A stretch of DNA of 59,234 nt, taken from a virus. Of the stretch, positions 1-59,234 are shown one piece after another. The translations under genes and the position numbers were made by a program. The notes beneath the pieces were generated by a model. The model had not been told where the DNA came from, searched no databases, and worked only from the letters and a program-made list of their open reading frames with translations. The stretch covers positions 1 through 59,234 of IMG/VR virus record IMGVR_UViG_3300046451_001045; one strand, written 5' to 3'. Position 1 is the first letter of the stretch. Every line of letters starts with the position of its first letter.

Positions 1-144
1 GTCATGGAATGTGCAGATGCAACAGCACATGTTACAGAACAGTTGGTTCAGGAAATTGAAGTTACATCTGAAGATGCTTTAAAAACGATGAACGAATATA
101 GAGGATTCTATCCCGATTTATTCAAACCAGCTGCTCAGGATTAA
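1..144 (+). CDS. C-terminal end of an unidentified protein (partial)
   Basis: The first base of the window opens a reading frame of 47 codons closed by TAA at 142-144, so only the C-terminus of the gene is visible. The tail is acidic and ends in a segment rich in aromatic residues and proline (GFYPDLFKPAAQD). I recognise no family. It is 5 bases upstream of the next start, so the two are probably co-transcribed. Confidence 0.6.
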   Translation, partial: VMECADATAHVTEQLVQEIEVTSEDALKTMNEYRGFYPDLFKPAAQD

Positions 145-149
145 AATTC

Positions 150-821
150 ATGGAAATCTGTGTTATAGATTCTCCTATAAAAATCGAAAAACTGCCTTTA
201 GATAAAATATATGTTTTAGATAATTGGTTAGCTCATCCTATTCATAAAAAAGTAGACGAATCTTTAAAAGGAGCTCGGTGGGGTAAAAGTAATGAAGTAA
301 GGGGAGGTGACCCTACTGGTTTACCAATGCATCAGTTTTGGGGAGCTTCTATGTATTATGATGATAATTGGTCTGACGAAGTGGATAATGGAATAATACT
401 TTGGAGTAAATACCTAAATGAAAGAGTGGGAGAAGACTTTGGGTTTGAATGGGAGGATTTTCAGTATATGGGAGGAAACTCTCAAACACAAGGACTTTAT
501 GGAACTATTCATACTGATTGCCCTCTTGATGAAGACCAAAACTTATCCTTTTTATACTACACAAATACACATTGGGAAGACCATTGGGGTGGAGTTTTGA
601 GATTATATGAAACTCCTGAAGATGGTATAGAAACAATACAAGGTTTTGATTTAAGGGAAAACGGAATTCAAATCGCAGAAGTGGAATTCAAACCCAATAG
701 ATTGATTATGTTTGATGGAAGAATACCACATGGTGCAGATGCACCAAATCCTTCTGCAAGATATATGGACAGAAGGTCTATAGTAATTCGAGGTGACAAA
801 GTTAAGTTATGCCAACAATAA
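150..821 (+). CDS. 2OG-Fe(II) oxygenase superfamily protein
   Basis: This 223-residue protein looks like a 2-oxoglutarate- and iron-dependent dioxygenase, whose members hydroxylate proteins, nucleic acids or small molecules. The double-stranded beta-helix ligands are visible: H121-x-D123 (GTIHTDC), a distal His at 194 (RIPHGAD) and a co-substrate Arg at 208 or 209. It is the first of six such proteins in the window. The substrate is not predictable. The gene ends 13 bases inside the next one, which implies translational coupling. Fold assignment is confident; function is not. Confidence 0.8.
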   Translation: MEICVIDSPIKIEKLPLDKIYVLDNWLAHPIHKKVDESLKGARWGKSNEVRGGDPTGLPMHQFWGASMYYDDNWSDEVDNGIILWSKYLNERVGEDFGFEWEDFQYMGGNSQTQGLYGTIHTDCPLDEDQNLSFLYYTNTHWEDHWGGVLRLYETPEDGIETIQGFDLRENGIQIAEVEFKPNRLIMFDGRIPHGADAPNPSARYMDRRSIVIRGDKVKLCQQ

Positions 822-1660
822 AATTCAACACATACCATAAAAACGCATTCGACACAACTAAACCAATTCTTACAAAATCGTATAAACCCGATTGGTGGAA
901 AAAAATTCCAGTAAATGATATTGTTCGGGGGAATGTAATTGAGGGAACTATAAAAACTTGTCCTGCTATGCATGACTGGTTGAATATGGGATGGTTGATA
1001 GTCGCCAATCGGGATATAACAGTAAAACATGGAAAAGTTAATGGATACTGTGCGGCCGTAGAAGACCTCAAACAAGGAAAAATGCATTCTACACTACCAT
1101 CACACCCTAAAGAGCAAGTTGGTGAGGGGACAGATTATCAGTTTAATTACCACACTCAGAATGAAGAGGTATATGATGCATTTAAAGTAAGAGTTGAGTG
1201 GAGTATAAAATTACCAAAAGGTTACAGTATGATGTACCTAGACCCATTCCTATGGCAAAATAAAGACTTTAAAGCATGGAACGGTGTTATAGATTCGGAT
1301 AAGGGGTTCAATCACGGACACGACAATAGTAATATTATCATGTATCCTAAACATGGTGATGACTTTGTTATCAAGAAAGGAACACCATTAGTACAGGTAA
1401 TACCATTCAAGAGAGAGGAGTGGGAATCTGAGTATCATTTACAAACATCATGGAATCATTATGAAGACCGCAGTAGTTTACTGCATCCTGATGGGTCACT
1501 TTCAAATGCAGAATTGCTCGAGAGAAACAAGGGTTCTTATAAAAAAGATTTTTGGACTCCGAAAACAAAATTATTTAAAGATGCAAAGGGTGGATGCCCT
1601 TTTGACCACGATACACCTGAGACTAAAAACGAAGTTCAGATGGAGTTTGATTTTAAATGA
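809..1660 (+). CDS. Conserved marine T4-like phage protein, unknown function
   Basis: This is a 283-residue soluble protein with many Trp, His and Tyr residues and no signal peptide or obvious catalytic motif. Conserved-looking blocks include KPDWWKK near residue 30, CPAMHDWLNMGW near residue 52, and a C-terminal CPFDHDTPE. It overlaps the upstream oxygenase by 13 bases and the downstream one by 4, so it sits within an oxygenase pair and may act with them. I recall similar proteins in marine T4-like phages but cannot name a function. Confidence 0.7.
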   Translation: MPTIKFNTYHKNAFDTTKPILTKSYKPDWWKKIPVNDIVRGNVIEGTIKTCPAMHDWLNMGWLIVANRDITVKHGKVNGYCAAVEDLKQGKMHSTLPSHPKEQVGEGTDYQFNYHTQNEEVYDAFKVRVEWSIKLPKGYSMMYLDPFLWQNKDFKAWNGVIDSDKGFNHGHDNSNIIMYPKHGDDFVIKKGTPLVQVIPFKREEWESEYHLQTSWNHYEDRSSLLHPDGSLSNAELLERNKGSYKKDFWTPKTKLFKDAKGGCPFDHDTPETKNEVQMEFDFK

Positions 1661-2337
1661 GTGTGTCACTATTATTTCCAACTCCTATTTTCTCAAGAAA
1701 TTTTCTTGACCCAAATTTGGCTGCAAATCAGGGTTATAACGAAGATTACGCAGAGATGTTGAAGAACGAAATAGATACAATGAGAAGGAAAGACCCCGAA
1801 GGTAGAAGAATCTCAAATGCATACACTGGATGGCAATCAAATGATGGAGTTGATGGAAACCCCCTTTTTCAGAAATGTATGAATAGAATTGCAACCTTTT
1901 TTCATGAAGAGGTCACTCCATACTTTGGTGTTTCTTCAAAAATTCGTATGGGTAACTCATGGGCAAATATAAATGATAAGGGTGCATGGAATCAACCACA
2001 TCTTCATAATGGATGTTGGTTTAGTGGTGTTCTATACATAAGTGCAGGAGGGGATGAGGGTGATATTCAGTTTATAGACCCAATGCCAAAGGTAGTAGGA
2101 AATATGCCTCATGGAAGACGTAGTAACCCCACTCACAGGATTGCACCATCTACAGGAAACTGTGTATTATTTCCTAGTGGTGCGATGCATATGGTAGAAC
2201 CAAACTTCTCAAAATCTAATCGATATAGTATATCCTTTAATGTGGACTTGGTTGACTACCACAATAAACCGTTGCCTTGGAATGAAAATGAATATACTTT
2301 CGAATTAGATGAGAAAGGTGACCCCATACTGTCATAG
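1657..2337 (+). CDS. Putative 2OG-Fe(II) oxygenase (TIGR02466-like)
   Basis: This 226-residue protein matches the TIGR02466-type putative oxygenases seen in marine phages and bacteria. It opens with LFPTPIF, has the NSWANIN block at 100-106, then H115-x-H117 followed by SGVLYI, a distal His near 178 (GAMHMVEP) and Arg 189 in NRYSISFNV. The H-x-H in place of the usual H-x-D is notable, although the third ligand could lie elsewhere. Its ATGA overlap with the upstream gene suggests translational coupling. The substrate is unknown. Confidence 0.78.
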   Translation: MSVSLLFPTPIFSRNFLDPNLAANQGYNEDYAEMLKNEIDTMRRKDPEGRRISNAYTGWQSNDGVDGNPLFQKCMNRIATFFHEEVTPYFGVSSKIRMGNSWANINDKGAWNQPHLHNGCWFSGVLYISAGGDEGDIQFIDPMPKVVGNMPHGRRSNPTHRIAPSTGNCVLFPSGAMHMVEPNFSKSNRYSISFNVDLVDYHNKPLPWNENEYTFELDEKGDPILS

Positions 2338-2342
2338 ATTTC

Positions 2343-2349
2343 CTAAATA
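2343..2349 (+). promoter_or_regulatory. Late-type promoter box CTAAATA, 5 nt before ATG
   Basis: CTAAATA is a variant of the T4 late promoter TATAAATA recognised by gp55-directed RNA polymerase. Exactly five bases separate it from the ATG at 2355, so initiation at the usual distance would start on or beside the initiator A and give a leaderless mRNA. Confidence 0.5.
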
Positions 2350-2354
2350 TCCGT

Positions 2355-2615
2355 ATGGAATTAGTAATCGACCCAAACATGATTTGGAATCTCTTCCTTA
2401 CACTAGTCATAGCACCAGTTGGATTAATTGTAAGAAACGTGATGTCTGAACAAAAACGAATAGATATCCTTCTCAATAAAACAAGAGAGGAGATAGCTAG
2501 AGACTATTTAACGCGTGACCAAATAGAAAAAGACTTCCAAAGGTTGTTTGACACTATGAACAGAATGGACGAAAAGTTGGATAGACTTCAATCTAAAACA
2601 TACTTCCAAGAATAG
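2355..2615 (+). CDS. Small membrane-anchored coiled-coil protein
   Basis: This 86-residue protein has one hydrophobic segment near residues 10-27, followed by a long charged amphipathic helix with heptad character that ends in MDEKLDRLQSK. The layout resembles holin- or spanin-like accessory proteins of T4-like phages, but no function can be assigned. It lies immediately before the neck genes and has no Shine-Dalgarno sequence. Two later genes, at 36507 and 36803, share the same layout. Confidence 0.65.
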   Translation: MELVIDPNMIWNLFLTLVIAPVGLIVRNVMSEQKRIDILLNKTREEIARDYLTRDQIEKDFQRLFDTMNRMDEKLDRLQSKTYFQE

Positions 2616-2627
2616 GGTATCAAAGTG

Positions 2628-2635
2628 TATAAATA
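2628..2635 (+). promoter_or_regulatory. T4-type late promoter TATAAATA
   Basis: This is a perfect TATAAATA about 35 bases upstream of the gp13 start, in the gap after the small membrane protein. It is followed by GTAGTA, as at several other late boxes here. It would drive the neck and packaging genes late in infection. Confidence 0.75.
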
Positions 2636-2669
2636 GTAGTAAGATAACTATTACTACTGGATTAAACAC

Positions 2670-3485
2670 ATGGCAGAACCAAATTCAAAAGCATCACTAA
2701 AAGAGTATATCAAGAGAAAACTTGGAGCTCCTGTATTGGAAATCAATATAGATGACGACCAATTAGATGACAGAGTTGATGAAGCACTCCAATATTTCCG
2801 TGAGTATCATTACGATGGTTCTATTAAGTGTTATCTAAAACACCAAATCACTCAAGCAGAACTCGATTCCTTCAAGACAAATTCAAGTGTGACAGCTGCA
2901 ACGACTGGAACTCAAGCAATTGCAAACCAAACTTATGGTGAACAACAAAACTATGTTACACTACCCGAACATGTGTTAAGTGTAATTAATATATTCCCGT
3001 TTAGTAATGGTGTGTCCAATAATATGTTTGATATGAGATATCAACTTAGATTGAATGACTTGTGGGATTTAACATCTACAAGTGTTATGTATTATTCTCA
3101 AGTTCAACAACATCTCTCACTTATGGACGACATGTTAGTGGGTAGAACACCTATAAGATACAATACACATAGTAACAGACTATACATGGATATGGACTGG
3201 AACGGTGTGAATGTGGGTGAGTACATTCTTATTGAGTGTTATAGAAAGTTAGACCCAACAGACATGACTGATATCTATAATGATATGTGGTTAAAGAGAT
3301 ATGCAACTTCACTAGTTAAGTATCAATGGGGTGAAAACCTTTCTAAGTTCTCAGGTATGACTTTGCCAGGCGGAGTTACACTAGATGCAGAAAACATGAA
3401 AACAGAAGCCAAAGAAGAGATTACAAAATTAGAAGAAGAGTCTAGACTGAACTATGAAATGCCAGTCATGGACATGATGGGATAA
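2670..3485 (+). CDS. gp13: Neck protein gp13
   Basis: This 271-residue protein matches the T4 gp13 neck protein family of marine T4-like phages. Neck proteins close the filled head and form the platform for the tail. The N-terminal block beginning SLKEYIKRKLGAP and an acidic DDDQLDDRVDEAL helix are typical. It is first in the canonical series 13-14-15-16-17. Gene 14 starts 4 bases after its stop. Identification rests on remembered family similarity plus synteny. Confidence 0.9.
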   Translation: MAEPNSKASLKEYIKRKLGAPVLEINIDDDQLDDRVDEALQYFREYHYDGSIKCYLKHQITQAELDSFKTNSSVTAATTGTQAIANQTYGEQQNYVTLPEHVLSVINIFPFSNGVSNNMFDMRYQLRLNDLWDLTSTSVMYYSQVQQHLSLMDDMLVGRTPIRYNTHSNRLYMDMDWNGVNVGEYILIECYRKLDPTDMTDIYNDMWLKRYATSLVKYQWGENLSKFSGMTLPGGVTLDAENMKTEAKEEITKLEEESRLNYEMPVMDMMG

Positions 3486-3489
3486 AAAT

Positions 3490-4347
3490 ATGCCTACAAA
3501 TGTATTTTTTAACCATGCAGTATCAACTGAACAACATCTTTATGAGGATATAGTTGTTGAGTCGTTGAGAATGTATGGACATGAGTGTTTCTATCTACCT
3601 AGAGAGGTAGTGGAAGAAGATACTATACTCAATGAAGATGTGCAGTCTGCCTTTGGTGATGCATATGCAGTTGAGATGTATATTGAAAATACTGATGGTT
3701 TTGAAGGTGAGGGTGACCTCATGTCTAAATTTGGACTGTCAATTCGTGATACTGCAACATTTGTTATATCATTAAGAAGTTGGGAAAGATTTATATCATT
3801 AGATTCAAACCTTGCAACATCACTCAGACCAAACGAAGGAGATTTAATTCACTTCCCTATGAGTGGTTCACTGTTCGAAATTAAGTTTGTAGAACACGAA
3901 AATCCATTCTATCAAGTTGGAAAATTATTTACATTTAAAATGCAGTGTGAACTGTTTGAATATAGTGGTGAAGACTTTGATACTGATGTTGCAGGTATAG
4001 ATAAAATTGAAGATGAGGATGCATATAACATAGAGATGACCATGGTAGCTGGTGGTAGTGGTGACTACAATGTTGGGGAAAACCTTACTAAGAGTAGTGT
4101 TGTGGTCGGTGAAGTCTTATCTTGGGTTGGTGGAAATACTAGAACACTTAAAGTTAAAGATGTTACCACTACACTTGTAGTTGGTGACGTGTTGGTTGGT
4201 GCAGTAACTACTGCACAGTACACTGTGAATTCAATAACAGATGTATTAACAATGTCGAACGATGCACTTGCACAGAATTTAGAATTTGAAGCAACCGACT
4301 CCACATATCTTGACTTCAGTGAAACCAATCCGTTTGGAGAACCTTAA
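3490..4347 (+). CDS. gp14: Neck protein gp14
   Basis: This 285-residue protein corresponds to T4 gp14, the second neck protein, which joins gp13 at the head-tail interface. The start region (NVFFNHAVSTEQHLYED) and the LRSWERF block near residue 98 are characteristic of marine T4-like gp14. Residues 185-260 are a Gly/Val/Thr-rich beta stretch that looks like an inserted immunoglobulin-like or structural repeat region. The stop codon shares a base with the ATG of gp15. Confidence 0.9.
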   Translation: MPTNVFFNHAVSTEQHLYEDIVVESLRMYGHECFYLPREVVEEDTILNEDVQSAFGDAYAVEMYIENTDGFEGEGDLMSKFGLSIRDTATFVISLRSWERFISLDSNLATSLRPNEGDLIHFPMSGSLFEIKFVEHENPFYQVGKLFTFKMQCELFEYSGEDFDTDVAGIDKIEDEDAYNIEMTMVAGGSGDYNVGENLTKSSVVVGEVLSWVGGNTRTLKVKDVTTTLVVGDVLVGAVTTAQYTVNSITDVLTMSNDALAQNLEFEATDSTYLDFSETNPFGEP

Positions 4348-5393
4348 TGTTTGGAACACATTTTTATAACGAAACTATTAAAAGAAGTGTATCCATTTTT
4401 GGTACACTCTTTAATAATATTACGGTAAAGAAGGTAAAATCAGATAATACTGTATTAACTTCTCAAATTGTACCGATATCATACGGCCCTAAACAAAAAT
4501 GGTTGTCGAGACTTAATGATGAACCTAATCTATCCGATGGAATGAGAAGTTCAATCAGTCTTCCTAGAATAGCATTTGAAATCTCAGGATTTGAATATGA
4601 TGCAACTAGACAGCAAAACAAACTTATTCGTGCATCTAAGACCACACTTGACACCGATAATACCAAAAGGTCATTTCAATATGCACCTGCACCATACAAC
4701 ATAAATTTTACTTTGTCAATACTTGCAAAGAATGCTAATGATGCATTACAAATATTAGAACAAATTCTTCCGTATTTTCAACCCGAATACACTGTATCAA
4801 TGAAAATGGTAGATTCAATGACGGAGGTTAGAGATGTTCCCATCTCATTGAATTCAGTTACCATGAATGATGAGTACGAGGGTACTTTTGAAGAAAGACG
4901 TGTAATAGAGTATACACTAGATTTTACTATGAAGTTATACTTCTTCGGCCCTGTTTATACTGGTAAGATTATTAAGAATGTTATAGAAAGAACATATCTA
5001 ACTAATGAAAACGGACAGTTCACTTCATCTCAAATCGATGAATCAGGACTTATTAAAGAGGTTAAACACTATGAACCTGCGTTTGCAGAAACATCAAATG
5101 CAGTTGCCGCATCCACAACAGTGTCCTTTGCAACTGCAATAAATAGTTCTATAAGTGTGAATGATGAGGTGTTTGGGACAAACCTAACAACTAATCCAAC
5201 AGTTTCGAGTATTGCATCTGATAAACTAAGTGTAGTGTTATCAAGTGCAATTACAATAAGTGCAAATACGAGTCTTAAATTTGTGGGTTCAGTAGACCCT
5301 GAAGATACATTCGTAGTTGCTGAATCAGTAGATTTTTATGATGACGGTACTTCCCGAGATTTCACAGATGATAAGGTTACCGATGCGAGTTAA
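4347..5393 (+). CDS. gp15: Tail sheath stabiliser gp15
   Basis: This 348-residue protein is the equivalent of T4 gp15, which caps the tail tube and sheath and connects the tail to the neck. The opening segment (FGTHFYNETIKRSVSIFG) and YDATRQQNKL near residue 90 are typical of the family. Residues 245-310 are rich in Ser, Thr and Ala and look like a surface beta domain, an extension relative to T4 gp15 (272 residues in T4). Position between 14 and 16 supports the call. Confidence 0.9.
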   Translation: MFGTHFYNETIKRSVSIFGTLFNNITVKKVKSDNTVLTSQIVPISYGPKQKWLSRLNDEPNLSDGMRSSISLPRIAFEISGFEYDATRQQNKLIRASKTTLDTDNTKRSFQYAPAPYNINFTLSILAKNANDALQILEQILPYFQPEYTVSMKMVDSMTEVRDVPISLNSVTMNDEYEGTFEERRVIEYTLDFTMKLYFFGPVYTGKIIKNVIERTYLTNENGQFTSSQIDESGLIKEVKHYEPAFAETSNAVAASTTVSFATAINSSISVNDEVFGTNLTTNPTVSSIASDKLSVVLSSAITISANTSLKFVGSVDPEDTFVVAESVDFYDDGTSRDFTDDKVTDAS

Positions 5394-5395
5394 AT

Positions 5396-5806
5396 ATGAC
5401 AAAAGATATAGATTCTAAACTAGATGGTGTTTTAGATATCTCTACAGAAATTACTAAAGAGATTAAAAGAGAGACCAAAATAGTTAAATTACCCAGTCGT
5501 TCAGAGAGTATGGACAACGACTATAAGTATGGTCGTGAGACCCTCTACGGACTCGTAGAGAGGGGACAAGATGCAATCGATGGAATCCTAGACCTATGTA
5601 AGGAAACCGAACACCCGAGGGCGTATGAGGTTGCAGGACAGCTCATAAAGACCGTTGGTGATACTGCAGAGAAACTACTAGACTTGCAGAAAAAAATCAA
5701 AGAATTAGAGAAAGAAGACGAACAAAAGATAGGACAACAACATAATCATTTATATGTTGGTAGCACATCCGAACTACAGAAGTTTCTTAAAAAGAATAAA
5801 GAGTAA
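5396..5806 (+). CDS. gp16: Small terminase subunit gp16
   Basis: At 136 residues, this is the small terminase subunit, which forms the ring that regulates genome packaging by the large subunit. It is mostly helical and charged, with the family-typical YKYGRETLYGLVERGQ block near residue 43 and a C-terminal coiled coil (LLDLQKKIKELEKEDEQ). It begins 2 bases after gp15, and its stop codon overlaps the ATG of the large subunit. Confidence 0.88.
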   Translation: MTKDIDSKLDGVLDISTEITKEIKRETKIVKLPSRSESMDNDYKYGRETLYGLVERGQDAIDGILDLCKETEHPRAYEVAGQLIKTVGDTAEKLLDLQKKIKELEKEDEQKIGQQHNHLYVGSTSELQKFLKKNKE

Positions 5807-7404
5807 TGACTGATTCGAAAAATGAAGGTTATCTAGGTAATACTCTAATTAAGAAAGCTGGTGTAGAAGTAAAATACACCAAAAAACAATTAGGTGAGTA
5901 TGTCAAATGTTCAAGTGACCCTTGTTATTTCATAGAAAACTATACAAAAATTATATCCCTAGATGAAGGACTTGTACCCTTTATACTTCGGGGATACCAA
6001 GACAAGTTAATAAACCACTATAATGACGAAAGATTTAGTGTTGTTCTTGCGTCAAGACAGAGTGGTAAATCAATCACATCATGTGCATACCTACTATGGT
6101 ATCTCCTCTTTACACCCGAAGTTACTGTAGCGGTTCTTGCAAACAAAGGTGCAATTGCAAGAGAGATGATTGCTCGTATGGTAACCATGTTAGAGTCCGT
6201 TCCATTCTATTTACAGCCTGGCGTTAAGATTCTAAACAAAGGTTCAATAGAGTTTGCAAACGATAGTAAAGTAGTTGCAGCTGCAACATCTTCGAGTTCT
6301 ATTCGTGGATTGTCTATAAACCTCTTGTATCTTGATGAGTTTGCGTTCGTAGAAAATGCAGAGGAATTCTATACTGCAACATATCCAGTGGTAACATCGG
6401 GTAAAAATTCAAAGGTTATTATCACATCTACTGCAAACGGTGTTGGTAACATGTACCACAAAATTTACGAAAGTGCAGTTAGGGGTGAGAGTGAGTACAA
6501 AAACTTCACTATTAACTGGTATGATGTGCCTGGCAGAGATGAAGAGTGGAAGAAACAGACCATTGCAAACACCTCGGAAATCCAGTTCCAACAAGAGTAT
6601 GGTAATAGTTTCCTAGGAACAGGTAATACACTTATTAATAGTGCAACACTTCTAGGTATGAGGTCAATAGACCCAACATGGTATAAAGATAACTTCAGTA
6701 TGTACCAAAAACCCATGCTTGACCACACCTACATATGTACAGTAGATGTTGCAAAGGGAAGGGGTATCGACTACTCCACCTTTACGATATTTGATATAAG
6801 TGTTCAACCATTTAAACAGGCTGCAACATATAGAGACAATATGATATCTCCGATGCTCTTTCCTGATATTATAAATAAGTATGCAAAAGCATACAACGAT
6901 GCCTTGGTTATTATTGAGAATAATGCAGAAGGTAGTATGGTTGCAACACAATTACATTATGATATAGAATACGAGAATGTATTTGTTCAGGGATTGATGA
7001 AAGCCGAAGATATCGGTGTGACAATGAACAGAAAGATTAAAAGAATCGGTTGTTCAACAATGAAAGAACTGCTTGAGGAAAATAGATTGGAACTAGTTGA
7101 TAGATATGCAATCACTGAACTCATGACTTTCATAAATAAAGGTATGTCTTTCGAGGCAGATAAAGGTTACCATGATGATATGGTTATGAATATAGTATTG
7201 TTTTCTTGGTTTGTAACCACTCAACACTTTACTTACATGACTAATCATGCAGTAAAAGACCTATTATATGCCGAACAACAAAAAATGATAGAAGACGATA
7301 TGTTACCAGCTGGGGTGTTCGACACTGGTAGTACAACCAATGGACAAGAATCCTTCGTAGAAGGAGGAGATAGGTGGTTTATAACCCAAGAAGAAATTTC
7401 TTAG
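5806..7404 (+). CDS. gp17: Large terminase subunit gp17 (ATPase-nuclease)
   Basis: This 532-residue protein is the DNA packaging motor. The Walker A-like SRQSGKS is at residues 83-89, and Walker B with the catalytic Glu is in LLYLDEFAF. The C-terminal RNase H-like nuclease shows its acidic triad in VDVAKGRGIDYS, IIENNAEG and YHDDMVMN. Length is somewhat below T4 gp17 (610). It is translationally coupled to gp16. Identification is very secure. Confidence 0.97.
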   Translation: MTDSKNEGYLGNTLIKKAGVEVKYTKKQLGEYVKCSSDPCYFIENYTKIISLDEGLVPFILRGYQDKLINHYNDERFSVVLASRQSGKSITSCAYLLWYLLFTPEVTVAVLANKGAIAREMIARMVTMLESVPFYLQPGVKILNKGSIEFANDSKVVAAATSSSSIRGLSINLLYLDEFAFVENAEEFYTATYPVVTSGKNSKVIITSTANGVGNMYHKIYESAVRGESEYKNFTINWYDVPGRDEEWKKQTIANTSEIQFQQEYGNSFLGTGNTLINSATLLGMRSIDPTWYKDNFSMYQKPMLDHTYICTVDVAKGRGIDYSTFTIFDISVQPFKQAATYRDNMISPMLFPDIINKYAKAYNDALVIIENNAEGSMVATQLHYDIEYENVFVQGLMKAEDIGVTMNRKIKRIGCSTMKELLEENRLELVDRYAITELMTFINKGMSFEADKGYHDDMVMNIVLFSWFVTTQHFTYMTNHAVKDLLYAEQQKMIEDDMLPAGVFDTGSTTNGQESFVEGGDRWFITQEEIS

Positions 7405-7416
7405 GGTAAAAAAAGT

Positions 7417-7424
7417 TATAAATA
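7417..7424 (+). promoter_or_regulatory. T4-type late promoter TATAAATA for gp18
   Basis: A perfect TATAAATA lies 39 bases before the gp18 ATG. The leader between them carries a strong AACAGGAG ribosome site (7449-7456), so this is an ordinary led late transcript for an abundant virion protein. Confidence 0.8.
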
Positions 7425-7463
7425 AACTAGTAAACAACTCTTTTCATAAACAGGAGAAAAAGT

Positions 7464-9467
7464 ATGACATTTCAAGTTTCACCAGGCGTTCAGGTCAAAG
7501 AGATAGACCTAACAAATGTTGTTCCTGCAGTATCAAGTACAACAGGTGCTTTTGCAGGTTCATTTCAATGGGGCCCTGTTGATGAAGTAGTAACAGTTAG
7601 CGGTTCATCAAAATTAGAACAGACATTCGGTAAACCTTCAAACACAGATATAGGTGCCGAAGACTGGTACACTGCAGAAGGATTTTTAAGATATGGTTCT
7701 TCACTAAGAGTGGTAAGACCTTCGTCTACATCACTTAGTTCTGCAAACGCTGCCGCACACGCATCATCAATCATCAAAAATGGTTCAGAATATGTATCTA
7801 CTTACAGAGACGGTTCACAAAACGGAACAGTTGGTAAGTGGACATCAAAATATGCAGGTGCATTAGGTAATTCACTTAAAGTATCAGTATGTGGTTCTGC
7901 AGATGCCTACTACAAAGATAATCAGGGTAATACAAGTGGAGATTTATCAGCTGGTTCAACATCCATTACGGGTGTTACGAATGCATCTACACTATTTTTA
8001 GTTAGAGATATTATCACATTTGACGGACACAACACACAATATAGAGTTACTGCAGCTGCGGGAACTACACTTACAATTGAAGCACTAGGACAACCTGCTG
8101 GTACTGGTCTTACGACTCCAGTAGATGGTTCAGGAAGTGCAGTTAACATTAACAGATATTGGGAATTCCATTCCTACTTTGACAAAAAACCTGAAACATC
8201 AGCAGTTGCAACTGCAGCTGGAACAACAAATGATGAAATTCATGTTGTTGTGGTAGATGAAGACGGACTTTTCAGTGGTGTTGCAAACACAGTGTTAGAA
8301 ACATATGGTTTCGTATCACTTGCTTCAGATGGAAAAGGTGCTGATGGTACAAGTAACTATTACAGAAATGTAATTGAATCTAAATCTGAGTATGTATACT
8401 GGTCAGGTCATGCAACTACAATGTTGACAACTGCATCAGAACACAGAACACTTGCTGTTTCAATCGGTACTGCATTTGGAAGACCTTCTCTACCTGAGAA
8501 TAGTTCACTAAGTGGTGGAAACAATGGTAACCACACAACTGCAGCTCAAAAGACAGCTGCATGGACAACATTCTTTGCAGATTCAGAAACAGTAGACATT
8601 TCATTCCTAATCGTAGGTTCTTCAAGAACTGATAACGGTAGTGGAGTGATTCAAGACCTTCTTACAGACTGGACAACTTTAACCAATCAAGCGATTCTAC
8701 TTACAGAAAGTAGAAAAGACTGTATTGCATACATTTCACCTAGACGTGCAGATGTTGTTGGTGTTACTTCAGAGTCAACACAATCATCTAATGTTAAAAC
8801 AACTGCAGATACAGCTACTTCATCTTCGTATGCAGTAATTGATTCGGGTTGGGTATACATTTATGACAGACACAACGACAAATATTGTTGGGTGCCTGCT
8901 AACGGTCACACTGCTGGTTTATCTGCTAGGTCAGATGTTCTTAGAGATGCATGGTATTCACCTGCAGGATTCTCTAGAGGACAGTATCTAGGAGTAACTA
9001 AACTTGCATTCAATCCGTCACAATCATCTAGAGATGACCTATATCGTGCAAGAGTTAACCCAGTGGTTACATTTGCAGGTCAAGGAACAGTGTTATTTGG
9101 AGATAAAACTGCATTAACATCACCTTCTGCATTCGATAGAATCAATGTAAGAAGATTATTCATCGTCTTAGAAAAAGCAATCGCAACTGCAGCTAAAGCT
9201 CAGTTATTTGAATTCAACGATGCTTTTACTCGTGCTCAATTCAGAAGTTCAGTAGAACCATTCTTGAGAGATGTAAAGAATAGAAACGGTGTTATTGATT
9301 ACTCAGTGGTATGTGATGAAACAAACAATACTGATACAGTTATTGACAGAAACGAATTTGTATGTTCAATATTCGTTAAACCTGCTCGTTCAATTAATTA
9401 TATTACTTTAAACTTTGTTGCTGCTAGAAGCGGTGTTCAGTTTGAAGAAATTTACGGTGCAATTTAA
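7464..9467 (+). CDS. gp18: Tail sheath protein gp18
   Basis: This 667-residue protein is the contractile tail sheath subunit, close in length to T4 gp18 (659). The N-terminus (VSPGVQVKEIDLTN) and the C-terminal block with FVCSIFVKPARSINYITLNF are standard for T4-like sheaths, and the central region is Ser/Thr/Gly-rich surface sequence. A late promoter and a strong AGGAG site precede it, consistent with high expression. Gene 19 follows after 12 bases. Confidence 0.96.
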   Translation: MTFQVSPGVQVKEIDLTNVVPAVSSTTGAFAGSFQWGPVDEVVTVSGSSKLEQTFGKPSNTDIGAEDWYTAEGFLRYGSSLRVVRPSSTSLSSANAAAHASSIIKNGSEYVSTYRDGSQNGTVGKWTSKYAGALGNSLKVSVCGSADAYYKDNQGNTSGDLSAGSTSITGVTNASTLFLVRDIITFDGHNTQYRVTAAAGTTLTIEALGQPAGTGLTTPVDGSGSAVNINRYWEFHSYFDKKPETSAVATAAGTTNDEIHVVVVDEDGLFSGVANTVLETYGFVSLASDGKGADGTSNYYRNVIESKSEYVYWSGHATTMLTTASEHRTLAVSIGTAFGRPSLPENSSLSGGNNGNHTTAAQKTAAWTTFFADSETVDISFLIVGSSRTDNGSGVIQDLLTDWTTLTNQAILLTESRKDCIAYISPRRADVVGVTSESTQSSNVKTTADTATSSSYAVIDSGWVYIYDRHNDKYCWVPANGHTAGLSARSDVLRDAWYSPAGFSRGQYLGVTKLAFNPSQSSRDDLYRARVNPVVTFAGQGTVLFGDKTALTSPSAFDRINVRRLFIVLEKAIATAAKAQLFEFNDAFTRAQFRSSVEPFLRDVKNRNGVIDYSVVCDETNNTDTVIDRNEFVCSIFVKPARSINYITLNFVAARSGVQFEEIYGAI

Positions 9468-9479
9468 CAGGAGTAATAA

Positions 9480-9977
9480 ATGGCAACAATAGACCAATTT
9501 AAAGCACAATTAGTCGGAGGCGGCCCTCGTGCCAACCGATTTAGAGTATACTTACCTCGTGCTGGTGAGAAAATAGAATTTCTGTGTAATGCAGCTCAAA
9601 TTCCTGCTGGAACACTAGGTGTGATTACACAACCTTTTAGAGGTCATAACCTCAAACTTGCAGGAGATAGAAGTTTTGCACCTTGGACAGTATCTATTCT
9701 CAATGACGTAGAATTCTCTGCTAGAAACGCCTTAGAAGCGTGGCAAGAAGAGATTCAACAACTAGACAGTGGAGTCGGTTCAACAACTACTGATTACCTA
9801 TTGTCTCGTGCGTTTGTAGAACAATTACACAAAGATGACTCAGTCCTAGCGAGATACGAATTCTTCAACATGTTTCCTTCAGAAATTGGTTCAATTGCAT
9901 TGGACTATGGTACTGAAAACGAACTAGAAAAGTTCGATGTTACGTTTGAATTCTCTCACTGGGAAAGAGTGATTTAA
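9480..9977 (+). CDS. gp19: Tail tube protein gp19
   Basis: This 165-residue protein is the tail tube subunit, essentially the same length as T4 gp19 (163). The FRVYLPRAGEKIEFLC block near residues 21-36 and the HNLKLAGDRSFAPWTV block fit the tube fold. It has its own ribosome site (AACAGGAG) just upstream and is co-transcribed with the sheath gene. The related gene at 16570 has the same tail-tube flavour. Confidence 0.94.
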   Translation: MATIDQFKAQLVGGGPRANRFRVYLPRAGEKIEFLCNAAQIPAGTLGVITQPFRGHNLKLAGDRSFAPWTVSILNDVEFSARNALEAWQEEIQQLDSGVGSTTTDYLLSRAFVEQLHKDDSVLARYEFFNMFPSEIGSIALDYGTENELEKFDVTFEFSHWERVI

Positions 9978-10011
9978 GACTCTAAAGTGAAAAATACCAC
10001 CAGCAAGGTGT

Positions 10012-10019
10012 TATAAATA
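10012..10019 (+). promoter_or_regulatory. Late promoter TATAAATA, 5 nt before the gp20 ATG
   Basis: A perfect TATAAATA ends five bases before the portal gene ATG at 10025, with no room for a Shine-Dalgarno sequence. Initiation at the usual distance would give a leaderless portal mRNA. Confidence 0.75.
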
Positions 10020-10024
10020 TAGTT

Positions 10025-11587
10025 ATGGAAATATTCGGATTTGAAATATCCCGTAAAAAGGATGAACTAAGACAAACAGATGCGTTACTTGCTAACAAAT
10101 CTTTTGTACCACCAGTTGAGGATGACGGTACCCCCGTCATCCAAACACAACAGGGTGGATTTATCTCGGGTGGAGCTTATGGTTCCTATGTAGATATGGA
10201 AGGTGGTATCAAGAATGAGTCCACCCTCATATCAAGATATCGTGAGATATCACTTATACCTGAGTGTGACTCTGCTATCGAAGATATAGTTAATGAATGT
10301 ATCACAGCGGATAGTTCAGATAAGATAGTGTCACTCGACCTTAGAGATGTAAAACTCTCTAGTGGAATCAAAAAGAAGATGGGTGACGAGTTTTACCACA
10401 TCTTATCTATGATGAAGTTCAATCAGAACTCTCATGAATTATTCAGAAAATGGTACGTTGATGGAAGGATTTACTTCCATAAAGTCGTGGACGGAAAACG
10501 ACCAAAATTAGGTATTGTGGATTTAAGAAATGTTGACCCTCTTAGAATTAAAAAAATAAGAAATGTTGACAAGAAAAAAGACCCAAAAACTAATATAGAT
10601 GTCATTACTAAGGTAGAAGAGTTCTTCCTATTTAATGATAAAGGATTTCAAGATGGTGGTGCCGCAGAAGGTAACACTGTCAGAATAGCACCCGAAGCTG
10701 TTACTTATACAACTTCAGGACTATTAGACTACACTAAGAATGTAGTTATAGGATACTTGCATAAAGCATTAAAGACTTCTAACCAGTTGTCAATGATGGA
10801 AGATGCACTTGTTATTTACAGAATATCAAGAGCTCCTGAAAGAAGAATATTTTATATTGACGTAGGTAATCTACCAAAAGCGAAAGCTGAACAGTACCTT
10901 GCAGATGTAATGAATAAGTATAAAAATAAACTTATTTACAATGCAGATACAGGTGAGATTAAAGATGATAGAAAACATATGTCAATGTTGGAAGATTTTT
11001 GGTTACCTAGAAGAGAGGGTGGCCGAGGAACAGAGATTGAAACTCTGCCCGGCGGACAAAATCTTTCAGAGATAGACGATATAGAATACTTTAAGAAGAA
11101 ACTATATCAGTCTCTTAATGTACCAGCCTCTAGGATGGAATCAGATAATGGTTTCAACATGGGTAGGTCTTCAGAGATTAATAGAGATGAACTTAAGTTT
11201 AATAAGTTCACTAACAGACTTCAGAAGAAGTTTGCTAGGGTCTTTACAGACATTCTGAGAACACAATTAGTCCTTAAGGAGATTGTTTCTGCAGAAGAGT
11301 TCGATGGAATTAAAGATTTTATACAGTATGACTTTGCAACGGACAACCACTTTACAGAGTTGAAAGACCAAGAAATACTGAAAGAGAGATTAGATACATT
11401 ACAGACTGCATCAGAGTATGTTGGTCAGTACTTCAGTAAAGAGTATGTTAGAAAATATATACTAAGACAGACTGAAGATGAAATTGCACAAATGGATGCT
11501 CAAATAAAAGCAGACAATGATGCAGGTGAAAACGATGATAGTGGAGATGGTTTCTACGATTCAAATGATAATGGAGAGAACAAATAA
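10025..11587 (+). CDS. gp20: Portal vertex protein gp20
   Basis: This 520-residue protein is the portal, the dodecameric DNA channel at the head vertex and docking point for terminase (T4 gp20 is 524). Conserved portal blocks include SALIEDIVNE-like sequence (CDSAIEDIVNECI near 76), a basic LPRREGGRGTEIETLPGG loop near residue 330 and MGRSSEINRDELKF near 380. The C-terminus is acidic. The stop shares a base with the ATG of the small gene that follows. Confidence 0.96.
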   Translation: MEIFGFEISRKKDELRQTDALLANKSFVPPVEDDGTPVIQTQQGGFISGGAYGSYVDMEGGIKNESTLISRYREISLIPECDSAIEDIVNECITADSSDKIVSLDLRDVKLSSGIKKKMGDEFYHILSMMKFNQNSHELFRKWYVDGRIYFHKVVDGKRPKLGIVDLRNVDPLRIKKIRNVDKKKDPKTNIDVITKVEEFFLFNDKGFQDGGAAEGNTVRIAPEAVTYTTSGLLDYTKNVVIGYLHKALKTSNQLSMMEDALVIYRISRAPERRIFYIDVGNLPKAKAEQYLADVMNKYKNKLIYNADTGEIKDDRKHMSMLEDFWLPRREGGRGTEIETLPGGQNLSEIDDIEYFKKKLYQSLNVPASRMESDNGFNMGRSSEINRDELKFNKFTNRLQKKFARVFTDILRTQLVLKEIVSAEEFDGIKDFIQYDFATDNHFTELKDQEILKERLDTLQTASEYVGQYFSKEYVRKYILRQTEDEIAQMDAQIKADNDAGENDDSGDGFYDSNDNGENK

Positions 11588-11763
11588 TGGTAAGTGAAAT
11601 ATCAAAAGATATAGTTAATAGTATTGAAGATGGAAAATTGGATGTTGCAAAACAACAAATCTTTGATGGTGTTAAAGAGAAAGCTGCAGAAGTAGTAGAC
11701 ATGAAAAGAGTAGAACTGCAAGTGGATTGGATGTCCAATCCTGAAGAACACACTGGAGTGTAA
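11587..11763 (+). CDS. Small prohead core protein candidate (gp67-like)
   Basis: This ORF encodes 58 residues, starts on the last base of the gp20 stop and ends next to the following ATG. T4 has two small prohead core genes, 67 and 68, in this exact place between 20 and 21. The protein is charged and helical (KEKAAEVVDMKRVEL). The call rests on position, size and composition rather than detailed similarity. Confidence 0.6.
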   Translation: MVSEISKDIVNSIEDGKLDVAKQQIFDGVKEKAAEVVDMKRVELQVDWMSNPEEHTGV

Positions 11764-12075
11764 ATGAAAAGTTTTAAGGTAATGCAAAAAGAACTTAGAG
11801 AAGCTAAATCTTTTAAGTTACCTAGTGGGTCTAAAGAACTCAAGACCGACAAGATTAAAGTTGGTAGTCGTAATGCAGATTTAGTATATGCACAGAATAA
11901 AAAAGGTAAGGTTGATGTGTATATAGATGGTAATTTGTTCAGTGGAGACGAACCTTACAAAGATTTAAAGAGTGCAGAAAAGGAGATGAAAGACATTAGA
12001 ACTTTAATGTCATCTTCAGATATGCAAGAAGTAACAATCGAGGAAATTATCAATGAAATTAATAGCAGAGTTTAA
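11764..12075 (+). CDS. Prohead core protein candidate (gp68-like)
   Basis: This 103-residue lysine-rich protein lies between the putative gp67 and the prohead protease, where T4 encodes gp68. It starts immediately after the previous stop and overlaps gp21 by 23 bases. The N-terminus MKSFKVMQKELREA resembles the short head-targeting starts of phage core proteins. A role as an internal scaffold component is inferred from synteny. Confidence 0.6.
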   Translation: MKSFKVMQKELREAKSFKLPSGSKELKTDKIKVGSRNADLVYAQNKKGKVDVYIDGNLFSGDEPYKDLKSAEKEMKDIRTLMSSSDMQEVTIEEIINEINSRV

Positions 12076-12706
12076 CGAAAATATAACACCTATAATTACC
12101 GAGGCTAAAGAGGACGGTAAGAAGGACTACTTTATTGAAGGTATCTTCATGCAAGCGGACATTAAAAACCGTAATGGTAGAGTCTATCCAAAAGAAATTA
12201 TGGAGAAAGAAGTAGGTCGTTACGTCAAAGAGTTCGTTGAAAAACAACGCGCATTTGGTGAGTTGGGACACCCTGAAGGGCCAACCATCAATCTCGATAA
12301 AGTATCACATCTTATCCAATCATTGACTCTAGAAGGGTCAAACTATGTTGGTAAAGCAAAAATTTTAAGTACCCCCAACGGTCAGATTGTAAGAAATCTA
12401 ATCGATGATGGTGCGAAATTGGGTGTATCATCTAGAGGTCTAGGTTCACTAGAACAAAAAGGTAATGCACAATATGTCAAAGACGATTTTCAACTTGCCA
12501 CCGCAGGTGACATCGTTGCAGACCCATCAGCTCCTGAAGCATTTGTCGAAGGAATAATGGAAGGGGTTGAGTGGATTATGGGTAAAAATGGAGTGTTAAC
12601 TGCTATACAAGCAGAAGACTTCCAAAAAACCCTAAAGTCTGCACGACTAAATAACTTAGAAGAAACTAAGTTAAATCTATGGAAAAGGTTCGTTGAAAAC
12701 CTTTAA
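12053..12706 (+). CDS. gp21: Prohead maturation protease gp21
   Basis: This 217-residue protein is the prohead core scaffold and serine protease that cleaves core and capsid proteins during head maturation (T4 gp21 is 212). Residues 30-47 contain the family block IEGIFMQADIKNRNGRVY. The catalytic His is H73 in GELGHPEG and the nucleophile is S126 or S127 in GVSSRGLGS, the herpesvirus-protease-like arrangement. It precedes scaffold gp22 and capsid gp23. Confidence 0.94.
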   Translation: MKLIAEFNENITPIITEAKEDGKKDYFIEGIFMQADIKNRNGRVYPKEIMEKEVGRYVKEFVEKQRAFGELGHPEGPTINLDKVSHLIQSLTLEGSNYVGKAKILSTPNGQIVRNLIDDGAKLGVSSRGLGSLEQKGNAQYVKDDFQLATAGDIVADPSAPEAFVEGIMEGVEWIMGKNGVLTAIQAEDFQKTLKSARLNNLEETKLNLWKRFVENL

Positions 12707-12708
12707 TA

Positions 12709-12716
12709 TATAAATA
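12709..12716 (+). promoter_or_regulatory. T4-type late promoter TATAAATA for gp22
   Basis: A perfect TATAAATA begins two bases after the gp21 stop and 36 bases before the gp22 ATG. The leader includes AACAGGAG at 12731-12738, a strong ribosome site. It would drive the scaffold and capsid genes. Confidence 0.8.
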
Positions 12717-12744
12717 AATAAGTAAACTCAAACAGGAGAAAAAC

Positions 12745-14115
12745 ATGACAGAGTTAGAAAATAACCTAAACACAACTGAAGAAGTTGTTGAGACTATGGA
12801 AGAGGGTGTTCAACCTGATTCTAAGTCAGAAAAAGGTGACGCAAAACCCGTCAAACAAGGTTCATCAGATGCTGAGACTATTGGTCAAGGTAATGTTGAA
12901 GTCGTCAAACCTGAAGAAAATCCTGTTGACAAAGCAGTTGCAGCTCAAAAGAAAGCAGAAAGTGTCCCAGCCGTAAAGGGTGATGCACAACAAAAGAATG
13001 CTGGAAAAGGTGATGCTCAACCAAAACTGAAGAAAGTTTCAGAAGATGAATCAGAGTCTAAAAAAGACGAAGTAAAATCTTCAAAAATGGAATCTATCAA
13101 AGCTATCGTCAACAATATGAAGGAAATGACTAAGGAAGAAATCTCAACTGTACTGGGAACAGTATCAGAAGAAGAGGTTGACGAAAGTTTGACTAAAGCA
13201 GAAGTTGCTAGAAAAGTGGTAGAATCATTAAAATCAATGTCTGAAGAAGATGTTGCAGAAGCCTATGCTAAAATGAAAGGTAAAGAAGATAAAGAGGAAG
13301 AAGTTAAGTCAGAGTCCGTTGAGGAAGAGTTAACTGCAGACCTAGAGTCTTCTCTTGTTGAAATTGAAATAGATGACGACCTATCAGCAATCTCAGAAGC
13401 ATTAGACCTATCAGATGAAAATGCCGAAAAAGCCAAAACAATATTCAAAGCTGCAGTAACTTCTAAAGTTGCTGAAGTTAAAGAATCTCTTGATGCTCAG
13501 TATCAAGAAGAACTAAAGTCCACTGTTGCGACTGTTAAGGGTGACCTTGCAGAAGCCGTAGACAAGTACTTATCTTACACCGCTGAAGAGTGGGTCAAAG
13601 AGAATGAACTTGCAATCGAAAGAGGATTGAGGTCAGAAATGACTGAAAATTTCATTGAAGGATTGAAAACATTGTTCGTAGAACATTATGTTGACGTTCC
13701 TGAAGATAAGTATTCAGTGATTGATGAACTCGCAAATCGTCTCGATGAGATGGAAGTAAAACTTGACAGTGAAGTCTCTAGAAATATGGACATTGCAGAA
13801 GAGTTGGAAACCCTCAAGAGAGAGAACGTGATATCAGAAGCGTCGAAAGACTTGACTGATTCACAAAAAGAGAAACTATCTTCACTTGCAGAAGGTGTTG
13901 AGTACAAAACTGAAGAGGACTTCGCTGAGAAGATTTCTGAAGTTAAGAATGCGTACTTCCCTACTGAAGGTGGAAAAATAGTTGAAGAAACTTTGATACA
14001 AGAAGGAACAGGAGAATTCGAAGTAGAGAAATCTGCAGAAGAAGTTCTTGCTAAAACTGACCCTTCTATGTCAAAGTATTCACAAGCAATAAGTAAGTTA
14101 AAACCACTAGGTTAA
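12745..14115 (+). CDS. gp22: Prohead core scaffold gp22
   Basis: This 456-residue, highly charged, Lys/Glu-rich helical protein is in the scaffold position between protease gp21 and capsid gp23. It is much longer than T4 gp22 (269), with a low-complexity N-terminal third (Lys-, Gln-, Glu-, Pro-rich) and coiled-coil C-terminal half. Several Leu/Ile-x-Glu sites suitable for gp21 cleavage are scattered through it. The call rests on position and composition. Confidence 0.88.
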   Translation: MTELENNLNTTEEVVETMEEGVQPDSKSEKGDAKPVKQGSSDAETIGQGNVEVVKPEENPVDKAVAAQKKAESVPAVKGDAQQKNAGKGDAQPKLKKVSEDESESKKDEVKSSKMESIKAIVNNMKEMTKEEISTVLGTVSEEEVDESLTKAEVARKVVESLKSMSEEDVAEAYAKMKGKEDKEEEVKSESVEEELTADLESSLVEIEIDDDLSAISEALDLSDENAEKAKTIFKAAVTSKVAEVKESLDAQYQEELKSTVATVKGDLAEAVDKYLSYTAEEWVKENELAIERGLRSEMTENFIEGLKTLFVEHYVDVPEDKYSVIDELANRLDEMEVKLDSEVSRNMDIAEELETLKRENVISEASKDLTDSQKEKLSSLAEGVEYKTEEDFAEKISEVKNAYFPTEGGKIVEETLIQEGTGEFEVEKSAEEVLAKTDPSMSKYSQAISKLKPLG

Positions 14116-14140
14116 TACTTACTAAATTAAAGGAAAAAAT

Positions 14141-15448
14141 ATGTTTTTATCAGAAAACTTACAAGAGAAGTGGCAGCCGATTCTAGAACACTCCGATTTA
14201 CCAAAAATCGAAGACAACTACAAACGTGCCGTTACTGCTGTTATTCTTGAGAACCAAGAAAAAGCTCTTCAAGAGCAAAACTTGCAAGAAGCAGCACCTT
14301 TAAATGCTACTGGAACAGGTGTTTCTAACTGGGATCCGATTTTGATTTCACTAGTTAGACGTGCTATGCCAAATCTCGTTGCATACGACATTTGCGGAGT
14401 TCAACCAATGACTGGCCCAACAGGATTAATCTTTGCTATGAAAGCAAGATATAACGATTATCCTTCAGGAACAAGATTGACAAAATCAGAAGCAATGGGA
14501 ATTGACGAAGTTAGAACTGGATACTCTTCAGCTGCTAACCCAACTGCTGACGGTGTCGGAACTAACGACATCTCAGACCCATTCGATACTTCTTCACCTT
14601 CATATGCAGACACTACTGGTAACGGTATGTCTACAGCTTCAGCAGAAGCATTAGGTGATGTAGAAGCTTCAAACGGTTTTGCTCAAATGGGTTTCTCAAT
14701 TGAGAAAGCTACTGTTACTGCCAAGTCAAGAGCATTAAAAGCAGAATACACATTAGAACTTGCACAAGACCTCAAAGCAATCCACGGTCTTGACGCAGAA
14801 TCAGAACTTGCAAATATTCTTTCATCAGAAATTCTTGCAGAGATTAACCGTGAAGTTGTCAGAAGTGTCAACATTCAAGCAAAAACTGGTGCAGCTGATA
14901 CAGCTTCAGCAGGTACTTTCAACTTAGATGTTGATGCTAACGGAAGATGGTCTGTTGAGAAATTCAAAGGATTATTGTTTCAAATCGAAAGAGAGTCAAA
15001 CAAGATTGCTAAAGAAACAAGAAGAGGAAAAGGTAACTTTATCTTATGTTCTTCAGATGTTGCTTCAGCACTATCAATGGCTGGTGTATTAGATTACGCT
15101 CCTGCTCTTTCAACTAACCTAAACGTAGACGACACTGGTAATACATTTGCCGGTATTCTAAACGGAAGAGTTAAAGTTTACATCGACCCATATGCTGGTG
15201 TTGATTACTTGACTGTAGGTTATAGAGGAACTAATCCGTATGATGCTGGTATCTTCTACTGCCCATACGTTCCATTACAAATGGTTCGTGCAGTTGGTGA
15301 GAACACATTCCAACCAAAAATCGGTTTCAAAACTAGATATGGTATGGTTGCAAATCCATTTGTCGGAACTAATCCGTCAGATACTTTGTCTGCTACTGCA
15401 GGTGTTAACCAGTACTACAGAAAATTTGTTGTTTCAAACATTCTGTAA
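14141..15448 (+). CDS. gp23: Major capsid protein gp23
   Basis: This 435-residue protein is the major head subunit. The diagnostic region NWDPILISLVRRAMPNLVAY starts near residue 63, followed by GVQPMTGPTGLIFAM. Like other marine T4-like gp23 proteins it is shorter than T4 gp23 (521). Gp21 cleaves after Leu/Ile-x-Glu, and NLQE at residues 47-50 just before AAPLNATG is the likely maturation site. An AAAGGA ribosome site lies upstream and a strong terminator lies downstream. Confidence 0.97.
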   Translation: MFLSENLQEKWQPILEHSDLPKIEDNYKRAVTAVILENQEKALQEQNLQEAAPLNATGTGVSNWDPILISLVRRAMPNLVAYDICGVQPMTGPTGLIFAMKARYNDYPSGTRLTKSEAMGIDEVRTGYSSAANPTADGVGTNDISDPFDTSSPSYADTTGNGMSTASAEALGDVEASNGFAQMGFSIEKATVTAKSRALKAEYTLELAQDLKAIHGLDAESELANILSSEILAEINREVVRSVNIQAKTGAADTASAGTFNLDVDANGRWSVEKFKGLLFQIERESNKIAKETRRGKGNFILCSSDVASALSMAGVLDYAPALSTNLNVDDTGNTFAGILNGRVKVYIDPYAGVDYLTVGYRGTNPYDAGIFYCPYVPLQMVRAVGENTFQPKIGFKTRYGMVANPFVGTNPSDTLSATAGVNQYYRKFVVSNIL

Positions 15449-15482
15449 GAACTACGGTTCATTACCTTCGGGTAATACTAAA

Positions 15483-15509
15483 AACCCCTCTTTCGAGGGG
15501 TTTTTTTTT
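15483..15509 (+). terminator. Rho-independent terminator after gp23
   Basis: CCCCTC (15485-15490) pairs with GAGGGG (15495-15500) around a TTTC loop and is followed by nine T residues. Flanking A residues let the stem extend into the U tract. It closes the head gene block and separates it from the converging minus-strand gene. Confidence 0.92.
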
Positions 15510-15534
15510 GGTCTTGCAGAAACACGTTGCAGTA

Positions 15535-15990
15535 TCAGAAATCTCCCTCAGCAACTTGAACTACTGTAGTACCTCTGTCTCTCCACATTTGAACAACTTG
15601 ATTTCTGTCATCAAAGACAATATCAATCTTACCACCCAATGATTCAAACTTGTCTGCAAGTTCCCCTTTAAATACATCATCCTTCCTAAAATCACCATCG
15701 GGTCTCAAGAACAACCCTTTATGGTCATCCCCAATCCATTCAGAAATCTGTTGTTCTGTAATGTCCCTTTCAGATTCGTTTCTTGCAGAGAAGAATGCAA
15801 CATCATCACCAAGTGCAATGTGTCTTTTTGCAATATCACAAACCCATTGAACAGGAGTGTCGAATTTAGTCTGTTCTCTGAATGATTTCCAGTCTTTCCA
15901 GCTATCTGTTCCATCCACAAAATGTCGTCTATGTTCACAGTCTGCAATGGTTCCATCTACATCAAAAATTATTGTTTGTTTTTTCATCAT
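15535..15990 (-). CDS. Polynucleotide 3'-phosphatase (HAD domain, PNKP C-terminal half)
   Basis: This 151-residue HAD-family phosphatase resembles the C-terminal 3'-phosphatase domain of T4 polynucleotide kinase. The DxD nucleophile is in IFDVDGT near residues 8-14. Near the end, FRKDDVFKGELADK and VFDDRNQVVQMW, with terminal QVAEGDF, track T4 Pnk closely. The 5'-kinase P-loop domain is absent, so this is a phosphatase-only version that would clean 3' ends for ligation. A longer frame exists upstream, but the -10 box lies just before this start. It is the only clear minus-strand gene. Confidence 0.85.
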   Translation of the reverse strand: MMKKQTIIFDVDGTIADCEHRRHFVDGTDSWKDWKSFREQTKFDTPVQWVCDIAKRHIALGDDVAFFSARNESERDITEQQISEWIGDDHKGLFLRPDGDFRKDDVFKGELADKFESLGGKIDIVFDDRNQVVQMWRDRGTTVVQVAEGDF

Positions 15991-15996
15991 GTATAT

Positions 15997-16026
15997 AGTA
16001 TACCACTTTATAGGGGACACTGTCAA
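15997..16026 (-). promoter_or_regulatory. Sigma70-type promoter, 6 nt before the phosphatase ATG
   Basis: On the minus strand TTGACA (16026-16021) is followed after 18 bases by TATACT (16002-15997). Six bases then precede the ATG at 15990, so the transcript should be leaderless. The promoter abuts a plus-strand late box at 16031, making a compact divergent control region. Confidence 0.85.
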
Positions 16027-16030
16027 GTGG

Positions 16031-16038
16031 TATAAATA
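16031..16038 (+). promoter_or_regulatory. T4-type late promoter TATAAATA
   Basis: A perfect TATAAATA followed by CTAGTG lies 48 bases upstream of the start at 16086. It is divergent from the phosphatase promoter and would turn on the small conserved gene and those after it late in infection. Confidence 0.75.
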
Positions 16039-16085
16039 CTAGTGTAAGGAATAATCCTTACATGACACACACACAGGAGAATGAT

Positions 16086-16301
16086 ATGTCAGAGAATAAA
16101 TCAGGGTTCGAAATTAGAGCCGACTTACTAAACCAAGCACAAGGACTTTTGGAGAACAACTACCAAAGGCAGGTTGACGGAATATTTTTACACAATGAAA
16201 ATAATCCAAATGACTTACAAAGTCTACCACTAAGAGAAATTACTGGTGAAGAGGTTATTGTTGTTGCAAGACAACTAAATGAGTTTGTCACTGAAAAGTA
16301 A
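16086..16301 (+). CDS. Small conserved phage protein after gp23
   Basis: This 71-residue protein begins MSENKSGFEIRADLL. I chose the ATG at 16086 because AGGAG sits at 16075-16079, at a good distance; the in-frame ATG at 16062 has no such site. I recall similar short proteins near gp23 in marine T4-like phages, but no function is known. Late promoter plus strong ribosome site suggest an abundant late, possibly virion, protein. Confidence 0.75.
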   Translation: MSENKSGFEIRADLLNQAQGLLENNYQRQVDGIFLHNENNPNDLQSLPLREITGEEVIVVARQLNEFVTEK

Positions 16302-16307
16302 CAACTC

Positions 16308-16325
16308 GTGGGGGGAAACCCCCAC
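16308..16325 (+). other. Perfect GC stem-loop with GAAA tetraloop
   Basis: GTGGGGG (16308-16314) pairs with CCCCCAC (16319-16325) around a GAAA loop. This seven-base-pair, G-C-rich hairpin in AT-rich DNA lies just after a stop and just before a late promoter. There is no following T run, so it is not a classical terminator. It could block read-through, protect a 3' end or be a processing site. Confidence 0.75.
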
Positions 16326-16330
16326 TATGT

Positions 16331-16338
16331 TATAAATA
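16331..16338 (+). promoter_or_regulatory. Late promoter TATAAATA, 5 nt before ATG
   Basis: A perfect TATAAATA followed by GTATT and then ATG at 16344. Initiation at the usual position would produce a leaderless mRNA. The upstream in-frame ATG at 16308 would place this box inside the gene, so I rejected that start. Confidence 0.75.
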
Positions 16339-16343
16339 GTATT

Positions 16344-16577
16344 ATGGAAAAGATTATGCAAGAATTTGAAAAACAAGTAAATGTCCAAGAAGGGCCTTGG
16401 GAACAACAAACATTCCCATCAGGGTCGGAGACTACGAAGGGTATTATATCACGAAAAACTGTAACCCTCTACGAACAAGATGGTTACTTATGTGAAAACA
16501 CAGTAACAAGAGAGTATCGGTCTAATGACTATTTCGATACATCAAGTACAAAAAGGATAGCAAAGATAAATGGCTGA
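16344..16577 (+). CDS. Conserved hypothetical phage protein
   Basis: This 77-residue protein is soluble and mixed alpha/beta with a run of Thr, Arg and Tyr in its second half (ENTVTREYRSNDYFDTS). I recognise no domain. Its start is set by the late box five bases upstream. The end overlaps the next gene by 8 bases, so the two are probably coupled and it may be a virion or tail assembly protein. Confidence 0.6.
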   Translation: MEKIMQEFEKQVNVQEGPWEQQTFPSGSETTKGIISRKTVTLYEQDGYLCENTVTREYRSNDYFDTSSTKRIAKING

Positions 16578-17115
16578 AACGACAATCAATAAATCTATAC
16601 TCAATAAGAATAATTTTAGACTTCTTATTGATAAGGTTCCTACAGTTGAATACTATGTGAAGAGTGTAAACATTCCCTCAATCACATTTGCAGAAGCAAC
16701 CATGCAAGCTGGTGTGGGTATTGATGCATATTTTCCTGGCGACAAGATTGAGTTTGGTACACTAGATGTATCTTTCCTAGTTGATGAAGATTTACAAAAC
16801 TTCAAGGAACTATATGATTGGATGGATGCAATTGTCCCATTCAGAGACCCTAGTAAATACAAAACCTACACTTCATCGTCTTCAACAGACCCATATGAAA
16901 AGTCCAGTAATACAGGTAATGACCTATTAACAACCTCTATGGTAACACTTGTTGTAAATACCAACAAGAACATACCTAATAAATACATACGATTCCATGA
17001 TGCATTCCCTATATCATTAGGTGGATTATCGTTTGAATCGGGTGCTGAGTCAGAAACAATCTCAGTTGATGCATCGTTTAGATTTGCATATTACGAGATA
17101 GAAAGCACTAGTTAA
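16570..17115 (+). CDS. Tail-tube-like or baseplate virion protein
   Basis: This 181-residue protein has the flavour of the gp19 tail-tube fold: NNFRLLIDKVPTVEYYVKSVNIPS near residues 14-37 parallels the tube opening, and FGTLDVSFLVDEDLQNFKEL near residue 60 parallels later tube strands. In T4, gp48 and gp54 cap the baseplate with the same fold. I therefore call it a structural protein of the tail or baseplate, without assigning a T4 number. Confidence 0.65.
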   Translation: MAETTINKSILNKNNFRLLIDKVPTVEYYVKSVNIPSITFAEATMQAGVGIDAYFPGDKIEFGTLDVSFLVDEDLQNFKELYDWMDAIVPFRDPSKYKTYTSSSSTDPYEKSSNTGNDLLTTSMVTLVVNTNKNIPNKYIRFHDAFPISLGGLSFESGAESETISVDASFRFAYYEIESTS

Positions 17116-17137
17116 ACCCCTATAAATATGTTATACT
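17109..17137 (+). promoter_or_regulatory. Overlapping late box and possible early promoter before uvsY
   Basis: A perfect late TATAAATA (17121-17128) lies inside a possible sigma70 promoter: a weak TAGTTA (17109-17114), 17 bases, then TATACT (17132-17137). The arrangement would allow uvsY to be read both early and late. The late box is clear; the -35 is weak. Two direct copies of TACTAGTAG follow. Confidence 0.55.
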
Positions 17138-17165
17138 AGTAGTTAATACTAGTAGGTGATTAATT

Positions 17166-17609
17166 ATGAACTTAGAACAAATAAAAGAACAGTGGTCTAA
17201 AGACTGTGAGATAGATGATATCGAATTAGATAGTGCATCTCTTGAAGTACCAAAACTACACGCAAAATACCAAGACTTACTAACCAGTAAGATACTTGTA
17301 TCCAAACAATACGAAGCCAAATATAACATCCTACTTAAAGATAAGTGGTTGTGGTATAATGGTAAACTTGATGCAGATAAGATTAGTGCATATGGATGGG
17401 AACACGACCCATTTGATGGTCTCAAAGTAATGAAGACCGATATGTCATATTTCTTCAATGCAGACCCCGACTTACAAGAGATGAGTGCAAAGAGAGAATA
17501 TCTTCAAGTGACTATTAACTATATCAAAGAGTGTATGACTAACATCACTTGGAGACACCAAACAATCCGTAACACGATTGATTGGAGAAAATTTATGGCA
17601 GGTCAATAA
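17166..17609 (+). CDS. uvsY: Recombination mediator UvsY
   Basis: This 147-residue protein matches T4 UvsY (137), which loads the UvsX recombinase onto ssDNA covered by single-strand-binding protein. Family features are MNLEQIKEQW at the start, LEVPKLHAKY near residue 28, KWLWYNGK near residue 60, and the C-terminal block ending TIDWRKFMAGQ. Its companion uvsX is far downstream at 51.6 kb, while uvsW is close by, as is usual in T4-like genomes. Confidence 0.93.
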   Translation: MNLEQIKEQWSKDCEIDDIELDSASLEVPKLHAKYQDLLTSKILVSKQYEAKYNILLKDKWLWYNGKLDADKISAYGWEHDPFDGLKVMKTDMSYFFNADPDLQEMSAKREYLQVTINYIKECMTNITWRHQTIRNTIDWRKFMAGQ

Positions 17610-17610
17610 T

Positions 17611-18294
17611 ATGCAACTAGAGAATTATCTATGGGCATCAAAAGGATTCTTCACACCCGAAGAGGTGAAGGAGATTCATTTACATGCATCTATGATACCA
17701 ATAGAAGAGGGTTCAACAGGGTTTGTTCCAACCGACCCCGACAGTCCCGAAGCACATCAACCACCATCCCCTTCAGAAGAAATTAGAAGTTCTAAAATAA
17801 AGTGGTTTAATCCCAATATTGGATTCGGACTGCCAGAACCTATAGTAACGAGAATTTGGGATGCGTTTATGGAAGCCAATGTGACATCAAACTGGAATCA
17901 TAAACTTGAATTTCTAGAAAATATGCAATACACCATCTATGAACACACTCCATCTAAAAGTAGAAGTGATTTCTATACATGGCACACAGACCATGGTGGA
18001 AAAACAAACCCCGATGGAATGCATAGAAAATTATCTATGTCTATTCAGTTGTCAGAACCCGATGAGTATGAGGGTGGACTATTTCAATGGTTGGAACCAA
18101 ACCATCAGTTTGATAGAATCAAAAAAGGAGAACCATTCTCGTATGATGAGGCGATTAGAACTGTTCCCGAAAGTATCAAAACTTCAGGTTCGGTAATCGT
18201 TTTTCCATCCTTTGTTCATCACCAAGTTACACCTGTAGTGCATGGTACTAGAATATCTATGGTCGTTTGGGCAAATGGATATCCTTATGTCTAA
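17611..18294 (+). CDS. 2OG-Fe(II) oxygenase (prolyl-hydroxylase-like)
   Basis: This 227-residue protein has a complete dioxygenase signature: H125-x-D127 in TWHTDHGG, GGLFQW near residue 155, distal H204 in FVHHQVTPV and Arg 214 in GTRISMVVW. The order and spacing fit prolyl-4-hydroxylase-like and PKHD-type enzymes. I chose the ATG at 17611, one base after the uvsY stop. It overlaps uvsW by 8 bases. The substrate is unknown. Confidence 0.85.
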   Translation: MQLENYLWASKGFFTPEEVKEIHLHASMIPIEEGSTGFVPTDPDSPEAHQPPSPSEEIRSSKIKWFNPNIGFGLPEPIVTRIWDAFMEANVTSNWNHKLEFLENMQYTIYEHTPSKSRSDFYTWHTDHGGKTNPDGMHRKLSMSIQLSEPDEYEGGLFQWLEPNHQFDRIKKGEPFSYDEAIRTVPESIKTSGSVIVFPSFVHHQVTPVVHGTRISMVVWANGYPYV

Positions 18295-19708
18295 ACCAAT
18301 AGTCACCGTCTCTAAAGTAGATGAGTGTTTCCTAAAGGTTGAATGTCCTGATGATGGCCTTGCAAAAGACCTTCATGAATTCTTCTCATACAAAGTTCCA
18401 AATGCAAAATTCATGCCTTCCTATAGAAACAAGTGGTGGGATGGTAAGGTATATCTATTTTCAATTAAAACAAGAAAGATATACATAGGATTACTTCCAT
18501 ACATCGATGAGTTCTGTAGAGAACGTGGATATGAGTTTGAAGGTGTTCAAGAGGTTCTAGGACATAAACATAAAAAAGACATAACCAAGAATGGTGAGTT
18601 GAAGAGTTGGGGACTACCCTTTGAACCTAGAGACTACCAGTTGGAAGCCTTTAATACTGCAATACAGTACGGTAGACAGTTGTTATTATCACCCACTGCA
18701 AGTGGTAAGTCTCTCATCATATACATGTTAGCAAGGTACTACGACACCAAGACGGTCATCATTGTACCTACCACGTCACTGGTCGAACAGATGACAAAAG
18801 ATTTTCAAGATTACGGTTATACAGAACCTATCTGCAAAATATATCACGGACAAGAAGTGTTTGATGCACCAATCACAATTACAACATGGCAGTCGTTTGC
18901 AAAAGCACCCAAGGAAGTCTTAGAAAGTTTCGATATGGTTGTTGGGGATGAAGCACACCTATTCAAAGCAAATGTTTTGAAGGGTATATTAGAGAAGATG
19001 AAAAAGACTGCATTACGATTCGGTTGTACTGGTACACTGGACGGAACCGAGGTACATAGACTACAACTGGAAGGTTTGTTCGGCCCTGTTAAGAAGGTTA
19101 TTACTACTGCACAACTTATGGAAGAGGGGACAATTGCAAATCTATCCATAGACATATTAGTTCTGAAACATCAAAAAAGAAAGTTTGAAAACTACCAAGA
19201 AGAGATGGACTACATCGTAGGAAATGATAGTCGCAACGAATTCATCTGCAACCTTGTGTACAGTTTGAAGGGAAATACACTTGTATTATTTCAATATGTC
19301 GAAAAACATGGAGTTATTCTACACACCAAGATGAGAGAAAGACTGAAAGACAAATTACATTATGTGTATGGTGGTACAGATGTAACGGATAGGGAAGAGG
19401 TGAGAACCCTTGTAGAGAAAGCTAGTGACAATGTTATACTTGCATCATATGGAACATTCTCTACTGGAGTCAATATCAAGAAGATTGATAATATTGTTTT
19501 CGCATCACCATCTAAATCTAGAATTCGCAATCTACAATCTATCGGAAGAGGGTTGAGAAAGGGTGAGGGTAAGGACTCTATGAGGTTGTTTGATATTGCA
19601 GACAGTATTGGTGGAAACAACTACACACTAAATCATCTAAAGGAACGTATAAATATATACAATGAAGAAGGTTTTGTTTATGAAATTAAGGAGTTCAATT
19701 TAAAATGA
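18287..19708 (+). CDS. uvsW: Helicase UvsW
   Basis: This 473-residue superfamily 2 helicase corresponds to T4 UvsW, which unwinds R-loops and branched DNA and drives the shift from origin- to recombination-dependent replication. Walker A SPTASGKS is at residues 135-142, DEAH at 221-224, and motif VI SIGRGLRKG near residue 420. The start at 18287 gives the family N-terminus (MSKPIVTVSKVDE); a longer frame from 18242 lies wholly inside the upstream gene. A TATAAATA near 19650 lies inside the frame and is probably chance. Confidence 0.95.
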   Translation: MSKPIVTVSKVDECFLKVECPDDGLAKDLHEFFSYKVPNAKFMPSYRNKWWDGKVYLFSIKTRKIYIGLLPYIDEFCRERGYEFEGVQEVLGHKHKKDITKNGELKSWGLPFEPRDYQLEAFNTAIQYGRQLLLSPTASGKSLIIYMLARYYDTKTVIIVPTTSLVEQMTKDFQDYGYTEPICKIYHGQEVFDAPITITTWQSFAKAPKEVLESFDMVVGDEAHLFKANVLKGILEKMKKTALRFGCTGTLDGTEVHRLQLEGLFGPVKKVITTAQLMEEGTIANLSIDILVLKHQKRKFENYQEEMDYIVGNDSRNEFICNLVYSLKGNTLVLFQYVEKHGVILHTKMRERLKDKLHYVYGGTDVTDREEVRTLVEKASDNVILASYGTFSTGVNIKKIDNIVFASPSKSRIRNLQSIGRGLRKGEGKDSMRLFDIADSIGGNNYTLNHLKERINIYNEEGFVYEIKEFNLK

Positions 19709-20346
19709 TTATAGTAGATGATTTTTTAAATGATGAGAACTTTGCAAATATCAGTACTCACCCCCTATGGGTTAATAAGTCATCTCTTGATGTAACTACA
19801 AATGATAATGTAGGTACACGTCAAAAATTTCATTGGAAGAATAAAGAAGACCCAGCTGTAAATATTTTCGAAACCCTAATACATGAAGTGGTAGATAATT
19901 TATTACAGTTTACAAACCCACATCAAGGTTATGAATATTGGTTAAACACCACCATTATTGGTGAGGGTATGCCTGTACATTTTGATAAAGATGAAATACA
20001 CATGTTGAATACTCAAGAATTGAGGACACCTATGTTGGGGATGATATACTACGCACATACAGAGATTCCTGAAGGTGGAGAATTAATCATTCATGCATAT
20101 GAAAATAAACATGAAAAAATATTACCAGTACCTAATAGGTTGGTAGTCTTTAATTCTTCTCAACGTCATGAAGTAACTAGGGTTTTGAGTGGACTTAGAC
20201 GAAGTGTTGCAATAAATATATGGGACAGACCTCCTCTTACAAATGAATACCTTACTGAAGGTGGAAGAGATGGAAAGGTCACGATAACTGAAAAACCAAG
20301 GAACTTTAATGACATCACCAAAGGACTTAATACCGATGAAGTATGA
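19705..20346 (+). CDS. 2OG-Fe(II) oxygenase superfamily protein
   Basis: This 213-residue protein carries H92-x-D94 (MPVHFDKDE), a GGELIIH strand near residue 124, distal H155 (SQRHEVTRV) and Arg 165 or 166 before SVAINIW. It starts on the last bases of uvsW (ATGA-type overlap) and overlaps the next gene by 11 bases, so it is embedded in the recombination operon. It is a different subgroup from its neighbour at 17611. The substrate is unknown. Confidence 0.82.
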   Translation: MIIVDDFLNDENFANISTHPLWVNKSSLDVTTNDNVGTRQKFHWKNKEDPAVNIFETLIHEVVDNLLQFTNPHQGYEYWLNTTIIGEGMPVHFDKDEIHMLNTQELRTPMLGMIYYAHTEIPEGGELIIHAYENKHEKILPVPNRLVVFNSSQRHEVTRVLSGLRRSVAINIWDRPPLTNEYLTEGGRDGKVTITEKPRNFNDITKGLNTDEV

Positions 20347-20803
20347 AGTCATCAAATTAAAAACAGGACATGAGTTCTGTGGTATGGTTAGGGATAGTGG
20401 GGACAGTGAGGTTCAAGTGACACTTCCTATGATATGTCAACTTACTAAAAATATGGGGAACAATGAAACTCAAGCAACATTCATTCCATATGCTCCATTA
20501 AGTTCAGACCCAATTGTACGAATTGAAATAGATTCCATTATGCATCGTAATCCTTTAAACATACAGTTTGTTCCTTTTTATGATGAAGCTGCAGGTAGAT
20601 GGTTAGGTATGGTTGAGGGTGGAAACATTCCTCTTACTAATACTGTAAGTAATGTCCCAATTGACCCAAGAGAATACCTTAATAATGCAATGCAACATGT
20701 TCTAGAAACCATGTCTGATGAAGAGTTAGACCAGTGGGAAGATGATATGAATGCACAAGATTTTGAAAACGAATTACCAACAGATAAGACTAAAATACAT
20801 TAG
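20336..20803 (+). CDS. LSm-like fold protein with acidic tail
   Basis: This 155-residue protein starts with YEVIKLKTGHEFCGMV, which resembles the first two strands of the Sm/LSm fold (a polar strand, then TGxExxGxV). The remainder includes a beta-rich middle and an acidic helical C-terminus (MSDEELDQWEDDM). LSm proteins bind RNA, so an RNA-binding or regulatory role is possible. The gene at 46591 has the same opening pattern. The fold assignment is tentative. Confidence 0.55.
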   Translation: MKYEVIKLKTGHEFCGMVRDSGDSEVQVTLPMICQLTKNMGNNETQATFIPYAPLSSDPIVRIEIDSIMHRNPLNIQFVPFYDEAAGRWLGMVEGGNIPLTNTVSNVPIDPREYLNNAMQHVLETMSDEELDQWEDDMNAQDFENELPTDKTKIH

Positions 20804-20829
20804 GTTTTTAGTTTGTCTAAATAAGTGCG

Positions 20830-20871
20830 TATAACACGGACTTATACCCAATTATACAACATACTTATACT
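20830..20871 (+). promoter_or_regulatory. Cluster of four TATA(A/C)C boxes before tiny membrane genes
   Basis: TATAAC, TATACC, TATACA and TATACT begin at 20830, 20843, 20853 and 20866, spaced 10-13 bases. The last, TATACT, equals the -10 used elsewhere in this window, but I see no matching -35. It may be a weak or activator-dependent promoter. Confidence 0.3.
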
Positions 20872-20889
20872 TTTACTTACGGGAAAACC

Positions 20890-21057
20890 ATGACCACAGC
20901 AACTTTTGCAAAGAGCATGGTACGAAAAGCTAGAGAAATCCAAGACTTGAGAGACAATCGAATTGTCTGCAAAGTTTGTGATGCTATCGAATTTCTAGTG
21001 CTGATGACTCTTCCATTCTTTTTACCTTTTGGTATTATATTCTTATCGGGAATATAA
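20890..21057 (+). CDS. Tiny membrane protein 1 of 4
   Basis: This ORF encodes 55 residues: a basic N-terminal half (VRKAREIQDLRDNR), two Cys in VCKVCD, then one strongly hydrophobic helix from about residue 33 to 54. An ATG with a GGGAAAA leader is present. Its TAA shares a base with the ATG of the next small gene. Function is unknown; holin-, antiholin- or inhibitor-like roles are possible. Confidence 0.6.
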   Translation: MTTATFAKSMVRKAREIQDLRDNRIVCKVCDAIEFLVLMTLPFFLPFGIIFLSGI

Positions 21058-21155
21058 TGTCTAAGGAAAGAATAACACAACTTAGAAACAGAATGGAGAC
21101 TCTTTGTCTCTGTTCTATTTTTGCATTCTCAATTTGGGGGTTACTACCTTCATGA
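21057..21155 (+). CDS. Tiny membrane protein 2 of 4
   Basis: This 32-residue ORF begins on the stop of the previous one. A short charged start (MSKERITQLRNRM) leads into one hydrophobic segment (LCLCSIFAFSIWGLL). The end overlaps the next ATG as ATGA. It is very short, so it is a genuine but moderate call supported mainly by the unbroken chain of overlaps. Confidence 0.5.
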   Translation: MSKERITQLRNRMETLCLCSIFAFSIWGLLPS

Positions 21156-21328
21156 AAGAAGAGAAACTATTACAGATTGTAAACCTTTCACCTTCGGAAG
21201 AATGGATGGAACGTATAGTAGAAATACATCCTATGAGACAAATCTTTTGGGCTACCATAGTGCAAGTCTCTGTTTTTGGATTTATGATGAGTGCTTTTGC
21301 ACTTATAAACGTGTATCTAGAATTATGA
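21152..21328 (+). CDS. Tiny membrane protein 3 of 4
   Basis: This 58-residue protein starts at the ATGA overlap at 21152 and has an acidic amphipathic N-terminal half (SPSEEWMERIVEIHPM) and a hydrophobic helix at about residues 31-55. A longer frame from 21104 is less likely, because this start is coupled to the preceding stop. It overlaps the fourth gene by ATGA. Confidence 0.6.
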   Translation: MKEEKLLQIVNLSPSEEWMERIVEIHPMRQIFWATIVQVSVFGFMMSAFALINVYLEL

Positions 21329-21408
21329 AAGACGTTTTCTTTTTGGTCGGTGCATTAGGAATACAATCACTCATTCTGATTTGTCTCTTTTTATGGAACC
21401 CTAAATAA
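21325..21408 (+). CDS. Tiny membrane protein 4 of 4
   Basis: This 27-residue ORF is almost entirely one transmembrane helix (FFLVGALGIQSLILICLFLW) with a Lys near each end. It starts in an ATGA overlap with the third gene. A longer version of the same frame begins at 21121, but the coupling supports the short form. Confidence 0.5.
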   Translation: MKDVFFLVGALGIQSLILICLFLWNPK

Positions 21409-21562
21409 AAGAGAAAGAGATAAGGTGTAACCCTTATTATAGTATATCCCCAGTGGGACATATTAATTTTATCATGACATTTCTAATCCGTCAATAGAGT
21501 TTTTAAAATAAATTAAATTAAATTATATCTAAAAACCCCTTCCATCAACACCTATTTCACTG

Positions 21563-21568
21563 TATAAT
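21563..21568 (+). promoter_or_regulatory. -10 box TATAAT, 6 nt before the gp55 ATG
   Basis: TGTATAAT with only six bases between the box and the ATG at 21575. The -35 is weak (TTCCAT at 21540-21545, spacer 17). An AAAAACCCCT block ends exactly 22 bases before the box, as it does before the -10 of the methyltransferase gene. A leaderless gp55 mRNA is predicted. Confidence 0.65.
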
Positions 21569-21574
21569 ACAGGT

Positions 21575-22162
21575 ATGAAAACAGAAAAGAAAAAACCCGA
21601 ACACTACGTTAATAACAAAGAATTCACAGCTGCAGTTGTTGCTCATAATATTTCTGTAAAAGAAGCAAAAGCAGTAGGTGAAGTCCCTCCTAGAATGACC
21701 GAGTACATAGGATTATGCATCTATAAGATTGCAACAAGACTATCTACCCGACCAAACTTTATCAATTACACCTACCGTGATGAAATGATATGTGACGCAA
21801 TCGAGAATTGTCTCCAGTATATCAACAACTTCAACACGGAAAAATCAAGTAATGCATTTGCATACGTTACTCAGATTTGTTATTATGCCTTCTTAAGGAG
21901 AATTCAGAAGGAAAAGAAACAGGTCTTTATCAAACAAAAATCAATCATGGAATCATCCATTACAATGGATAGTTTCACCACTATTGATGGTTCATATGAC
22001 CCGACCTATGTTAATACAAATGTCGAATGGTTACAAGAACACATGAATCATGTGGACTATTCACCAAGAAAGAACAAAAAGAAAAGTGAAGTAGTTGAAT
22101 CTAAAGGTGTAGAAGTCTTTTCGGATTCAGATAATATAGGAGTAGAAACAGATGATGAATAA
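21575..22162 (+). CDS. gp55: Late transcription sigma factor gp55
   Basis: This 195-residue protein is the T4 gp55 family sigma factor, which directs host RNA polymerase to TATAAATA-type late promoters with the sliding clamp as activator. The region-2-like core is visible around residues 65-115 (YRDEMICDAIENCLQYI, then NAFAYVTQICYYAFLRRI). Its presence matches the many late boxes in this window. It precedes genes 47 and 46, as in other T4-like genomes. Confidence 0.92.
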   Translation: MKTEKKKPEHYVNNKEFTAAVVAHNISVKEAKAVGEVPPRMTEYIGLCIYKIATRLSTRPNFINYTYRDEMICDAIENCLQYINNFNTEKSSNAFAYVTQICYYAFLRRIQKEKKQVFIKQKSIMESSITMDSFTTIDGSYDPTYVNTNVEWLQEHMNHVDYSPRKNKKKSEVVESKGVEVFSDSDNIGVETDDE

Positions 22163-22180
22163 TGGAAAAGGTATTCTCGT

Positions 22181-23248
22181 TTGAAGATAGCCATTCTCAA
22201 TGACACTCATTGTGGTGTCCGTTCCGATATGCCTGCGATGGCAGACTATCAAGGAAGATTTTACAACGAAGTCTTCTTCCCATACCTTGATGAACATAAC
22301 ATAAAACAAATTGTTCACTTGGGTGATTACTTTGATAGACGAAAATATGTAAACTTTGCATCATTACATGCAAACAAAGAACACTTTATTAAACCCATGT
22401 TGGAGAGAGACATCCACATGGATTTGATTTTGGGTAACCATGATACATATTATAAAAACACAAATGATGTAAACTCCCCCGAACTCCTTCTATTTGGTGA
22501 TAATAATATAAATGTTATCTCCGAACCAGTTATTAAAGAGTATGATGGATGTCCTGTTGCATTGGTACCATGGATTAATCCCGAAAACTATGCAGATACA
22601 GTAGACTTTTTACACACTGCATCTGCTCAATATTGTTGGGGTCATTTTGAGATTGAGGGTGCATTGATGCAGCCAGGAATGAACTGTCCACACGGACTAG
22701 ACCACACATATTTAAAGAGATTCGAACAAGTTTTCAGTGGACACTTCCATCATAAATCAGAAGTTGGTAACATTCGTTACTTAGGTTCTCAGATGCAATT
22801 TACATGGATTGACTATGGTGACAATAAGTACTTCCACATTTTTGATACGGAAACGAGAGAGACAACACCAGTACTAAACCCAATAGAAATGTTTAAAAAG
22901 GTCTTCTATGATGACACTAACAAGACATTTGAAGATATTGCTAATGATGATTACTCTGATGTTACTGGTAAATTTATAAAAATTATCGTAGTTAACAAAG
23001 ATAATCCTTATTGGTTTGATACCTTCTTGGATAAAGTTCATCAACAAAACCCAGTACACTTACAGGTCGTTGATGATAACAAACACATGGACTTCTTTGA
23101 TGACAGTGAAGTTGATGATATCGAAGACACATTGACCATCATGAAAAAGTATGTGGATGGGTTAGAGATACAGGGAAAGAAAAAAGACCTAGACAAATTA
23201 ATGACTTCATTGTATTATGAAGCACTTGAAGAACATAACTTTTTATGA
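22181..23248 (+). CDS. gp47: Recombination nuclease subunit gp47 (Mre11-like)
   Basis: This 355-residue calcineurin-like phosphoesterase pairs with gp46 to process DNA ends. Phosphoesterase motifs are in order: NDTHCG near residue 7, HLGDYFDRR near 47, LGNHDTY near 86, and SGHFHHK near 186. The start is TTG at 22181: the family N-terminus (MKIAILNDTH) begins there, an AAAAGG site lies upstream, and no in-frame ATG exists between the upstream stop and this point. It overlaps gp46 by 4 bases. Confidence 0.94.
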   Translation: MKIAILNDTHCGVRSDMPAMADYQGRFYNEVFFPYLDEHNIKQIVHLGDYFDRRKYVNFASLHANKEHFIKPMLERDIHMDLILGNHDTYYKNTNDVNSPELLLFGDNNINVISEPVIKEYDGCPVALVPWINPENYADTVDFLHTASAQYCWGHFEIEGALMQPGMNCPHGLDHTYLKRFEQVFSGHFHHKSEVGNIRYLGSQMQFTWIDYGDNKYFHIFDTETRETTPVLNPIEMFKKVFYDDTNKTFEDIANDDYSDVTGKFIKIIVVNKDNPYWFDTFLDKVHQQNPVHLQVVDDNKHMDFFDDSEVDDIEDTLTIMKKYVDGLEIQGKKKDLDKLMTSLYYEALEEHNFL

Positions 23249-24960
23249 TAAATTTTACAGTTGTACGATGGAAGAACTTACTTTCATCGGGAAATACCTT
23301 TACTGAACTTGCATTGAATGAACATCAGACCACATTGGTCTTAGGTGAGAATGGTGCAGGGAAATCCACCCTACTAGACGCATTGTGTTTTGGATTATAT
23401 GGTCGTGGATTTAGGAATCTGAAGAAAGAACTTCTTATTAATAGTGTAAACGAAAAGGCCTTGTTAGTAGAAGTTGAATTTGATATCGGTAAAAAACACT
23501 ACAAAATTATTCGTGGTATGAAACCAAATTTATTTGAAATCTATGTCGATGATGTGTTCATCAACCAAGATGCAACAGTCAGAGATTATCAAGAACAATT
23601 AGAGAAACAGATTCTAAAGATGAACTATCGTTCATTTACACAAGTTTGTATTTTAGGTTCAGCAAACTTTGTTCCCTTTATGCAATTAAAGTCTAAAGAC
23701 CGAAGAAACCTTGTAGAGGACTTACTAGACATTAGTATATTTTCCACCATGGGTGATATCCTAAGAACAAGAGTTCAGAACCATGTTATAGAGGTTCGTG
23801 AAACCACCCATCAGATAAATATAATGGAAGAGAGACTTAATGGACTGTCACAACAGTTAGTAGTTTTGCAAGAGAACCGAGATGAGAAAATTGGTAAATT
23901 TGAGGATACTATTTCGGAGACTCAAACCAATATCGATTCCTTATTTGCAAAAGTTACTATAAAAACCGATTCAGTTGCAGAACTGGATAAGTCAATTAAT
24001 GACAGAGACCCACAAGGTGACCGACTTAAACAAGCCACCAGTCACTTGAGTAAACTTGAAGAGAATAAACGTAAACTTGAAAAGGAAATAACCTTCTATG
24101 AAAGTAATGATAATTGTCCAATATGTGAGCAGGGTATAGATGAAGAACACAAAACGAGCCATGTTACAAAGAAACAGGTCAAGAAGAAGGAGTTGGTTCA
24201 CGCAATCGGAGAACTTACCCGAATCATTGCAGACTCCAGTAAAAGAATGGAAGAAATTCGTGTCATCAGTGAGTCCATCACTGGAATCCAAAAAACTATC
24301 GGAGTAATCCAAACGGAAATTGTTTCTAATCAAAAATATATAAAGAAACTGCAATCCGAAATTGAAGACCTAAGAACAGAATCTACAGGTAAAAAGGACA
24401 CCCAGTCTAAAATAGATGATGGTGAAGAACAGTTAAATGTTCTTCATGCAAAGAAAGAGACTCTAACTGAACAAGGTCATTACTATGACATTGCGTCTAC
24501 TTTATTAAAAGACCAAGGTGTTCGTCAGAAGATTATCAAACAGTATGTACCAATCATGAACAACATGATTAACAAGTACCTTGCATCATTAGAGTTCTTT
24601 GTTGGTTTTGAATTGGATGAGTCCTTTGAAGAAACCATCAAGTCACGATTCAGAGATGTATTCAAGTATGATAACTTCTCTCAAGGTGAGAAGATGAGAA
24701 TCGACCTTGCATTACTATTCACATGGAGAGCTATTGCAAGAATGAAGAACAGTGTAAATACCAATTTACTTGTTCTTGATGAGGTTTTCGACTCTTCATT
24801 AGATGTTGCAGGGACGGATGACTTCTTAAAACTACTGAATACACTTACAGAAAAGACTAATGTTTTTATTATTAGTCATAAGGGTGAAGCATTATATGAT
24901 AAATTTAACAATGTTTTACGATTTGAGAAGTATAAAAACTTTTCACGACTTGCAGAATAG
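23245..24960 (+). CDS. gp46: Recombination ATPase subunit gp46 (Rad50-like)
   Basis: This 571-residue SMC-family ATPase pairs with gp47. Walker A LGENGAGKST is at residues 33-42; the coiled-coil arms meet at a zinc hook, CPIC at 291-294. The signature FSQGEKMRIDLAL and Walker B LLVLDEVFDSS follow near the C-terminus, then the ISHKGE switch. All elements of a working Rad50-like protein are present. Confidence 0.95.
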   Translation: MINFTVVRWKNLLSSGNTFTELALNEHQTTLVLGENGAGKSTLLDALCFGLYGRGFRNLKKELLINSVNEKALLVEVEFDIGKKHYKIIRGMKPNLFEIYVDDVFINQDATVRDYQEQLEKQILKMNYRSFTQVCILGSANFVPFMQLKSKDRRNLVEDLLDISIFSTMGDILRTRVQNHVIEVRETTHQINIMEERLNGLSQQLVVLQENRDEKIGKFEDTISETQTNIDSLFAKVTIKTDSVAELDKSINDRDPQGDRLKQATSHLSKLEENKRKLEKEITFYESNDNCPICEQGIDEEHKTSHVTKKQVKKKELVHAIGELTRIIADSSKRMEEIRVISESITGIQKTIGVIQTEIVSNQKYIKKLQSEIEDLRTESTGKKDTQSKIDDGEEQLNVLHAKKETLTEQGHYYDIASTLLKDQGVRQKIIKQYVPIMNNMINKYLASLEFFVGFELDESFEETIKSRFRDVFKYDNFSQGEKMRIDLALLFTWRAIARMKNSVNTNLLVLDEVFDSSLDVAGTDDFLKLLNTLTEKTNVFIISHKGEALYDKFNNVLRFEKYKNFSRLAE

Positions 24961-24967
24961 ATAAATA
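24960..24967 (+). promoter_or_regulatory. Late-type box GATAAATA, 5 nt before ATG
   Basis: GATAAATA followed by GTACT and then ATG at 24973. It matches the late-box plus five-base layout seen at seven other genes and overlaps the gp46 stop codon. A leaderless late mRNA is predicted. Confidence 0.55.
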
Positions 24968-24972
24968 GTACT

Positions 24973-26448
24973 ATGGGAATAATTACAGAAAAAGTTAATC
25001 GTCACATTCTTATGGAAGCAGATACATCGTCTGCAACTAATACAGAAATGGCCATTTGTTACCACTATAATCTTCAGAGAAGTGCAGATGGTGATGAAGA
25101 AAAGGCAAAGAAAATCTCGGGAATCGATGATAAGAACTTTGCAAAACTAACCCCCGACCTATTAGAGATAGGTGATAAAGTTGCACGAGATATGGGTAAC
25201 AGAGGCCCTATGTTAATTCATAGTGGTGCCGCAACTGCATCAAATAACTTTTATGCTGGTGCATCAGACAAGACACCTAAAGCCGATTTCTTTGGAAACA
25301 GCAATAATAGAATCTCTCTCAAAAAACAAGGTGATGGTGGAAGTGGTGCTCAACTTATGAGTGCAAAGTCTGCCGAAGCAGCTGGAGTGTTTACATCTTC
25401 CATTGCACACTTAGAAGCAAATGAAAGTCAGAGTTTATCAAATAGTAAAGAGTTTAAATCTGCATTAGATATTTTAGAAAAGAAGATGTTAGACTCTGCA
25501 AGAAATGGTATGGTTGTCCAAGCAGGTAAATCAAAAGCATCATTTACAGAATGGTATCTCACTAAAAGTAGTAGATTCCAAGAGTTAAGTAAAAAACATC
25601 CTGCAAAACAGGTTACAGACCATCTAAGAGCAGAGTTGATGTTACTAGGTGTTGCTAGAATGAGTAAAAAATCTTCAGAAAAGGTAATTGCAGGTGTTTC
25701 TTTGATGGACACTAAAGGTTTAACAAAATACCAAGATGAATACCAAGATAATTCAGATGTAAGTATTGGTGATGTTCAAGTAAGTGCAAAACACTTAAAG
25801 AATGTTACTGCAGATAAGTTAACTGCAGATGCAGTAAAGGCCCAAGTTATAGATGTCGTTCAACAGTCCGTAAATGGAACTGCATGGAAAATGGAACTTC
25901 AGAAGTTTTTTGATAATAACGATGCACTTAAGAAGTGGGTAGTGTATGAAGCTGGTTCGGGACTGTTCAAGTTCACTGGTCAAACTGCAACTAAGGGTGA
26001 TTACAATGGTAGTGAAGAATCGGTTGCAAATAAAATCCTAGTGTTTAACGATAGTGGAATTGCAAAAGAATATAGGTTGTTTGATTATGCAATGAGTAAT
26101 CCACAACTTTGTGATGATATAGGTGTGACCTTTAAAGCAAATGGTAGAGATTCTTACCTTGCATTTAGAATACAATCACATGTTGAACATGATATGCCTA
26201 TGTTACAAGAAGAACTAAATAATATCGAATCTGAACTACTACAAGAAGGTTTCTTCGGTGATGTTGCTAAGAAACTTAAATCATTTGTAGAGAAAGCAAA
26301 AAAGGCAATTTGGAAGTTTATAAGTAATATCATAAGTAAAGTTATTGGTAATATAAGAGTCCTTGCAAACAAAGGTATTATTGCATTTAATGAAGCTATG
26401 GGTATAGATATGAATGGAACTGTTAAAATAAAAACCCCAAACTGGTAA
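24973..26448 (+). CDS. Large conserved phage protein, possible nuclease-like N-terminal part
   Basis: This 491-residue protein is unidentified. Near residues 102-125, KADFFG followed by RISLKKQGDGGSGAQLMS resembles the D...SxKxxG pattern of PD-(D/E)XK nucleases, and a helical region follows. The last 75 residues are basic and amphipathic (KKLKSFVEKAKKAIWKFI) and follow LLQE, a plausible gp21 cleavage site. A late promoter suggests a virion protein, perhaps an internal head protein delivered with DNA. All functional ideas are inference. Confidence 0.6.
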   Translation: MGIITEKVNRHILMEADTSSATNTEMAICYHYNLQRSADGDEEKAKKISGIDDKNFAKLTPDLLEIGDKVARDMGNRGPMLIHSGAATASNNFYAGASDKTPKADFFGNSNNRISLKKQGDGGSGAQLMSAKSAEAAGVFTSSIAHLEANESQSLSNSKEFKSALDILEKKMLDSARNGMVVQAGKSKASFTEWYLTKSSRFQELSKKHPAKQVTDHLRAELMLLGVARMSKKSSEKVIAGVSLMDTKGLTKYQDEYQDNSDVSIGDVQVSAKHLKNVTADKLTADAVKAQVIDVVQQSVNGTAWKMELQKFFDNNDALKKWVVYEAGSGLFKFTGQTATKGDYNGSEESVANKILVFNDSGIAKEYRLFDYAMSNPQLCDDIGVTFKANGRDSYLAFRIQSHVEHDMPMLQEELNNIESELLQEGFFGDVAKKLKSFVEKAKKAIWKFISNIISKVIGNIRVLANKGIIAFNEAMGIDMNGTVKIKTPNW

Positions 26449-26454
26449 TAAATT

Positions 26455-27090
26455 ATGTATGAATTGGTAGAAGAAGCATCAAAAGTTTTAAGATTCCCTA
26501 CAGAAAAATATGATTTTTCTGCAAAGGATGCTGTAAAGAATGCAAAGGAGTTGGAAGAGAAACTCATAGAATGTATGGAAACAAATAGAGGTATGGGTTT
26601 AAGTGCAAACCAAGTTGGTGTTAATGCACAAGTATTTGTCATGGGTACTCAAGATAAAGGTTCCGTTGGATTTTTCAATCCTGAAATAATAAGAGCATCA
26701 GTAGAAGCAGACAACATGAAAGAAGGGTGTTTATCCTTCCCCGACATGTATGTGATGATTAAACGGTCTAAAGTAGTAGAATTAAAATACCAAGATAGTG
26801 ATGGAGAGGAACACACTCTTACACTTGAAGGAATGGCATCACGATGTGTACAACACGAATGTGACCACCTTAATGGTATTATTTTCTTACAACGTGCATC
26901 AAGACTAAAAATTGAAAGAGCATTAAAAGTTCGTCCCAAAGAACGAACTAAAAGGATAGAATATGAAAAACGAATGGCATACGCTAGAGCCATCCAAGAA
27001 CTTCAATCTAAAGAGAGTTCCACAGATGGTATCGGAAGAGGAGATGAGGTTTCTAATAAACTTCTTCAAGACTCACCCACACCTGCATAA
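26455..27090 (+). CDS. def: Peptide deformylase
   Basis: This 211-residue protein is a peptide deformylase, which removes the formyl group from nascent proteins. All three motifs are present: GMGLSANQVG at 46-55, EGCLSFP at 90-96 with the metal Cys, and HECDH at 134-138. Phage deformylases occur in many marine T4-like phages and are thought to help make phage-specified proteins during infection. A basic 60-residue C-terminal tail follows the catalytic core. The downstream oxygenase may start up to 128 bases inside this gene. Confidence 0.95.
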   Translation: MYELVEEASKVLRFPTEKYDFSAKDAVKNAKELEEKLIECMETNRGMGLSANQVGVNAQVFVMGTQDKGSVGFFNPEIIRASVEADNMKEGCLSFPDMYVMIKRSKVVELKYQDSDGEEHTLTLEGMASRCVQHECDHLNGIIFLQRASRLKIERALKVRPKERTKRIEYEKRMAYARAIQELQSKESSTDGIGRGDEVSNKLLQDSPTPA

Positions 27091-27640
27091 CGGAGTAACT
27101 CCTTGGAATAAACCTTATCGGAAAGATGAGGTAGATGGTTATGCTCGAATGAGTATTAAACACATCCAAAACGAAGAGTTCAATAGAATCATCAAGAGAA
27201 TTGAAGTTCAGGCTGGTCAACACATTTTTGCTGAGTTTGGGGTACACTGTTATCCTGAAAGAACACAGATGAATGCATGGTCACCACTGAAACTTCAACA
27301 CCCACACGATGATGCATATACAGGAAATGACACGGCTCTAGACCCCGAGGGTTATAGAAACAAAAAACCCCACAGGTTCTATACTTGTATGACTTATCTA
27401 AATGACGGATATGAGGGTGGAGAATTATACTTCCCCCCACAACCAAAATGTCTTGCAGGACTGGACATAAAAGCAGTAGCTGGTGAGTCTGTAATCTTTC
27501 AAGGGATAGACCAAATCCATGGTGTCCGAAAAACAAGGAGAGACTACAGATGGACAATAGCAACATGGTTCACTGTAGCAGAAGAAAAGATGACACTTCA
27601 TAATAAACTTCACGCTGACGATGACAGTTTCGAAACATAA
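26963..27640 (+). CDS. 2OG-Fe(II) oxygenase superfamily protein
   Basis: This protein of up to 225 residues has the dioxygenase set: H115-x-D117 (LQHPHDD), TYLNDGYEGGELYF near 144-157, distal H186 (QIHGVRK) and Arg 196. The first ATG would overlap peptide deformylase by 128 bases. ATGs at 27026 and 27044 are plausible shorter starts, and AAAGAGAG before 27026 favours that one. It ends ahead of a strong terminator. The substrate is unknown. Confidence 0.82.
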   Translation: MKNEWHTLEPSKNFNLKRVPQMVSEEEMRFLINFFKTHPHLHNGVTPWNKPYRKDEVDGYARMSIKHIQNEEFNRIIKRIEVQAGQHIFAEFGVHCYPERTQMNAWSPLKLQHPHDDAYTGNDTALDPEGYRNKKPHRFYTCMTYLNDGYEGGELYFPPQPKCLAGLDIKAVAGESVIFQGIDQIHGVRKTRRDYRWTIATWFTVAEEKMTLHNKLHADDDSFET

Positions 27641-27685
27641 AGCTTGACAATGACCCCTAAAAAATGATAGTAAAAATGTAAAATG

Positions 27686-27706
27686 AACCCCCGAAAGGGG
27701 GTTTTT
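27686..27706 (+). terminator. Rho-independent terminator with GAAA loop
   Basis: CCCCC (27688-27692), GAAA loop, GGGGG (27697-27701), then TTTTT; flanking AA pairs with the first T residues. It closes the operon from gp47 through the oxygenase. Confidence 0.92.
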
Positions 27707-27733
27707 AAGGCCTAAAATAAGGTGAAAATAAAT

Positions 27734-27763
27734 TTGACAATGACCCTCACTTTTTGTTATACT
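27734..27763 (+). promoter_or_regulatory. Sigma70-type promoter TTGACA-18-TATACT
   Basis: A consensus -35 and TATACT -10 with an 18-base spacer. The spacer begins ATGACCCTCACTTTTTG, closely related to the promoters at 28475 and 31377, so these are one promoter family. It drives the small genes from 27791. Confidence 0.88.
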
Positions 27764-27790
27764 ATGTATATAATGAAAAAAGGAGATATC

Positions 27791-27991
27791 ATGACCAACC
27801 TAAAAAGAACCAAAGACCTAATCTTAAATGATGTGCAACTACTTGCAGAAGGTGACATATGGAATGTCATATTTGCAATCGAGTCAGAATTCGGTATTGC
27901 AAAAGTACCAAGTCCTACTGGTGGTGAAGTAGGTTTCATCAATAGATTAGTAGATTTAAGATTCAAACAAGCAGTAGAGGTAATAGCATAA
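27791..27991 (+). CDS. Hypothetical early protein
   Basis: This 66-residue protein starts at the ATG at 27791, with AGGAG six bases upstream and a strong promoter before that. A longer frame from 27722 would span the promoter. The sequence is helical (TKDLILNDVQLLAEGDIW) with no recognised domain. Its stop overlaps the next start (TAATG). Position directly behind an early promoter suggests a host-interaction or regulatory role. Confidence 0.7.
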   Translation: MTNLKRTKDLILNDVQLLAEGDIWNVIFAIESEFGIAKVPSPTGGEVGFINRLVDLRFKQAVEVIA

Positions 27992-28275
27992 TGAGAATAG
28001 CAGATGTAAAAGATTTAGTAGGACAAGATGACGGCATCAAGTTCACAACTAGTGGTATGACATTCGAAGGATATGTTAAAGAAGTCAACGATACCGATAT
28101 ACTAGTAAGAGCATATAATATATGTAAAGAGGTTGCTTACGAGACTTATATCTTACCTTATAAAACATTTAAAGGTATTAATATAGAGTGGTTTTTCGAA
28201 GGACAAGGTTGTGATAATTCTGCAATCGGATGTTCAGGCTACTGGGTTAACGATTTACAAAAGGTAATAATATAA
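27991..28275 (+). CDS. Hypothetical early protein
   Basis: This 94-residue protein is beta-rich (KFTTSGMTFEGYVKEV) with Cys residues at C46, C77 and C84 (near-consecutive in GCDNSAIGCSG) and a Trp-containing C-terminus. No family recognised. It is coupled at both ends by one-base stop-start overlaps to the genes around it. Confidence 0.65.
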   Translation: MRIADVKDLVGQDDGIKFTTSGMTFEGYVKEVNDTDILVRAYNICKEVAYETYILPYKTFKGINIEWFFEGQGCDNSAIGCSGYWVNDLQKVII

Positions 28276-28472
28276 TGGAACTAACTTACTTAAAAGAAAT
28301 TACAGATTGGTCTGAATCAAAATGTTCAATACCAAATCACACTTACATTGTAAACAAACAATTACAACTCGTAGGATATATCAAGACTGGAACTAAAGAT
28401 GAGATAATCTTCAAGTCTCCAATGAAACAGTTCTCAAAATCAAGGAGAAAATTCATAACCCTAAAAAGATAA
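28275..28472 (+). CDS. Small conserved phage protein
   Basis: This 65-residue basic protein has the block PNHTYIVNKQLQLVGYI in the middle and ends with FSKSRRKFITLKR. I recall this type of short protein in marine T4-like phages but not its function. Its stop lies immediately before the next early promoter at 28475. Confidence 0.65.
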   Translation: MELTYLKEITDWSESKCSIPNHTYIVNKQLQLVGYIKTGTKDEIIFKSPMKQFSKSRRKFITLKR

Positions 28473-28474
28473 AC

Positions 28475-28504
28475 TTGACAATGGGTACCACTTTTTGGTA
28501 TACT
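28475..28504 (+). promoter_or_regulatory. Sigma70-type promoter TTGACA-18-TATACT
   Basis: Consensus -35, 18-base spacer, TATACT. The stretch TACCACTTTTTGGTATACTA is identical to that in the promoter at 31377. It precedes the CobT-like gene with a leader of roughly 20 bases. Confidence 0.9.
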
Positions 28505-28532
28505 ATAGTCTGAATCGGGAAATACTTAAAAT

Positions 28533-30899
28533 ATGACAAATCAAATCAGAAATCAAAAAGACCAACTTGCCAAACTAATGGCGACTGAAGACTTAACCAT
28601 CGTACATAAGAAGGTGCCTACTGCATACTTCGATATGAAGAATAGAATACTATGTTGTCCTATTCTTAAAGACGATATCTCAAACGAGTTATACGACTTG
28701 TTCATGGGTCACGAGGTTGGTCATGCATTACACACTCCATATGAAGGTGTGCATAGTGCATTAACAGAAAACAGAACACTTAAAGGATATCTTAATGTTG
28801 TCGAAGACGTTAGGATTGAAAGAAAAATCAGAGAGAAATATCAAGGTCTTAGAAAATCATTCTACACAGCTTATAATGAGTTGATGGAAATTGACTTCTT
28901 TGGTATTTCAAAAAGAAACTTACAGGAACTTTCATTGATTGACAAAATCAATCTTATCACTAAGGTTGGTTCAAGAGTTGCAATCAAGTTAACTAAAGTC
29001 GAACAAGAATTCCTTGACTGGTCAATGAGATGTGAGACTTGGGATGAGGTTGTAGAATGTGCAACTGCAATTTACGAGTATTCTAAAGAGAACGAAACTA
29101 GAACTGAAGACGATGAAAAACTAGTTCCTCAGACACTTGACCTTGGTGATGAAGAAGACTCAGACGATGGTGAAGACTATGGTGACGAAGAAGACGAAGA
29201 CGGTGAAGACGATGGTGACTCACAATGGGAAGACTCAGACGAAGACAACCTTCCCGACCTAGAAGAGAACGAAGGTTCTACTGATGGTCAAGGTGAAGAA
29301 CAAGACATCGAAGAAGAGTCAGAGAACCAAGTAAAGAATACTGGTAAAGATGGTGGTGAAGGTGAGTCTTCAGACTATGATGATGAAAAAGGTGCCAGAG
29401 AGTCTATCACTGAACATGCAGCTCATAACAATGAAGAACAATTTATTTCTGAGGACAATGCAATTGTGACATTGATTGACCTTAAATCAAAATTTGATAA
29501 GAATAAGAACTACTCAGAAATGGTAATTGGTTACAAACAAGTTATCCAAGATTGGGATACAGAACTTTGGAATAAAGAATGTGAAGGGTCTTGGGAAACT
29601 GAAAGACTTGCAAAAATGGTTAAAAGAGGAAAAATCACTGCAAAGAAATTGACCGATAAGAACTCTAAACTTGTTCAACATATGGCGAAAGAATTTGAAA
29701 TGAAACAAACTGCAATGCAAGCTTCTAAAGCAACGACTGGTAAAACTGGAAAGTTGGATATGAACAAACTTGCAAAGTATAAGATTGTTGATGATGTATT
29801 CAAGAAGGTTACAATGATTCCCGATGGACAAAACCATGGTGTCAATGTTTTACTTGATTGGAGTGGTTCAATCAACAACCAGTGTTGTGACCTTTTAGAA
29901 CAAACAATCATCCTAGTGCAATTCTGTAGAAAAGTTGGGATACCTCACAGAGTATATCTCTTCTCAGACACTTACATTTCTGAAGGTGATTACTGGTCAA
30001 GAGGTGAGTCATCTAGTCTTATTGAGATTTTCTCTAACGAGATGTCTTCAAGAGATTACACTACAAACTTAATCAATGTTTCAAGTTTGTGGAACAATTT
30101 CTTTTCAAACAGAAGTTCTTACAGACACTTTGAGAAGTTCCTAGTAAAATGGAATACATGGTTTGATGGTATTGATGTAGTTGATGGAGAAGAGTCAAGA
30201 TGGATTAACTTAGAGTCATGTGCAGCTCCTCAGAAATATAGACTTGGTGGTACTCCACTGGACAATTCATTACTTGCAATGAGAACTGAACTGGTTAAGT
30301 TTAACAAAAAGTACAATGTTGAGAAGTCAATCCTTACTGTAATTACAGATGGGTTTTCTCACCAGTCGGATGCATTTGAGAAATCTTCTGAAGAGACTTT
30401 AGACCAAGACGACCAAGAAAAGAATATTGACAGTGGTGATTATGGGTGGAGAAGAACAAGACAGACTAGAAAGTTTCAAGACCCATTCTCTAAAAAGTTA
30501 TACACTTACTCAGACCAAACTGGATATTCCTCAAATGGTTTCGTACAAACTCAGAACTTACTGGACTGGATTTCAAAAGAGACTGGTGTGATTGTTACTG
30601 GATACTTTGTCTTCGAGACAAAAAGAGAGATTTATTCAATCAGTGGTACGGTTGACTTGGGTGACGTTGATGCCACTTGGAGACAAATGAGAAAAGAAGG
30701 TGTTGCAATCAAGTGTCATGGATATAACAAATTATTCTTGACTTCTGCCTCAACACTTGCGACAGATGGTGATGATGAACTTGATGAGAAGTTTGTTGGT
30801 GCCAAGAAAGCATCAATATTAGCTGCATTCAAAAGAAACCAAAGAACCAAATCGACATCAAGATTTTTAACAAACGAATTTATAAAGGAGATTGCATAA
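28533..30899 (+). CDS. CobT-like metallopeptidase/VWA protein
   Basis: This 788-residue protein has an N-terminal zinc-peptidase-like HEVGH at 60-64 with an acidic ligand candidate in VVEDVRIER near 90, an Asp/Glu-rich linker at about 190-290, and a C-terminal von Willebrand A domain with a MIDAS motif DWSGS at 442-446. It pairs with the CobS-like AAA+ protein downstream. CobS/CobT-type pairs insert metal or remodel targets; here the acidic and peptidase parts suggest a MoxR/VWA chaperone role rather than cobalamin synthesis. The substrate is unknown. Confidence 0.85.
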   Translation: MTNQIRNQKDQLAKLMATEDLTIVHKKVPTAYFDMKNRILCCPILKDDISNELYDLFMGHEVGHALHTPYEGVHSALTENRTLKGYLNVVEDVRIERKIREKYQGLRKSFYTAYNELMEIDFFGISKRNLQELSLIDKINLITKVGSRVAIKLTKVEQEFLDWSMRCETWDEVVECATAIYEYSKENETRTEDDEKLVPQTLDLGDEEDSDDGEDYGDEEDEDGEDDGDSQWEDSDEDNLPDLEENEGSTDGQGEEQDIEEESENQVKNTGKDGGEGESSDYDDEKGARESITEHAAHNNEEQFISEDNAIVTLIDLKSKFDKNKNYSEMVIGYKQVIQDWDTELWNKECEGSWETERLAKMVKRGKITAKKLTDKNSKLVQHMAKEFEMKQTAMQASKATTGKTGKLDMNKLAKYKIVDDVFKKVTMIPDGQNHGVNVLLDWSGSINNQCCDLLEQTIILVQFCRKVGIPHRVYLFSDTYISEGDYWSRGESSSLIEIFSNEMSSRDYTTNLINVSSLWNNFFSNRSSYRHFEKFLVKWNTWFDGIDVVDGEESRWINLESCAAPQKYRLGGTPLDNSLLAMRTELVKFNKKYNVEKSILTVITDGFSHQSDAFEKSSEETLDQDDQEKNIDSGDYGWRRTRQTRKFQDPFSKKLYTYSDQTGYSSNGFVQTQNLLDWISKETGVIVTGYFVFETKREIYSISGTVDLGDVDATWRQMRKEGVAIKCHGYNKLFLTSASTLATDGDDELDEKFVGAKKASILAAFKRNQRTKSTSRFLTNEFIKEIA

Positions 30900-31111
30900 T
30901 GCAAATAGAAAGTAAAGATATGATGAATGAAACATTCATATTAGATAGAAATCAATATAACGATTTCACATATAGGGTTAACCTATTAAAAGACACCAAA
31001 GGTGTTGAAGCACCTTATCTTGTAGAACACGACTTTGTGCTAGACACATTTGAAGTGACACTACTTCACAAGTCATATGACTTAAACTTTGTTATGGGAG
31101 AATTAGTATGA
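30899..31111 (+). CDS. Hypothetical protein between CobT- and CobS-like genes
   Basis: This 70-residue acidic protein, coupled to both neighbours by short overlaps, has no recognised domain. It is part of the CobT-like transcript. A regulatory or accessory role with the metallopeptidase is possible but unproven. Confidence 0.6.
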   Translation: MQIESKDMMNETFILDRNQYNDFTYRVNLLKDTKGVEAPYLVEHDFVLDTFEVTLLHKSYDLNFVMGELV

Positions 31112-31374
31112 GAGATACATTAAGAGTAGACGAGTCATATTACATAAACCACAATACAGATTACAGTGCATTTGCAGATGCCGTCATGGATGTCGGCCCT
31201 GCACCCTGTACACAATTTGATTGTCCTAGACAAAAACAATGTGCTATTGAAGCCGTAGAATGTAAAGCCTTTAGGTTTTGGACTAACAACGGTGGATTTG
31301 AGACATATAGAAAGAACAAGGGTATGGTATCAATCGAAGACCAAGTCGGAAAGTTGTTACAACCTTGCAAATAA
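31108..31374 (+). CDS. Cys-rich small protein, possible metal-binding
   Basis: This 88-residue protein has four closely placed Cys residues in the block PCTQFDCPRQKQCAIEAVEC (spacing C-x4-C-x5-C-x6-C), which could bind zinc or an Fe-S cluster. Another Cys is next to the C-terminus. No family is recognised. An Fe-S scaffold gene also occurs at 41395, so a link is imaginable but speculative. Confidence 0.65.
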   Translation: MRDTLRVDESYYINHNTDYSAFADAVMDVGPAPCTQFDCPRQKQCAIEAVECKAFRFWTNNGGFETYRKNKGMVSIEDQVGKLLQPCK

Positions 31375-31376
31375 AC

Positions 31377-31406
31377 TTGACAGTGACTACCACTTTTTGG
31401 TATACT
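31377..31406 (+). promoter_or_regulatory. Sigma70-type promoter TTGACA-18-TATACT
   Basis: Consensus -35, 18-base spacer, TATACT. Nearly identical to the promoter at 28475 through the spacer and -10. It begins just after the preceding stop and drives the CobS-like gene. Confidence 0.9.
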
Positions 31407-31446
31407 ATACAAGATGAGAAAATAAATGATTTTAACGGAGACAAAT

Positions 31447-32679
31447 ATGAAAAATCAAAGAACCTATAATAGAAGTGAGTCCATCGTGATTGATGGTAAG
31501 GACTTCCATTTTACACCCGATAGGAAAGAGTTCCTAAAGACCCTTACGGAGTCTTTTCCGAAACAACTATCGTTCACTAAAGAGGACTTTAAATCAATTG
31601 GTGGACTGCCATATTGGGTTAAGTCTGCTAGATACAACTTCAAACAAGGAAGTGTGTTCAATCTTACTGCAGTAGTCAGTGGATACAATGGTGGTTACTC
31701 GGAGAATGTAACACCAATTACACCTAGTGTAGTATCTGCACCAATTCCTGCACAATCGATGTCACAAAACATGCCTGTTGCAGCTCAGACTCAACAAGTA
31801 AATGTTACGTCTGATATCAAAATCATTCCCGAAAAAATGAGTAACTATGTTCCTTTTGGACACTTTAAAGATGTTAAGAACATCATCAAGTCGAAGTTAT
31901 TCTTCCCAATCTTTGTGACTGGGTTAAGTGGTAATGGTAAAACATTAATGATTGAACAAGTTTGTGCTCAGTTGAAGAGAGAGTGTTACAGAGTTAACAT
32001 TACTATTGAGACTGATGAAGACGACCTAATGGGTGGTCACACTTTAGTCGGTGGTGACATAACTTTCAGAGAAGGCCCTGTCATCAAAGCGATGAGAAAA
32101 GGTGCCGTCTTACTTCTTGACGAAGTGGACTTAGGTTCTAACAAGTTGATGTGTCTACAATCAGTTCTAGAAGGTAAAGGATACTTTATCAAAAAGACTG
32201 GTGAGTGGGTTTCACCTAAAGAAGGTTTCACAGTTCTTGCAACTGCAAACACAAAAGGTCAAGGTTCTGATGATGGAAAATTCATCGGTACTCAGATTAT
32301 GAATGAAGCGATGTTGGAAAGGTTTGCAATTACGATGCAACAAGAATATCCACCAGTGACTACTGAAAGGTCTATCCTTAAGAAGGAAATGGAACTTACA
32401 GGAACCGTTGATAACGAATTCTGTGAGAAACTAGTAGACTGGGCGGACATAATCAGAAAGTCATACTATGAAGGTGCGATTGATGATGTTGTTACGACTA
32501 GAAGGTTGGTTCACATAGTGAATGCATTCAGAATGTTTGGTGACAAACTTAAGTCAATCACAATGTGCATTTCAAGGTTCGATGAAGAGACTAGGAATTC
32601 AATCCTTGACCTTTACACCAAGATAGATGCGGGGGTTGATTTAAATGCAGAAAACCCTATTGACGAAATGGAAGACTAG
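31447..32679 (+). CDS. cobS: CobS-like AAA+ ATPase (MoxR family)
   Basis: This 410-residue ATPase has Walker A GLSGNGKT at 159-166, GGH at 196-198, Walker B AVLLLDEVD at 220-228 and the sensor-1 region TVLATANT near residue 262. The N-terminal 130 residues are non-conserved linker. Homologues annotated as CobS occur widely in marine T4-like phages. The start at 31447 follows CGGAG; a longer frame from 31426 lacks such a site. It probably acts with the CobT-like protein upstream. Confidence 0.9.
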   Translation: MKNQRTYNRSESIVIDGKDFHFTPDRKEFLKTLTESFPKQLSFTKEDFKSIGGLPYWVKSARYNFKQGSVFNLTAVVSGYNGGYSENVTPITPSVVSAPIPAQSMSQNMPVAAQTQQVNVTSDIKIIPEKMSNYVPFGHFKDVKNIIKSKLFFPIFVTGLSGNGKTLMIEQVCAQLKRECYRVNITIETDEDDLMGGHTLVGGDITFREGPVIKAMRKGAVLLLDEVDLGSNKLMCLQSVLEGKGYFIKKTGEWVSPKEGFTVLATANTKGQGSDDGKFIGTQIMNEAMLERFAITMQQEYPPVTTERSILKKEMELTGTVDNEFCEKLVDWADIIRKSYYEGAIDDVVTTRRLVHIVNAFRMFGDKLKSITMCISRFDEETRNSILDLYTKIDAGVDLNAENPIDEMED

Positions 32680-32693
32680 GAGTATACTAAGGT

Positions 32694-33014
32694 ATGTTCG
32701 GTAAAAAACCAAAACAAATAGACTACAAATACAACGAGGGAGAACTCTTAAAGGAGTTTTCCCAGTATGTAGACTCAACCTATGACCAGCATTACAGTCT
32801 GAACAAGTACCAAGCTACTGAGTTCATTATGGATGCAGGACATGGAGAAGGATTTACCATTGGGAATATTATGAAGTATTCTCAGAGGTATGGAAAGAAG
32901 GGTGGGAAGAATCGTGCCGACCTTTTGAAAGTTATCCATTACGGATTTCTTGCTTTAAATAACCACGATAAAACCCAACTTGCAGAAGCAGGTTACAAAA
33001 AGGAGACTAACTAG
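32694..33014 (+). CDS. DUF3310-like small protein
   Basis: This 106-residue protein has the pattern EGFTIGNIMKYSQRYGKKGGKNRADLLK near residues 51-78 seen in DUF3310 proteins, which are common in phages and sometimes annotated as nucleotide-kinase-like. The biochemical role is unknown. It is followed by the sliding clamp gene, where AGGAG is positioned for the next start. Confidence 0.7.
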   Translation: MFGKKPKQIDYKYNEGELLKEFSQYVDSTYDQHYSLNKYQATEFIMDAGHGEGFTIGNIMKYSQRYGKKGGKNRADLLKVIHYGFLALNNHDKTQLAEAGYKKETN

Positions 33015-33016
33015 TG

Positions 33017-33682
33017 ATGAAAATTAGTGATAATACAAGAGACGTTCTAAAAAACTTCTCAACCATAAATTCGGGTATACGAGTTAAAACAGGTAACAAG
33101 TTAGAGACCATTTCTAACATGAAAAACATTCTTGCAGTTGCAACTGTGTCTGAGGATTTCCCTCAAGACTTCAGTATCTACAACTTGCCAGAATTCTTAG
33201 GTGCAACATCCTTAATGGAGAACCCCGAATTCAATTTCGGTAGTGCATCATTAAGTATTAACGATGCATATTCAACAATGGATTACCATTATGCCAGTGA
33301 GGGTATGGTAACTGCACCCGAAAAAATTATAACAATGCCTGATACTGAGATTAACTTCGATGTAACAAGTGAATTGTTAGTAGACTTACAGAAAGCCTCA
33401 AGTGTATTAGGTGTGAATGACCTAGTATTGGAAAGTGATGGTACTACTGTATCCTTGACAGTCAAGGACAAGAAGAATGCATCTTCAAACACATTCTCAC
33501 GAGTGGTAGGTGAAGGTGATGGAGTTTCGTATTCAATGAACTTCAAGATAGAGAACCTTAAGATACTTGCAGGAAATTATTCTGTAACAGTATCTTCTAA
33601 AGGTATTTCAAACTTTAAGAACTCTGATATTGATTTAGAGTACTTTATTGCACTAGAACCCGATTCAAAATACGGGTCTTAG
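33017..33682 (+). CDS. gp45: Sliding clamp gp45
   Basis: This 221-residue protein is the trimeric DNA polymerase processivity clamp (T4 gp45 is 228), which also activates late transcription with gp55. The start (MKISDNTRDVLKNFSTINSG) is typical for marine gp45. The ATG at 33017 follows AGGAG by about 11 bases; a GTG at 33014 is an alternative. It precedes clamp loader genes 44 and 62. Confidence 0.92.
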   Translation: MKISDNTRDVLKNFSTINSGIRVKTGNKLETISNMKNILAVATVSEDFPQDFSIYNLPEFLGATSLMENPEFNFGSASLSINDAYSTMDYHYASEGMVTAPEKIITMPDTEINFDVTSELLVDLQKASSVLGVNDLVLESDGTTVSLTVKDKKNASSNTFSRVVGEGDGVSYSMNFKIENLKILAGNYSVTVSSKGISNFKNSDIDLEYFIALEPDSKYGS

Positions 33683-33684
33683 GT

Positions 33685-33764
33685 CTAAATAGTTTTATGG
33701 GTTATTCATGTCTCTGAAAACCCATGGGAGTTACACCTTCTCATCATTCTACTGGGTGTGTAAC
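33685..33764 (+). promoter_or_regulatory. Structured gp45-gp44 spacer with late box and two hairpins
   Basis: The 131-base gap contains CTAAATA (33685-33691), then hairpin 1 ATGGGTT/AACCCAT (33697-33703 with 33719-33725), then hairpin 2 GTTACAC/GTGTAAC (33730-33736 with 33758-33764), then a T-rich tract. The first ATG after the late box is five bases away and opens a six-codon frame. A leader regulating gp44 translation is plausible, since T4 RegA and related controls act on clamp-loader mRNAs. Confidence 0.5.
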
Positions 33765-33813
33765 ATAAAGAATTCGGAGGGGTTTTCTTTCTTTTTATTA
33801 TGATGGAGTCAAA

Positions 33814-34761
33814 ATGACAGAAGAGTTTTTATATGTGGAAAAGTATCGTCCACAGAATATCGAAGATACAATCCTACCTAGACAGTACAAAGACCAATTC
33901 AAAGAATTTGTAAAACAAGGAGAGATACCAAATCTCTTACTTAGTGGTTCTGCTGGATGTGGTAAGACAACCATAGCTAAAGCACTCTGTAACGAGCTAG
34001 GTGCAGACTTTATCGTAATCAATGGTAGTGATGAGGGTAGACTCATAGACACCCTTAGAACGAAGATAAAGAACTTTGCGTCCACTATGTCACTACAGGG
34101 TGGGACTAAGGTCGTTATCCTAGATGAAGCCGATTATATGTCTGCAGATTCCGTTCAACCTGCATTAAGAGGATTTATAGAAGAGTTCTCAAGTAACTGT
34201 AGGTTCATATTCACTTGTAACTACAAGAATAGAATTATACCTGCATTACACTCAAGAACAACTGTAATTGATTTCAAGATATCCCCGACAGAGAAACCTA
34301 AACTTGCCATGCAATTCATGAAAAGAGTTAAGACTATCTTGGATATTGAAGGGATTACCTATGATGATAAGGTAGTTGCAGAACTTATTACAAGATTCTT
34401 TCCCGATTTTAGACGTGTATTAAATGAACTTCAGAGATATAGTGTCAGTGGTACAATCGATTCGGGTCTTCTATCATCTTTAACCGAAGAAAAGTTTACT
34501 CCTTTAATAAATATGTTACAGGAAAAGAACTGGGGTGCAATGAGAAAGTGGGTCGGTCAGAATAGTGACCAAGACTTCACATCGTTATATCGTAAAGTGT
34601 TCAATGCACTTGAAGTGCGATTAGAACCACAATCAATACCAGCTGCAGTGTTAGTCATTGCAGACTATCAATACAAATCTGCATTTGCAATGGACTCGGA
34701 GATTAACTTTACTGCATGTCTAACAGAGATTATGAGTGAGTGTAAATTCAAAAATGTTTAA
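33814..34761 (+). CDS. gp44: Clamp loader large subunit gp44
   Basis: This 315-residue AAA+ ATPase loads gp45 on DNA (T4 gp44 is 319). Walker A GSAGCGKTT is at 45-53, Walker B VILDEADYMS at 101-110, and the SRTTVIDF arginine-finger region near residue 150. It is preceded by the structured spacer and followed by two small genes and gp62. Confidence 0.95.
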   Translation: MTEEFLYVEKYRPQNIEDTILPRQYKDQFKEFVKQGEIPNLLLSGSAGCGKTTIAKALCNELGADFIVINGSDEGRLIDTLRTKIKNFASTMSLQGGTKVVILDEADYMSADSVQPALRGFIEEFSSNCRFIFTCNYKNRIIPALHSRTTVIDFKISPTEKPKLAMQFMKRVKTILDIEGITYDDKVVAELITRFFPDFRRVLNELQRYSVSGTIDSGLLSSLTEEKFTPLINMLQEKNWGAMRKWVGQNSDQDFTSLYRKVFNALEVRLEPQSIPAAVLVIADYQYKSAFAMDSEINFTACLTEIMSECKFKNV

Positions 34762-34858
34762 GTTACAAGAAATGATTGGAAACGCGATTAGTAAATTCTT
34801 TGAGTGGAGTTTCCAAAGAAATGCAAACAAACAGTTTGCCAAGAGGAAAAAGAAATGA
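34754..34858 (+). CDS. Tiny basic protein
   Basis: This 34-residue ORF overlaps the end of gp44 by 8 bases and the next gene by four. It is amphipathic with two Trp/Phe-rich segments and a strongly basic end (FAKRKKK). It may be a genuine small protein or just carry the ribosome site AGAGGA for the next gene. Confidence 0.45.
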   Translation: MFKLQEMIGNAISKFFEWSFQRNANKQFAKRKKK

Positions 34859-35121
34859 GTGAACATGACAAAGTAGTAGATAGACAAAGGAGATTACTCT
34901 CTGCAGAAAAATGGGCAAGGGGTGTTAAGACACTTCATGCACATTCATTAACATCATTATGGTATGATGACAGAGGCAACGATGGTTCGGTAATGGATAC
35001 TGAATACAATGATGGTCTTGTCATGAGAGAGATTAGAGAGACAGGTGAAATTGTTTACTTTGGTAAATCTCTTGAAGGTGATGAACTACTACAACACTTC
35101 GGACAACATACAGGAAAGTAG
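34855..35121 (+). CDS. Conserved hypothetical protein
   Basis: This 88-residue protein lies between gp44 and gp62. The ATG at 34855 follows AGAGGAAAAAGAA; a longer frame from 34804 is less likely. The sequence is polar with a central LTSLWYDDRGNDGSVMDTEY and an EIVYFGKSLEGDE end. No domain is recognised. Confidence 0.65.
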   Translation: MSEHDKVVDRQRRLLSAEKWARGVKTLHAHSLTSLWYDDRGNDGSVMDTEYNDGLVMREIRETGEIVYFGKSLEGDELLQHFGQHTGK

Positions 35122-35514
35122 ATGTCTAAAAGAAATCCATTTGATTTTGTCAAGTCGGTCTCCTATGATAAAAAAGATATCATGGTCGATGCTGTTGAAG
35201 AGAATGCATATGCACCATTCCTAATTAACAAATCATTATCCTACCACCAAGATTCCCTTTTCATGACTAATGAGATGAATAATCGAAGCCACCTCGATAA
35301 TCGTCTCCAATATGTCTTTTTACTAAATACCCTTAGAAAAAGACAAAGGTTTTCCAAATGGGAAAAACCATATCTTAGTAAAAAATTAGAAACGATTAAA
35401 TCCTATTATAAGATATCAACACTTAAAGCAAAAGAATATATGGAAGTGTTATCAGATAAACAGGTTCGTGAATTGAAAAACAGAATGAAAACTGGTGGAC
35501 ATGACAATGAATGA
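35122..35514 (+). CDS. gp62: Clamp loader small subunit gp62
   Basis: This 130-residue protein is at the gp62 position and carries the family blocks NPFDFVKSVSYDKKD near the N-terminus and FLINKSLSYHQDSLFMTNEMN near 53-74. It partners gp44 in loading the clamp, and is shorter than T4 gp62 (187). The end overlaps regA by 8 bases. Confidence 0.85.
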   Translation: MSKRNPFDFVKSVSYDKKDIMVDAVEENAYAPFLINKSLSYHQDSLFMTNEMNNRSHLDNRLQYVFLLNTLRKRQRFSKWEKPYLSKKLETIKSYYKISTLKAKEYMEVLSDKQVRELKNRMKTGGHDNE

Positions 35515-35920
35515 AAATGAAGACCTTATTAAGGATTTGGTTGAGATAACCTTCCCCGAAAAAGACGACTTTTTAAAAATTAGAGAAACCCTATCTAGGA
35601 TAGGTGTTGCATCGCGTAAAGAGAAAGAACTCTTCCAATCGTGCCATATACTGCACAAACGTGGTAAATACTACATTACTCACTTCAAAGAACTATTCAA
35701 ATTAGATGGTAAACCATCAAGTTTGGAAGAAGGTGACATTGGTAGAAGAAACACTATAGTAACCTTACTTGCACAATGGAAATTAGTTTCCGTAGTCAAC
35801 CCCAATCAAATTAAGGAGCCTACTGCTCCACTATCACAAATTAAAATCATTCCCTTCAAAGAGAAAATAGAGTGGAAATTAACCACTAAATACTCCATCG
35901 GGGGAACGAAGGAATCATAA
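35507..35920 (+). CDS. regA: Translational repressor RegA
   Basis: This 137-residue protein corresponds to T4 RegA (122), which binds the start regions of early mRNAs, including its own and those of clamp genes, to shut off translation. The core block DFLKIRETLSRIGVASRKE near residues 20-38 is diagnostic, as is HILHKRGKYYITHFKELF. GGTGG lies eight bases before the chosen ATG; ATG at 35501 is an alternative start. It overlaps gp62, a standard arrangement. Confidence 0.9.
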   Translation: MNENEDLIKDLVEITFPEKDDFLKIRETLSRIGVASRKEKELFQSCHILHKRGKYYITHFKELFKLDGKPSSLEEGDIGRRNTIVTLLAQWKLVSVVNPNQIKEPTAPLSQIKIIPFKEKIEWKLTTKYSIGGTKES

Positions 35921-35923
35921 ATA
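35916..35923 (+). promoter_or_regulatory. Late-type box CATAAATA
   Basis: CATAAATA overlaps the regA stop and precedes a strong AACAGGAG ribosome site and the ATG at 35953. It is a plausible late promoter for the two small membrane genes. Confidence 0.5.
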
Positions 35924-35952
35924 CTTCTAGTTAACTAAAACAGGAGAAATTT

Positions 35953-36126
35953 ATGTTAGAATTTATTCAGTGGGTTATAGGATGGGTACAAGTGATTCCT
36001 TGGTTAGTAATGGGTGCATCTTTGATTGCAGCTCTTACTCCAACACCAGTCGATGATGGATTGGTGAAACAGGTCTACAAATTGTTGGATTGGGTTGCCT
36101 TAAATATTGGTAAAGCAAAACAATAA
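35953..36126 (+). CDS. Small conserved membrane protein
   Basis: This 57-residue protein has a Trp-rich hydrophobic N-terminal region (FIQWVIGWVQVIPWLVMGASLI) and a conserved TPTPVDDGLVKQVYKLLDW end. I recall near-identical short proteins in marine T4-like phages, but their function is unknown. The late promoter and AGGAG site suggest strong late expression, possibly lysis- or virion-related. Confidence 0.7.
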   Translation: MLEFIQWVIGWVQVIPWLVMGASLIAALTPTPVDDGLVKQVYKLLDWVALNIGKAKQ

Positions 36127-36160
36127 ATAGTAGTAATTAGTAATAATAACGAGGTATATT

Positions 36161-36421
36161 ATGGAATATATTATAGGATTGATTGTCCTTGCAGCTTTAG
36201 GTTTTCACTTCTTCGGTTCGAAGAATGAGACTACAGTGGCTAAACCAGTGTCAAAATCTACCCCTAAGAAGGTAACTCCACAACCGAAGACTCCTTCAGT
36301 TGCAGAATTAAAGAAATTGACCAAGGTTCAACTACTAGAACTTGCAGATAAAAACAACATTACAGTTAAAAGAAGTGGTTCTAAAGCTGAAGTTGTTAAG
36401 ACAATCTCACAATCTAAATAA
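36161..36421 (+). CDS. Membrane-anchored protein with SAP/Rho-N-like helix pair
   Basis: This 86-residue protein has one N-terminal transmembrane helix (residues 3-19), a Lys/Pro/Thr linker, then a C-terminal domain of about 35 residues (VAELKKLTKVQLLELADKNN) resembling the Rho N-terminal/SAP/HeH helix-extended-helix fold that binds nucleic acid. A membrane-tethered nucleic-acid-binding role is an inference. A terminator follows. Confidence 0.7.
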   Translation: MEYIIGLIVLAALGFHFFGSKNETTVAKPVSKSTPKKVTPQPKTPSVAELKKLTKVQLLELADKNNITVKRSGSKAEVVKTISQSK

Positions 36422-36444
36422 TTAAACAGTACTCAGTATTGTAT

Positions 36445-36471
36445 AAAGAGTGTTTCGGCACTCTTTTTTTT
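36445..36471 (+). terminator. Rho-independent terminator
   Basis: AAAGAGTG (36445-36452) pairs with CACTCTTT (36459-36466) around TTTCGG, followed by a run of T residues. It separates the replication region from the curli-like island. Confidence 0.9.
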
Positions 36472-36493
36472 AGCCCGTTGCTTAGTGGATTTG

Positions 36494-36501
36494 CATAAAT
36501 A
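36494..36501 (+). promoter_or_regulatory. Late-type box CATAAATA, 5 nt before ATG
   Basis: CATAAATA followed by AACGT then ATG at 36507. It is the only clear promoter for the overlapping chain that includes the csgF- and csgG-like genes, so this island is probably transcribed late and begins with a leaderless message. Confidence 0.55.
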
Positions 36502-36506
36502 AACGT

Positions 36507-36803
36507 ATGGAAGAGATATTTGGTTTAATAGGTGAAGTCGGAGCCCCAATTGCAGGGTCAATCGTTATGGGATTTTTTATCTTCATAGTCATTAAGCAGA
36601 TACTTGAGGGTGTTGTTGACAGTATTGGTACACTAACCATGTTCTGTAAATCACTTGAGAATCGTGCTAGAACGATGTCGAACGAGATGATTAAGATTGA
36701 CTTACTAGTGTCAAGTGCATTAGAACTCAGACCCGACATCGATAGGATTGCAAGAGCCGAGAACTTCATCGAAGACGATAAACTCGATGTAAGAAGGGAT
36801 TAA
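36507..36803 (+). CDS. Holin-like membrane protein, tandem copy 1
   Basis: This 98-residue protein has a hydrophobic N-terminal segment (residues 10-34) with GAPIAGSIVMGFF, then an amphipathic helical C-terminal half (RTMSNEMIKIDLLVSSALEL). It is a recognisable paralogue of the next gene. Both resemble one-helix membrane proteins with a coiled-coil tail. Role unknown; location upstream of csgF-like suggests membrane or envelope work. Confidence 0.7.
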   Translation: MEEIFGLIGEVGAPIAGSIVMGFFIFIVIKQILEGVVDSIGTLTMFCKSLENRARTMSNEMIKIDLLVSSALELRPDIDRIARAENFIEDDKLDVRRD

Positions 36804-37084
36804 TGGATATTGCATCTCTAATATCCGAATACGGATTTCCAATAGTCATGTCAGTCGGACTTGGCTACTTCATATATTACATATGGTGGTTTGTGGGTGA
36901 GAAACTAGAACCCCAAATTGAGAAGATGCATTTTGCACTAATAAAAGTAATAGACCAAACAAGAATGTTAGACCAAGATTTAATTCGTTTACAACAAAAA
37001 GTAAACGTAGTTCTCGAAATGAAGGAGAACTTAAAAAAAAGAGAGAATGAAAGAAATGCAAAAGATAACAACAGTAATAATTAG
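36803..37084 (+). CDS. Holin-like membrane protein, tandem copy 2 (YvrJ-like)
   Basis: This 93-residue protein has SLISEYGFPIVMSVGLGYF (residues 5-23) continuing into IYYIWWFV, reminiscent of YvrJ-type small membrane proteins, then a coiled coil (QTRMLDQDLIRLQQKVNVVLEM). It aligns with the preceding protein over GxPI and the R-x-M-x5-I stretch. It starts on the stop of copy 1 and overlaps the csgF-like gene by 38 bases. Confidence 0.7.
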   Translation: MDIASLISEYGFPIVMSVGLGYFIYYIWWFVGEKLEPQIEKMHFALIKVIDQTRMLDQDLIRLQQKVNVVLEMKENLKKRENERNAKDNNSNN

Positions 37085-37517
37085 TGTTTGTTTTGCACTT
37101 AGTGTAAGTGCAGATGAAATAACATTCAAATTTAAGAGTCCTGCTTTTAGTGGGATAGGACAATCTGCACATTACTTGACAGTAGAGAATCAAGAGAAGT
37201 CAAGACGTGATAAGATTAGTCAAGACATAGAAGACAAGATTAAACAAGCAGAGAGAGAAGCAGAGAATACAACGCTTGCAAAATTCCTCAGAAATGTGGA
37301 AAGTAGAATTTATGCTCAGATAGCAAAACAGTTAGTAGAGAATATGTTCTCTAATGGAACTGCATCCGATTACGGAACATTCGCAATCGAAGGTAATACA
37401 GTTACTTATGAGAGAATGGTTGGAGAGGATGGAGTAGACTTCATTCGTTTAACAATCGTTTCTAGTGATGGTACAACAACAACTTTAGATATACCGATAG
37501 GTACAGGAAGTTTCTAA
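37047..37517 (+). CDS. csgF: Curli assembly protein CsgF-like
   Basis: This 156-residue protein has a signal peptide (cleavage likely after VSA at about residue 22) and then ITFKFKSPAFSGIGQSAHYL, matching the CsgF N-terminus that docks into the CsgG channel. A helical region and a C-terminal beta domain follow (SDGTTTTLDIPIG), as in CsgF. CsgF helps hold the nucleator at the cell surface. An alternative start is 37056. It is directly followed by csgG. Confidence 0.88.
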   Translation: MKEMQKITTVIISVCFALSVSADEITFKFKSPAFSGIGQSAHYLTVENQEKSRRDKISQDIEDKIKQAEREAENTTLAKFLRNVESRIYAQIAKQLVENMFSNGTASDYGTFAIEGNTVTYERMVGEDGVDFIRLTIVSSDGTTTTLDIPIGTGSF

Positions 37518-38426
37518 ATGAGAAATTGGGGAATAGTCGGACTTATCGTCTTGCTCACCAGTGGGTGCGCAGCCATTCCATCTATGACCGACAGTTGTGA
37601 AGCTTTTGTTATGTCAAAAGTAGGTGAGTGTATTGAGAAGGCAGAAGTAGTTAAGATACCAACGTATCAAGAACTTGCAAATCTACCACCAGCAAAAGAC
37701 ATGCCAGTGGTTGCAGTATATGCTTTCATGGACAAGACAGGACAACGTAAGAGTAAAGATGGAATTGCATCTTTCTCCACTGCAGTAACACAAGGTGCAG
37801 AATCATTTCTGATTGATGCACTTAAGACTGCAGCGAATGGTAAATGGTTTAGAGTAGTAGAGAGAACAAGTTTGGATGCACTCGTAAGAGAGAGACAGAT
37901 TATTCGTTCTACTAGAGAAGATTTTGCAAATCAGAAAGGTAATGAAGACGCCCCAACGGGTATTCAACCTCTCTTATTTGCAGGCATCCTCTTAGAGGGT
38001 GGGATTATTGGTTATGACAGTAACATTGAAAGTGGCGGTAGAGGTGCAAGATATCTAGGAATAGGTACTTCTGTTTCTTACCGAAGAGATGTTATCACCG
38101 TCTCGTTGAGAGGAATCTCAACTTTAACAGGTGAAATATTATTGAATGTACAGACAACTAAAACAGTTCTCAGTACAGGCGGTGGATACGATGTGTTCAA
38201 ATTTGTGGACATGGATACGAAACTGGTGGAGATGGAAGACGGTAAGGCAGAGAATGAAGGAGTTACGAAAGCAACTCGTTCTGCAATTGAACTTGCAGTC
38301 TTAGAAATGATATACCAAGGACACGATAGAGGTTTTTGGGTAATTACAGATGGACATCGTCACCCTCATGGACAACATGGAAGGAACGAAGGTCATCTAA
38401 ACGGAGAAGAACATGACGAAGAATAA
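37518..38426 (+). CDS. csgG: Curli secretion channel CsgG-like lipoprotein
   Basis: This 302-residue protein is a full-length CsgG homologue. The lipobox LLTSGC puts the lipidated Cys at 17. Then come PTYQELANLPPAKDMPVVAVYAF-type strands, DKTGQ, the RTSLDALVRERQIIRSTRE block near 120, GGIIGYDSNIESGGRGARYLG-type sequence near 160-180 and the ISTLTGEIL strand. CsgG forms the nonameric outer-membrane pore that exports curlin. An unusual His- and Glu-rich tail (HRHPHGQHGRNEGH) extends the C-terminus and could bind metal. Confidence 0.95.
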   Translation: MRNWGIVGLIVLLTSGCAAIPSMTDSCEAFVMSKVGECIEKAEVVKIPTYQELANLPPAKDMPVVAVYAFMDKTGQRKSKDGIASFSTAVTQGAESFLIDALKTAANGKWFRVVERTSLDALVRERQIIRSTREDFANQKGNEDAPTGIQPLLFAGILLEGGIIGYDSNIESGGRGARYLGIGTSVSYRRDVITVSLRGISTLTGEILLNVQTTKTVLSTGGGYDVFKFVDMDTKLVEMEDGKAENEGVTKATRSAIELAVLEMIYQGHDRGFWVITDGHRHPHGQHGRNEGHLNGEEHDEE

Positions 38427-39147
38427 ATTATTACTCATTATGTTAACATTAGGAGTGACCAGTACTTATATGTTTGCAGCTGCAGACGACAATGAAATTT
38501 GGTTACAACAAAGTGGTACTGCATTAACATTGAACATAACTCAAAAAGGTTATGGAAACAAAGTTGGTGGAGATGACTTTAGTGGTTCATCAATCGATAT
38601 GATATTGACTGGTGCTACTAATAGTTTGACATTACTACAATATGGTGATGCCAATAAACTATACGGCCCTTTCATCGCAGATTTGTCTACAGTAAATTTA
38701 TCTTTTACTGGAAACTCAAATGTAATGGATTGGAATGTTGGTTATCAAGGAAGTGCAGATAGTTTAAATATGTTGGGTGTCATCACTGGTGACTCAAACA
38801 CATTTGATATAGACATCGGTTACGATGCATCTGCTGAATACTTAAACTGGGACTTGTCATTGACTGGTTCAAGTAACGTATTCACTACTAAAATTGATTC
38901 CGACAATGCTAAATGGGACTGGACTGTAACAGGTTCGTCAAATGACATCAATACACTTATGGCAGATGCTTCAGATAATTCATTAACTGCAGTTCTAACT
39001 GGTTCTTCAAATGATATCGACATCATTCAGAAGAGTGGTTCAGACACAGGTTGTCCAAGTGGTCAATCATGTAGTGGAATTATTGACGTATCCTTTGTGA
39101 CCTCTAATGCAAATATTGACATCGTTCAAAAAGACGATAACGATTAG
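38413..39147 (+). CDS. Curlin-repeat protein 1 (CsgA/CsgB-like)
   Basis: This 244-residue secreted protein has a signal peptide (ending near AAA at 25) and many Asn-, Ser-, Gln- and Gly-rich beta repeats. LNITQKGYGNKV near residue 39 matches the curlin pattern with Gln, Gly and Asn at fixed spacing; later units have TGSSNxxxTxxxD variants. GGAG lies before the ATG. It overlaps csgG by 14 bases. It is a likely amyloid-type fibre subunit or nucleator. Two Cys near 217 and 223 could form a disulphide. Confidence 0.82.
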   Translation: MTKNKLLLIMLTLGVTSTYMFAAADDNEIWLQQSGTALTLNITQKGYGNKVGGDDFSGSSIDMILTGATNSLTLLQYGDANKLYGPFIADLSTVNLSFTGNSNVMDWNVGYQGSADSLNMLGVITGDSNTFDIDIGYDASAEYLNWDLSLTGSSNVFTTKIDSDNAKWDWTVTGSSNDINTLMADASDNSLTAVLTGSSNDIDIIQKSGSDTGCPSGQSCSGIIDVSFVTSNANIDIVQKDDND

Positions 39148-40249
39148 TTTTGTACTTATTGGTTTAGTTACGGTAGCAGTAGCCGAACCAATAGGGACAA
39201 TCTCAGAACAAAAAGGTTTTGCTGGATTGCAGAGAGACGGAGAAACGTCTGTTATTTCTGCATCCGAATTTCCTGAAGTGTTGATGTACGACACTGCAAG
39301 AACGGAAAATGGACGAATGAAAATTCAGTTCACTGGTGATGAACAACTTGATTTAACCGAACACTCACTAGTGTTCATTGACGAGGTCTATTACGACCCC
39401 GACCCATCCCTATCTAAAATGTCAATCCGAATGGCACAAGGGACTGCAAGATTCGCTTCAGGATTTGGTGGAAAAATAAAGAAAAGTAACATAAATATAA
39501 CCACACCTACTGCACAGATTGCTGTTCAAGGAACAGACTTCACAACTAGTATTGATGAAATCGGAAGGTCACTGGTAATTTTACTTCCTGATAGATGGGG
39601 AGCTCCTTCAGGAAAAATTACAGTTAGTAATGCTGGTGGAATGGTTATACTGGATGAAGCGTATCAAGCAACGATGGTTTCAACGTATGACGACTCACCA
39701 ACGAAACCTGTAGTGGTTAATGGGATAACACCCAACCTAATTGACAATCTATTCATTGTCAGTCCCCCTGAAGAGGTAAATGAACAGGTTGCAGAAGAAC
39801 AGAGTAAGAATGAGAACGATTCAAACAATGTTCTTGATGTAGATTTCTTAGAGTTTAACGACTTGGAAGATGACTACTTTGAGGATGATGAATTAGAATA
39901 CACGGAACTCGACAGAGATTTACTTGATGTCGATTTTCTACAGGATTTATTAGATGTAGTGTTAGAGATTGACCGAAAGGTTGGTATCGATGCACAACAG
40001 AACACAGCCTTTGGAGTTGTCCGAATTGATGGAACACTTCCAGGCTTTGACAAGGACACCCAATACAATACTATTGTGGACAAGGGTGTAGGTCAGATAT
40101 GGTTCTACAGGGAAGTTAATGGTATTATTTCCATTAAATTACCAATGTTTGCACAAGCAAGTATCAGAACCATAACAGACGAGAAGGAATCACTAATTAA
40201 AGTGGGTGATGGTTCGTCTATAAATATAACCATCACACAACAAAACTAG
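39107..40249 (+). CDS. FecR-domain secreted protein
   Basis: This 380-residue protein has a signal peptide (VLIGLVTVAVA, cleavage near residue 26) and a FecR domain: DTARTENGRMKIQFTG near 62-77, then ARFASGFGGKI and TTPTAQIAVQGTDF at 132-145. The C-terminal part is acidic, with Asp/Leu-rich stretches (DLLDVDFLQDLLDVV). FecR domains sense or anchor in the periplasm and surface proteins. Overlap of 41 bases with the curlin gene ties it to the cluster. Confidence 0.82.
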   Translation: MQILTSFKKTITISFVLIGLVTVAVAEPIGTISEQKGFAGLQRDGETSVISASEFPEVLMYDTARTENGRMKIQFTGDEQLDLTEHSLVFIDEVYYDPDPSLSKMSIRMAQGTARFASGFGGKIKKSNINITTPTAQIAVQGTDFTTSIDEIGRSLVILLPDRWGAPSGKITVSNAGGMVILDEAYQATMVSTYDDSPTKPVVVNGITPNLIDNLFIVSPPEEVNEQVAEEQSKNENDSNNVLDVDFLEFNDLEDDYFEDDELEYTELDRDLLDVDFLQDLLDVVLEIDRKVGIDAQQNTAFGVVRIDGTLPGFDKDTQYNTIVDKGVGQIWFYREVNGIISIKLPMFAQASIRTITDEKESLIKVGDGSSINITITQQN

Positions 40250-40259
40250 GAGATACTAT

Positions 40260-40409
40260 ATGAGTATTTGGAATAAATTCCGAGAATGGCATGAAGGACA
40301 AGTCTATGGATTTCAAAAAGCCTGCCGACTTGACGATTATGAGATGTTTATGATTGCATTTGGTGAAGGAATAGTTATGACATTATTATTTTTATGGTTG
40401 ATATTTTAA
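40260..40409 (+). CDS. Small membrane protein in curli-like island
   Basis: This 49-residue protein has a polar N-terminus (NKFREWHEGQVYGFQKAC) and a C-terminal transmembrane helix (FGEGIVMTLLFLWLIF). AGGAG is at 40248-40252. Position between the FecR gene and the second curlin-like gene implies a shared role. Function unknown. Confidence 0.6.
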   Translation: MSIWNKFREWHEGQVYGFQKACRLDDYEMFMIAFGEGIVMTLLFLWLIF

Positions 40410-40410
40410 A

Positions 40411-41079
40411 ATGAAAGATACTACACAGTTCGGTGGATTCTTATTTTTACTTTCCCTTATAGGATTGTGCTGGACTAGTGTAGCCTTTGCAGACGATAAC
40501 CATGTTCATGTAGAACAGGTTGATAGCGGAGAGGTAGACCTTAACATAACTCAAAAGGGTTACGACAACAAGGTTGATTTCTCATTTGCACACACTGGTA
40601 ATGAATTTAACTTCCTTCAAACAGGAAATGGAAACACTATTACTTGGGTCTCATTTTGGGGTTCAGGAAAAGGTTGGGGTGGTGATGTAGATGGTTCAAA
40701 CAACACCGAGAATGTATCACAAACAGGTGGTGCAACATATGGAAGACATATACTTGGTAACAGTAACACTGTAGACATATATCAAAGCGGAACTCATACA
40801 CATAACTTAGATATACATGTGAATTCTGTTGACCATGACTTACACCAATCGGGTAGTGGAACTCACTATAACCAAACATATTTCTATGGTTCTTCAGATG
40901 GGTCGAATACAAACATAATGCAAAAAGGTTCGGGAAACATGACTTCTCAAATAACATTAACAGGTTCTTATGCTACAACACTTAACTTGTTGCAAGATAG
41001 TTCCACCAATCAATCGTATACACTTACACAAAACTGCGTAACAGCAGGTGGATGTACAGTTTCAATGACACAAGAATGA
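40411..41079 (+). CDS. Curlin-repeat protein 2 (CsgA/CsgB-like)
   Basis: This 222-residue secreted protein has a signal peptide (cleavage near AFA at 27) and repeats rich in Gln, Asn, Gly and Ser. VDLNITQKGYDNKV near 42-55 parallels the first curlin-like protein; later units include NEFNFLQTGNGNT, NTVDIYQSG and NTNIMQKGSGNM, which fit the curlin Q-x-G-x-x-N pattern. Many His residues occur. It is a likely partner or substrate of the CsgG channel. Confidence 0.85.
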   Translation: MKDTTQFGGFLFLLSLIGLCWTSVAFADDNHVHVEQVDSGEVDLNITQKGYDNKVDFSFAHTGNEFNFLQTGNGNTITWVSFWGSGKGWGGDVDGSNNTENVSQTGGATYGRHILGNSNTVDIYQSGTHTHNLDIHVNSVDHDLHQSGSGTHYNQTYFYGSSDGSNTNIMQKGSGNMTSQITLTGSYATTLNLLQDSSTNQSYTLTQNCVTAGGCTVSMTQE

Positions 41080-41225
41080 ACGACCACTTAAAAACAATAG
41101 ACATGGGATATTTCAAACATCTATTTCATGCATGGACAATGGCATTTGCATTGTTAATACACGGAGTCTTTCCATCAGTATTAACTGATTATGCAAGTGA
41201 TAAGATGTGTGACCACAATGACTGA
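41076..41225 (+). CDS. DUF6356-like small protein
   Basis: This 49-residue protein has the pattern YFKHLFHAWTMAFALLIHGVFP at residues 12-33 followed by SDK, matching the DUF6356 proteins of bacteria, which are small membrane-associated proteins of unknown function. It overlaps the end of curlin-like protein 2 and the start of the next small gene, so it belongs to the same cluster. Confidence 0.65.
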   Translation: MNDHLKTIDMGYFKHLFHAWTMAFALLIHGVFPSVLTDYASDKMCDHND

Positions 41226-41376
41226 AGAAAGAGAAAGAGTACTACAACTGGTAATTGATTACCGTAAGAAAAAACGACAACAGAAATGGAGTGCTATTTG
41301 GTCGGGAATCTTAGGAGTGTCTTTAATTCTAGTTGTTCTGTATATATTTTTCTTTGCCTGGCCAACAGTAGTTTAA
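41218..41376 (+). CDS. Small single-span membrane protein
   Basis: This 52-residue protein has a basic helix (YRKKKRQQKW) and a C-terminal transmembrane helix (AIWSGILGVSLILVVLYIFFFAW). I chose the ATG at 41218, eight bases before the previous stop, over the longer frame from 41191. Function unknown. Confidence 0.6.
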   Translation: MTEERERVLQLVIDYRKKKRQQKWSAIWSGILGVSLILVVLYIFFFAWPTVV

Positions 41377-41382
41377 AATGAC

Positions 41383-41389
41383 CTAAATA
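41383..41389 (+). promoter_or_regulatory. Late-type box CTAAATA, 5 nt before ATG
   Basis: CTAAATA followed by GTAGT then ATG at 41395. It follows the leaderless late pattern, so the Fe-S scaffold gene may be read from its own late start. Confidence 0.55.
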
Positions 41390-41394
41390 GTAGT

Positions 41395-41877
41395 ATGGCA
41401 TATTCTAAAGAAGTAGTACAAAGATTTGAGGCGGTCTTAGCAGACCCTAAAAAACATTCAGTCGGTTCACTCGACAGAAAGAACCCCAAGGTTGCAACAG
41501 GACTCGCAGGAGCTCCTGCATGTGGTGATGTGATGCAACTTCAACTATTACTCGATGACAACGAAAAGATTATTGACGTTAAGTTTAAGACTTACGGATG
41601 TGGAAGTGCAATTGCATCTTCTTCATTGTTTGTAGACATGATGATGGGTAAGACGATTGCAGAAGCAAAACTAATCAAAGACAAAGACATTGCAGAAGTA
41701 CTTCAACTTCCACCAATCAAATTACATTGTAGTGTACTAGCAGAAGACGCTATCAAACAAGCGATGGTAGACTATGAAACAAAACAGACAGATAACTATA
41801 GTCATCCAATCTTAGACCATTCCTTAATCGGTCATAATAATCCACCACCTCTATCAAAAGAAGATTTCATTGAGTAA
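41395..41877 (+). CDS. iscU: Fe-S cluster scaffold protein (IscU/NifU-N family)
   Basis: This 160-residue protein is an IscU-type scaffold on which Fe-S clusters are built before transfer to client proteins. All three ligand cysteines are present: C43 in GAPACGDVM with Asp 45, C69 in KTYGCGSAIASSS and C112 in LPPIKLHCSVLAEDAI. A 30-residue C-terminal extension is phage-specific. No IscS, IscA or chaperone gene is seen here, so it would use the host system. Confidence 0.93.
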   Translation: MAYSKEVVQRFEAVLADPKKHSVGSLDRKNPKVATGLAGAPACGDVMQLQLLLDDNEKIIDVKFKTYGCGSAIASSSLFVDMMMGKTIAEAKLIKDKDIAEVLQLPPIKLHCSVLAEDAIKQAMVDYETKQTDNYSHPILDHSLIGHNNPPPLSKEDFIE

Positions 41878-41957
41878 TGAACTACAGTAGATACATTAAA
41901 AGAAGATACGGATTTCGTGAGATATACTTAGGACGAACTATAGATATCTATGTATAG
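41877..41957 (+). CDS. Possible 26-residue leader ORF
   Basis: A short basic ORF (SRYIKRRYGFREIYLGR) starts on the stop of the IscU gene and ends 8 bases inside the cyclase gene. It may translationally couple the cyclase. It is too short to be secure. Confidence 0.3.
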   Translation: MNYSRYIKRRYGFREIYLGRTIDIYV

Positions 41958-43845
41958 TTGGAAATCCGTTTTAGTAACTATTGTGTTACTATTTGGACTT
42001 AAAGTGTGGTCTCCATACATCGTAGAAAACATTCAGTGGTCATACTTTGACACACTCCACCAGTCTCAAGAAAAGGTGTTAGTAGATAACATCATATTAG
42101 TTGATATAGATGAAAAGAGTTTAGATGCATTCGGACAATACCCAATCAAACGTGGAATTTATCGTGACCTGTTACTTAACACTCATTTTAGTAATACCCA
42201 CGTCTTTACTTTTCTCTTTAGTCAACCCGATAGAGACCCGACCCAAGACGAGATACTTGCAGAAGGTTTGGTCAATCGTTTAACCATTCTTGCAGCTGCA
42301 CCAACAATTCAAAAAGATACTGGTTCTGCACCATTCGTAGGTAACTCTACATTTGGGGGTGGAAATCCTCAAGACCATTTGTGGAACTTCTCAGGGATTG
42401 CATCTCCAATCAGGATACTTCAGGACAATACATATGGTGTTGGGGTCACTGTTGCAACACCTAGTGTTACAGGAACACCTAACTTTGACGGGACAACAAG
42501 GTCTATACCCCTTTTAGTTACTGCAAACAATCAAGTATACCCGTCACTTGCACTAGAAACACTTCGTGCATTAAGAGACCAACCTTCGTATCAAACAAAA
42601 ATTACTCCTGAACTTGGAGTGGAATGGGTCAGGATGGGTAGAGACAAACCTATCTCCACCACCCCGACCAGTGATGTAATGATATCCTACTGGAATGAGT
42701 TCCAAAGGATTAGTGCAGTAGACCTACAGGATTCTAATGTTGAAGGTAAGATTCTTGTATGGGGTCTAACTGCGGAGGGTCTGAATAATCCAGTTTCAAC
42801 CCCAGTGGGTGTAATGTATCCTCACGAAGTGCAAGCACACCATATCCAAACCGTCTTGTCAGGAGTTCAAATACAGAAATCCTACTTTCTTGGATTAATT
42901 GGATTTGCTGTTCTTTTGTCAGTAATGATAATGATACTGGTGATGGTCTACAAGCTTCCCACAGCTCTTTCGGGGATAATGAGTCTATTACTCGTAGGAT
43001 TTCAGGTGGGTGGGAGTTATTATATTTGGACTTCAGAGCTCGTTCTTTTCGATACTTTCTATTCATCGTTAGCCTCCTTGTTGGTTTTTGGTCATGCATC
43101 CTTTAACAAATACTATGTAACTTTCCAAGAAAAGCAACAAATAAAGAAGCAGTTCCAAAAGTATTTATCCCCCGATATGATTGAAGAACTACAAAAACAC
43201 CCCGAAAAATTGAAACTTGGTGGAGATAGAAAGGAACTTTCATTCCTCTTCGCAGACATAGTAGGATTTACCCCCATAAGCGAGGCATACATGAAAAACG
43301 ATGACCCCGAGGGATTGGTCTTACTCATCAACAGATTCCTAGATGGAATGTCAAAGATAGTTTTAAAGAATGGTGGTACGATTGATAAGTTCATGGGCGA
43401 CTGTTTAATGGCATGGTGGGGTGCTCCTTTGGATTGTCCGAATCATGCTGAGATGGCAGTTAAATCTGCAATGGAAATAGAAATACTTACAGAACAGATG
43501 AATAGGGACATCAAGGAAGAAGGATTAGACCTTCCACCAGTAGTTATAGGTACTGGGATTAACACAGGTCAATGCATAGTGGGTAATATGGGTTCAGAAG
43601 ATAGGTTTGACTATTCAGTAGTCGGAGATGCAGTTAACCTTGCAGCCAGACTTGAGGTTCAGACTCGAACCTTTGATACACCTATTCTACTATCGGAGTT
43701 CACTTACATGCAACTCGATGAGACTGCATGTTCATTGGTTGATGAGATAACAGTAAAGGGTAAAGAAATACCAGTCAAGGTCTATGCACCATTGTTTGAT
43801 AACGGAAAACGAAAAGAAGTACGAAAACTTCATAAAACCCCTTGA
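41950..43845 (+). CDS. CHASE2-domain adenylate cyclase, membrane-bound
   Basis: This 631-residue protein has an N-terminal membrane helix (residues 5-22), a periplasmic CHASE2 sensor (IILVDIDEKSLDAFGQYPI at 48-66), three transmembrane helices at about 312-385, and a class III cyclase domain at about 425-600. The metal Asp are D436 (FADIVGFT) and D484 (FMGD); the adenine-selecting pair is K480 and D554 (RFDYSVVGD), with N563 and R567 for the transition state. All required residues are present, so it should make cAMP. Its presence in a lytic-type phage genome is very unusual. Confidence 0.93.
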   Translation: MYSWKSVLVTIVLLFGLKVWSPYIVENIQWSYFDTLHQSQEKVLVDNIILVDIDEKSLDAFGQYPIKRGIYRDLLLNTHFSNTHVFTFLFSQPDRDPTQDEILAEGLVNRLTILAAAPTIQKDTGSAPFVGNSTFGGGNPQDHLWNFSGIASPIRILQDNTYGVGVTVATPSVTGTPNFDGTTRSIPLLVTANNQVYPSLALETLRALRDQPSYQTKITPELGVEWVRMGRDKPISTTPTSDVMISYWNEFQRISAVDLQDSNVEGKILVWGLTAEGLNNPVSTPVGVMYPHEVQAHHIQTVLSGVQIQKSYFLGLIGFAVLLSVMIMILVMVYKLPTALSGIMSLLLVGFQVGGSYYIWTSELVLFDTFYSSLASLLVFGHASFNKYYVTFQEKQQIKKQFQKYLSPDMIEELQKHPEKLKLGGDRKELSFLFADIVGFTPISEAYMKNDDPEGLVLLINRFLDGMSKIVLKNGGTIDKFMGDCLMAWWGAPLDCPNHAEMAVKSAMEIEILTEQMNRDIKEEGLDLPPVVIGTGINTGQCIVGNMGSEDRFDYSVVGDAVNLAARLEVQTRTFDTPILLSEFTYMQLDETACSLVDEITVKGKEIPVKVYAPLFDNGKRKEVRKLHKTP

Positions 43846-43869
43846 AATTTTAGAAAAAGTCTATATAAT
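43842..43869 (+). promoter_or_regulatory. Early-type promoter before hsp20
   Basis: TTGAAA (43842-43847), 16-base spacer, TATAAT (43864-43869). It overlaps the cyclase stop. A late TATAAATA follows 13 bases later, so the Hsp20 gene has both promoter types. Confidence 0.65.
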
Positions 43870-43882
43870 AGTACTATGGTGT

Positions 43883-43890
43883 TATAAATA
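43883..43890 (+). promoter_or_regulatory. T4-type late promoter TATAAATA for hsp20
   Basis: A perfect TATAAATA 58 bases before the Hsp20 ATG; AAAGGAG is at 43937-43943, an efficient ribosome site. Confidence 0.75.
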
Positions 43891-43948
43891 CCATTGTAAT
43901 GCTCATTAGAGGTTACATAACATAACTTGCTTAATAAAGGAGAAAACT

Positions 43949-44386
43949 ATGACAAGCAGACAGCTCGGAGACTTCGATGTCTTCAATTTCGGGAAATCAT
44001 TCCCATTCGCAATCGGGTTCGACAGAACTCTTCAACTATTAGAACGTGCCAATCAGTCACCGACTAATACAAACTATCCACCTTACAATATTGTAAAACA
44101 CGATGCAGAGAACTTCAGTATCGAACTTGCATTAGCTGGATTTGATAAGAAAGACATCACAATCTCAAAAGAGAAAGAGGTTCTTAATATCGAAGGTAAA
44201 CAGAAGGAAGGGGAAAACCTTGAGTATGTCCATAGAGGACTTGCATCTCGTTCATTCAAAAGAACATTCACACTTGCAGACGATATAATCGTTAAAGGTG
44301 CAGATATGAAGAATGGTATTTTGAGTGTATCTTTGGAAAGGATTGTACCCGAAGAAGATAAACCCCAAGAAATCAAAATTTCTTAA
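43949..44386 (+). CDS. hsp20: Small heat-shock protein Hsp20
   Basis: This 145-residue alpha-crystallin-family chaperone holds unfolding proteins. The domain runs from about residue 44 (PPYNIVKHDAENFSIELALAGF) to NGILSVSLERI near 120, and the C-terminus has an EIKIS end resembling the I-x-I/V anchoring tail. The N-terminus FDRTLQLLERANQ is typical of IbpA-like proteins. Hsp20 genes are common in marine T4-like phages. Dual promoters suggest use early and late. Confidence 0.92.
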   Translation: MTSRQLGDFDVFNFGKSFPFAIGFDRTLQLLERANQSPTNTNYPPYNIVKHDAENFSIELALAGFDKKDITISKEKEVLNIEGKQKEGENLEYVHRGLASRSFKRTFTLADDIIVKGADMKNGILSVSLERIVPEEDKPQEIKIS

Positions 44387-44417
44387 AAAACCCCTATTCA
44401 GACATGCTTCATTGTTG

Positions 44418-44423
44418 TATAAT
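44418..44423 (+). promoter_or_regulatory. -10 box TATAAT, 6 nt before the methyltransferase ATG
   Basis: TGTATAAT, six bases, then ATG at 44430. The -35 is weak, but AAAAACCCCT ends exactly 22 bases before the box, as at gp55. This sets the start of the next gene and predicts a leaderless mRNA. Confidence 0.65.
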
Positions 44424-44429
44424 AGAAGC

Positions 44430-45851
44430 ATGTCTGAACTCTATGAAATAATTAAACAAAGTGCAAATCACGATGGCTTACCTATTATTACAGGTAAACA
44501 GTTTGAAGACCTTACTGAAAAATATGGTCGGGAAGAATTCCGTGAACAAGTTGCAAAATACATTGAACAGGAAAGACCACCTTTCCCATTAAAACCCATT
44601 TCCTATGGTAAGATGAAAGATACTTTCATTAGACTTCTAGAGGACGATGTGTGGAGATTCGTAAAACCTAACGAACAGTTAGAACAGGAAGTCGTAGAAA
44701 AATACGATAATTACAAATACCCATACTCAGAATTTGGATTAGGAATGGTCAATGCACCCCCTTCATTTAATGATGCAAGTGATTACTTTATGCAAGACTT
44801 AAGATTGTCTTGTGATTCATATGGTCATAAAGCACCATTGAATGCATTCCGAGATTCAAATGCAAAACAATTGAAATCGGCTCTTGGTGCAATATGGAGA
44901 GGTGTCAATGACATTACTAAAGAAATATCTACAGACGTAGATGGTAATGAAGTTATAAAACTTGTCGGTGGTAAACTAGATGAAGATGCATATAGAACTG
45001 CATTCAGACTTGGTGCCTATATTGCAACACAGTTCAAACCAGTAGTTGCAAAATGTTTCTATGAAATGACTGATGCAAAAACTGTATTAGATACTTCATG
45101 TGGATGGGGAGATAGACTTTGTGGTTTCTATGCAAGTAAGAGAACAACTCATTACATAGGTACAGACCCAAATCCGAACACATTTGTAAACTATAAGAAA
45201 CAATGTATATCTTATGAAACAATTCTTACAGGTAATGCACCAGTAATTACTGAATCAGAAAACTACTTTAAATCCGTTGGTTCAAAGATTGTTGAAATAC
45301 ATAGATGTGGTGCAGAAGATTTAGACTATGATTCACTACCACCAATTGACTGTGCATTCACTTCACCACCTTATTTCTCGACAGAGATATATAACAAGGG
45401 TGGAGAACACGAGGAAGACCAATCATGGTTCAAGTTCAATGAGTATGAGAAGTGGAGAGATGATTTCTTCCTTCCAGTAAGTCAGAAGACTTTTGATTCA
45501 TTATCTGATACAGGTCATATGTTATTAAACATTATGAACCCAACAATTAAAGGTAAAACATACCCTTCATGTGATGAAGTGTGTGACTTACTAAGACCCC
45601 ATTTTAAAGGTCAACTGGGAATGAGAATTATGCAAAGACCACAATCATCTACTAAGTTTCTAGACAAGTGGACAGACGTAAAAGGTGATAGTGATGACAA
45701 TCAAGTGTCAGACAAGGAAGGTATTGATAGAACAGCTATGCAGGATTTCATGAAGAAGTATTACATGGAAAATGTTTGGTACTTTGCAAAAGAAGACAAA
45801 GACCTATTCTTAAAAGTAAGACAAGGACAACTAGATGAGTTTTTCGTATGA
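44430..45851 (+). CDS. DNA methyltransferase (N4-cytosine or N6-adenine type)
   Basis: This 473-residue protein has the SAM-binding motif VLDTSCGWGDR at 219-229 and the catalytic motif TSPPYF at 311-316. SPPY is typical of N4-cytosine methylases, while related sequences also occur in adenine methylases. The N-terminal 200 residues are a phage-specific helical domain that could recognise DNA. No restriction partner is seen, so it would protect or mark phage DNA. The frame extends upstream to 44325, but the promoter fixes the start here. Confidence 0.85.
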   Translation: MSELYEIIKQSANHDGLPIITGKQFEDLTEKYGREEFREQVAKYIEQERPPFPLKPISYGKMKDTFIRLLEDDVWRFVKPNEQLEQEVVEKYDNYKYPYSEFGLGMVNAPPSFNDASDYFMQDLRLSCDSYGHKAPLNAFRDSNAKQLKSALGAIWRGVNDITKEISTDVDGNEVIKLVGGKLDEDAYRTAFRLGAYIATQFKPVVAKCFYEMTDAKTVLDTSCGWGDRLCGFYASKRTTHYIGTDPNPNTFVNYKKQCISYETILTGNAPVITESENYFKSVGSKIVEIHRCGAEDLDYDSLPPIDCAFTSPPYFSTEIYNKGGEHEEDQSWFKFNEYEKWRDDFFLPVSQKTFDSLSDTGHMLLNIMNPTIKGKTYPSCDEVCDLLRPHFKGQLGMRIMQRPQSSTKFLDKWTDVKGDSDDNQVSDKEGIDRTAMQDFMKKYYMENVWYFAKEDKDLFLKVRQGQLDEFFV

Positions 45852-46159
45852 CAGAATTATTTGAGAACAAAGTGTACAGAGTAGTTGAGAATCCTCATGA
45901 TGAAAATGCAGGGATTGAGTTAACTGGTGGAGAATGGGACGGACTGGTTTATCAATATGGAAAGGTTCAATTCAAAGATGGTACACCCGAAATTAATTTC
46001 AAAAGAACCATAAGAAGATTCCCAAAAGGGATGGAGAACAGTGAAATCAACTTTGAAGAATTACTAAATAACAGTGAGTTAAATACATTAATGGGTGACA
46101 TTCTAGTAGAAGTCATGCAAGAACAAATAAGGAAAGAGAATGAACAAAGAGATACTTAA
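45848..46159 (+). CDS. Conserved hypothetical phage protein
   Basis: This 103-residue acidic protein overlaps the methyltransferase by 4 bases and the lysozyme by 20. The block GIELTGGEWDGLVYQYGKVQ near 23-42 looks like an SH3-like beta barrel, followed by a helical acidic C-terminus. Function unknown. Confidence 0.6.
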   Translation: MTELFENKVYRVVENPHDENAGIELTGGEWDGLVYQYGKVQFKDGTPEINFKRTIRRFPKGMENSEINFEELLNNSELNTLMGDILVEVMQEQIRKENEQRDT

Positions 46160-46598
46160 AGAACAAATCAAACGTCACGAAGGTGAAGTACTAGAAGTCT
46201 ATGCAGATTCACTAGGATACTTAACACTAGGTGTTGGACATCTTATCAAAGAAGGTGATGCAGAACACGGACAACCCGCTGGAACTCCAGTGAGTCAAGA
46301 AACTGTAGATGCATACTATGAAGATGACTTCGACAAACATGTCGATGAAGCAATTCATGTATTCGAATCAAAAGGTGGAGAGAATTTCTATGACCTTCCC
46401 GAAGACATTCAACACGTTCTAGTCAACATGACATTCAACTTAGGTGGAGGTCGTTTCGGTAAATTTAACAACATGTGGAAAGGTGTTGTATCTGCAGACT
46501 GGGAAAAGGTTGCAGTAGAAATGGAAGACTCTAAGTGGTTCGGACAAGTTGGTAGACGTTCAGTAGAACTACAAGAACAGGTACGAAACTGTGCCTAG
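46140..46598 (+). CDS. T4-type lysozyme (GH24)
   Basis: This 152-residue muramidase cleaves peptidoglycan. The catalytic triad is visible with the exact T4 lysozyme spacing: E14 (RHEGE), D23 and T29 (YADSLGYLTLGVGH), compared with E11, D20 and T26 in T4. It lacks a signal peptide, so it would need a holin for release, and several holin-like small membrane genes are present in the window. It is the only recognisable cell-wall lytic enzyme here. Confidence 0.93.
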   Translation: MNKEILKEQIKRHEGEVLEVYADSLGYLTLGVGHLIKEGDAEHGQPAGTPVSQETVDAYYEDDFDKHVDEAIHVFESKGGENFYDLPEDIQHVLVNMTFNLGGGRFGKFNNMWKGVVSADWEKVAVEMEDSKWFGQVGRRSVELQEQVRNCA

Positions 46599-46863
46599 TG
46601 AAATCAAAGCTGTAAAGTTACTTGGTGGGGAAGTTATCTTAGGAAAGGTTACTTCTTCTACTTTATCAAACTCTATTAGTATTGAAGAAGCTCAACTTTG
46701 TGTTGTCATGGTTGATGACGGAAAAATGGAAGTTAACCTTGCACCATGGTTACCATATGCAAGAGAATATAATTTTGTGATACCTAAATCTCAGATAATT
46801 ACAACCTTTAAGGTTAGACCCAATCTAGAGACAAATTACAAGATTGCAACAGGAAATAAATAA
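46591..46863 (+). CDS. LSm-like fold protein
   Basis: This 90-residue protein starts with GTG at 46591 and opens with IKAVKLLGGEVILGKVT, a strand-loop pattern matching Sm/LSm proteins and the first residues of the gene at 20336. The APWLPYAREYNFVIPKSQI block resembles the PFxP strand in the larger protein. A role in RNA binding is possible; certainty is low. Confidence 0.55.
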   Translation: MPSEIKAVKLLGGEVILGKVTSSTLSNSISIEEAQLCVVMVDDGKMEVNLAPWLPYAREYNFVIPKSQIITTFKVRPNLETNYKIATGNK

Positions 46864-47084
46864 TGGCAGATATATTAGGTGCATTAGTAAAGAAATACGA
46901 AGGTGACATTGCAGTACACACTGCAAACATCTCAGTTTATCAATCAAACCCAGCAGGTATAGGAGAACATCCCGATGTTGTCTCTGCAGTAGATGAACTA
47001 GTTGGTCAACTTGCAGATGCACAAGACAAACTCAAATCAGTAAAAGAATTACGACATCCCTCAAGAAAAACACTTGTAGAATAA
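46863..47084 (+). CDS. Conserved hypothetical protein upstream of gp43
   Basis: This 73-residue helical protein begins MADILGALVKKYEGDIAVH and has a C-terminal amphipathic helix (LADAQDKLKSVKEL). I recall similar short genes next to DNA polymerase in marine T4-like phages. Function unknown. It starts on the stop of the LSm-like gene. Confidence 0.65.
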   Translation: MADILGALVKKYEGDIAVHTANISVYQSNPAGIGEHPDVVSAVDELVGQLADAQDKLKSVKELRHPSRKTLVE

Positions 47085-47102
47085 GACCAACTGTAGTATA
47101 AT
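47074..47102 (+). promoter_or_regulatory. Sigma70-type promoter, 6 nt before the gp43 ATG
   Basis: TTGTAG (47074-47079), 17-base spacer, TATAAT (47097-47102), six bases, ATG at 47109. Initiation seven bases from the box falls on the first base of the gene, predicting a leaderless polymerase mRNA. Confidence 0.75.
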
Positions 47103-47108
47103 AACTAC

Positions 47109-49622
47109 ATGGATTTCTATACAAACGTATGTCGAACTAGAGACAAAATTCTAGTAAAAGGTTACCAAGGTAAGAAACAGGTGAAGTTATCTGTTGCTTA
47201 TCGTCCTAACCACTTCGTAACCTCTAAGAAAAAGGATTCTCCTTATCGTTCTTTAGATGGTAAACCACTTGATGTTGTTAATCTTGACACCATGGGTGGT
47301 GCAAGAAAGTTCCGAGAACAATACAGTCAAGTAGATAACTTTGAGATTCACGGTTATGATAAGTATGTTTATACTTACATAGCTGATAAGTTTCAGGGTG
47401 AAATCAAATACGACCCAATGAAAATCAAGGTTGCAACACTTGACATCGAGTGTGAGTCGGAGAACGGATTCCCCGAACCTACACTTGCAGAAGAGAAAGT
47501 AAATGCAATCACCATCAAACCATTCAGACATATGGCACATACCTTTGGTATCGGCCCTTGGGATGCACCTGCAAATGTTCATTATTATGAATGTGTTGAT
47601 GAAGCACAACTACTAACTGAGTTCATTAAGTACTGGAGAAAGGAATCTTTTGACATTGTTACAGGATGGAATGTTGATGCATTTGACATGACGTATCTTT
47701 GTAATCGTGTAGATAAACTATTCGGTGAAGGACACCATAAGAAGTTCTCACCTTGGAATATGTCTGATGTAAGAGACTACACAAATAACTATGGTCAAAA
47801 GGTCATGGTGTTTAATCTCTATGGTATCAATATTCTTGACTATATGGAACTGTACAAGAAACATACATTCGTAAACCAAGAATCATACTCACTTAATCAC
47901 ATTGCACATGTTGAATTAGATAAAGCAAAGATTGATTATTCACAATATGGTTCATTACATACCCTTTACAAAGAGAACTATCCACTATTCTTAGAATACA
48001 ATGTCAAAGATGTGACACTTGTAGAAGACTTAGAAGATAAGATGGGGTTACTAGAACTCACATACTCAATGGCTTACAATGCAAAGTGTAACTTTGCAGA
48101 TACCTTTGGTATGGTTAAGTACTGGGAAACAATCATCTACAACTTCCTCAAAGAACAGAACATACAAACACCACCTCAGAAGTTGGATAGAAGTAAACAA
48201 CATTCTATTGTTGGTGCATATGTCAAAGAACCATTAGTAGGTAGACACAACTGGGTTATGTCATTTGACTTGAACTCACTCTATCCCCATATCATTATGC
48301 AACACAATATCTCACCCGAGAAAATGATTAAGGGTGGTCAGAGAATGGATGTTAATGTTCAGAAGATGTTGGATGGTGACGTAGACCTTTCATCACTCAA
48401 ACAATCAAACAGAACTGTAACACCTAACGGAGTAATGTTCACAAGAGACAAACAAGGATTCCTTCCCGAACTCATGGAGACTTTCTATGAGGAAAGAAAA
48501 CTGTGGAAGAAGAAGATGATTGAGTATCAGATTGAGAAAGAATCATGTGATGACCCAAAACGTAATAGGGAACTTGATACACTTATCAAACGTGCATATA
48601 ACAATCAACAGGTTCGTAAGATTGCACTTAACTCTGCATATGGAGCTCTTGCAAATCAATACTTTGCATTCTTTGACCCTAACCTTGCAGAAGCAATTAC
48701 TATGTCGGGTCAGTTGATTATTAAGACTGCAGAGAAATCTATCAACACATGGATGAATAAAGTCCTTTCAACAGAAGACAAAGACTATGTGATTGCAATG
48801 GATACCGATTCAGTCTACATCACTTTTGATGACCTAGTGTCAAAAGTGTTTCCCGAAGATACACCACGAGGAAAAATTTGTGACTTCTTAAATACTATTG
48901 CAATTGATAAAGTCGAAGGTGTTCTTGCAAAGGGATATGATGAACTTGCAGATTACACTAATGCATTCCAACAGAAGATGGAGATGGGTAGAGAGATTAT
49001 TGCAGACCGTGGAATATGGACTGCAAAGAAAAGATACATCCTAAATGTCTTGGACAACGAGGGAGTTCGATATGCAAAACCTAAGTTGAAGATGATGGGT
49101 ATTGAGACTGCAAAGTCCAGTACACCTCAGTGGGTCAGAAAGAAGCTTACAGAAGTGTTCGATGTAGTTATGAATGGAACAGAACAAGAACTTTGGGATT
49201 TCGTGGAATACACAAGAAAGGACTTCCGTAGACTTGCAGTTGAAGATATGTCGTCTCCAAGGGGTTGTAACAACCTCCACAATTACAGGGATGCATCTAG
49301 TATCTATGGAAAGGGTACACCAATCCATGTCAGAGGTGCATTACTTTACAACCATGAACTTAAAAAGAAGAATCTTGATAAGAGATATGAGGTCATTAAA
49401 AACAGTGATAAGATTCACTTCACATACTTGACTGTTCCAAATCCTATCAATGAGAATGTTATATCATTTGCAAATGTATTACCAAGAGAGTTTGACCTTC
49501 ATAGATTTGTGGACTATGATATGCAATTCAACAAGTCATTCATCGAACCTCTTAGAAAAGTCATCGATTTAATAGGGTGGAATACTGAACAAGTTGCATC
49601 ATTGGACTCCTTTTTCTCCTAA
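47109..49622 (+). CDS. gp43: DNA polymerase gp43 (family B)
   Basis: This 837-residue replicative polymerase has proofreading exonuclease and polymerase parts. ExoI is DIE at 112-114. Polymerase motif A is DLNSLYP near 387-393; motif B is in NSAYGALANQYFAF; motif C is DTDSVY at 565-570. Length is close to T4 gp43 (898). It has its own early promoter. Every catalytic motif I looked for is intact. Confidence 0.97.
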   Translation: MDFYTNVCRTRDKILVKGYQGKKQVKLSVAYRPNHFVTSKKKDSPYRSLDGKPLDVVNLDTMGGARKFREQYSQVDNFEIHGYDKYVYTYIADKFQGEIKYDPMKIKVATLDIECESENGFPEPTLAEEKVNAITIKPFRHMAHTFGIGPWDAPANVHYYECVDEAQLLTEFIKYWRKESFDIVTGWNVDAFDMTYLCNRVDKLFGEGHHKKFSPWNMSDVRDYTNNYGQKVMVFNLYGINILDYMELYKKHTFVNQESYSLNHIAHVELDKAKIDYSQYGSLHTLYKENYPLFLEYNVKDVTLVEDLEDKMGLLELTYSMAYNAKCNFADTFGMVKYWETIIYNFLKEQNIQTPPQKLDRSKQHSIVGAYVKEPLVGRHNWVMSFDLNSLYPHIIMQHNISPEKMIKGGQRMDVNVQKMLDGDVDLSSLKQSNRTVTPNGVMFTRDKQGFLPELMETFYEERKLWKKKMIEYQIEKESCDDPKRNRELDTLIKRAYNNQQVRKIALNSAYGALANQYFAFFDPNLAEAITMSGQLIIKTAEKSINTWMNKVLSTEDKDYVIAMDTDSVYITFDDLVSKVFPEDTPRGKICDFLNTIAIDKVEGVLAKGYDELADYTNAFQQKMEMGREIIADRGIWTAKKRYILNVLDNEGVRYAKPKLKMMGIETAKSSTPQWVRKKLTEVFDVVMNGTEQELWDFVEYTRKDFRRLAVEDMSSPRGCNNLHNYRDASSIYGKGTPIHVRGALLYNHELKKKNLDKRYEVIKNSDKIHFTYLTVPNPINENVISFANVLPREFDLHRFVDYDMQFNKSFIEPLRKVIDLIGWNTEQVASLDSFFS

Positions 49623-49625
49623 ATA
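49619..49625 (+). promoter_or_regulatory. Late-type box CTAAATA, 5 nt before ATG
   Basis: CTAAATA overlaps the gp43 stop and is followed by ACCTT and ATG at 49631, fitting the leaderless late layout. Confidence 0.5.
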
Positions 49626-49630
49626 ACCTT

Positions 49631-50119
49631 ATGACTAAATCATTTAATCAAAGTGAATTCCATGTAACTGTGACCAAAGTAGTAGACGGTGATACTATTG
49701 ACGTTGATATTGACCTAGGATTTTCAACAGTCCTTAAAAAACAAAGAGTTAGACTAATGGGGATTGATACGCCAGAGTCTAGAACAAGAGACCTAGTGGA
49801 GAAAATCTTTGGAAAAGCAGCTAAAGCAAATCTTAAGAAGTTACTTTCAGAAGGTGATGTTACACTCGTTAGCCATGACAAAGGAAAGTTCGGACGCATA
49901 CTTGGAGAACTTTTTGTCACAAAACACGACAACGAAGGACACCCAGTGTTCGAAACAGAAACAAGAGTCTCAGTAAATCAACAAATGATTGACCAACACC
50001 ATGCAGTACTGTACACTGGTGAGAACAAAGACACTACAGAAGCAAGACACTTAGAACATCGTAAACTCTTATTAGAAAACGGGACTGTCACCCAAGAACA
50101 GATAGACGAGGTTCTCTAA
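49631..50119 (+). CDS. Staphylococcal-nuclease-like (SNase) protein
   Basis: This 162-residue protein has the SNase fold motifs: VVDGDTI with D21, then RLMGIDTPE with R41, D46 and E49, and KFGRIL with R89, corresponding to staphylococcal nuclease D21, R35, D40, E43 and R87. It should be a calcium-dependent nuclease acting on DNA or RNA. There is no signal peptide, so it is intracellular and could degrade host DNA or process intermediates. Confidence 0.9.
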   Translation: MTKSFNQSEFHVTVTKVVDGDTIDVDIDLGFSTVLKKQRVRLMGIDTPESRTRDLVEKIFGKAAKANLKKLLSEGDVTLVSHDKGKFGRILGELFVTKHDNEGHPVFETETRVSVNQQMIDQHHAVLYTGENKDTTEARHLEHRKLLLENGTVTQEQIDEVL

Positions 50120-50301
50120 TGATAATTTCCCTAATAGATTTATTCTATATTGGGATGATAATTATGATATTTTCCATGATGGCATATATGGAAGTTCAAA
50201 TACATACCCTCAAGACCATGATGGAAGAACATGTCAAAGTTGACGAGAAAATGTGTCAGATTGCTGAAAGATTAATCAAAGAAAAAACCAAAACTCTCTA
50301 G
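50119..50301 (+). CDS. Small membrane-anchored coiled-coil protein
   Basis: This 60-residue protein has a hydrophobic N-terminal helix (LIDLFYIGMIIMIFSMMAYM) followed by a charged helix. Start overlaps the SNase stop. The layout repeats that of the proteins at 2355, 36507 and 36803. Function unknown; holin-like use is possible. Confidence 0.6.
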   Translation: MIISLIDLFYIGMIIMIFSMMAYMEVQIHTLKTMMEEHVKVDEKMCQIAERLIKEKTKTL

Positions 50302-50328
50302 ACAACGACCCCCTTTTTATTGTATAAT
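50299..50328 (+). promoter_or_regulatory. Sigma70-type promoter, 6 nt before the lipoprotein ATG
   Basis: TAGACA (50299-50304), 18-base spacer, TATAAT (50323-50328), six bases, ATG at 50335. The spacer contains ACGACCCCCTTTTTATTG, related to the promoter at 27734. Leaderless mRNA predicted. Confidence 0.75.
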
Positions 50329-50334
50329 ACAATA

Positions 50335-51612
50335 ATGAGAAAACTAAACAAAGCTTGTACCTTACTACTAACTGCACTATTCCTTGCCTCTTGTGGAGGA
50401 GGGAGTTCCAATAACTGGACACCTGTAGAGACTGCCTCTACACCACCACCTCCACCACCTAGTGGTTGCACATCCAATTGTGGTAATGATACTACTTATT
50501 ATGGGGACTACAGTGATGCAGTCGAGTACATCATGCAAGATGGGTTCTATACACAGGCATTAGTAATATATAAGGATGGTGAACTCTTAAGAGAGGACTA
50601 CCGAGATATAACAGGGAACGAAGCAACTGCAGTAATTACAAAACAAACAGCACTTACTGAACAACAAATACAGGACTATTATGCCTATAATGACGAGTAT
50701 GACAAAACAGGTACTTGGTCAGTAACTAAGTCCTTTATGAGTATTTTAGTAGGTATTGCAATAGACAACGGATTCATACAATCATTAGAACAGAGGTCAG
50801 ATGATTTTATAACCGAATGGTATGGTAGAAGTCAAGGTCAGATGGTTACTATTGGACACTTGCTAGACCATAGAAGTGGTCTACAGGTTATGTGTTCTAA
50901 TAATTATTCTTCTTATGAATTCTTTGAATGCCAAGAAAATCCCGATGGTGGGACAATAACCTATCTTCATGACCAATTGTTCTCATGTATAAACCGAAGT
51001 TTGTATCCAAACGCATCCCCCCCACCATTTTGGAATTACGATAGAGATGGTTCATGGAAACAACAATCTCATATCTATAGTAATTGTGACAGCCAGATAT
51101 TGGGTGAAATTCTTACTCGTGCAACAGGAATGGATGTATCTGAATTTGCAGATAGATATCTATTTTCCCAATTGGGAATACAGGATGTCTTTTGGTGGAA
51201 AGATATGGCCGGCAACACATTATCGTATTGTTGTGTAGAGATTTCCGCAAAAGACCAAGCAAAAATAGGTCAGATGATATTAGATAACGATGGAAGTATC
51301 GTGAGTAGGGAATTCATTGATGGTATAGATACTTCAACAAGATATTCAAGAAGTTTTAGAAATACTGAGGGGTGGATAACGATGAATGGGTTTGACCTCA
51401 ACTTCATTCTGATGCATAAGGAAAAGAATATGGTCATTGTGAGGAGTTCATTATATGCAAGTGTTACAGAATATGATGGAACTCGTACAATAAATTATCA
51501 ACTTGGTACACCCGAATGGGATTCAAATTTTCCAGCATCACTACCAATGGGTATAGCAATGGAAGGAGTTGATGTAGACATGATGGGTGAATTAATATCA
51601 AAAATCGACTAG
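50335..51612 (+). CDS. Serine-hydrolase lipoprotein (beta-lactamase/PBP-C fold)
   Basis: This 425-residue protein has a lipoprotein signal with lipobox LASC (Cys 20), a Pro/Ser linker, then the class C beta-lactamase-like serine hydrolase fold. The nucleophile motif S129-V-T-K132 is intact, as is the second motif Y248-S-N250, followed by ILGEIL. The family includes carboxypeptidases, esterases and NylB-type hydrolases, so function is not antibiotic resistance by default. It would act at the cell envelope. A TTG start at 50320 exists but lies in the promoter. Confidence 0.87.
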   Translation: MRKLNKACTLLLTALFLASCGGGSSNNWTPVETASTPPPPPPSGCTSNCGNDTTYYGDYSDAVEYIMQDGFYTQALVIYKDGELLREDYRDITGNEATAVITKQTALTEQQIQDYYAYNDEYDKTGTWSVTKSFMSILVGIAIDNGFIQSLEQRSDDFITEWYGRSQGQMVTIGHLLDHRSGLQVMCSNNYSSYEFFECQENPDGGTITYLHDQLFSCINRSLYPNASPPPFWNYDRDGSWKQQSHIYSNCDSQILGEILTRATGMDVSEFADRYLFSQLGIQDVFWWKDMAGNTLSYCCVEISAKDQAKIGQMILDNDGSIVSREFIDGIDTSTRYSRSFRNTEGWITMNGFDLNFILMHKEKNMVIVRSSLYASVTEYDGTRTINYQLGTPEWDSNFPASLPMGIAMEGVDVDMMGELISKID

Positions 51613-51638
51613 ACAGAGTGACAATATAGTAGTATAAT
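51610..51638 (+). promoter_or_regulatory. Sigma70-type promoter for uvsX
   Basis: TAGACA (51610-51615), 17-base spacer, TATAAT (51633-51638). It overlaps the lipoprotein stop and gives an ordinary short leader with AGAGG before the uvsX ATG at 51664. Confidence 0.78.
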
Positions 51639-51663
51639 AGAACTTACAAACAGAGGATTAATT

Positions 51664-52725
51664 ATGAGTTTTTTAAAAGACCTAGTAAAGGCAAGTGGTA
51701 ATGAGTATGCAAGTATCGTCAATGATGGTGTTGCAGCTGGAGACGTTGATTCGTTTATAGATACTGGTTCACATATTTTCAATGCACTATTGAGTGGTTC
51801 ATTATATGGAGGATTACCATCAAACAAGATTACCGCAATTGCAGGTGAGTCTGCAACAGGTAAGACCTTCTTTGCACTAGGAATGGTAAAACAGTTTCTA
51901 GATGACAACAAAGATGCAGCCGTAATCTACTTCGAATCTGAATCTGCAATATCAAGAGATATGATTGAATCTAGGGGAATTGACTCTAAGAGAGTTGTTA
52001 TAGTTCCTGTAGTTACAGTGCAAGAGTTCAGAAATCAAGCAATTAGTATACTGGATAAGTATGCAGAAACCCCCCAAGCCAAACGTCCACCTATGATGTT
52101 CTGTTTAGATTCACTTGGTATGTTATCAACAACCAAAGAAATCGAAGACACTGCAGAAGGTAAAGAGACTAAAGATATGACTCGTGCTCAAATCACCAAA
52201 GGTGCATTCAGAGTATTGACATTGAAATTAGGTAGAGTCGGTGTTCCCATGATAGTCACGAACCACACATATGATGTGATTGGTTCTATGTTCCCTCAGA
52301 AAGAAATGGGTGGTGGTAGTGGACTCAAGTACGCTGCATCATCAATCATATTCTTATCTAAGAAGAAAGAAAAGGAAGGAACAGAAGTAGTTGGTAATAT
52401 CATTCATTGTAAGAATGCAAAGTCAAGATTGACTGTGGAAAACAGAATGGTTGATGTAAGGTTATCATATGAAAAAGGACTGGATAGGTACTATGGTCTA
52501 TTAGACATGGCACTTGCATTTGGAGTATTTCAGAAATCAAGTACAAGAGTTCTATTACCAAACGGTAAATCTGAATTTGGTAAAACAATTAACAACAATC
52601 CTGAAAAATACTTCACACCCGATGTGATGGAAAAATTAGAGAAAGTTGCAAATGAATATTTCCGATATGGTAGTAATATTGATGAAGGAATTTCAGAAGT
52701 AGATGATACCGATAACGATAGTTGA
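51664..52725 (+). CDS. uvsX: Recombinase UvsX (RecA-like)
   Basis: This 353-residue RecA-family protein drives strand exchange. Walker A GESATGKT is at 61-68, and [10 protein letters not shown] near 147-156 is Walker B. The [15 protein letters not shown]2 loop region is recognisable. It works with UvsY (17166). Length is close to T4 UvsX (391). It overlaps the next gene by 23 bases. Confidence 0.95.
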
Positions 52726-53356
52726 TAACTTTTTAGATGAACCCCATCAAATGGTGGAGTTCTCTAAACAATTAATTTTCACCCCCGAACCCGATGGTAG
52801 ATGGGCTGGTATTAGGTCACCCGAACTGCGTGACATAGACCCTTTCCTATATGACAACATAAACAAAAAGGTGATTGCACTATTCCATGACATGGAAAGT
52901 ATCGACCACACAGATGTAGATGTATCAATGACATTTCAAAAGATACCATCAACCCTCCATCATGGATGGGTGCATAACGATAATTGTTTCATGACTGGTA
53001 TTTTATATTTAAATGAAAACCCACTAGTAAATAGTGGAACTTCATTGTATACTAGTAAAGAAGGAACACTAATCAACCTAGACCATACAGAACAAAAGAG
53101 AGCGTCTAACCTTAGAGGTTCCATATCAGAAATTGAAATGGAAGTTCAAGAGGAACATAATAACCAGTTTGAGAAGACTGTTGATGTTAAAGGTAAATAC
53201 AATAGGTTAACTCTATTTCACGGTAATGTCCACCATAGTGCAAACAACCTTGGACTGGACAATGGTGAAGATAGATTAACTTTGGTAATGTTTTTTCATA
53301 GGGTGATTGGTAGAGAAATGCCAATTGATAGAATGAGAACAGTGAGAAAATTATGA
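52703..53356 (+). CDS. 2OG-Fe(II)-oxygenase-fold protein (DUF6445-like)
   Basis: This 217-residue protein has H91-x-D93 in WVHNDNCF, the strand GILYLNEN, the distal His region NVHHSANN near 175-182 and Arg 191 in DRLTLVMFF. The pattern fits DUF6445-type members of the 2OG superfamily. It is the sixth oxygenase-like protein in this window and overlaps both uvsX and gp41. Confidence 0.75.
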
Positions 53357-54747
53357 CAGAACAGAGACGAATAGAGACAACCATATTAAAGAATTTAGTG
53401 CAGAGTGAAGAGTTTGCACGAAAGACTATTCCATTTGTAAAGGACGAATACTTTACTGAACCCGATGAAAGAATCATCTTTCAAGAAGTTAAAGCATACT
53501 TTGAAAAGTATACTAACATCCCAACTGCAGAAGCCTTACTGATTAATTTAGATAACAATTCGAAGATACCCGAAACGGTTCTGAAAAATGCAAAGACAGT
53601 TTGTTCAAACATTCAAAAAGACAAAGAAGAGACACCTCAGAAATGGTTGATAGACGAAACAGAACAATGGTGCAAAGATAGAGCAATCTATATTGCAGTC
53701 ATGGAGAGTATCGAAGTTATTGATAAGACCTCAAAAAGGTCTACAGGGGAAATACCCGAATTACTTAAAGATGCACTTGCAATATCATTTGACACACACA
53801 TTGGTCATGATGTATTAGAAGATGCAGATGCTCGATGGGAGTTCTATAATACTGAAGAAGAGAAGATTCCATTCGACTTGGAATACTTCAACAAAGTTAC
53901 TAAGGGTGGTTTACCGAATAAAACCTTGAATATCTGCCTTGCAGGAACAGGTGTCGGTAAATCCCTTTTCATGTGTCACATGGCATCTAGTCACTTGATG
54001 ATGAACAAGAATGTGTTATACATTACACTTGAAATGTCAGAAGAGAAGATTGCAGAGAGAATTGATGCAAATATTCTTAATGTTCCTATCCAAGATTTAG
54101 CAGGATTGAACAAGTCAATGTATGGTAAGAAGGTAGAGAAACTTAAAGGTAAGACTACTGGTAAACTTATCATCAAAGAATACCCAACTGCAGCTGCTCA
54201 TGTTGGACACTTCAGACATCTATTACAAGAGTTGGAAATTAAGAAAGACTTTAAACCCGACATGATATTCATCGATTACCTTAACATATGTGCATCTCAC
54301 AGGATTAAGCCTGGTGCTGGTGCAAACAGTTATACACTAGTTAAGAGTATTGCAGAGGAGTTGAGAGGACTTGCAGTGGAGTTTGATGTACCAATCATGA
54401 GTGCAACACAGACAACTCGTAGTGGTTTTGGTTCAACAGATGTAGAACTTACAGATACCTCAGAGTCATTCGGATTACCTGCAACTGCAGACTTTATGTT
54501 TGCACTGATTACATCTGAAGAGTTAGACGAGTTAGACCAGTTAGTGGTTAAACAGTTGAAGAACAGATACAATGACCCCACCGTATTCAAAAGGTTCGTC
54601 ATAGGTGTCGATAGAAGTCGTATGAAGTTGTACGATTGTGAACAAGAAGCTCAAGAAGAGTTAATTGAAAATACTAATTCATACGATGACTCCATCCCTG
54701 TTGCAGACAGAGGAAGAAGTTCAAAGTTTGGTGATTTTAAAATATAG
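53353..54747 (+). CDS. gp41: Replicative helicase gp41 (DnaB family)
   Basis: This 464-residue protein is the hexameric helicase that unwinds ahead of the polymerase and works with primase gp61. The N-terminal helical domain covers about 150 residues; Walker A LAGTGVGKS is at 196-204; LYITLEMSEEKIAERI and MIFIDYLNIC (Walker B) follow. It is close in length to T4 gp41 (475). No gp61 or gp59 is visible in this window. Confidence 0.95.
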   Translation: MTEQRRIETTILKNLVQSEEFARKTIPFVKDEYFTEPDERIIFQEVKAYFEKYTNIPTAEALLINLDNNSKIPETVLKNAKTVCSNIQKDKEETPQKWLIDETEQWCKDRAIYIAVMESIEVIDKTSKRSTGEIPELLKDALAISFDTHIGHDVLEDADARWEFYNTEEEKIPFDLEYFNKVTKGGLPNKTLNICLAGTGVGKSLFMCHMASSHLMMNKNVLYITLEMSEEKIAERIDANILNVPIQDLAGLNKSMYGKKVEKLKGKTTGKLIIKEYPTAAAHVGHFRHLLQELEIKKDFKPDMIFIDYLNICASHRIKPGAGANSYTLVKSIAEELRGLAVEFDVPIMSATQTTRSGFGSTDVELTDTSESFGLPATADFMFALITSEELDELDQLVVKQLKNRYNDPTVFKRFVIGVDRSRMKLYDCEQEAQEELIENTNSYDDSIPVADRGRSSKFGDFKI

Positions 54748-54756
54748 GAGAAAGAA

Positions 54757-55329
54757 ATGACAAATAGAGAAATTTTATTAGCAGATGGATGGACTCCATT
54801 AACCCAAAAAGGGTTTGGTGACCATGCAGAAATTGATTCAAGATTAGAGAAAGGTGTATCATGGGATGATGCAGGACAGAATGTAGGAAAACTAGACCAA
54901 GAGATGGAACCTGCATTCTATGTATGGACAAATCTAAATTGGCAGTTTCCCGATGATGTAGGATTTTCGGGTTGGAAAGTTATTGACAAACATCTTTCAT
55001 GGGCGAATGAAATAAGTTGGTGGCATTCTACACAATTACAAGCACCTTACACTCATTGTGGAGGCCCTTTCAGAGCTGCATGTGCAGATTATGCTATGGG
55101 TGGATGTGCATTATTTCAACAACAAAAATTCTGTCCCACAACAAAGTTAGAAATAACTTATGAGGGTGCAATTAAAGTTGGAGAAGTTCTTGAAACACTA
55201 CAGACAAGTGTAAAGGTAATAGACGAAGGTCGTACATTGGTGCAAGAAGGTATCCAAAGAATCTATGGAACAGACACTATTATTGGACATTTTACAAGTA
55301 CCCATTATATACCTAAACCTAAAAGTTAA
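54757..55329 (+). CDS. Conserved hypothetical protein
   Basis: This 190-residue protein is preceded by AGGAGAAAGAA, a strong ribosome site. Several Cys residues occur in YTHCGGPFRAACADYAMGGCALF, near 98-120. I recognise no family. It is soluble, with a beta-rich C-terminal half. It sits between helicase gp41 and a late-promoter-driven small gene. Confidence 0.55.
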   Translation: MTNREILLADGWTPLTQKGFGDHAEIDSRLEKGVSWDDAGQNVGKLDQEMEPAFYVWTNLNWQFPDDVGFSGWKVIDKHLSWANEISWWHSTQLQAPYTHCGGPFRAACADYAMGGCALFQQQKFCPTTKLEITYEGAIKVGEVLETLQTSVKVIDEGRTLVQEGIQRIYGTDTIIGHFTSTHYIPKPKS

Positions 55330-55342
55330 TAAGATAAATGAC

Positions 55343-55349
55343 CTAAATA
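55343..55349 (+). promoter_or_regulatory. Late-type box CTAAATA
   Basis: CTAAATA followed by GTATTA, 17 bases before the ATG at 55367. It is consistent with a late promoter with a short leader. Confidence 0.4.
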
Positions 55350-55366
55350 GTATTAGGTTAAACATT

Positions 55367-55543
55367 ATGAGTAAATTTTTGAATCAAACAGACGTTATTG
55401 ACATTCTATCAAGGAAGATAGAAGTCAAAACTATGTTACGCGATGCAAAAAAAACTAAAGATGTATGCAAAATCACAAGTCTAACTACAGAATTGCATGA
55501 TATCGAGTTAAAACTCAAGTCCACGCCCTTATCAAAAACATAA
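55367..55543 (+). CDS. Small helical protein
   Basis: This 58-residue protein is charged and helical (DILSRKIEVKTMLRDAKKTK) and starts at the ATG at 55367, after a late box; the longer frame from 55265 overlaps the upstream gene. No family recognised. Confidence 0.6.
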   Translation: MSKFLNQTDVIDILSRKIEVKTMLRDAKKTKDVCKITSLTTELHDIELKLKSTPLSKT

Positions 55544-55546
55544 ATA
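55539..55546 (+). promoter_or_regulatory. Late-type box CATAAATA
   Basis: CATAAATA overlaps the stop of the small helical gene. AACAGGA lies between it and the ATG at 55575, an ordinary late leader. Confidence 0.5.
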
Positions 55547-55574
55547 GTAGGTAACTTAACAGGAACCTACTTTA

Positions 55575-56774
55575 ATGGCAGTCACAAACGTACATTTAGA
55601 ACACCTAGAAGACGAAATCATCAACAATGGTATTGCAGGTGGTCGTGCATCTATCAACTTCCTGAGAGAACTTAGGGACATGTTAAAAGGACATGCAACA
55701 GGTAGAGTCAAGATGACTGTTAAATGGGATGGTGCTCCTGCTATATTCTGCGGGCCACATCCCGAGACTAAAGAATTCTTTGTTGCAAAGAAATCCCTAT
55801 TCAATAAAGAACCATTATTCTACACATCCGAACAACAAATCAAAGATGCACCCGAACTTAAGGGTAGTTTAGAAGAGAAGTTTTTAACATCATTTAAATA
55901 CCTATCCAAGATGGGAATGAAAGAAATCCTACAGGGTGATTTGATGTACACTAACGACAAGTCTAGTGAGACGATAGATGATAAGAAGTATCTCACATTT
56001 CACCCCAATACAATCTTATATGCAGTTCTTGAAGGTTCGAAACTTTATAATGAAATCAACTCAACGAAAATGGGTATCGTCTTCCACACAACTTATTCAG
56101 GGTCTACTATAGAATCACTAAGTGCATCGTTTGGTGCAAATGCACCCAAGTCTACATCAGATGTTTGGACTGATGATGCAACATACAAGGATGTGACTGG
56201 TTACGGAAACATGACTGCAAAGGAAACACTTCAGTTAACCAATGCACTTACTTCGACTGGTAAAAATTTCCATGGTATAACAAACAAAGACCTTAAGAAG
56301 TTTAATGATGTTCAAAATGTTCTCAACAGTAAAGGAGCTGCAGGTGCATCATACAAGACATACACTAATACACTTGTCCGTGCAGGTAAGTGGAACCCTA
56401 ACGGAAAGGACTACCTCACCCATGTAGAGAAATACTGGAAAGATAAGATAGTTGCAAAAGTTAAGATGCAGAAGACTAAAGACATCAAGATACAGATTGG
56501 TAAGGATGTTATGAGAGACTTAAACTCCATCAAAGTGATGATTGATAACCTTGCAAAATTCCAAGGTGGGTTGATAGAGTCAAAATCCCTTATTGTTACA
56601 GCACTAAATAGAGTAAAGAGTATTGGAACCTTCGTGAAGGTAGATAACGGATTTAAAGTAGTTAATCCTGAAGGATATGTTGCAATCGACTCAGACGGAA
56701 GTGCAGTTAAATTAGTTGACAGGATGGAATTCTCTATGAATAACTTCAACGCTGCAAAAGCATGGGACAAGTAA
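55575..56774 (+). CDS. DUF6267-like protein with ligase-like motifs
   Basis: This 399-residue protein carries K50-W-D-G53 in VKWDGAPAIF, which resembles the KxDG adenylation motif of DNA/RNA ligases and capping enzymes. Further motif-like blocks follow: ILQGDLMYT at 118-126, GIVFHT at 167-172 and a late VAKVKM near 290. The set and order match ligase motifs I, III, IV and V in outline. A polynucleotide ligase or nucleotidyltransferase role is inference; the sequence is otherwise divergent. Confidence 0.6.
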   Translation: MAVTNVHLEHLEDEIINNGIAGGRASINFLRELRDMLKGHATGRVKMTVKWDGAPAIFCGPHPETKEFFVAKKSLFNKEPLFYTSEQQIKDAPELKGSLEEKFLTSFKYLSKMGMKEILQGDLMYTNDKSSETIDDKKYLTFHPNTILYAVLEGSKLYNEINSTKMGIVFHTTYSGSTIESLSASFGANAPKSTSDVWTDDATYKDVTGYGNMTAKETLQLTNALTSTGKNFHGITNKDLKKFNDVQNVLNSKGAAGASYKTYTNTLVRAGKWNPNGKDYLTHVEKYWKDKIVAKVKMQKTKDIKIQIGKDVMRDLNSIKVMIDNLAKFQGGLIESKSLIVTALNRVKSIGTFVKVDNGFKVVNPEGYVAIDSDGSAVKLVDRMEFSMNNFNAAKAWDK

Positions 56775-58057
56775 TGAAAAGTTTTAAATCCATATTCGAA
56801 GCAAAAGAAAAGAGTGCAGTGTTTACTTTTGGTAGATTCAATCCACCTACAGTTGGACATGCAAAATTAATAGAAAAGTTAAAAAACTCTACCAGTGGTG
56901 GTTTTGAACCTCTAGTGTTCATGTCACACTCACAAGACTCCAAGAAGAATCCATTAGATTATAAAACTAAATGGAACTTTATGAATAAATTCTTCGGTAA
57001 GAAGGTGGGTATTGTGAACACTAAAGCACGACAAGTGTTTGAAATTGCAACTGCACTACAAGACCAAGGTTACAGTAAGGTTAGAATGGTGGTTGGTTCA
57101 GACAGAATTAAAGAATTTGAGATGTTACTCAACAAATACAATGGTGTGAAAGGAAAACATGGTTACTATAAGTTTGATTCAATTAATATTATATCTGCAG
57201 GGGAAAGAGACCCCGACTCCGATGACGTAAGTGGAATGTCTGCATCTAAAATGAGACAAGCTGCATCAGATGGGGATTATGATTCCTTTGAATCGGGTGT
57301 CCCCGATAAAAAACATGCAAAGACACTTTGGAAGGCAGTAAAAAAGGGAATGAACATCTCAGAGAGTACACTACCATCTTACATGCAAGAGGACTTACTT
57401 AATGAAGGAGTCTATGACCAAGGTATATTTAAAGCAGTCTTTCTAATGGGAGGCCCAGGCAGTGGTAAATCAGAAGTGGTTGATGGTCTTTCCCTTAAAT
57501 CATTGGGACTTAAATTAGTTAATACAGATAATGCATTTGAGAAAGGTCTTAAGAAAGCAGGATTATCATTAGACCTATCTAAGAACGACCCTAAAGACTA
57601 TGACCCTATCCGTGCAAGAGCAAAGGCGACCACTAAAATAGGTATGGACTTGTATATCGGTAACAGACTGGGACTTATCTTTGACACTACTAGTGCAAAC
57701 GACAGTAAGATTAAAGCATATAAGAAACATTTAGATGCACTTGGATATGAATCTAAGATGATTTATGTTCAAACATCACTAGCAAATGCACAAAAACGAA
57801 ATCAAATGAGACCTCGTAAAGTTCCACCCGAAATTGTTACTGGAGATTGGAACAAATCAAATGCAAATGCAATCAAATTGCAAAAGTTGTTTGGTAGAGA
57901 CTTCACTAAGATAGAGAATGATGATACACTTGCATCACTTAAACAGAAGACAAATGGTCTTTATGGTAAACTCATGTCATGGACTACCATATTCCCTTCA
58001 AACAAACCTGCTCTCTCTTGGAAACAACGAGAGTTACATCTCAAAAAGACTAAATAG
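56774..58057 (+). CDS. Bifunctional nucleotidyltransferase (NMNAT-like) and P-loop kinase
   Basis: This 427-residue protein fuses two domains. The N-terminal cytidylyltransferase-like domain has FTFGRFNPPTVGHAKLI at 17-33 and GMSASKMRQA near 155, as in NMN adenylyltransferases. The C-terminal domain has a P-loop GGPGSGKS at about 226-233, like zeta-toxin or polynucleotide-kinase P-loop proteins. The two together might salvage or remodel nicotinamide nucleotides or modify RNA ends. The start at 56774 overlaps the previous stop by one base. Confidence 0.8.
   Translation: MKSFKSIFEAKEKSAVFTFGRFNPPTVGHAKLIEKLKNSTSGGFEPLVFMSHSQDSKKNPLDYKTKWNFMNKFFGKKVGIVNTKARQVFEIATALQDQGYSKVRMVVGSDRIKEFEMLLNKYNGVKGKHGYYKFDSINIISAGERDPDSDDVSGMSASKMRQAASDGDYDSFESGVPDKKHAKTLWKAVKKGMNISESTLPSYMQEDLLNEGVYDQGIFKAVFLMGGPGSGKSEVVDGLSLKSLGLKLVNTDNAFEKGLKKAGLSLDLSKNDPKDYDPIRARAKATTKIGMDLYIGNRLGLIFDTTSANDSKIKAYKKHLDALGYESKMIYVQTSLANAQKRNQMRPRKVPPEIVTGDWNKSNANAIKLQKLFGRDFTKIENDDTLASLKQKTNGLYGKLMSWTTIFPSNKPALSWKQRELHLKKTK
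58050..58056 (+). promoter_or_regulatory. Late-type box CTAAATA, 5 nt before ATG
   Basis: CTAAATA overlaps the stop of the nucleotidyltransferase, followed by GTATT and ATG at 58062. It fits the leaderless late layout and sets the start of the next gene. Confidence 0.55.
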
Positions 58058-58061
58058 TATT

Positions 58062-59195
58062 ATGGATTTATTAAACGATATATTAAAAGTACAGAAACTT
58101 GCACGAGAGGATAAAATTCAGTCTTTTCAATCAATGTTTACGGAAGAACCCGTCGCAGTCAAAGCTGCTCATGCAAAAGCACAACAGGTTCAAGAGTTGG
58201 AAGACCTTAAAGTTAAACAAGAAAAGGAACTTGAATCGTTAAAAGATAGACATGAGAGAGAGAATTCTAAACTTGGATTAGAGAAAGAGAAAGAGACCGA
58301 GAATGTTGCAATTCAAAAGAAAAGAGATGCAACAAGAAAGGCAAACGAGTCAGTTGAATTAGAAGAATCAAAGGTGACTTGTCCCGAATGTGGTGGAAAA
58401 GGTTGTGACCATTGTGACGATACTGGTTATCACATAAAGGAAGGTAAGTTAGTAACTTCAGCTGTAGATATCATTAAATTGATTACTAAAAAAGTTGCAG
58501 CCAGATTAGAAAAAGAGTATAGTAGTAATCCCGAGAAAGGTCTTGGTATGATTAACACTATCGGTGCAATGGTTGGACATAAAGTTACAGACCAAAAACA
58601 AGATAAAGGTAAGTTATTCCTTAAGTTCGGTGAAGAGTTAGAAGAAGGTAAGATGCAGGATGCAATTAAAAAAATGAAAGGTCTATCTAAGAAACAGATG
58701 GAATTCCTGATGACAATACCTCAACAACAACTTACAGTAATTGCACAACAATTAGCTGGTTTGACAATGGGTGAAGAACTGGAAGAACGACATGCAGATG
58801 TAATGAGAAAGAGAAATCAGTCTCAACAAAAAGCACATCAAAAAGCAATGATGAAGTCTGCAAAAAAGTCTATCAAAGACTATGATGCAAAGAATAAGAA
58901 CAAGAACGAGGAGTCTGAAGTAGAAGAAGACAGAGACTACAAAAAGGAATATGAGTCATATCATAAAGACCCCGAACAAATTAAAAGACGTGCAAAGAGA
59001 AACGAAGCACGAAGAAGTTTAAAAAATCAGAAGAAACTTACTGCTGATAAAGACGTACATCATAAGGATAACAATCCTATGAACAACGACAAATCTAATC
59101 TGAGTATCGTTACTCAAAATTATAACAGAAAAGAACCTCGTATGAGGAACAAACTAAAGGAAAAGGGGTGCTTACCAAATGCCAAACGGAAATAA
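58062..59195 (+). CDS. Coiled-coil protein with zinc finger and C-terminal HNH nuclease
   Basis: This 377-residue protein has a charged coiled coil at about 35-100, a DnaJ-like zinc finger with C107, C110, C115 and C118 (CPECGGKGCDHC), a helical middle, and a basic C-terminal HNH domain (VHHKDNNPMNNDKSNL near 332-347). The frame extends upstream to 57918, but the late box and family start favour 58062. HNH endonucleases of marine T4-like phages often end in this motif; a packaging, homing or virion role cannot be separated here. Confidence 0.8.
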   Translation: MDLLNDILKVQKLAREDKIQSFQSMFTEEPVAVKAAHAKAQQVQELEDLKVKQEKELESLKDRHERENSKLGLEKEKETENVAIQKKRDATRKANESVELEESKVTCPECGGKGCDHCDDTGYHIKEGKLVTSAVDIIKLITKKVAARLEKEYSSNPEKGLGMINTIGAMVGHKVTDQKQDKGKLFLKFGEELEEGKMQDAIKKMKGLSKKQMEFLMTIPQQQLTVIAQQLAGLTMGEELEERHADVMRKRNQSQQKAHQKAMMKSAKKSIKDYDAKNKNKNEESEVEEDRDYKKEYESYHKDPEQIKRRAKRNEARRSLKNQKKLTADKDVHHKDNNPMNNDKSNLSIVTQNYNRKEPRMRNKLKEKGCLPNAKRK

Positions 59196-59234
59196 AACAG
59201 ATAACGGAGTTCTAGAAATAGGAACAGATGAGAT
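59179..59234 (+). CDS. N-terminal start of an unidentified protein (partial)
   Basis: ATG at 59179 opens a frame of 18 full codons (MPNGNKTDNGVLEIGTDE) that runs off the window. It overlaps the HNH gene by 17 bases. Too little is visible to identify. Confidence 0.4.
   Translation, partial: MPNGNKTDNGVLEIGTDE

Follow-up and report, generated by a model that had tools for sequence, protein, structure and literature searches.

The window, the whole stretch of DNA analysed here, corresponds to a 59,234-base virus record in IMG/VR and bears T4-like head, tail and replication genes. Among isolates, its major capsid protein is closest to those of Melnitz, Mosig and HTVC008M (64–67% identity, Melnitz being nearest at 67%), and its DNA polymerase has its best matches in cyanophages (46%). 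Because of the capsid identities, we assign the phage to the broad Melnitz/Mosig/HTVC008M group of marine myophages.

The operon described here lies entirely on the plus strand and is bounded by a terminator-like hairpin (36445–36466) and the end of a cyclase gene (43845), with the gene order TM1, TM2, CsgF, CsgG, CUR1, FecR, a 49-residue membrane ORF, CUR2, two short ORFs, NifU and a CHASE2-cyclase. Its core (36507–41079) comprises the two small membrane proteins, CsgF, CsgG and a FecR-domain protein placed between two curlin-type proteins; beyond it, up to 43845, come NifU and the CHASE2-adenylate cyclase, which often belong to the same module. The coordinates and gene calls of the initial annotation (36507–41225) hold, as does the position of the operon, but its end had been set too early, as the module reaches the cyclase. 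The features are as follows.

36445..36466, plus strand: terminator-like hairpin (scan; 9-bp stem and run of T), separating the operon from the upstream gene
36494..36501, plus strand: predicted late-promoter box CATAAATA, directly after the hairpin and 13 nt before the first ATG
36507..36803, plus strand: TM1, 98 residues, one N-terminal membrane span and a polar C-terminus (phrog_18771)
36803..37084, plus strand: TM2, 93 residues, paralogue of TM1
37047..37517, plus strand: CsgF homologue with signal peptide (Pfam; alignment with E. coli CsgF)
37518..38426, plus strand: CsgG homologue, full length, with lipobox (Pfam, PDB profile, alignment)
38413..39147, plus strand: CUR1, secreted curlin-type repeat protein, candidate fibre subunit (homologues, model, motif count)
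39107..40249, plus strand: FecR-domain protein (Pfam, alignments, model, Foldseek)
40219..40226, plus strand: exact late box TATAAATA, inside the end of the FecR gene and 41 nt before the ORF at 40260
40260..40409, plus strand: small membrane ORF, 49 residues
40411..41079, plus strand: CUR2, second curlin-type repeat protein (homologues, solved-curlin profile, motif count)
41052..41225, plus strand: small ORF, 57 residues
41395..41877, plus strand: NifU/IscU-like protein, optional module member (Pfam 2.7e-38; module survey)
41950..43845, plus strand: CHASE2-domain class III adenylate cyclase (Pfam CHASE2 1.4e-29, cyclase 2.5e-18; alignment)

Secretion proteins and curlin-type subunits

The csgF-like and csgG-like genes named in the initial annotation were both confirmed, and sequence comparison makes their identity certain. 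The CsgF homologue matches PF10614 (E 5.9e-13), and the CsgG-binding segment FxxPxFxG is conserved in an alignment with E. coli K-12 CsgF. As in the CsgF family, this N-terminal pore-binding segment is accompanied by C-terminal β-strands; the match to a PDB profile is confined to the N-terminus (E 0.036). The CsgG homologue matches PF03783 (E 1.8e-48) and the solved E. coli channel (E 6e-45), aligns with E. coli K-12 CsgG and possesses both the full-length domain and a lipobox. Models of CsgE and CsgC, the gate and chaperone of E. coli-type type VIII secretion, found no match anywhere in the record (a fragment, for which alone the absence is valid), in agreement with the initial annotation. 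Alphaproteobacterial curli are also without CsgE and CsgC, according to PMC9599517.

The two secreted proteins that had been singled out for their curlin-type repeats likewise stood up to scrutiny. As single sequences they match Pfam weakly (0.034 for one and no match for the other). Curlin_rpt is matched by 12 of 22 CUR1 homologues (best 7.5e-6) and by 17 of 24 CUR2 homologues (best 3.3e-13), and QxGxxN motifs exceed those of shuffled sequences in the two proteins (2 versus 0.07 and 3 versus 0.17). The CUR2 profile matches solved curlins (8c50, E 3e-13; 8enq, E 2.9e-6) and the G/N/Q periodicity of CUR2 is above that of shuffles, being reached by 25 of 2000; on its sequence, CUR2 clearly belongs to the curlin family (PF07012), which has repeated strand–turn units.

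CUR1 has a weak PDB profile match (E 0.0099) and its simple G/N/Q periodicity is not above that of shuffles. Its model is all-β (pLDDT 82, pTM 0.79) with strand pairs approximately every 23 residues, a predicted spacing resembling that of the curlin solenoid. A Foldseek search of this model against the PDB returned no significant match, be it to a curlin or to a tail fibre, the fold that the initial annotation had named as counting against it; tail-fibre and tailspike entries appeared at E 1.2 or worse. Homologues and model together place CUR1 in the curlin family, with weaker sequence support than for CUR2.

Gene order, late promoter and small membrane proteins

The survey of gene order that had been proposed as a check found the arrangement TM–TM–CsgF–CsgG–CUR–FecR–(CUR)–(NifU)–cyclase in most of about 160 viral loci from IMG/VR, with little variation besides contig ends and with NifU located elsewhere in some loci. 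Curlin-type genes with signal peptides stay directly behind csgG in nearly all of these loci, and the CHASE2-cyclase is retained in most. Scans of viral contigs with CsgG and with FecR yielded at least 600 candidate stretches each. In a scan seeded with TM1, which constitutes a locus search independent of CsgG, two membrane-protein genes followed by CsgF were present in 63 of the 63 loci with room. The module almost invariably includes the small membrane proteins; the initial annotation had recorded their presence and missed this near-invariance, along with the cyclase and the tail of the FecR protein.

A late-type box (CATAAATA) lies ahead of the operon, as had been noted, and is a predicted T4-type late promoter of the TATAAATA type. 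It is not the single box that had been supposed, as the exact box at 40219 stands ahead of the operon's second half. In the window, TATAAATA occurs 11 times on the plus strand and 0 times on the minus strand. Among 79 loci found with TM1, which are closely related and hence not independent, 67 have NATAAATA exactly 13 nt upstream of the first ATG (background about 0.04 per 70 nt); more distant loci retain a late box at other spacings. The T4 late box occupies positions −13 to −6 relative to the start of transcription, so that with a box 13 nt before the ATG the mRNA of the module could start at the first ATG itself.

Proteins of the TM1/TM2 type have about 95 residues and a single N-terminal membrane span. 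PMC9599517 labels genes in the viral module as 'histidine kinase', 'sometimes two', and by position and copy number we take TM1 and TM2 to be these genes. A kinase Pfam domain was found in 0 of 18 family members, the short proteins lack the HisKA/HATPase_c domains of histidine kinases, and HATPase_c has no match anywhere in the record in a search that was positive in 14 of 14 control genomes. The published 'histidine kinases' appear to be single-span proteins of about 95 residues without kinase domains, and the label should be reconsidered; the two proteins are probably inner-membrane accessory proteins of the module. Six of 18 TM homologues match PHROG 4898 (holin; best 1.1e-4), the window members doing so weakly (0.028 and 0.0087). 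The family was found in one of 96 alphaproteobacterial genomes, a MAG carrying phage contigs.

The FecR-domain protein and the CHASE2-cyclase

The FecR-domain protein, also recognized in the initial annotation, consists of a signal peptide, a FecR domain (residues about 30–191), an acidic, poorly ordered linker and a C-terminal β domain. Both the sequence profile (PF04773, E 1.4e-8) and the modelled fold, which matches the PupR/FecR signalling domain (Foldseek to 6ovk, E 1.6e-4, probability 1.0), identify the FecR domain; the fold also matches the cell-surface anchoring domain 5ix9 (TM 0.72 of target over 65 columns, E 0.015). In the AlphaFold2 model, the C-terminal β domain has strands about every 21 residues (starting at 330, 351 and 372, and at 340 and 361), with a block pLDDT of about 83–89.

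This domain ends in a curlin-type strand (IxIxQ). Defined as [ILVF]x[ILVF]x[QH] at most four residues from the stop, the motif is present in 100 of 100 distinct viral FecR proteins and in 27 of 27 clusters at 70% identity, compared with 2.7% of shuffles, and in 0 of 18 alphaproteobacterial FecR proteins; a laxer motif matched 99 of 100 viral proteins, yet was set aside as it also matched 3 of 15 bacterial FecR proteins by chance. The C-terminus of E. coli CsgB (AIRVTQR) is similar, and many viral curlins share the same type of ending. Profile–profile comparison of the FecR C-terminus gave P values of 0.0023 with CUR2 and 0.017 with CUR1 (controls 0.13 and 0.4). The Pfam curlin repeat was found in 0 of 24 members, and in a repeat-matrix test the C-terminus did not stand out against another FecR segment. 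A clear Q-D-G-x-x-N unit is seen in one subgroup, and whole curlin repeats are recognizable in part of the family only. A proven curlin domain at the C-terminus, unsupported by Pfam, PDB profile or repeat matrix, was rejected. Because the whole-repeat tests were weak, the feature common to the FecR tail and the curlins is taken to be the terminal strand motif, which is solid, and not proven homology of whole repeats.

A bacterial origin via FecR was likewise discarded: nine genome_contigs matches look like phage contigs binned into genomes because all have viral-type FecR and viral-type neighbours. A profile search of 385 Alphaproteobacteria found the FecR domain alone, with the viral C-terminal half only in one MAG with phage contigs. 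Many of the alphaproteobacterial FecR matches sit in very large open frames (1000–6900 codons).

The cyclase keeps the metal, substrate (K/D) and transition-state (N/R) residues of class III enzymes in the alignment, and its activity is predicted. Among the matches listed, a FecR match lies within 5 kb of the cyclase in at least 15 of 73 alphaproteobacterial cyclase places (rough expectation 0.9%), and in Alphaproteobacteria the genes for FecR and CHASE2-cyclase frequently adjoin each other outside curli loci; neither was found within about 9 kb of five sampled alphaproteobacterial curli loci. In a biofilm operon of Burkholderia, a LysM-FecR protein is encoded alongside a CHASE2 histidine kinase (PMC5192318). 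We infer that phages joined an existing envelope-sensing FecR–CHASE2 pair to curli.

Known relatives and proposed function

The module is not new. The initial annotation had mentioned curli-secretion homologues in marine T4-like phages, and these are indeed on record: CsgG and CsgF in pelagimyophages (PMC7029224, 2020) and the Melnitz module (PMC9004378, 2022). Its claim of novelty for the complete set with substrates and FecR does not survive, as PMC9599517 (2022) describes CsgF, CsgG, CsgA/B, FecR, a second CsgA/B, adenylate cyclase and 'histidine kinase' in marine podo- and myophages, in the order short proteins–CsgF–CsgG–CsgA/B–FecR–CsgA/B–AC that is also found in the window, and covers the global distribution and transcripts of the viral module.

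The pelagiphage module (PMC9599517; PMC7029224) and that of HTVC008M (KC465899; CsgG 47% identical to that of the window) have the same genes in the same order, whereas the window phage additionally has NifU between CUR2 and the cyclase and does not support the published kinase label. Melnitz-type methylophages (MZ577097; PMC9004378) carry the same module and differ in sequence (CsgG again 47% identical); their description favoured a role in lysis and reports csgA and csgB as missing, although record MZ577097 annotates curlin repeat proteins. Bacterial curli (E. coli csgBAC/csgDEFG; alphaproteobacterial csgFG–curlin) have CsgG, CsgF and curlin-type subunits in common with the window, which lacks CsgC and CsgE in its record and has FecR and the cyclase added. 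FecR–CHASE2 envelope pairs (alphaproteobacterial; Burkholderia BiofilmReg, PMC5192318) also place an exported FecR-domain protein beside a CHASE2 sensor enzyme, but are unlinked to curli, and the 18 alphaproteobacterial FecR proteins lack the curlin-type tail. Within the accessible text of PMC7029224, PMC9004378 and PMC9599517, there seems to be no description of the conserved −13 late box, the curlin-type tail of viral FecR, the lack of a kinase domain in the short proteins or the FecR–CHASE2-cyclase pairing outside curli.

The established family membership, gene order, curlin-type repeats and conserved late-type box lend good support to the original reading, in which the phage carries an operon for curli-type secretion and fibres that is probably expressed late. 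We consider it likely that the locus encodes a module for type VIII (curli) secretion and fibre formation, with probable late transcription and with FecR as the link between fibre and envelope. Following late transcription during infection, the CsgG lipoprotein pore and its CsgF cap would assemble in the outer membrane of the infected cell, and one or two curlin-type subunits (CUR1, CUR2) would be exported through it to form amyloid-like surface fibres. The FecR domain would stay periplasmic, while its C-terminal strand, like the CsgB end, would template or read curlin. We infer that FecR acts as a tether or nucleator, signals export to the adjacent CHASE2-adenylate cyclase, or does both; the cyclase would produce cAMP in the host.

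Two roles for FecR, which are not mutually exclusive, can be distinguished inside this fibre model. FecR may, tentatively, sense curlin load in the periplasm and signal to the cyclase, raising host cAMP; the FecR–CHASE2 pairing outside curli (PMC5192318 and the alphaproteobacterial places) and the retention of a cyclase with intact catalytic motifs point in this direction, although the pairing is one of gene neighbourhood and the cyclase is not always present in the viral module (PMC9599517). It is somewhat unlikely, if conceivable, that FecR is an anchored nucleator replacing CsgB, the FecR domain then forming a plug in the periplasm, with the linker running through the CsgG channel and the curlin strand outside. 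The CsgB-like strand, the disordered acidic linker between two β domains, the resemblance to 5ix9 and the very large bacterial frames are consistent with such an anchor, but it would require C-terminus-first threading, which to our knowledge has no precedent for CsgG; moreover, no N22-like secretion signal is seen in FecR, the 5ix9 match is at E 0.015 and whole-repeat homology is weak. That the two are combined, a FecR joined to a CsgB-like strand and kept beside the cyclase giving the phage a fibre that is anchored, read out and fed back into host cAMP late in infection, is a rather doubtful extension.

Alternatively, the CsgG/CsgF pore may be a hole and not a fibre exporter, acting through solute entry or envelope depolarization in the timing of lysis, aided by the small membrane proteins in a holin-like capacity. 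Pore roles have been proposed (PMC9004378; PMC7029224), and the PHROG holin matches and the absence of the CsgE gate from the record fit them; a bare pore, however, needs none of the signal-peptide curlin genes kept behind csgG, and we regard this as improbable. Control of the operon by iron and a two-component system, with FecR as an iron-responsive regulator and the short proteins as histidine kinases, follows the annotation in PMC9599517 but is scarcely credible given that FecR starts with a signal peptide or hydrophobic helix with no preceding cytoplasmic anti-sigma segment of the FecI/FecR kind, that no sigma-factor partner was noticed among the module genes and that the short proteins lack kinase domains.

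For the favoured secretion and fibre module, aggregation and a block to superinfection are published hypotheses; one study saw no clumping in Melnitz-infected OM43 cultures (PMC9004378). Any benefit to the phage, whether aggregation, exclusion of other phages or capture of new hosts, remains a speculation taken from the literature. The FecR tail and the FecR–CHASE2 pairing provide a concrete, testable idea of how a fibre might be tethered or sensed. If the module works, infection by a very common group of marine phages causes their hosts, which rank among the most abundant cells on Earth, to develop amyloid on their surface just ahead of lysis, and this could alter aggregation, superinfection and carbon flow.

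Late-promoter boxes in the window

The T4-type late-promoter box TATAAATA occurs 11 times on the + strand of the whole window and not once on the - strand, a count exceeding that in every one of 100 shuffles. The first ATG of the curli-type operon lies exactly 13 nt downstream of a late box (36494–36507), and the same spacing is found at the portal gene (10012–10025). If the geometry of T4 late promoters holds here, the mRNAs of both the operon and the portal gene would be leaderless.

Other genes of the window

Three further features were recorded in the window:
24973–26448, 491-aa ORF
50320–51612, protein with a β-lactamase-family serine hydrolase domain (PF00144, E 5.4e-13)
56762–58057, single protein with cytidylyltransferase-like and zeta-toxin/AAA_33 kinase-like domains

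Searches of PHROG and Pfam gave no match for the 491-aa ORF. The hydrolase-like gene has replication genes nearby, and relatives of its product carry the PHROG label 'minor tail protein with lysin activity'. The two-domain protein is perhaps an enzyme of nucleotide metabolism.

Distribution of the module and its second curlin

The phage module is also present on nine contigs (L163–L171) of publicly available MAGs, whose labels include Synechococcus, Sphingobacteriales, Planctomycetaceae, Pelagibacter and Maricaulis; the nine are likely to be phage contigs binned into bacterial genomes. A 1,499-base record from the phages collection, OR851715.1, encodes a CsgG 43% identical to that of the window; it is named as a Salmonella phage, a name or origin that is doubtful.

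The second curlin of the published phage HTVC008M (L002, 9570–10895) is extended at its N-terminus by a long segment. One homologue of CUR2, the second curlin-type repeat protein of the window operon, matches a PA14 domain and is probably this same HTVC008M protein; this may represent a carbohydrate-binding tip.

Follow-up and report, generated by a model that had tools for sequence, protein, structure and literature searches.

We describe here a phage gene, located at 50335..51612 on the + strand of a 59,234-nucleotide stretch of viral DNA (IMG/VR record IMGVR_UViG_3300046451_001045, hereafter called the window), for which the evidence supports a predicted 425-aa product that is a lipid-anchored serine hydrolase of the class C/PBP fold, resembling NylB, PIB-1, and Lsa45 (PF00144). 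In phages, the gene is an insert of single origin. The gene itself, its promoter pattern, the lipobox, the fold match, the alignment of the catalytic triad, the insertion site, the single origin, and a bacterial subfamily of relatives were all shown by the analysis. The explanation that we favor, while holding it to be somewhat short of probable, is a moron derived from the host, whose product, an ester/amide hydrolase of the outer membrane, would alter the host envelope, most likely to the disadvantage of co-infecting phages.

Sequence features of the lipoprotein

The open reading frame translates to a protein with the N terminus MRKLNKACTLLLTALFLASCGGGSS. Its sequence begins with a type II signal peptide (50335..50394, +; MRKLNKACTLLLTALFLASC), in which the lipobox L17-A-S-C20, part of LFLASC, is followed by GGGSS. 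C20 was unchanged across an alignment of 16 phage and bacterial relatives. Under the Lol rule of E. coli, a Gly at position +2 is expected to direct sorting to the outer membrane, and the Gly found at +2 here is consistent with a predicted outer-membrane location. A low-complexity, Pro-rich linker with STPPPPPPSG (residues ~25 to 57; 50407..50505, +) was modeled with low confidence and differs in length and sequence among alleles. The protein also contains WSVTKSF and HIYSNCDS, and the features listed in an earlier note on this DNA (lipobox LASC, Pro-rich linker, SVTK, and YSN) can all be read in the translation. The PF00144 profile matched with an E value of 5e-13 and 49.3 bits against a cut-off of 27, and the copies in two other phages, L003 and L012, scored 47.9 and 46.6 bits.

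Active-site motifs and predicted fold

Alignments place motif 1, S129-V-T-K132 (50719..50730, +), as putative nucleophile and general base, matching S112/K115 of NylB, and motif 2, Y248-S-N250 (51076..51084, +), with Y248 matching NylB Y215. The hmmsearch profile alignment thus sets S129/K132/Y248 on the NylB triad S112/K115/Y215, and S129, K132, Y248, and N250 were unchanged in every aligned phage and bacterial member. The third-motif region, G352-F-D-L-N356 (51388..51402, +, again from alignments), is more variable. The form looked for at this motif is KTG or HxG, here GxxGQ; the sequence reads GFDGQ or a close variant in nearly all aligned bacterial relatives, GFDGQ in L012, GFDGN in L003, and GFDLN in the window, L001, and L002. 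The window allele keeps G352 and has Leu at 355 for Gly and Asn at 356 for Gln, changes present in three of the five phage alleles. Judged from sequence, then, the window allele retains motifs 1 and 2 but departs from its relatives at motif 3, so that the earlier description of an "intact active site" holds for S129/K132 and Y248/N250 but not for the third motif of the window, L001, and L002.

An AlphaFold2 model, for which 20 sequences from phages and bacteria were aligned, had a mean pLDDT of 74 and a pTM of 0.79, with much of the catalytic core above 90 and low confidence in the linker (residues 16 to 56) and in loops 188 to 208 and 229 to 245. As modeled, the structure is a complete hydrolase fold, which speaks against the missing hydrolase pocket that the earlier note had named as a refuting outcome. 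Its top structural matches were NylB (Z 29.9), Lsa45 (Z 29.6), and PIB-1 (Z 29.0), and the esterases EstB, EstG, and Est-Y29 and a D-amino-acid amidase followed at Z near 25. Foldseek E values were 1e-13 to 1e-16. The assignment to the class C beta-lactamase/PBP fold made in the earlier note is therefore upheld both by the PF00144 score and by a model that reaches a Z of about 30 to NylB. NylB, the 6-aminohexanoate-dimer hydrolase, is not known to be a lipoprotein; Lsa45 of Leptospira, a surface lipoprotein, belongs to a different lineage from the phage protein. The match to NylB (1wyb, 3vwm) spans ~290 residues with an rmsd of about 3 at about 20% identity, that to Lsa45 (8dc1, whose entry text describes a PBP with esterase activity) has 21% identity, and that to PIB-1, a class C-related serine hydrolase (8rlj), about 20%.

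The shared fold and the SxxK and YxN motifs would also suit a true class C beta-lactamase that shields the infected host from beta-lactams. The NCBIfam class C model, however, scored only 12.8 bits where its cut-off is 415, the KTG motif is missing, and NylB, Lsa45, and PIB-1 are much closer; this candidate was rejected and, in our estimation, has next to no chance of being correct.

The sole phage family in which we found the domain is that of the mycobacteriophage minor tail proteins with lysin activity (phrog_382). The match to phrog_382 (E = 7e-11), together with mycobacteriophage minor tail proteins among the matches in the viral structure library BFVD (the others being giant-virus proteins), raises the alternative that the protein attacks peptidoglycan, either as part of the tail or in lysis. 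The phrog_382 proteins are large tail proteins, though, and align at 26% identity over 39% of the phage lipoprotein, which is free-standing, has no tail domain, and is encoded among replication genes. Bacterial lipoproteins were the nearest relatives, not tail proteins, which the earlier note had named as the refuting outcome. We rejected the tail lysin on score, architecture, and place, and consider it very improbable. Among 50,697 INPHARED phage records, the only match was this single weak one to a mycobacteriophage tail lysin, with no full-length relative, which agrees with the rarity in phages that had been claimed. Searches with anti-phage defense models gave no match.

Bacterial relatives and a candidate source

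A first genome scan with patterns taken from phage proteins only found no bacterial relative. A looser alignment, run as the query against genomes of bacteria and archaea, recovered the subfamily, the closest cellular matches being lipoproteins of SAR86, Woeseiaceae, Altererythrobacter/Erythrobacter, Sphingomonadaceae, and Caulobacteraceae (E = 1e-62 to 1e-45); in the same scan, generic PF00144 proteins appeared only at 1e-30 and weaker. The SAR86/Woeseiaceae/sphingomonad lipoproteins (for example, L177 to L189, L094, and L093), for which no curated subfamily name was found, align over their full length with the phage proteins. Common to both are the lipobox C(G/S)GG, a long insert that separates motif 1 from motif 2, the cysteines C187, C218, C251, and C299-C300, and the motifs SxxK, YxN, and WWxD. 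They differ in that identity is only 28 to 38%, the phage proteins lack an N-terminal W..TPESxGM segment, and the bacterial GFDGQ contrasts with GFDLN in the window allele.

In phylogenetic trees, the phage sequences formed one clade (100/100) inside the bacterial subfamily, and the branch uniting phage and bacterial members stood apart from other PF00144 proteins (100/100 in the wider tree and 100/99 in a second tree). A horizontal bacterial source, which the earlier note had suggested looking for, is supported. The nearest bacterial row by path differed by tree, being L094 of Woeseiaceae in the wider tree and L184 of SAR86 in the second. Plasmid-borne PF00144 proteins reached only 21 to 30% identity and included no close source.

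At E <= 1e-30, members of the subfamily were present in 41 of 203 SAR86-order genomes, in 1 of 368 sampled Gammaproteobacteria, itself of the SAR86 order, and in 0 of 384 Alphaproteobacteria, the query genomes having been excluded from both class samples. The enrichment in the SAR86 order gave Fisher p values of about 1e-18 and below, which exaggerate the contrast, as related genomes are not independent. Because the subfamily is concentrated in SAR86-order genomes, a SAR86-like donor or host is suggested. A separate attempt to link the phage to a SAR86 host through binned phage contigs, by a polB search, returned one T4-like contig in one bin and was set aside as too weak, with mis-binning possible. 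This contig, L199 (G186:C62:14000-33000), holds a related module of polB, uvsX, and gp41, and the SAR86-order genome to which it was binned has the lipoprotein subfamily as well.

The neighborhoods of the bacterial genes shared no common operon, and neighbors varied by lineage. In several SAR86-order genomes, its neighbors look, by eye, oxidoreductase-like or otherwise metabolic. Such neighbors, the presence of related lipoproteins in about 21% of SAR86-order genomes, and the amide/ester hydrolase activity of NylB-type relatives would suit an auxiliary metabolic enzyme, that is, a host-derived lipoprotein hydrolase that helps to scavenge ester- or amide-bound nutrients and changes the surface only incidentally. 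The phage gene, however, shows rapid, mosaic evolution instead of conservation, and the phage locus has no conserved metabolic neighbor. We regard this alternative as possible but rather unlikely.

Insertion site and distribution in phages

Five IMG/VR phage contigs carry the lipoprotein gene: the window and L001 (98%), L002 (97%), L003 (88%), and L012 (56%). Immediately upstream lies a conserved gene for a 60-aa membrane protein (50119..50301, +), which comparison of relatives places outside the insert and which itself follows SNase; downstream lies the uvsX recombinase gene (51664..52725, +). The gene had been described as sitting between SNase and uvsX, which is right for uvsX; on the other side, the membrane-protein gene separates it from SNase.

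The slot was compared across 80 relatives selected by polB, as far as each contig covers it. Among them, SNase was followed in conserved order by the 60-aa membrane protein, uvsX, and gp41, whereas the lipoprotein was confined to the window clade and the slot was empty in most. In L060 and L061, the slot holds a different gene of 348 aa (L060:9248-10294) with its own promoter-like sequence and no significant Pfam or PHROG match. Because the lipoprotein occurs only in the window clade and another gene occupies the same place in L060/L061, we interpret the slot as a place where cargo genes insert. On either side of the insert stands a CTAGACA box that is at once a stop codon and a -35 element.

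Two further genes of the window deserve mention. One, a DUF6445/phrog_1644 gene (52703-53356) between uvsX and gp41, was found among the fetched relatives only at lipoprotein-carrying loci. The other (43949-44386) resembles, by eye, a small heat-shock protein of the Hsp20 type.

Promoter and predicted leaderless start

The lipoprotein gene has its own promoter (50299..50334, +), with a -35 element TAGACA (50299-50304), an 18-nt spacer, a -10 element TATAAT (50323-50328), and 6 nt to the ATG. A second promoter (51610..51638, +; TAGACA-N17-TATAAT) serves uvsX, and its -35 element overlaps the lipoprotein stop codon. These were the two best sigma-70 matches (11/12) in 14 kb, a region in which the total number of promoter-like sites was not above chance. 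The consensus promoter reported earlier is confirmed as a pattern. No Shine-Dalgarno-like motif precedes the ATG, and the layout is kept with the same spacing in L012 at 56% protein identity (CTAGACA..CCCCC..TATTAT-N6-ATG). A leaderless start, also proposed in the earlier note, is supported by these features.

The exact arrangement TATAAT-N6-ATG was found at 6 of the 23 plus-strand TATAAT sites in the window, with 0.6 expected; five of the six resemble starts of genes or short ORFs, and one falls inside an ORF. At polB, the layout also recurs in dozens of relatives. The -10 box of the lipoprotein gene lies within an inverted repeat, ATTGTAT-A-ATACAAT (50319-50333), and the arms of the repeats at polB and the lipoprotein gene vary among phages while mostly remaining complementary. 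At the polB promoter, the stem averaged 5.5, whereas shuffled sequences gave 3.5 and control sites 3.1. As side observations, arms covary across 30 distinct polB promoters of related phages (CTGT..ACAG, GTAG..CTAC, and TATAG..CTATA); TATAAT-N6-ATG with the -10 box in an inverted repeat occurs at window positions 47097-47111, 50323-50337, 21563-21577, 44418-44432, and 43864-43878; and the promoter at 44418 lies between the arms of an inverted repeat of 12 bp, CAGACATGCTTC/GAAGCATGTCTG.

Divergence among alleles

Between the window and L003, polB, uvsX, and gp41 are more than 99% identical in DNA, and these genes are more than 98.8% identical among the close alleles overall. The lipoprotein genes of the window and L003 nevertheless diverge in patches at codons 25-42, 187-246, and 343-425, which alternate with near-identical blocks. 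The dN/dS ratio was 0.45 against L003 and 0.28 against L012, the latter reflecting purifying selection. In the divergent patches dS was raised too, and SNase (49631-50119) is also mosaic, with a 13% DNA difference from L003 versus 0.2% in the adjoining polB; for both reasons, allele exchange at the lipoprotein gene is likely. Recombination, rather than selection, may be the cause of the patches, although their divergence is also compatible with an exposed protein under changing pressure.

A narrow distribution, an altered third motif, and raised dN/dS between close alleles are what recently acquired cargo decaying without a selected function might display. Yet the reading frame is open in all five phage contigs, dN/dS against L012 is 0.28, and the triad, the Cys residues, the lipobox, and the promoter are all retained, which makes decay quite improbable.

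Phage lipoproteins that jam outer-membrane receptors without catalysis are known, T5 Llp being one example (PMC9586334). Like Llp, the protein described here is phage encoded and, by prediction, an outer-membrane lipoprotein, and its role may be analogous; Llp differs in being small and acting by FhuA binding, and we claim no homology. A non-catalytic lipoprotein of this sort, excluding superinfection by binding or blocking a receptor, with the hydrolase fold as a mere scaffold, would explain the change from GFDGQ to GFDLN in the window, L001, and L002 and the variable patches at 187-246 and 343-425. It accounts poorly for the invariance of S129, K132, Y248, and N250 across every phage and bacterial sequence aligned and for the full third motif of L012; Llp, moreover, is small and differs in kind. 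We judge this explanation distinctly unlikely.

Proposed role

Our favored explanation, the host-derived envelope hydrolase, can be set out as follows, with expression, export, catalysis, substrate, and benefit as the parts that we infer. In a marine T4-like phage, the interval that separates uvsX from the 60-aa membrane-protein gene would hold a moron, a cargo gene with transcription of its own, derived from bacteria. As its own sigma-70-type leaderless promoter would be active alongside the replication genes, transcription would fall in early or middle infection. The product would be exported and receive its lipid at C20, and the Gly at +2 would send it to the outer membrane. There, the NylB-like domain on its flexible linker would cut an ester or amide through an acyl-enzyme, with S129 as the nucleophile and with K132 and Y248 in acid/base roles. 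Its substrate would belong to the envelope of the host itself or to the nearby periplasm. The most likely benefit would be a changed cell surface that disfavors co-infecting phages, and a role in superinfection exclusion is plausible; the main alternative is augmented host nutrition. It weighs against the envelope hydrolase that the varied metabolic neighbors of the bacterial relatives fit nutrition as well as envelope change and that the third motif is altered in three of the five phage alleles. A more specific version, which we think unlikely, is that a lytic phage, probably of SAR86-like bacteria, excludes its rivals enzymatically, an outer-membrane NylB-type hydrolase trimming a surface ester or amide while its patches and third motif diversify with receptors or substrates.

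Phage lipoproteins that alter the host surface are known, and T5 Llp and Cor are small binders. A literature search found no paper on phage serine-hydrolase lipoproteins with superinfection exclusion. SAR86 is an abundant and poorly cultured marine group, and its phages are little known. Because the gene described here ties a lineage of T4-like phages to a subfamily of lipoproteins concentrated in SAR86, it provides a hypothesis on the host and an enzyme, both of which can be tested.
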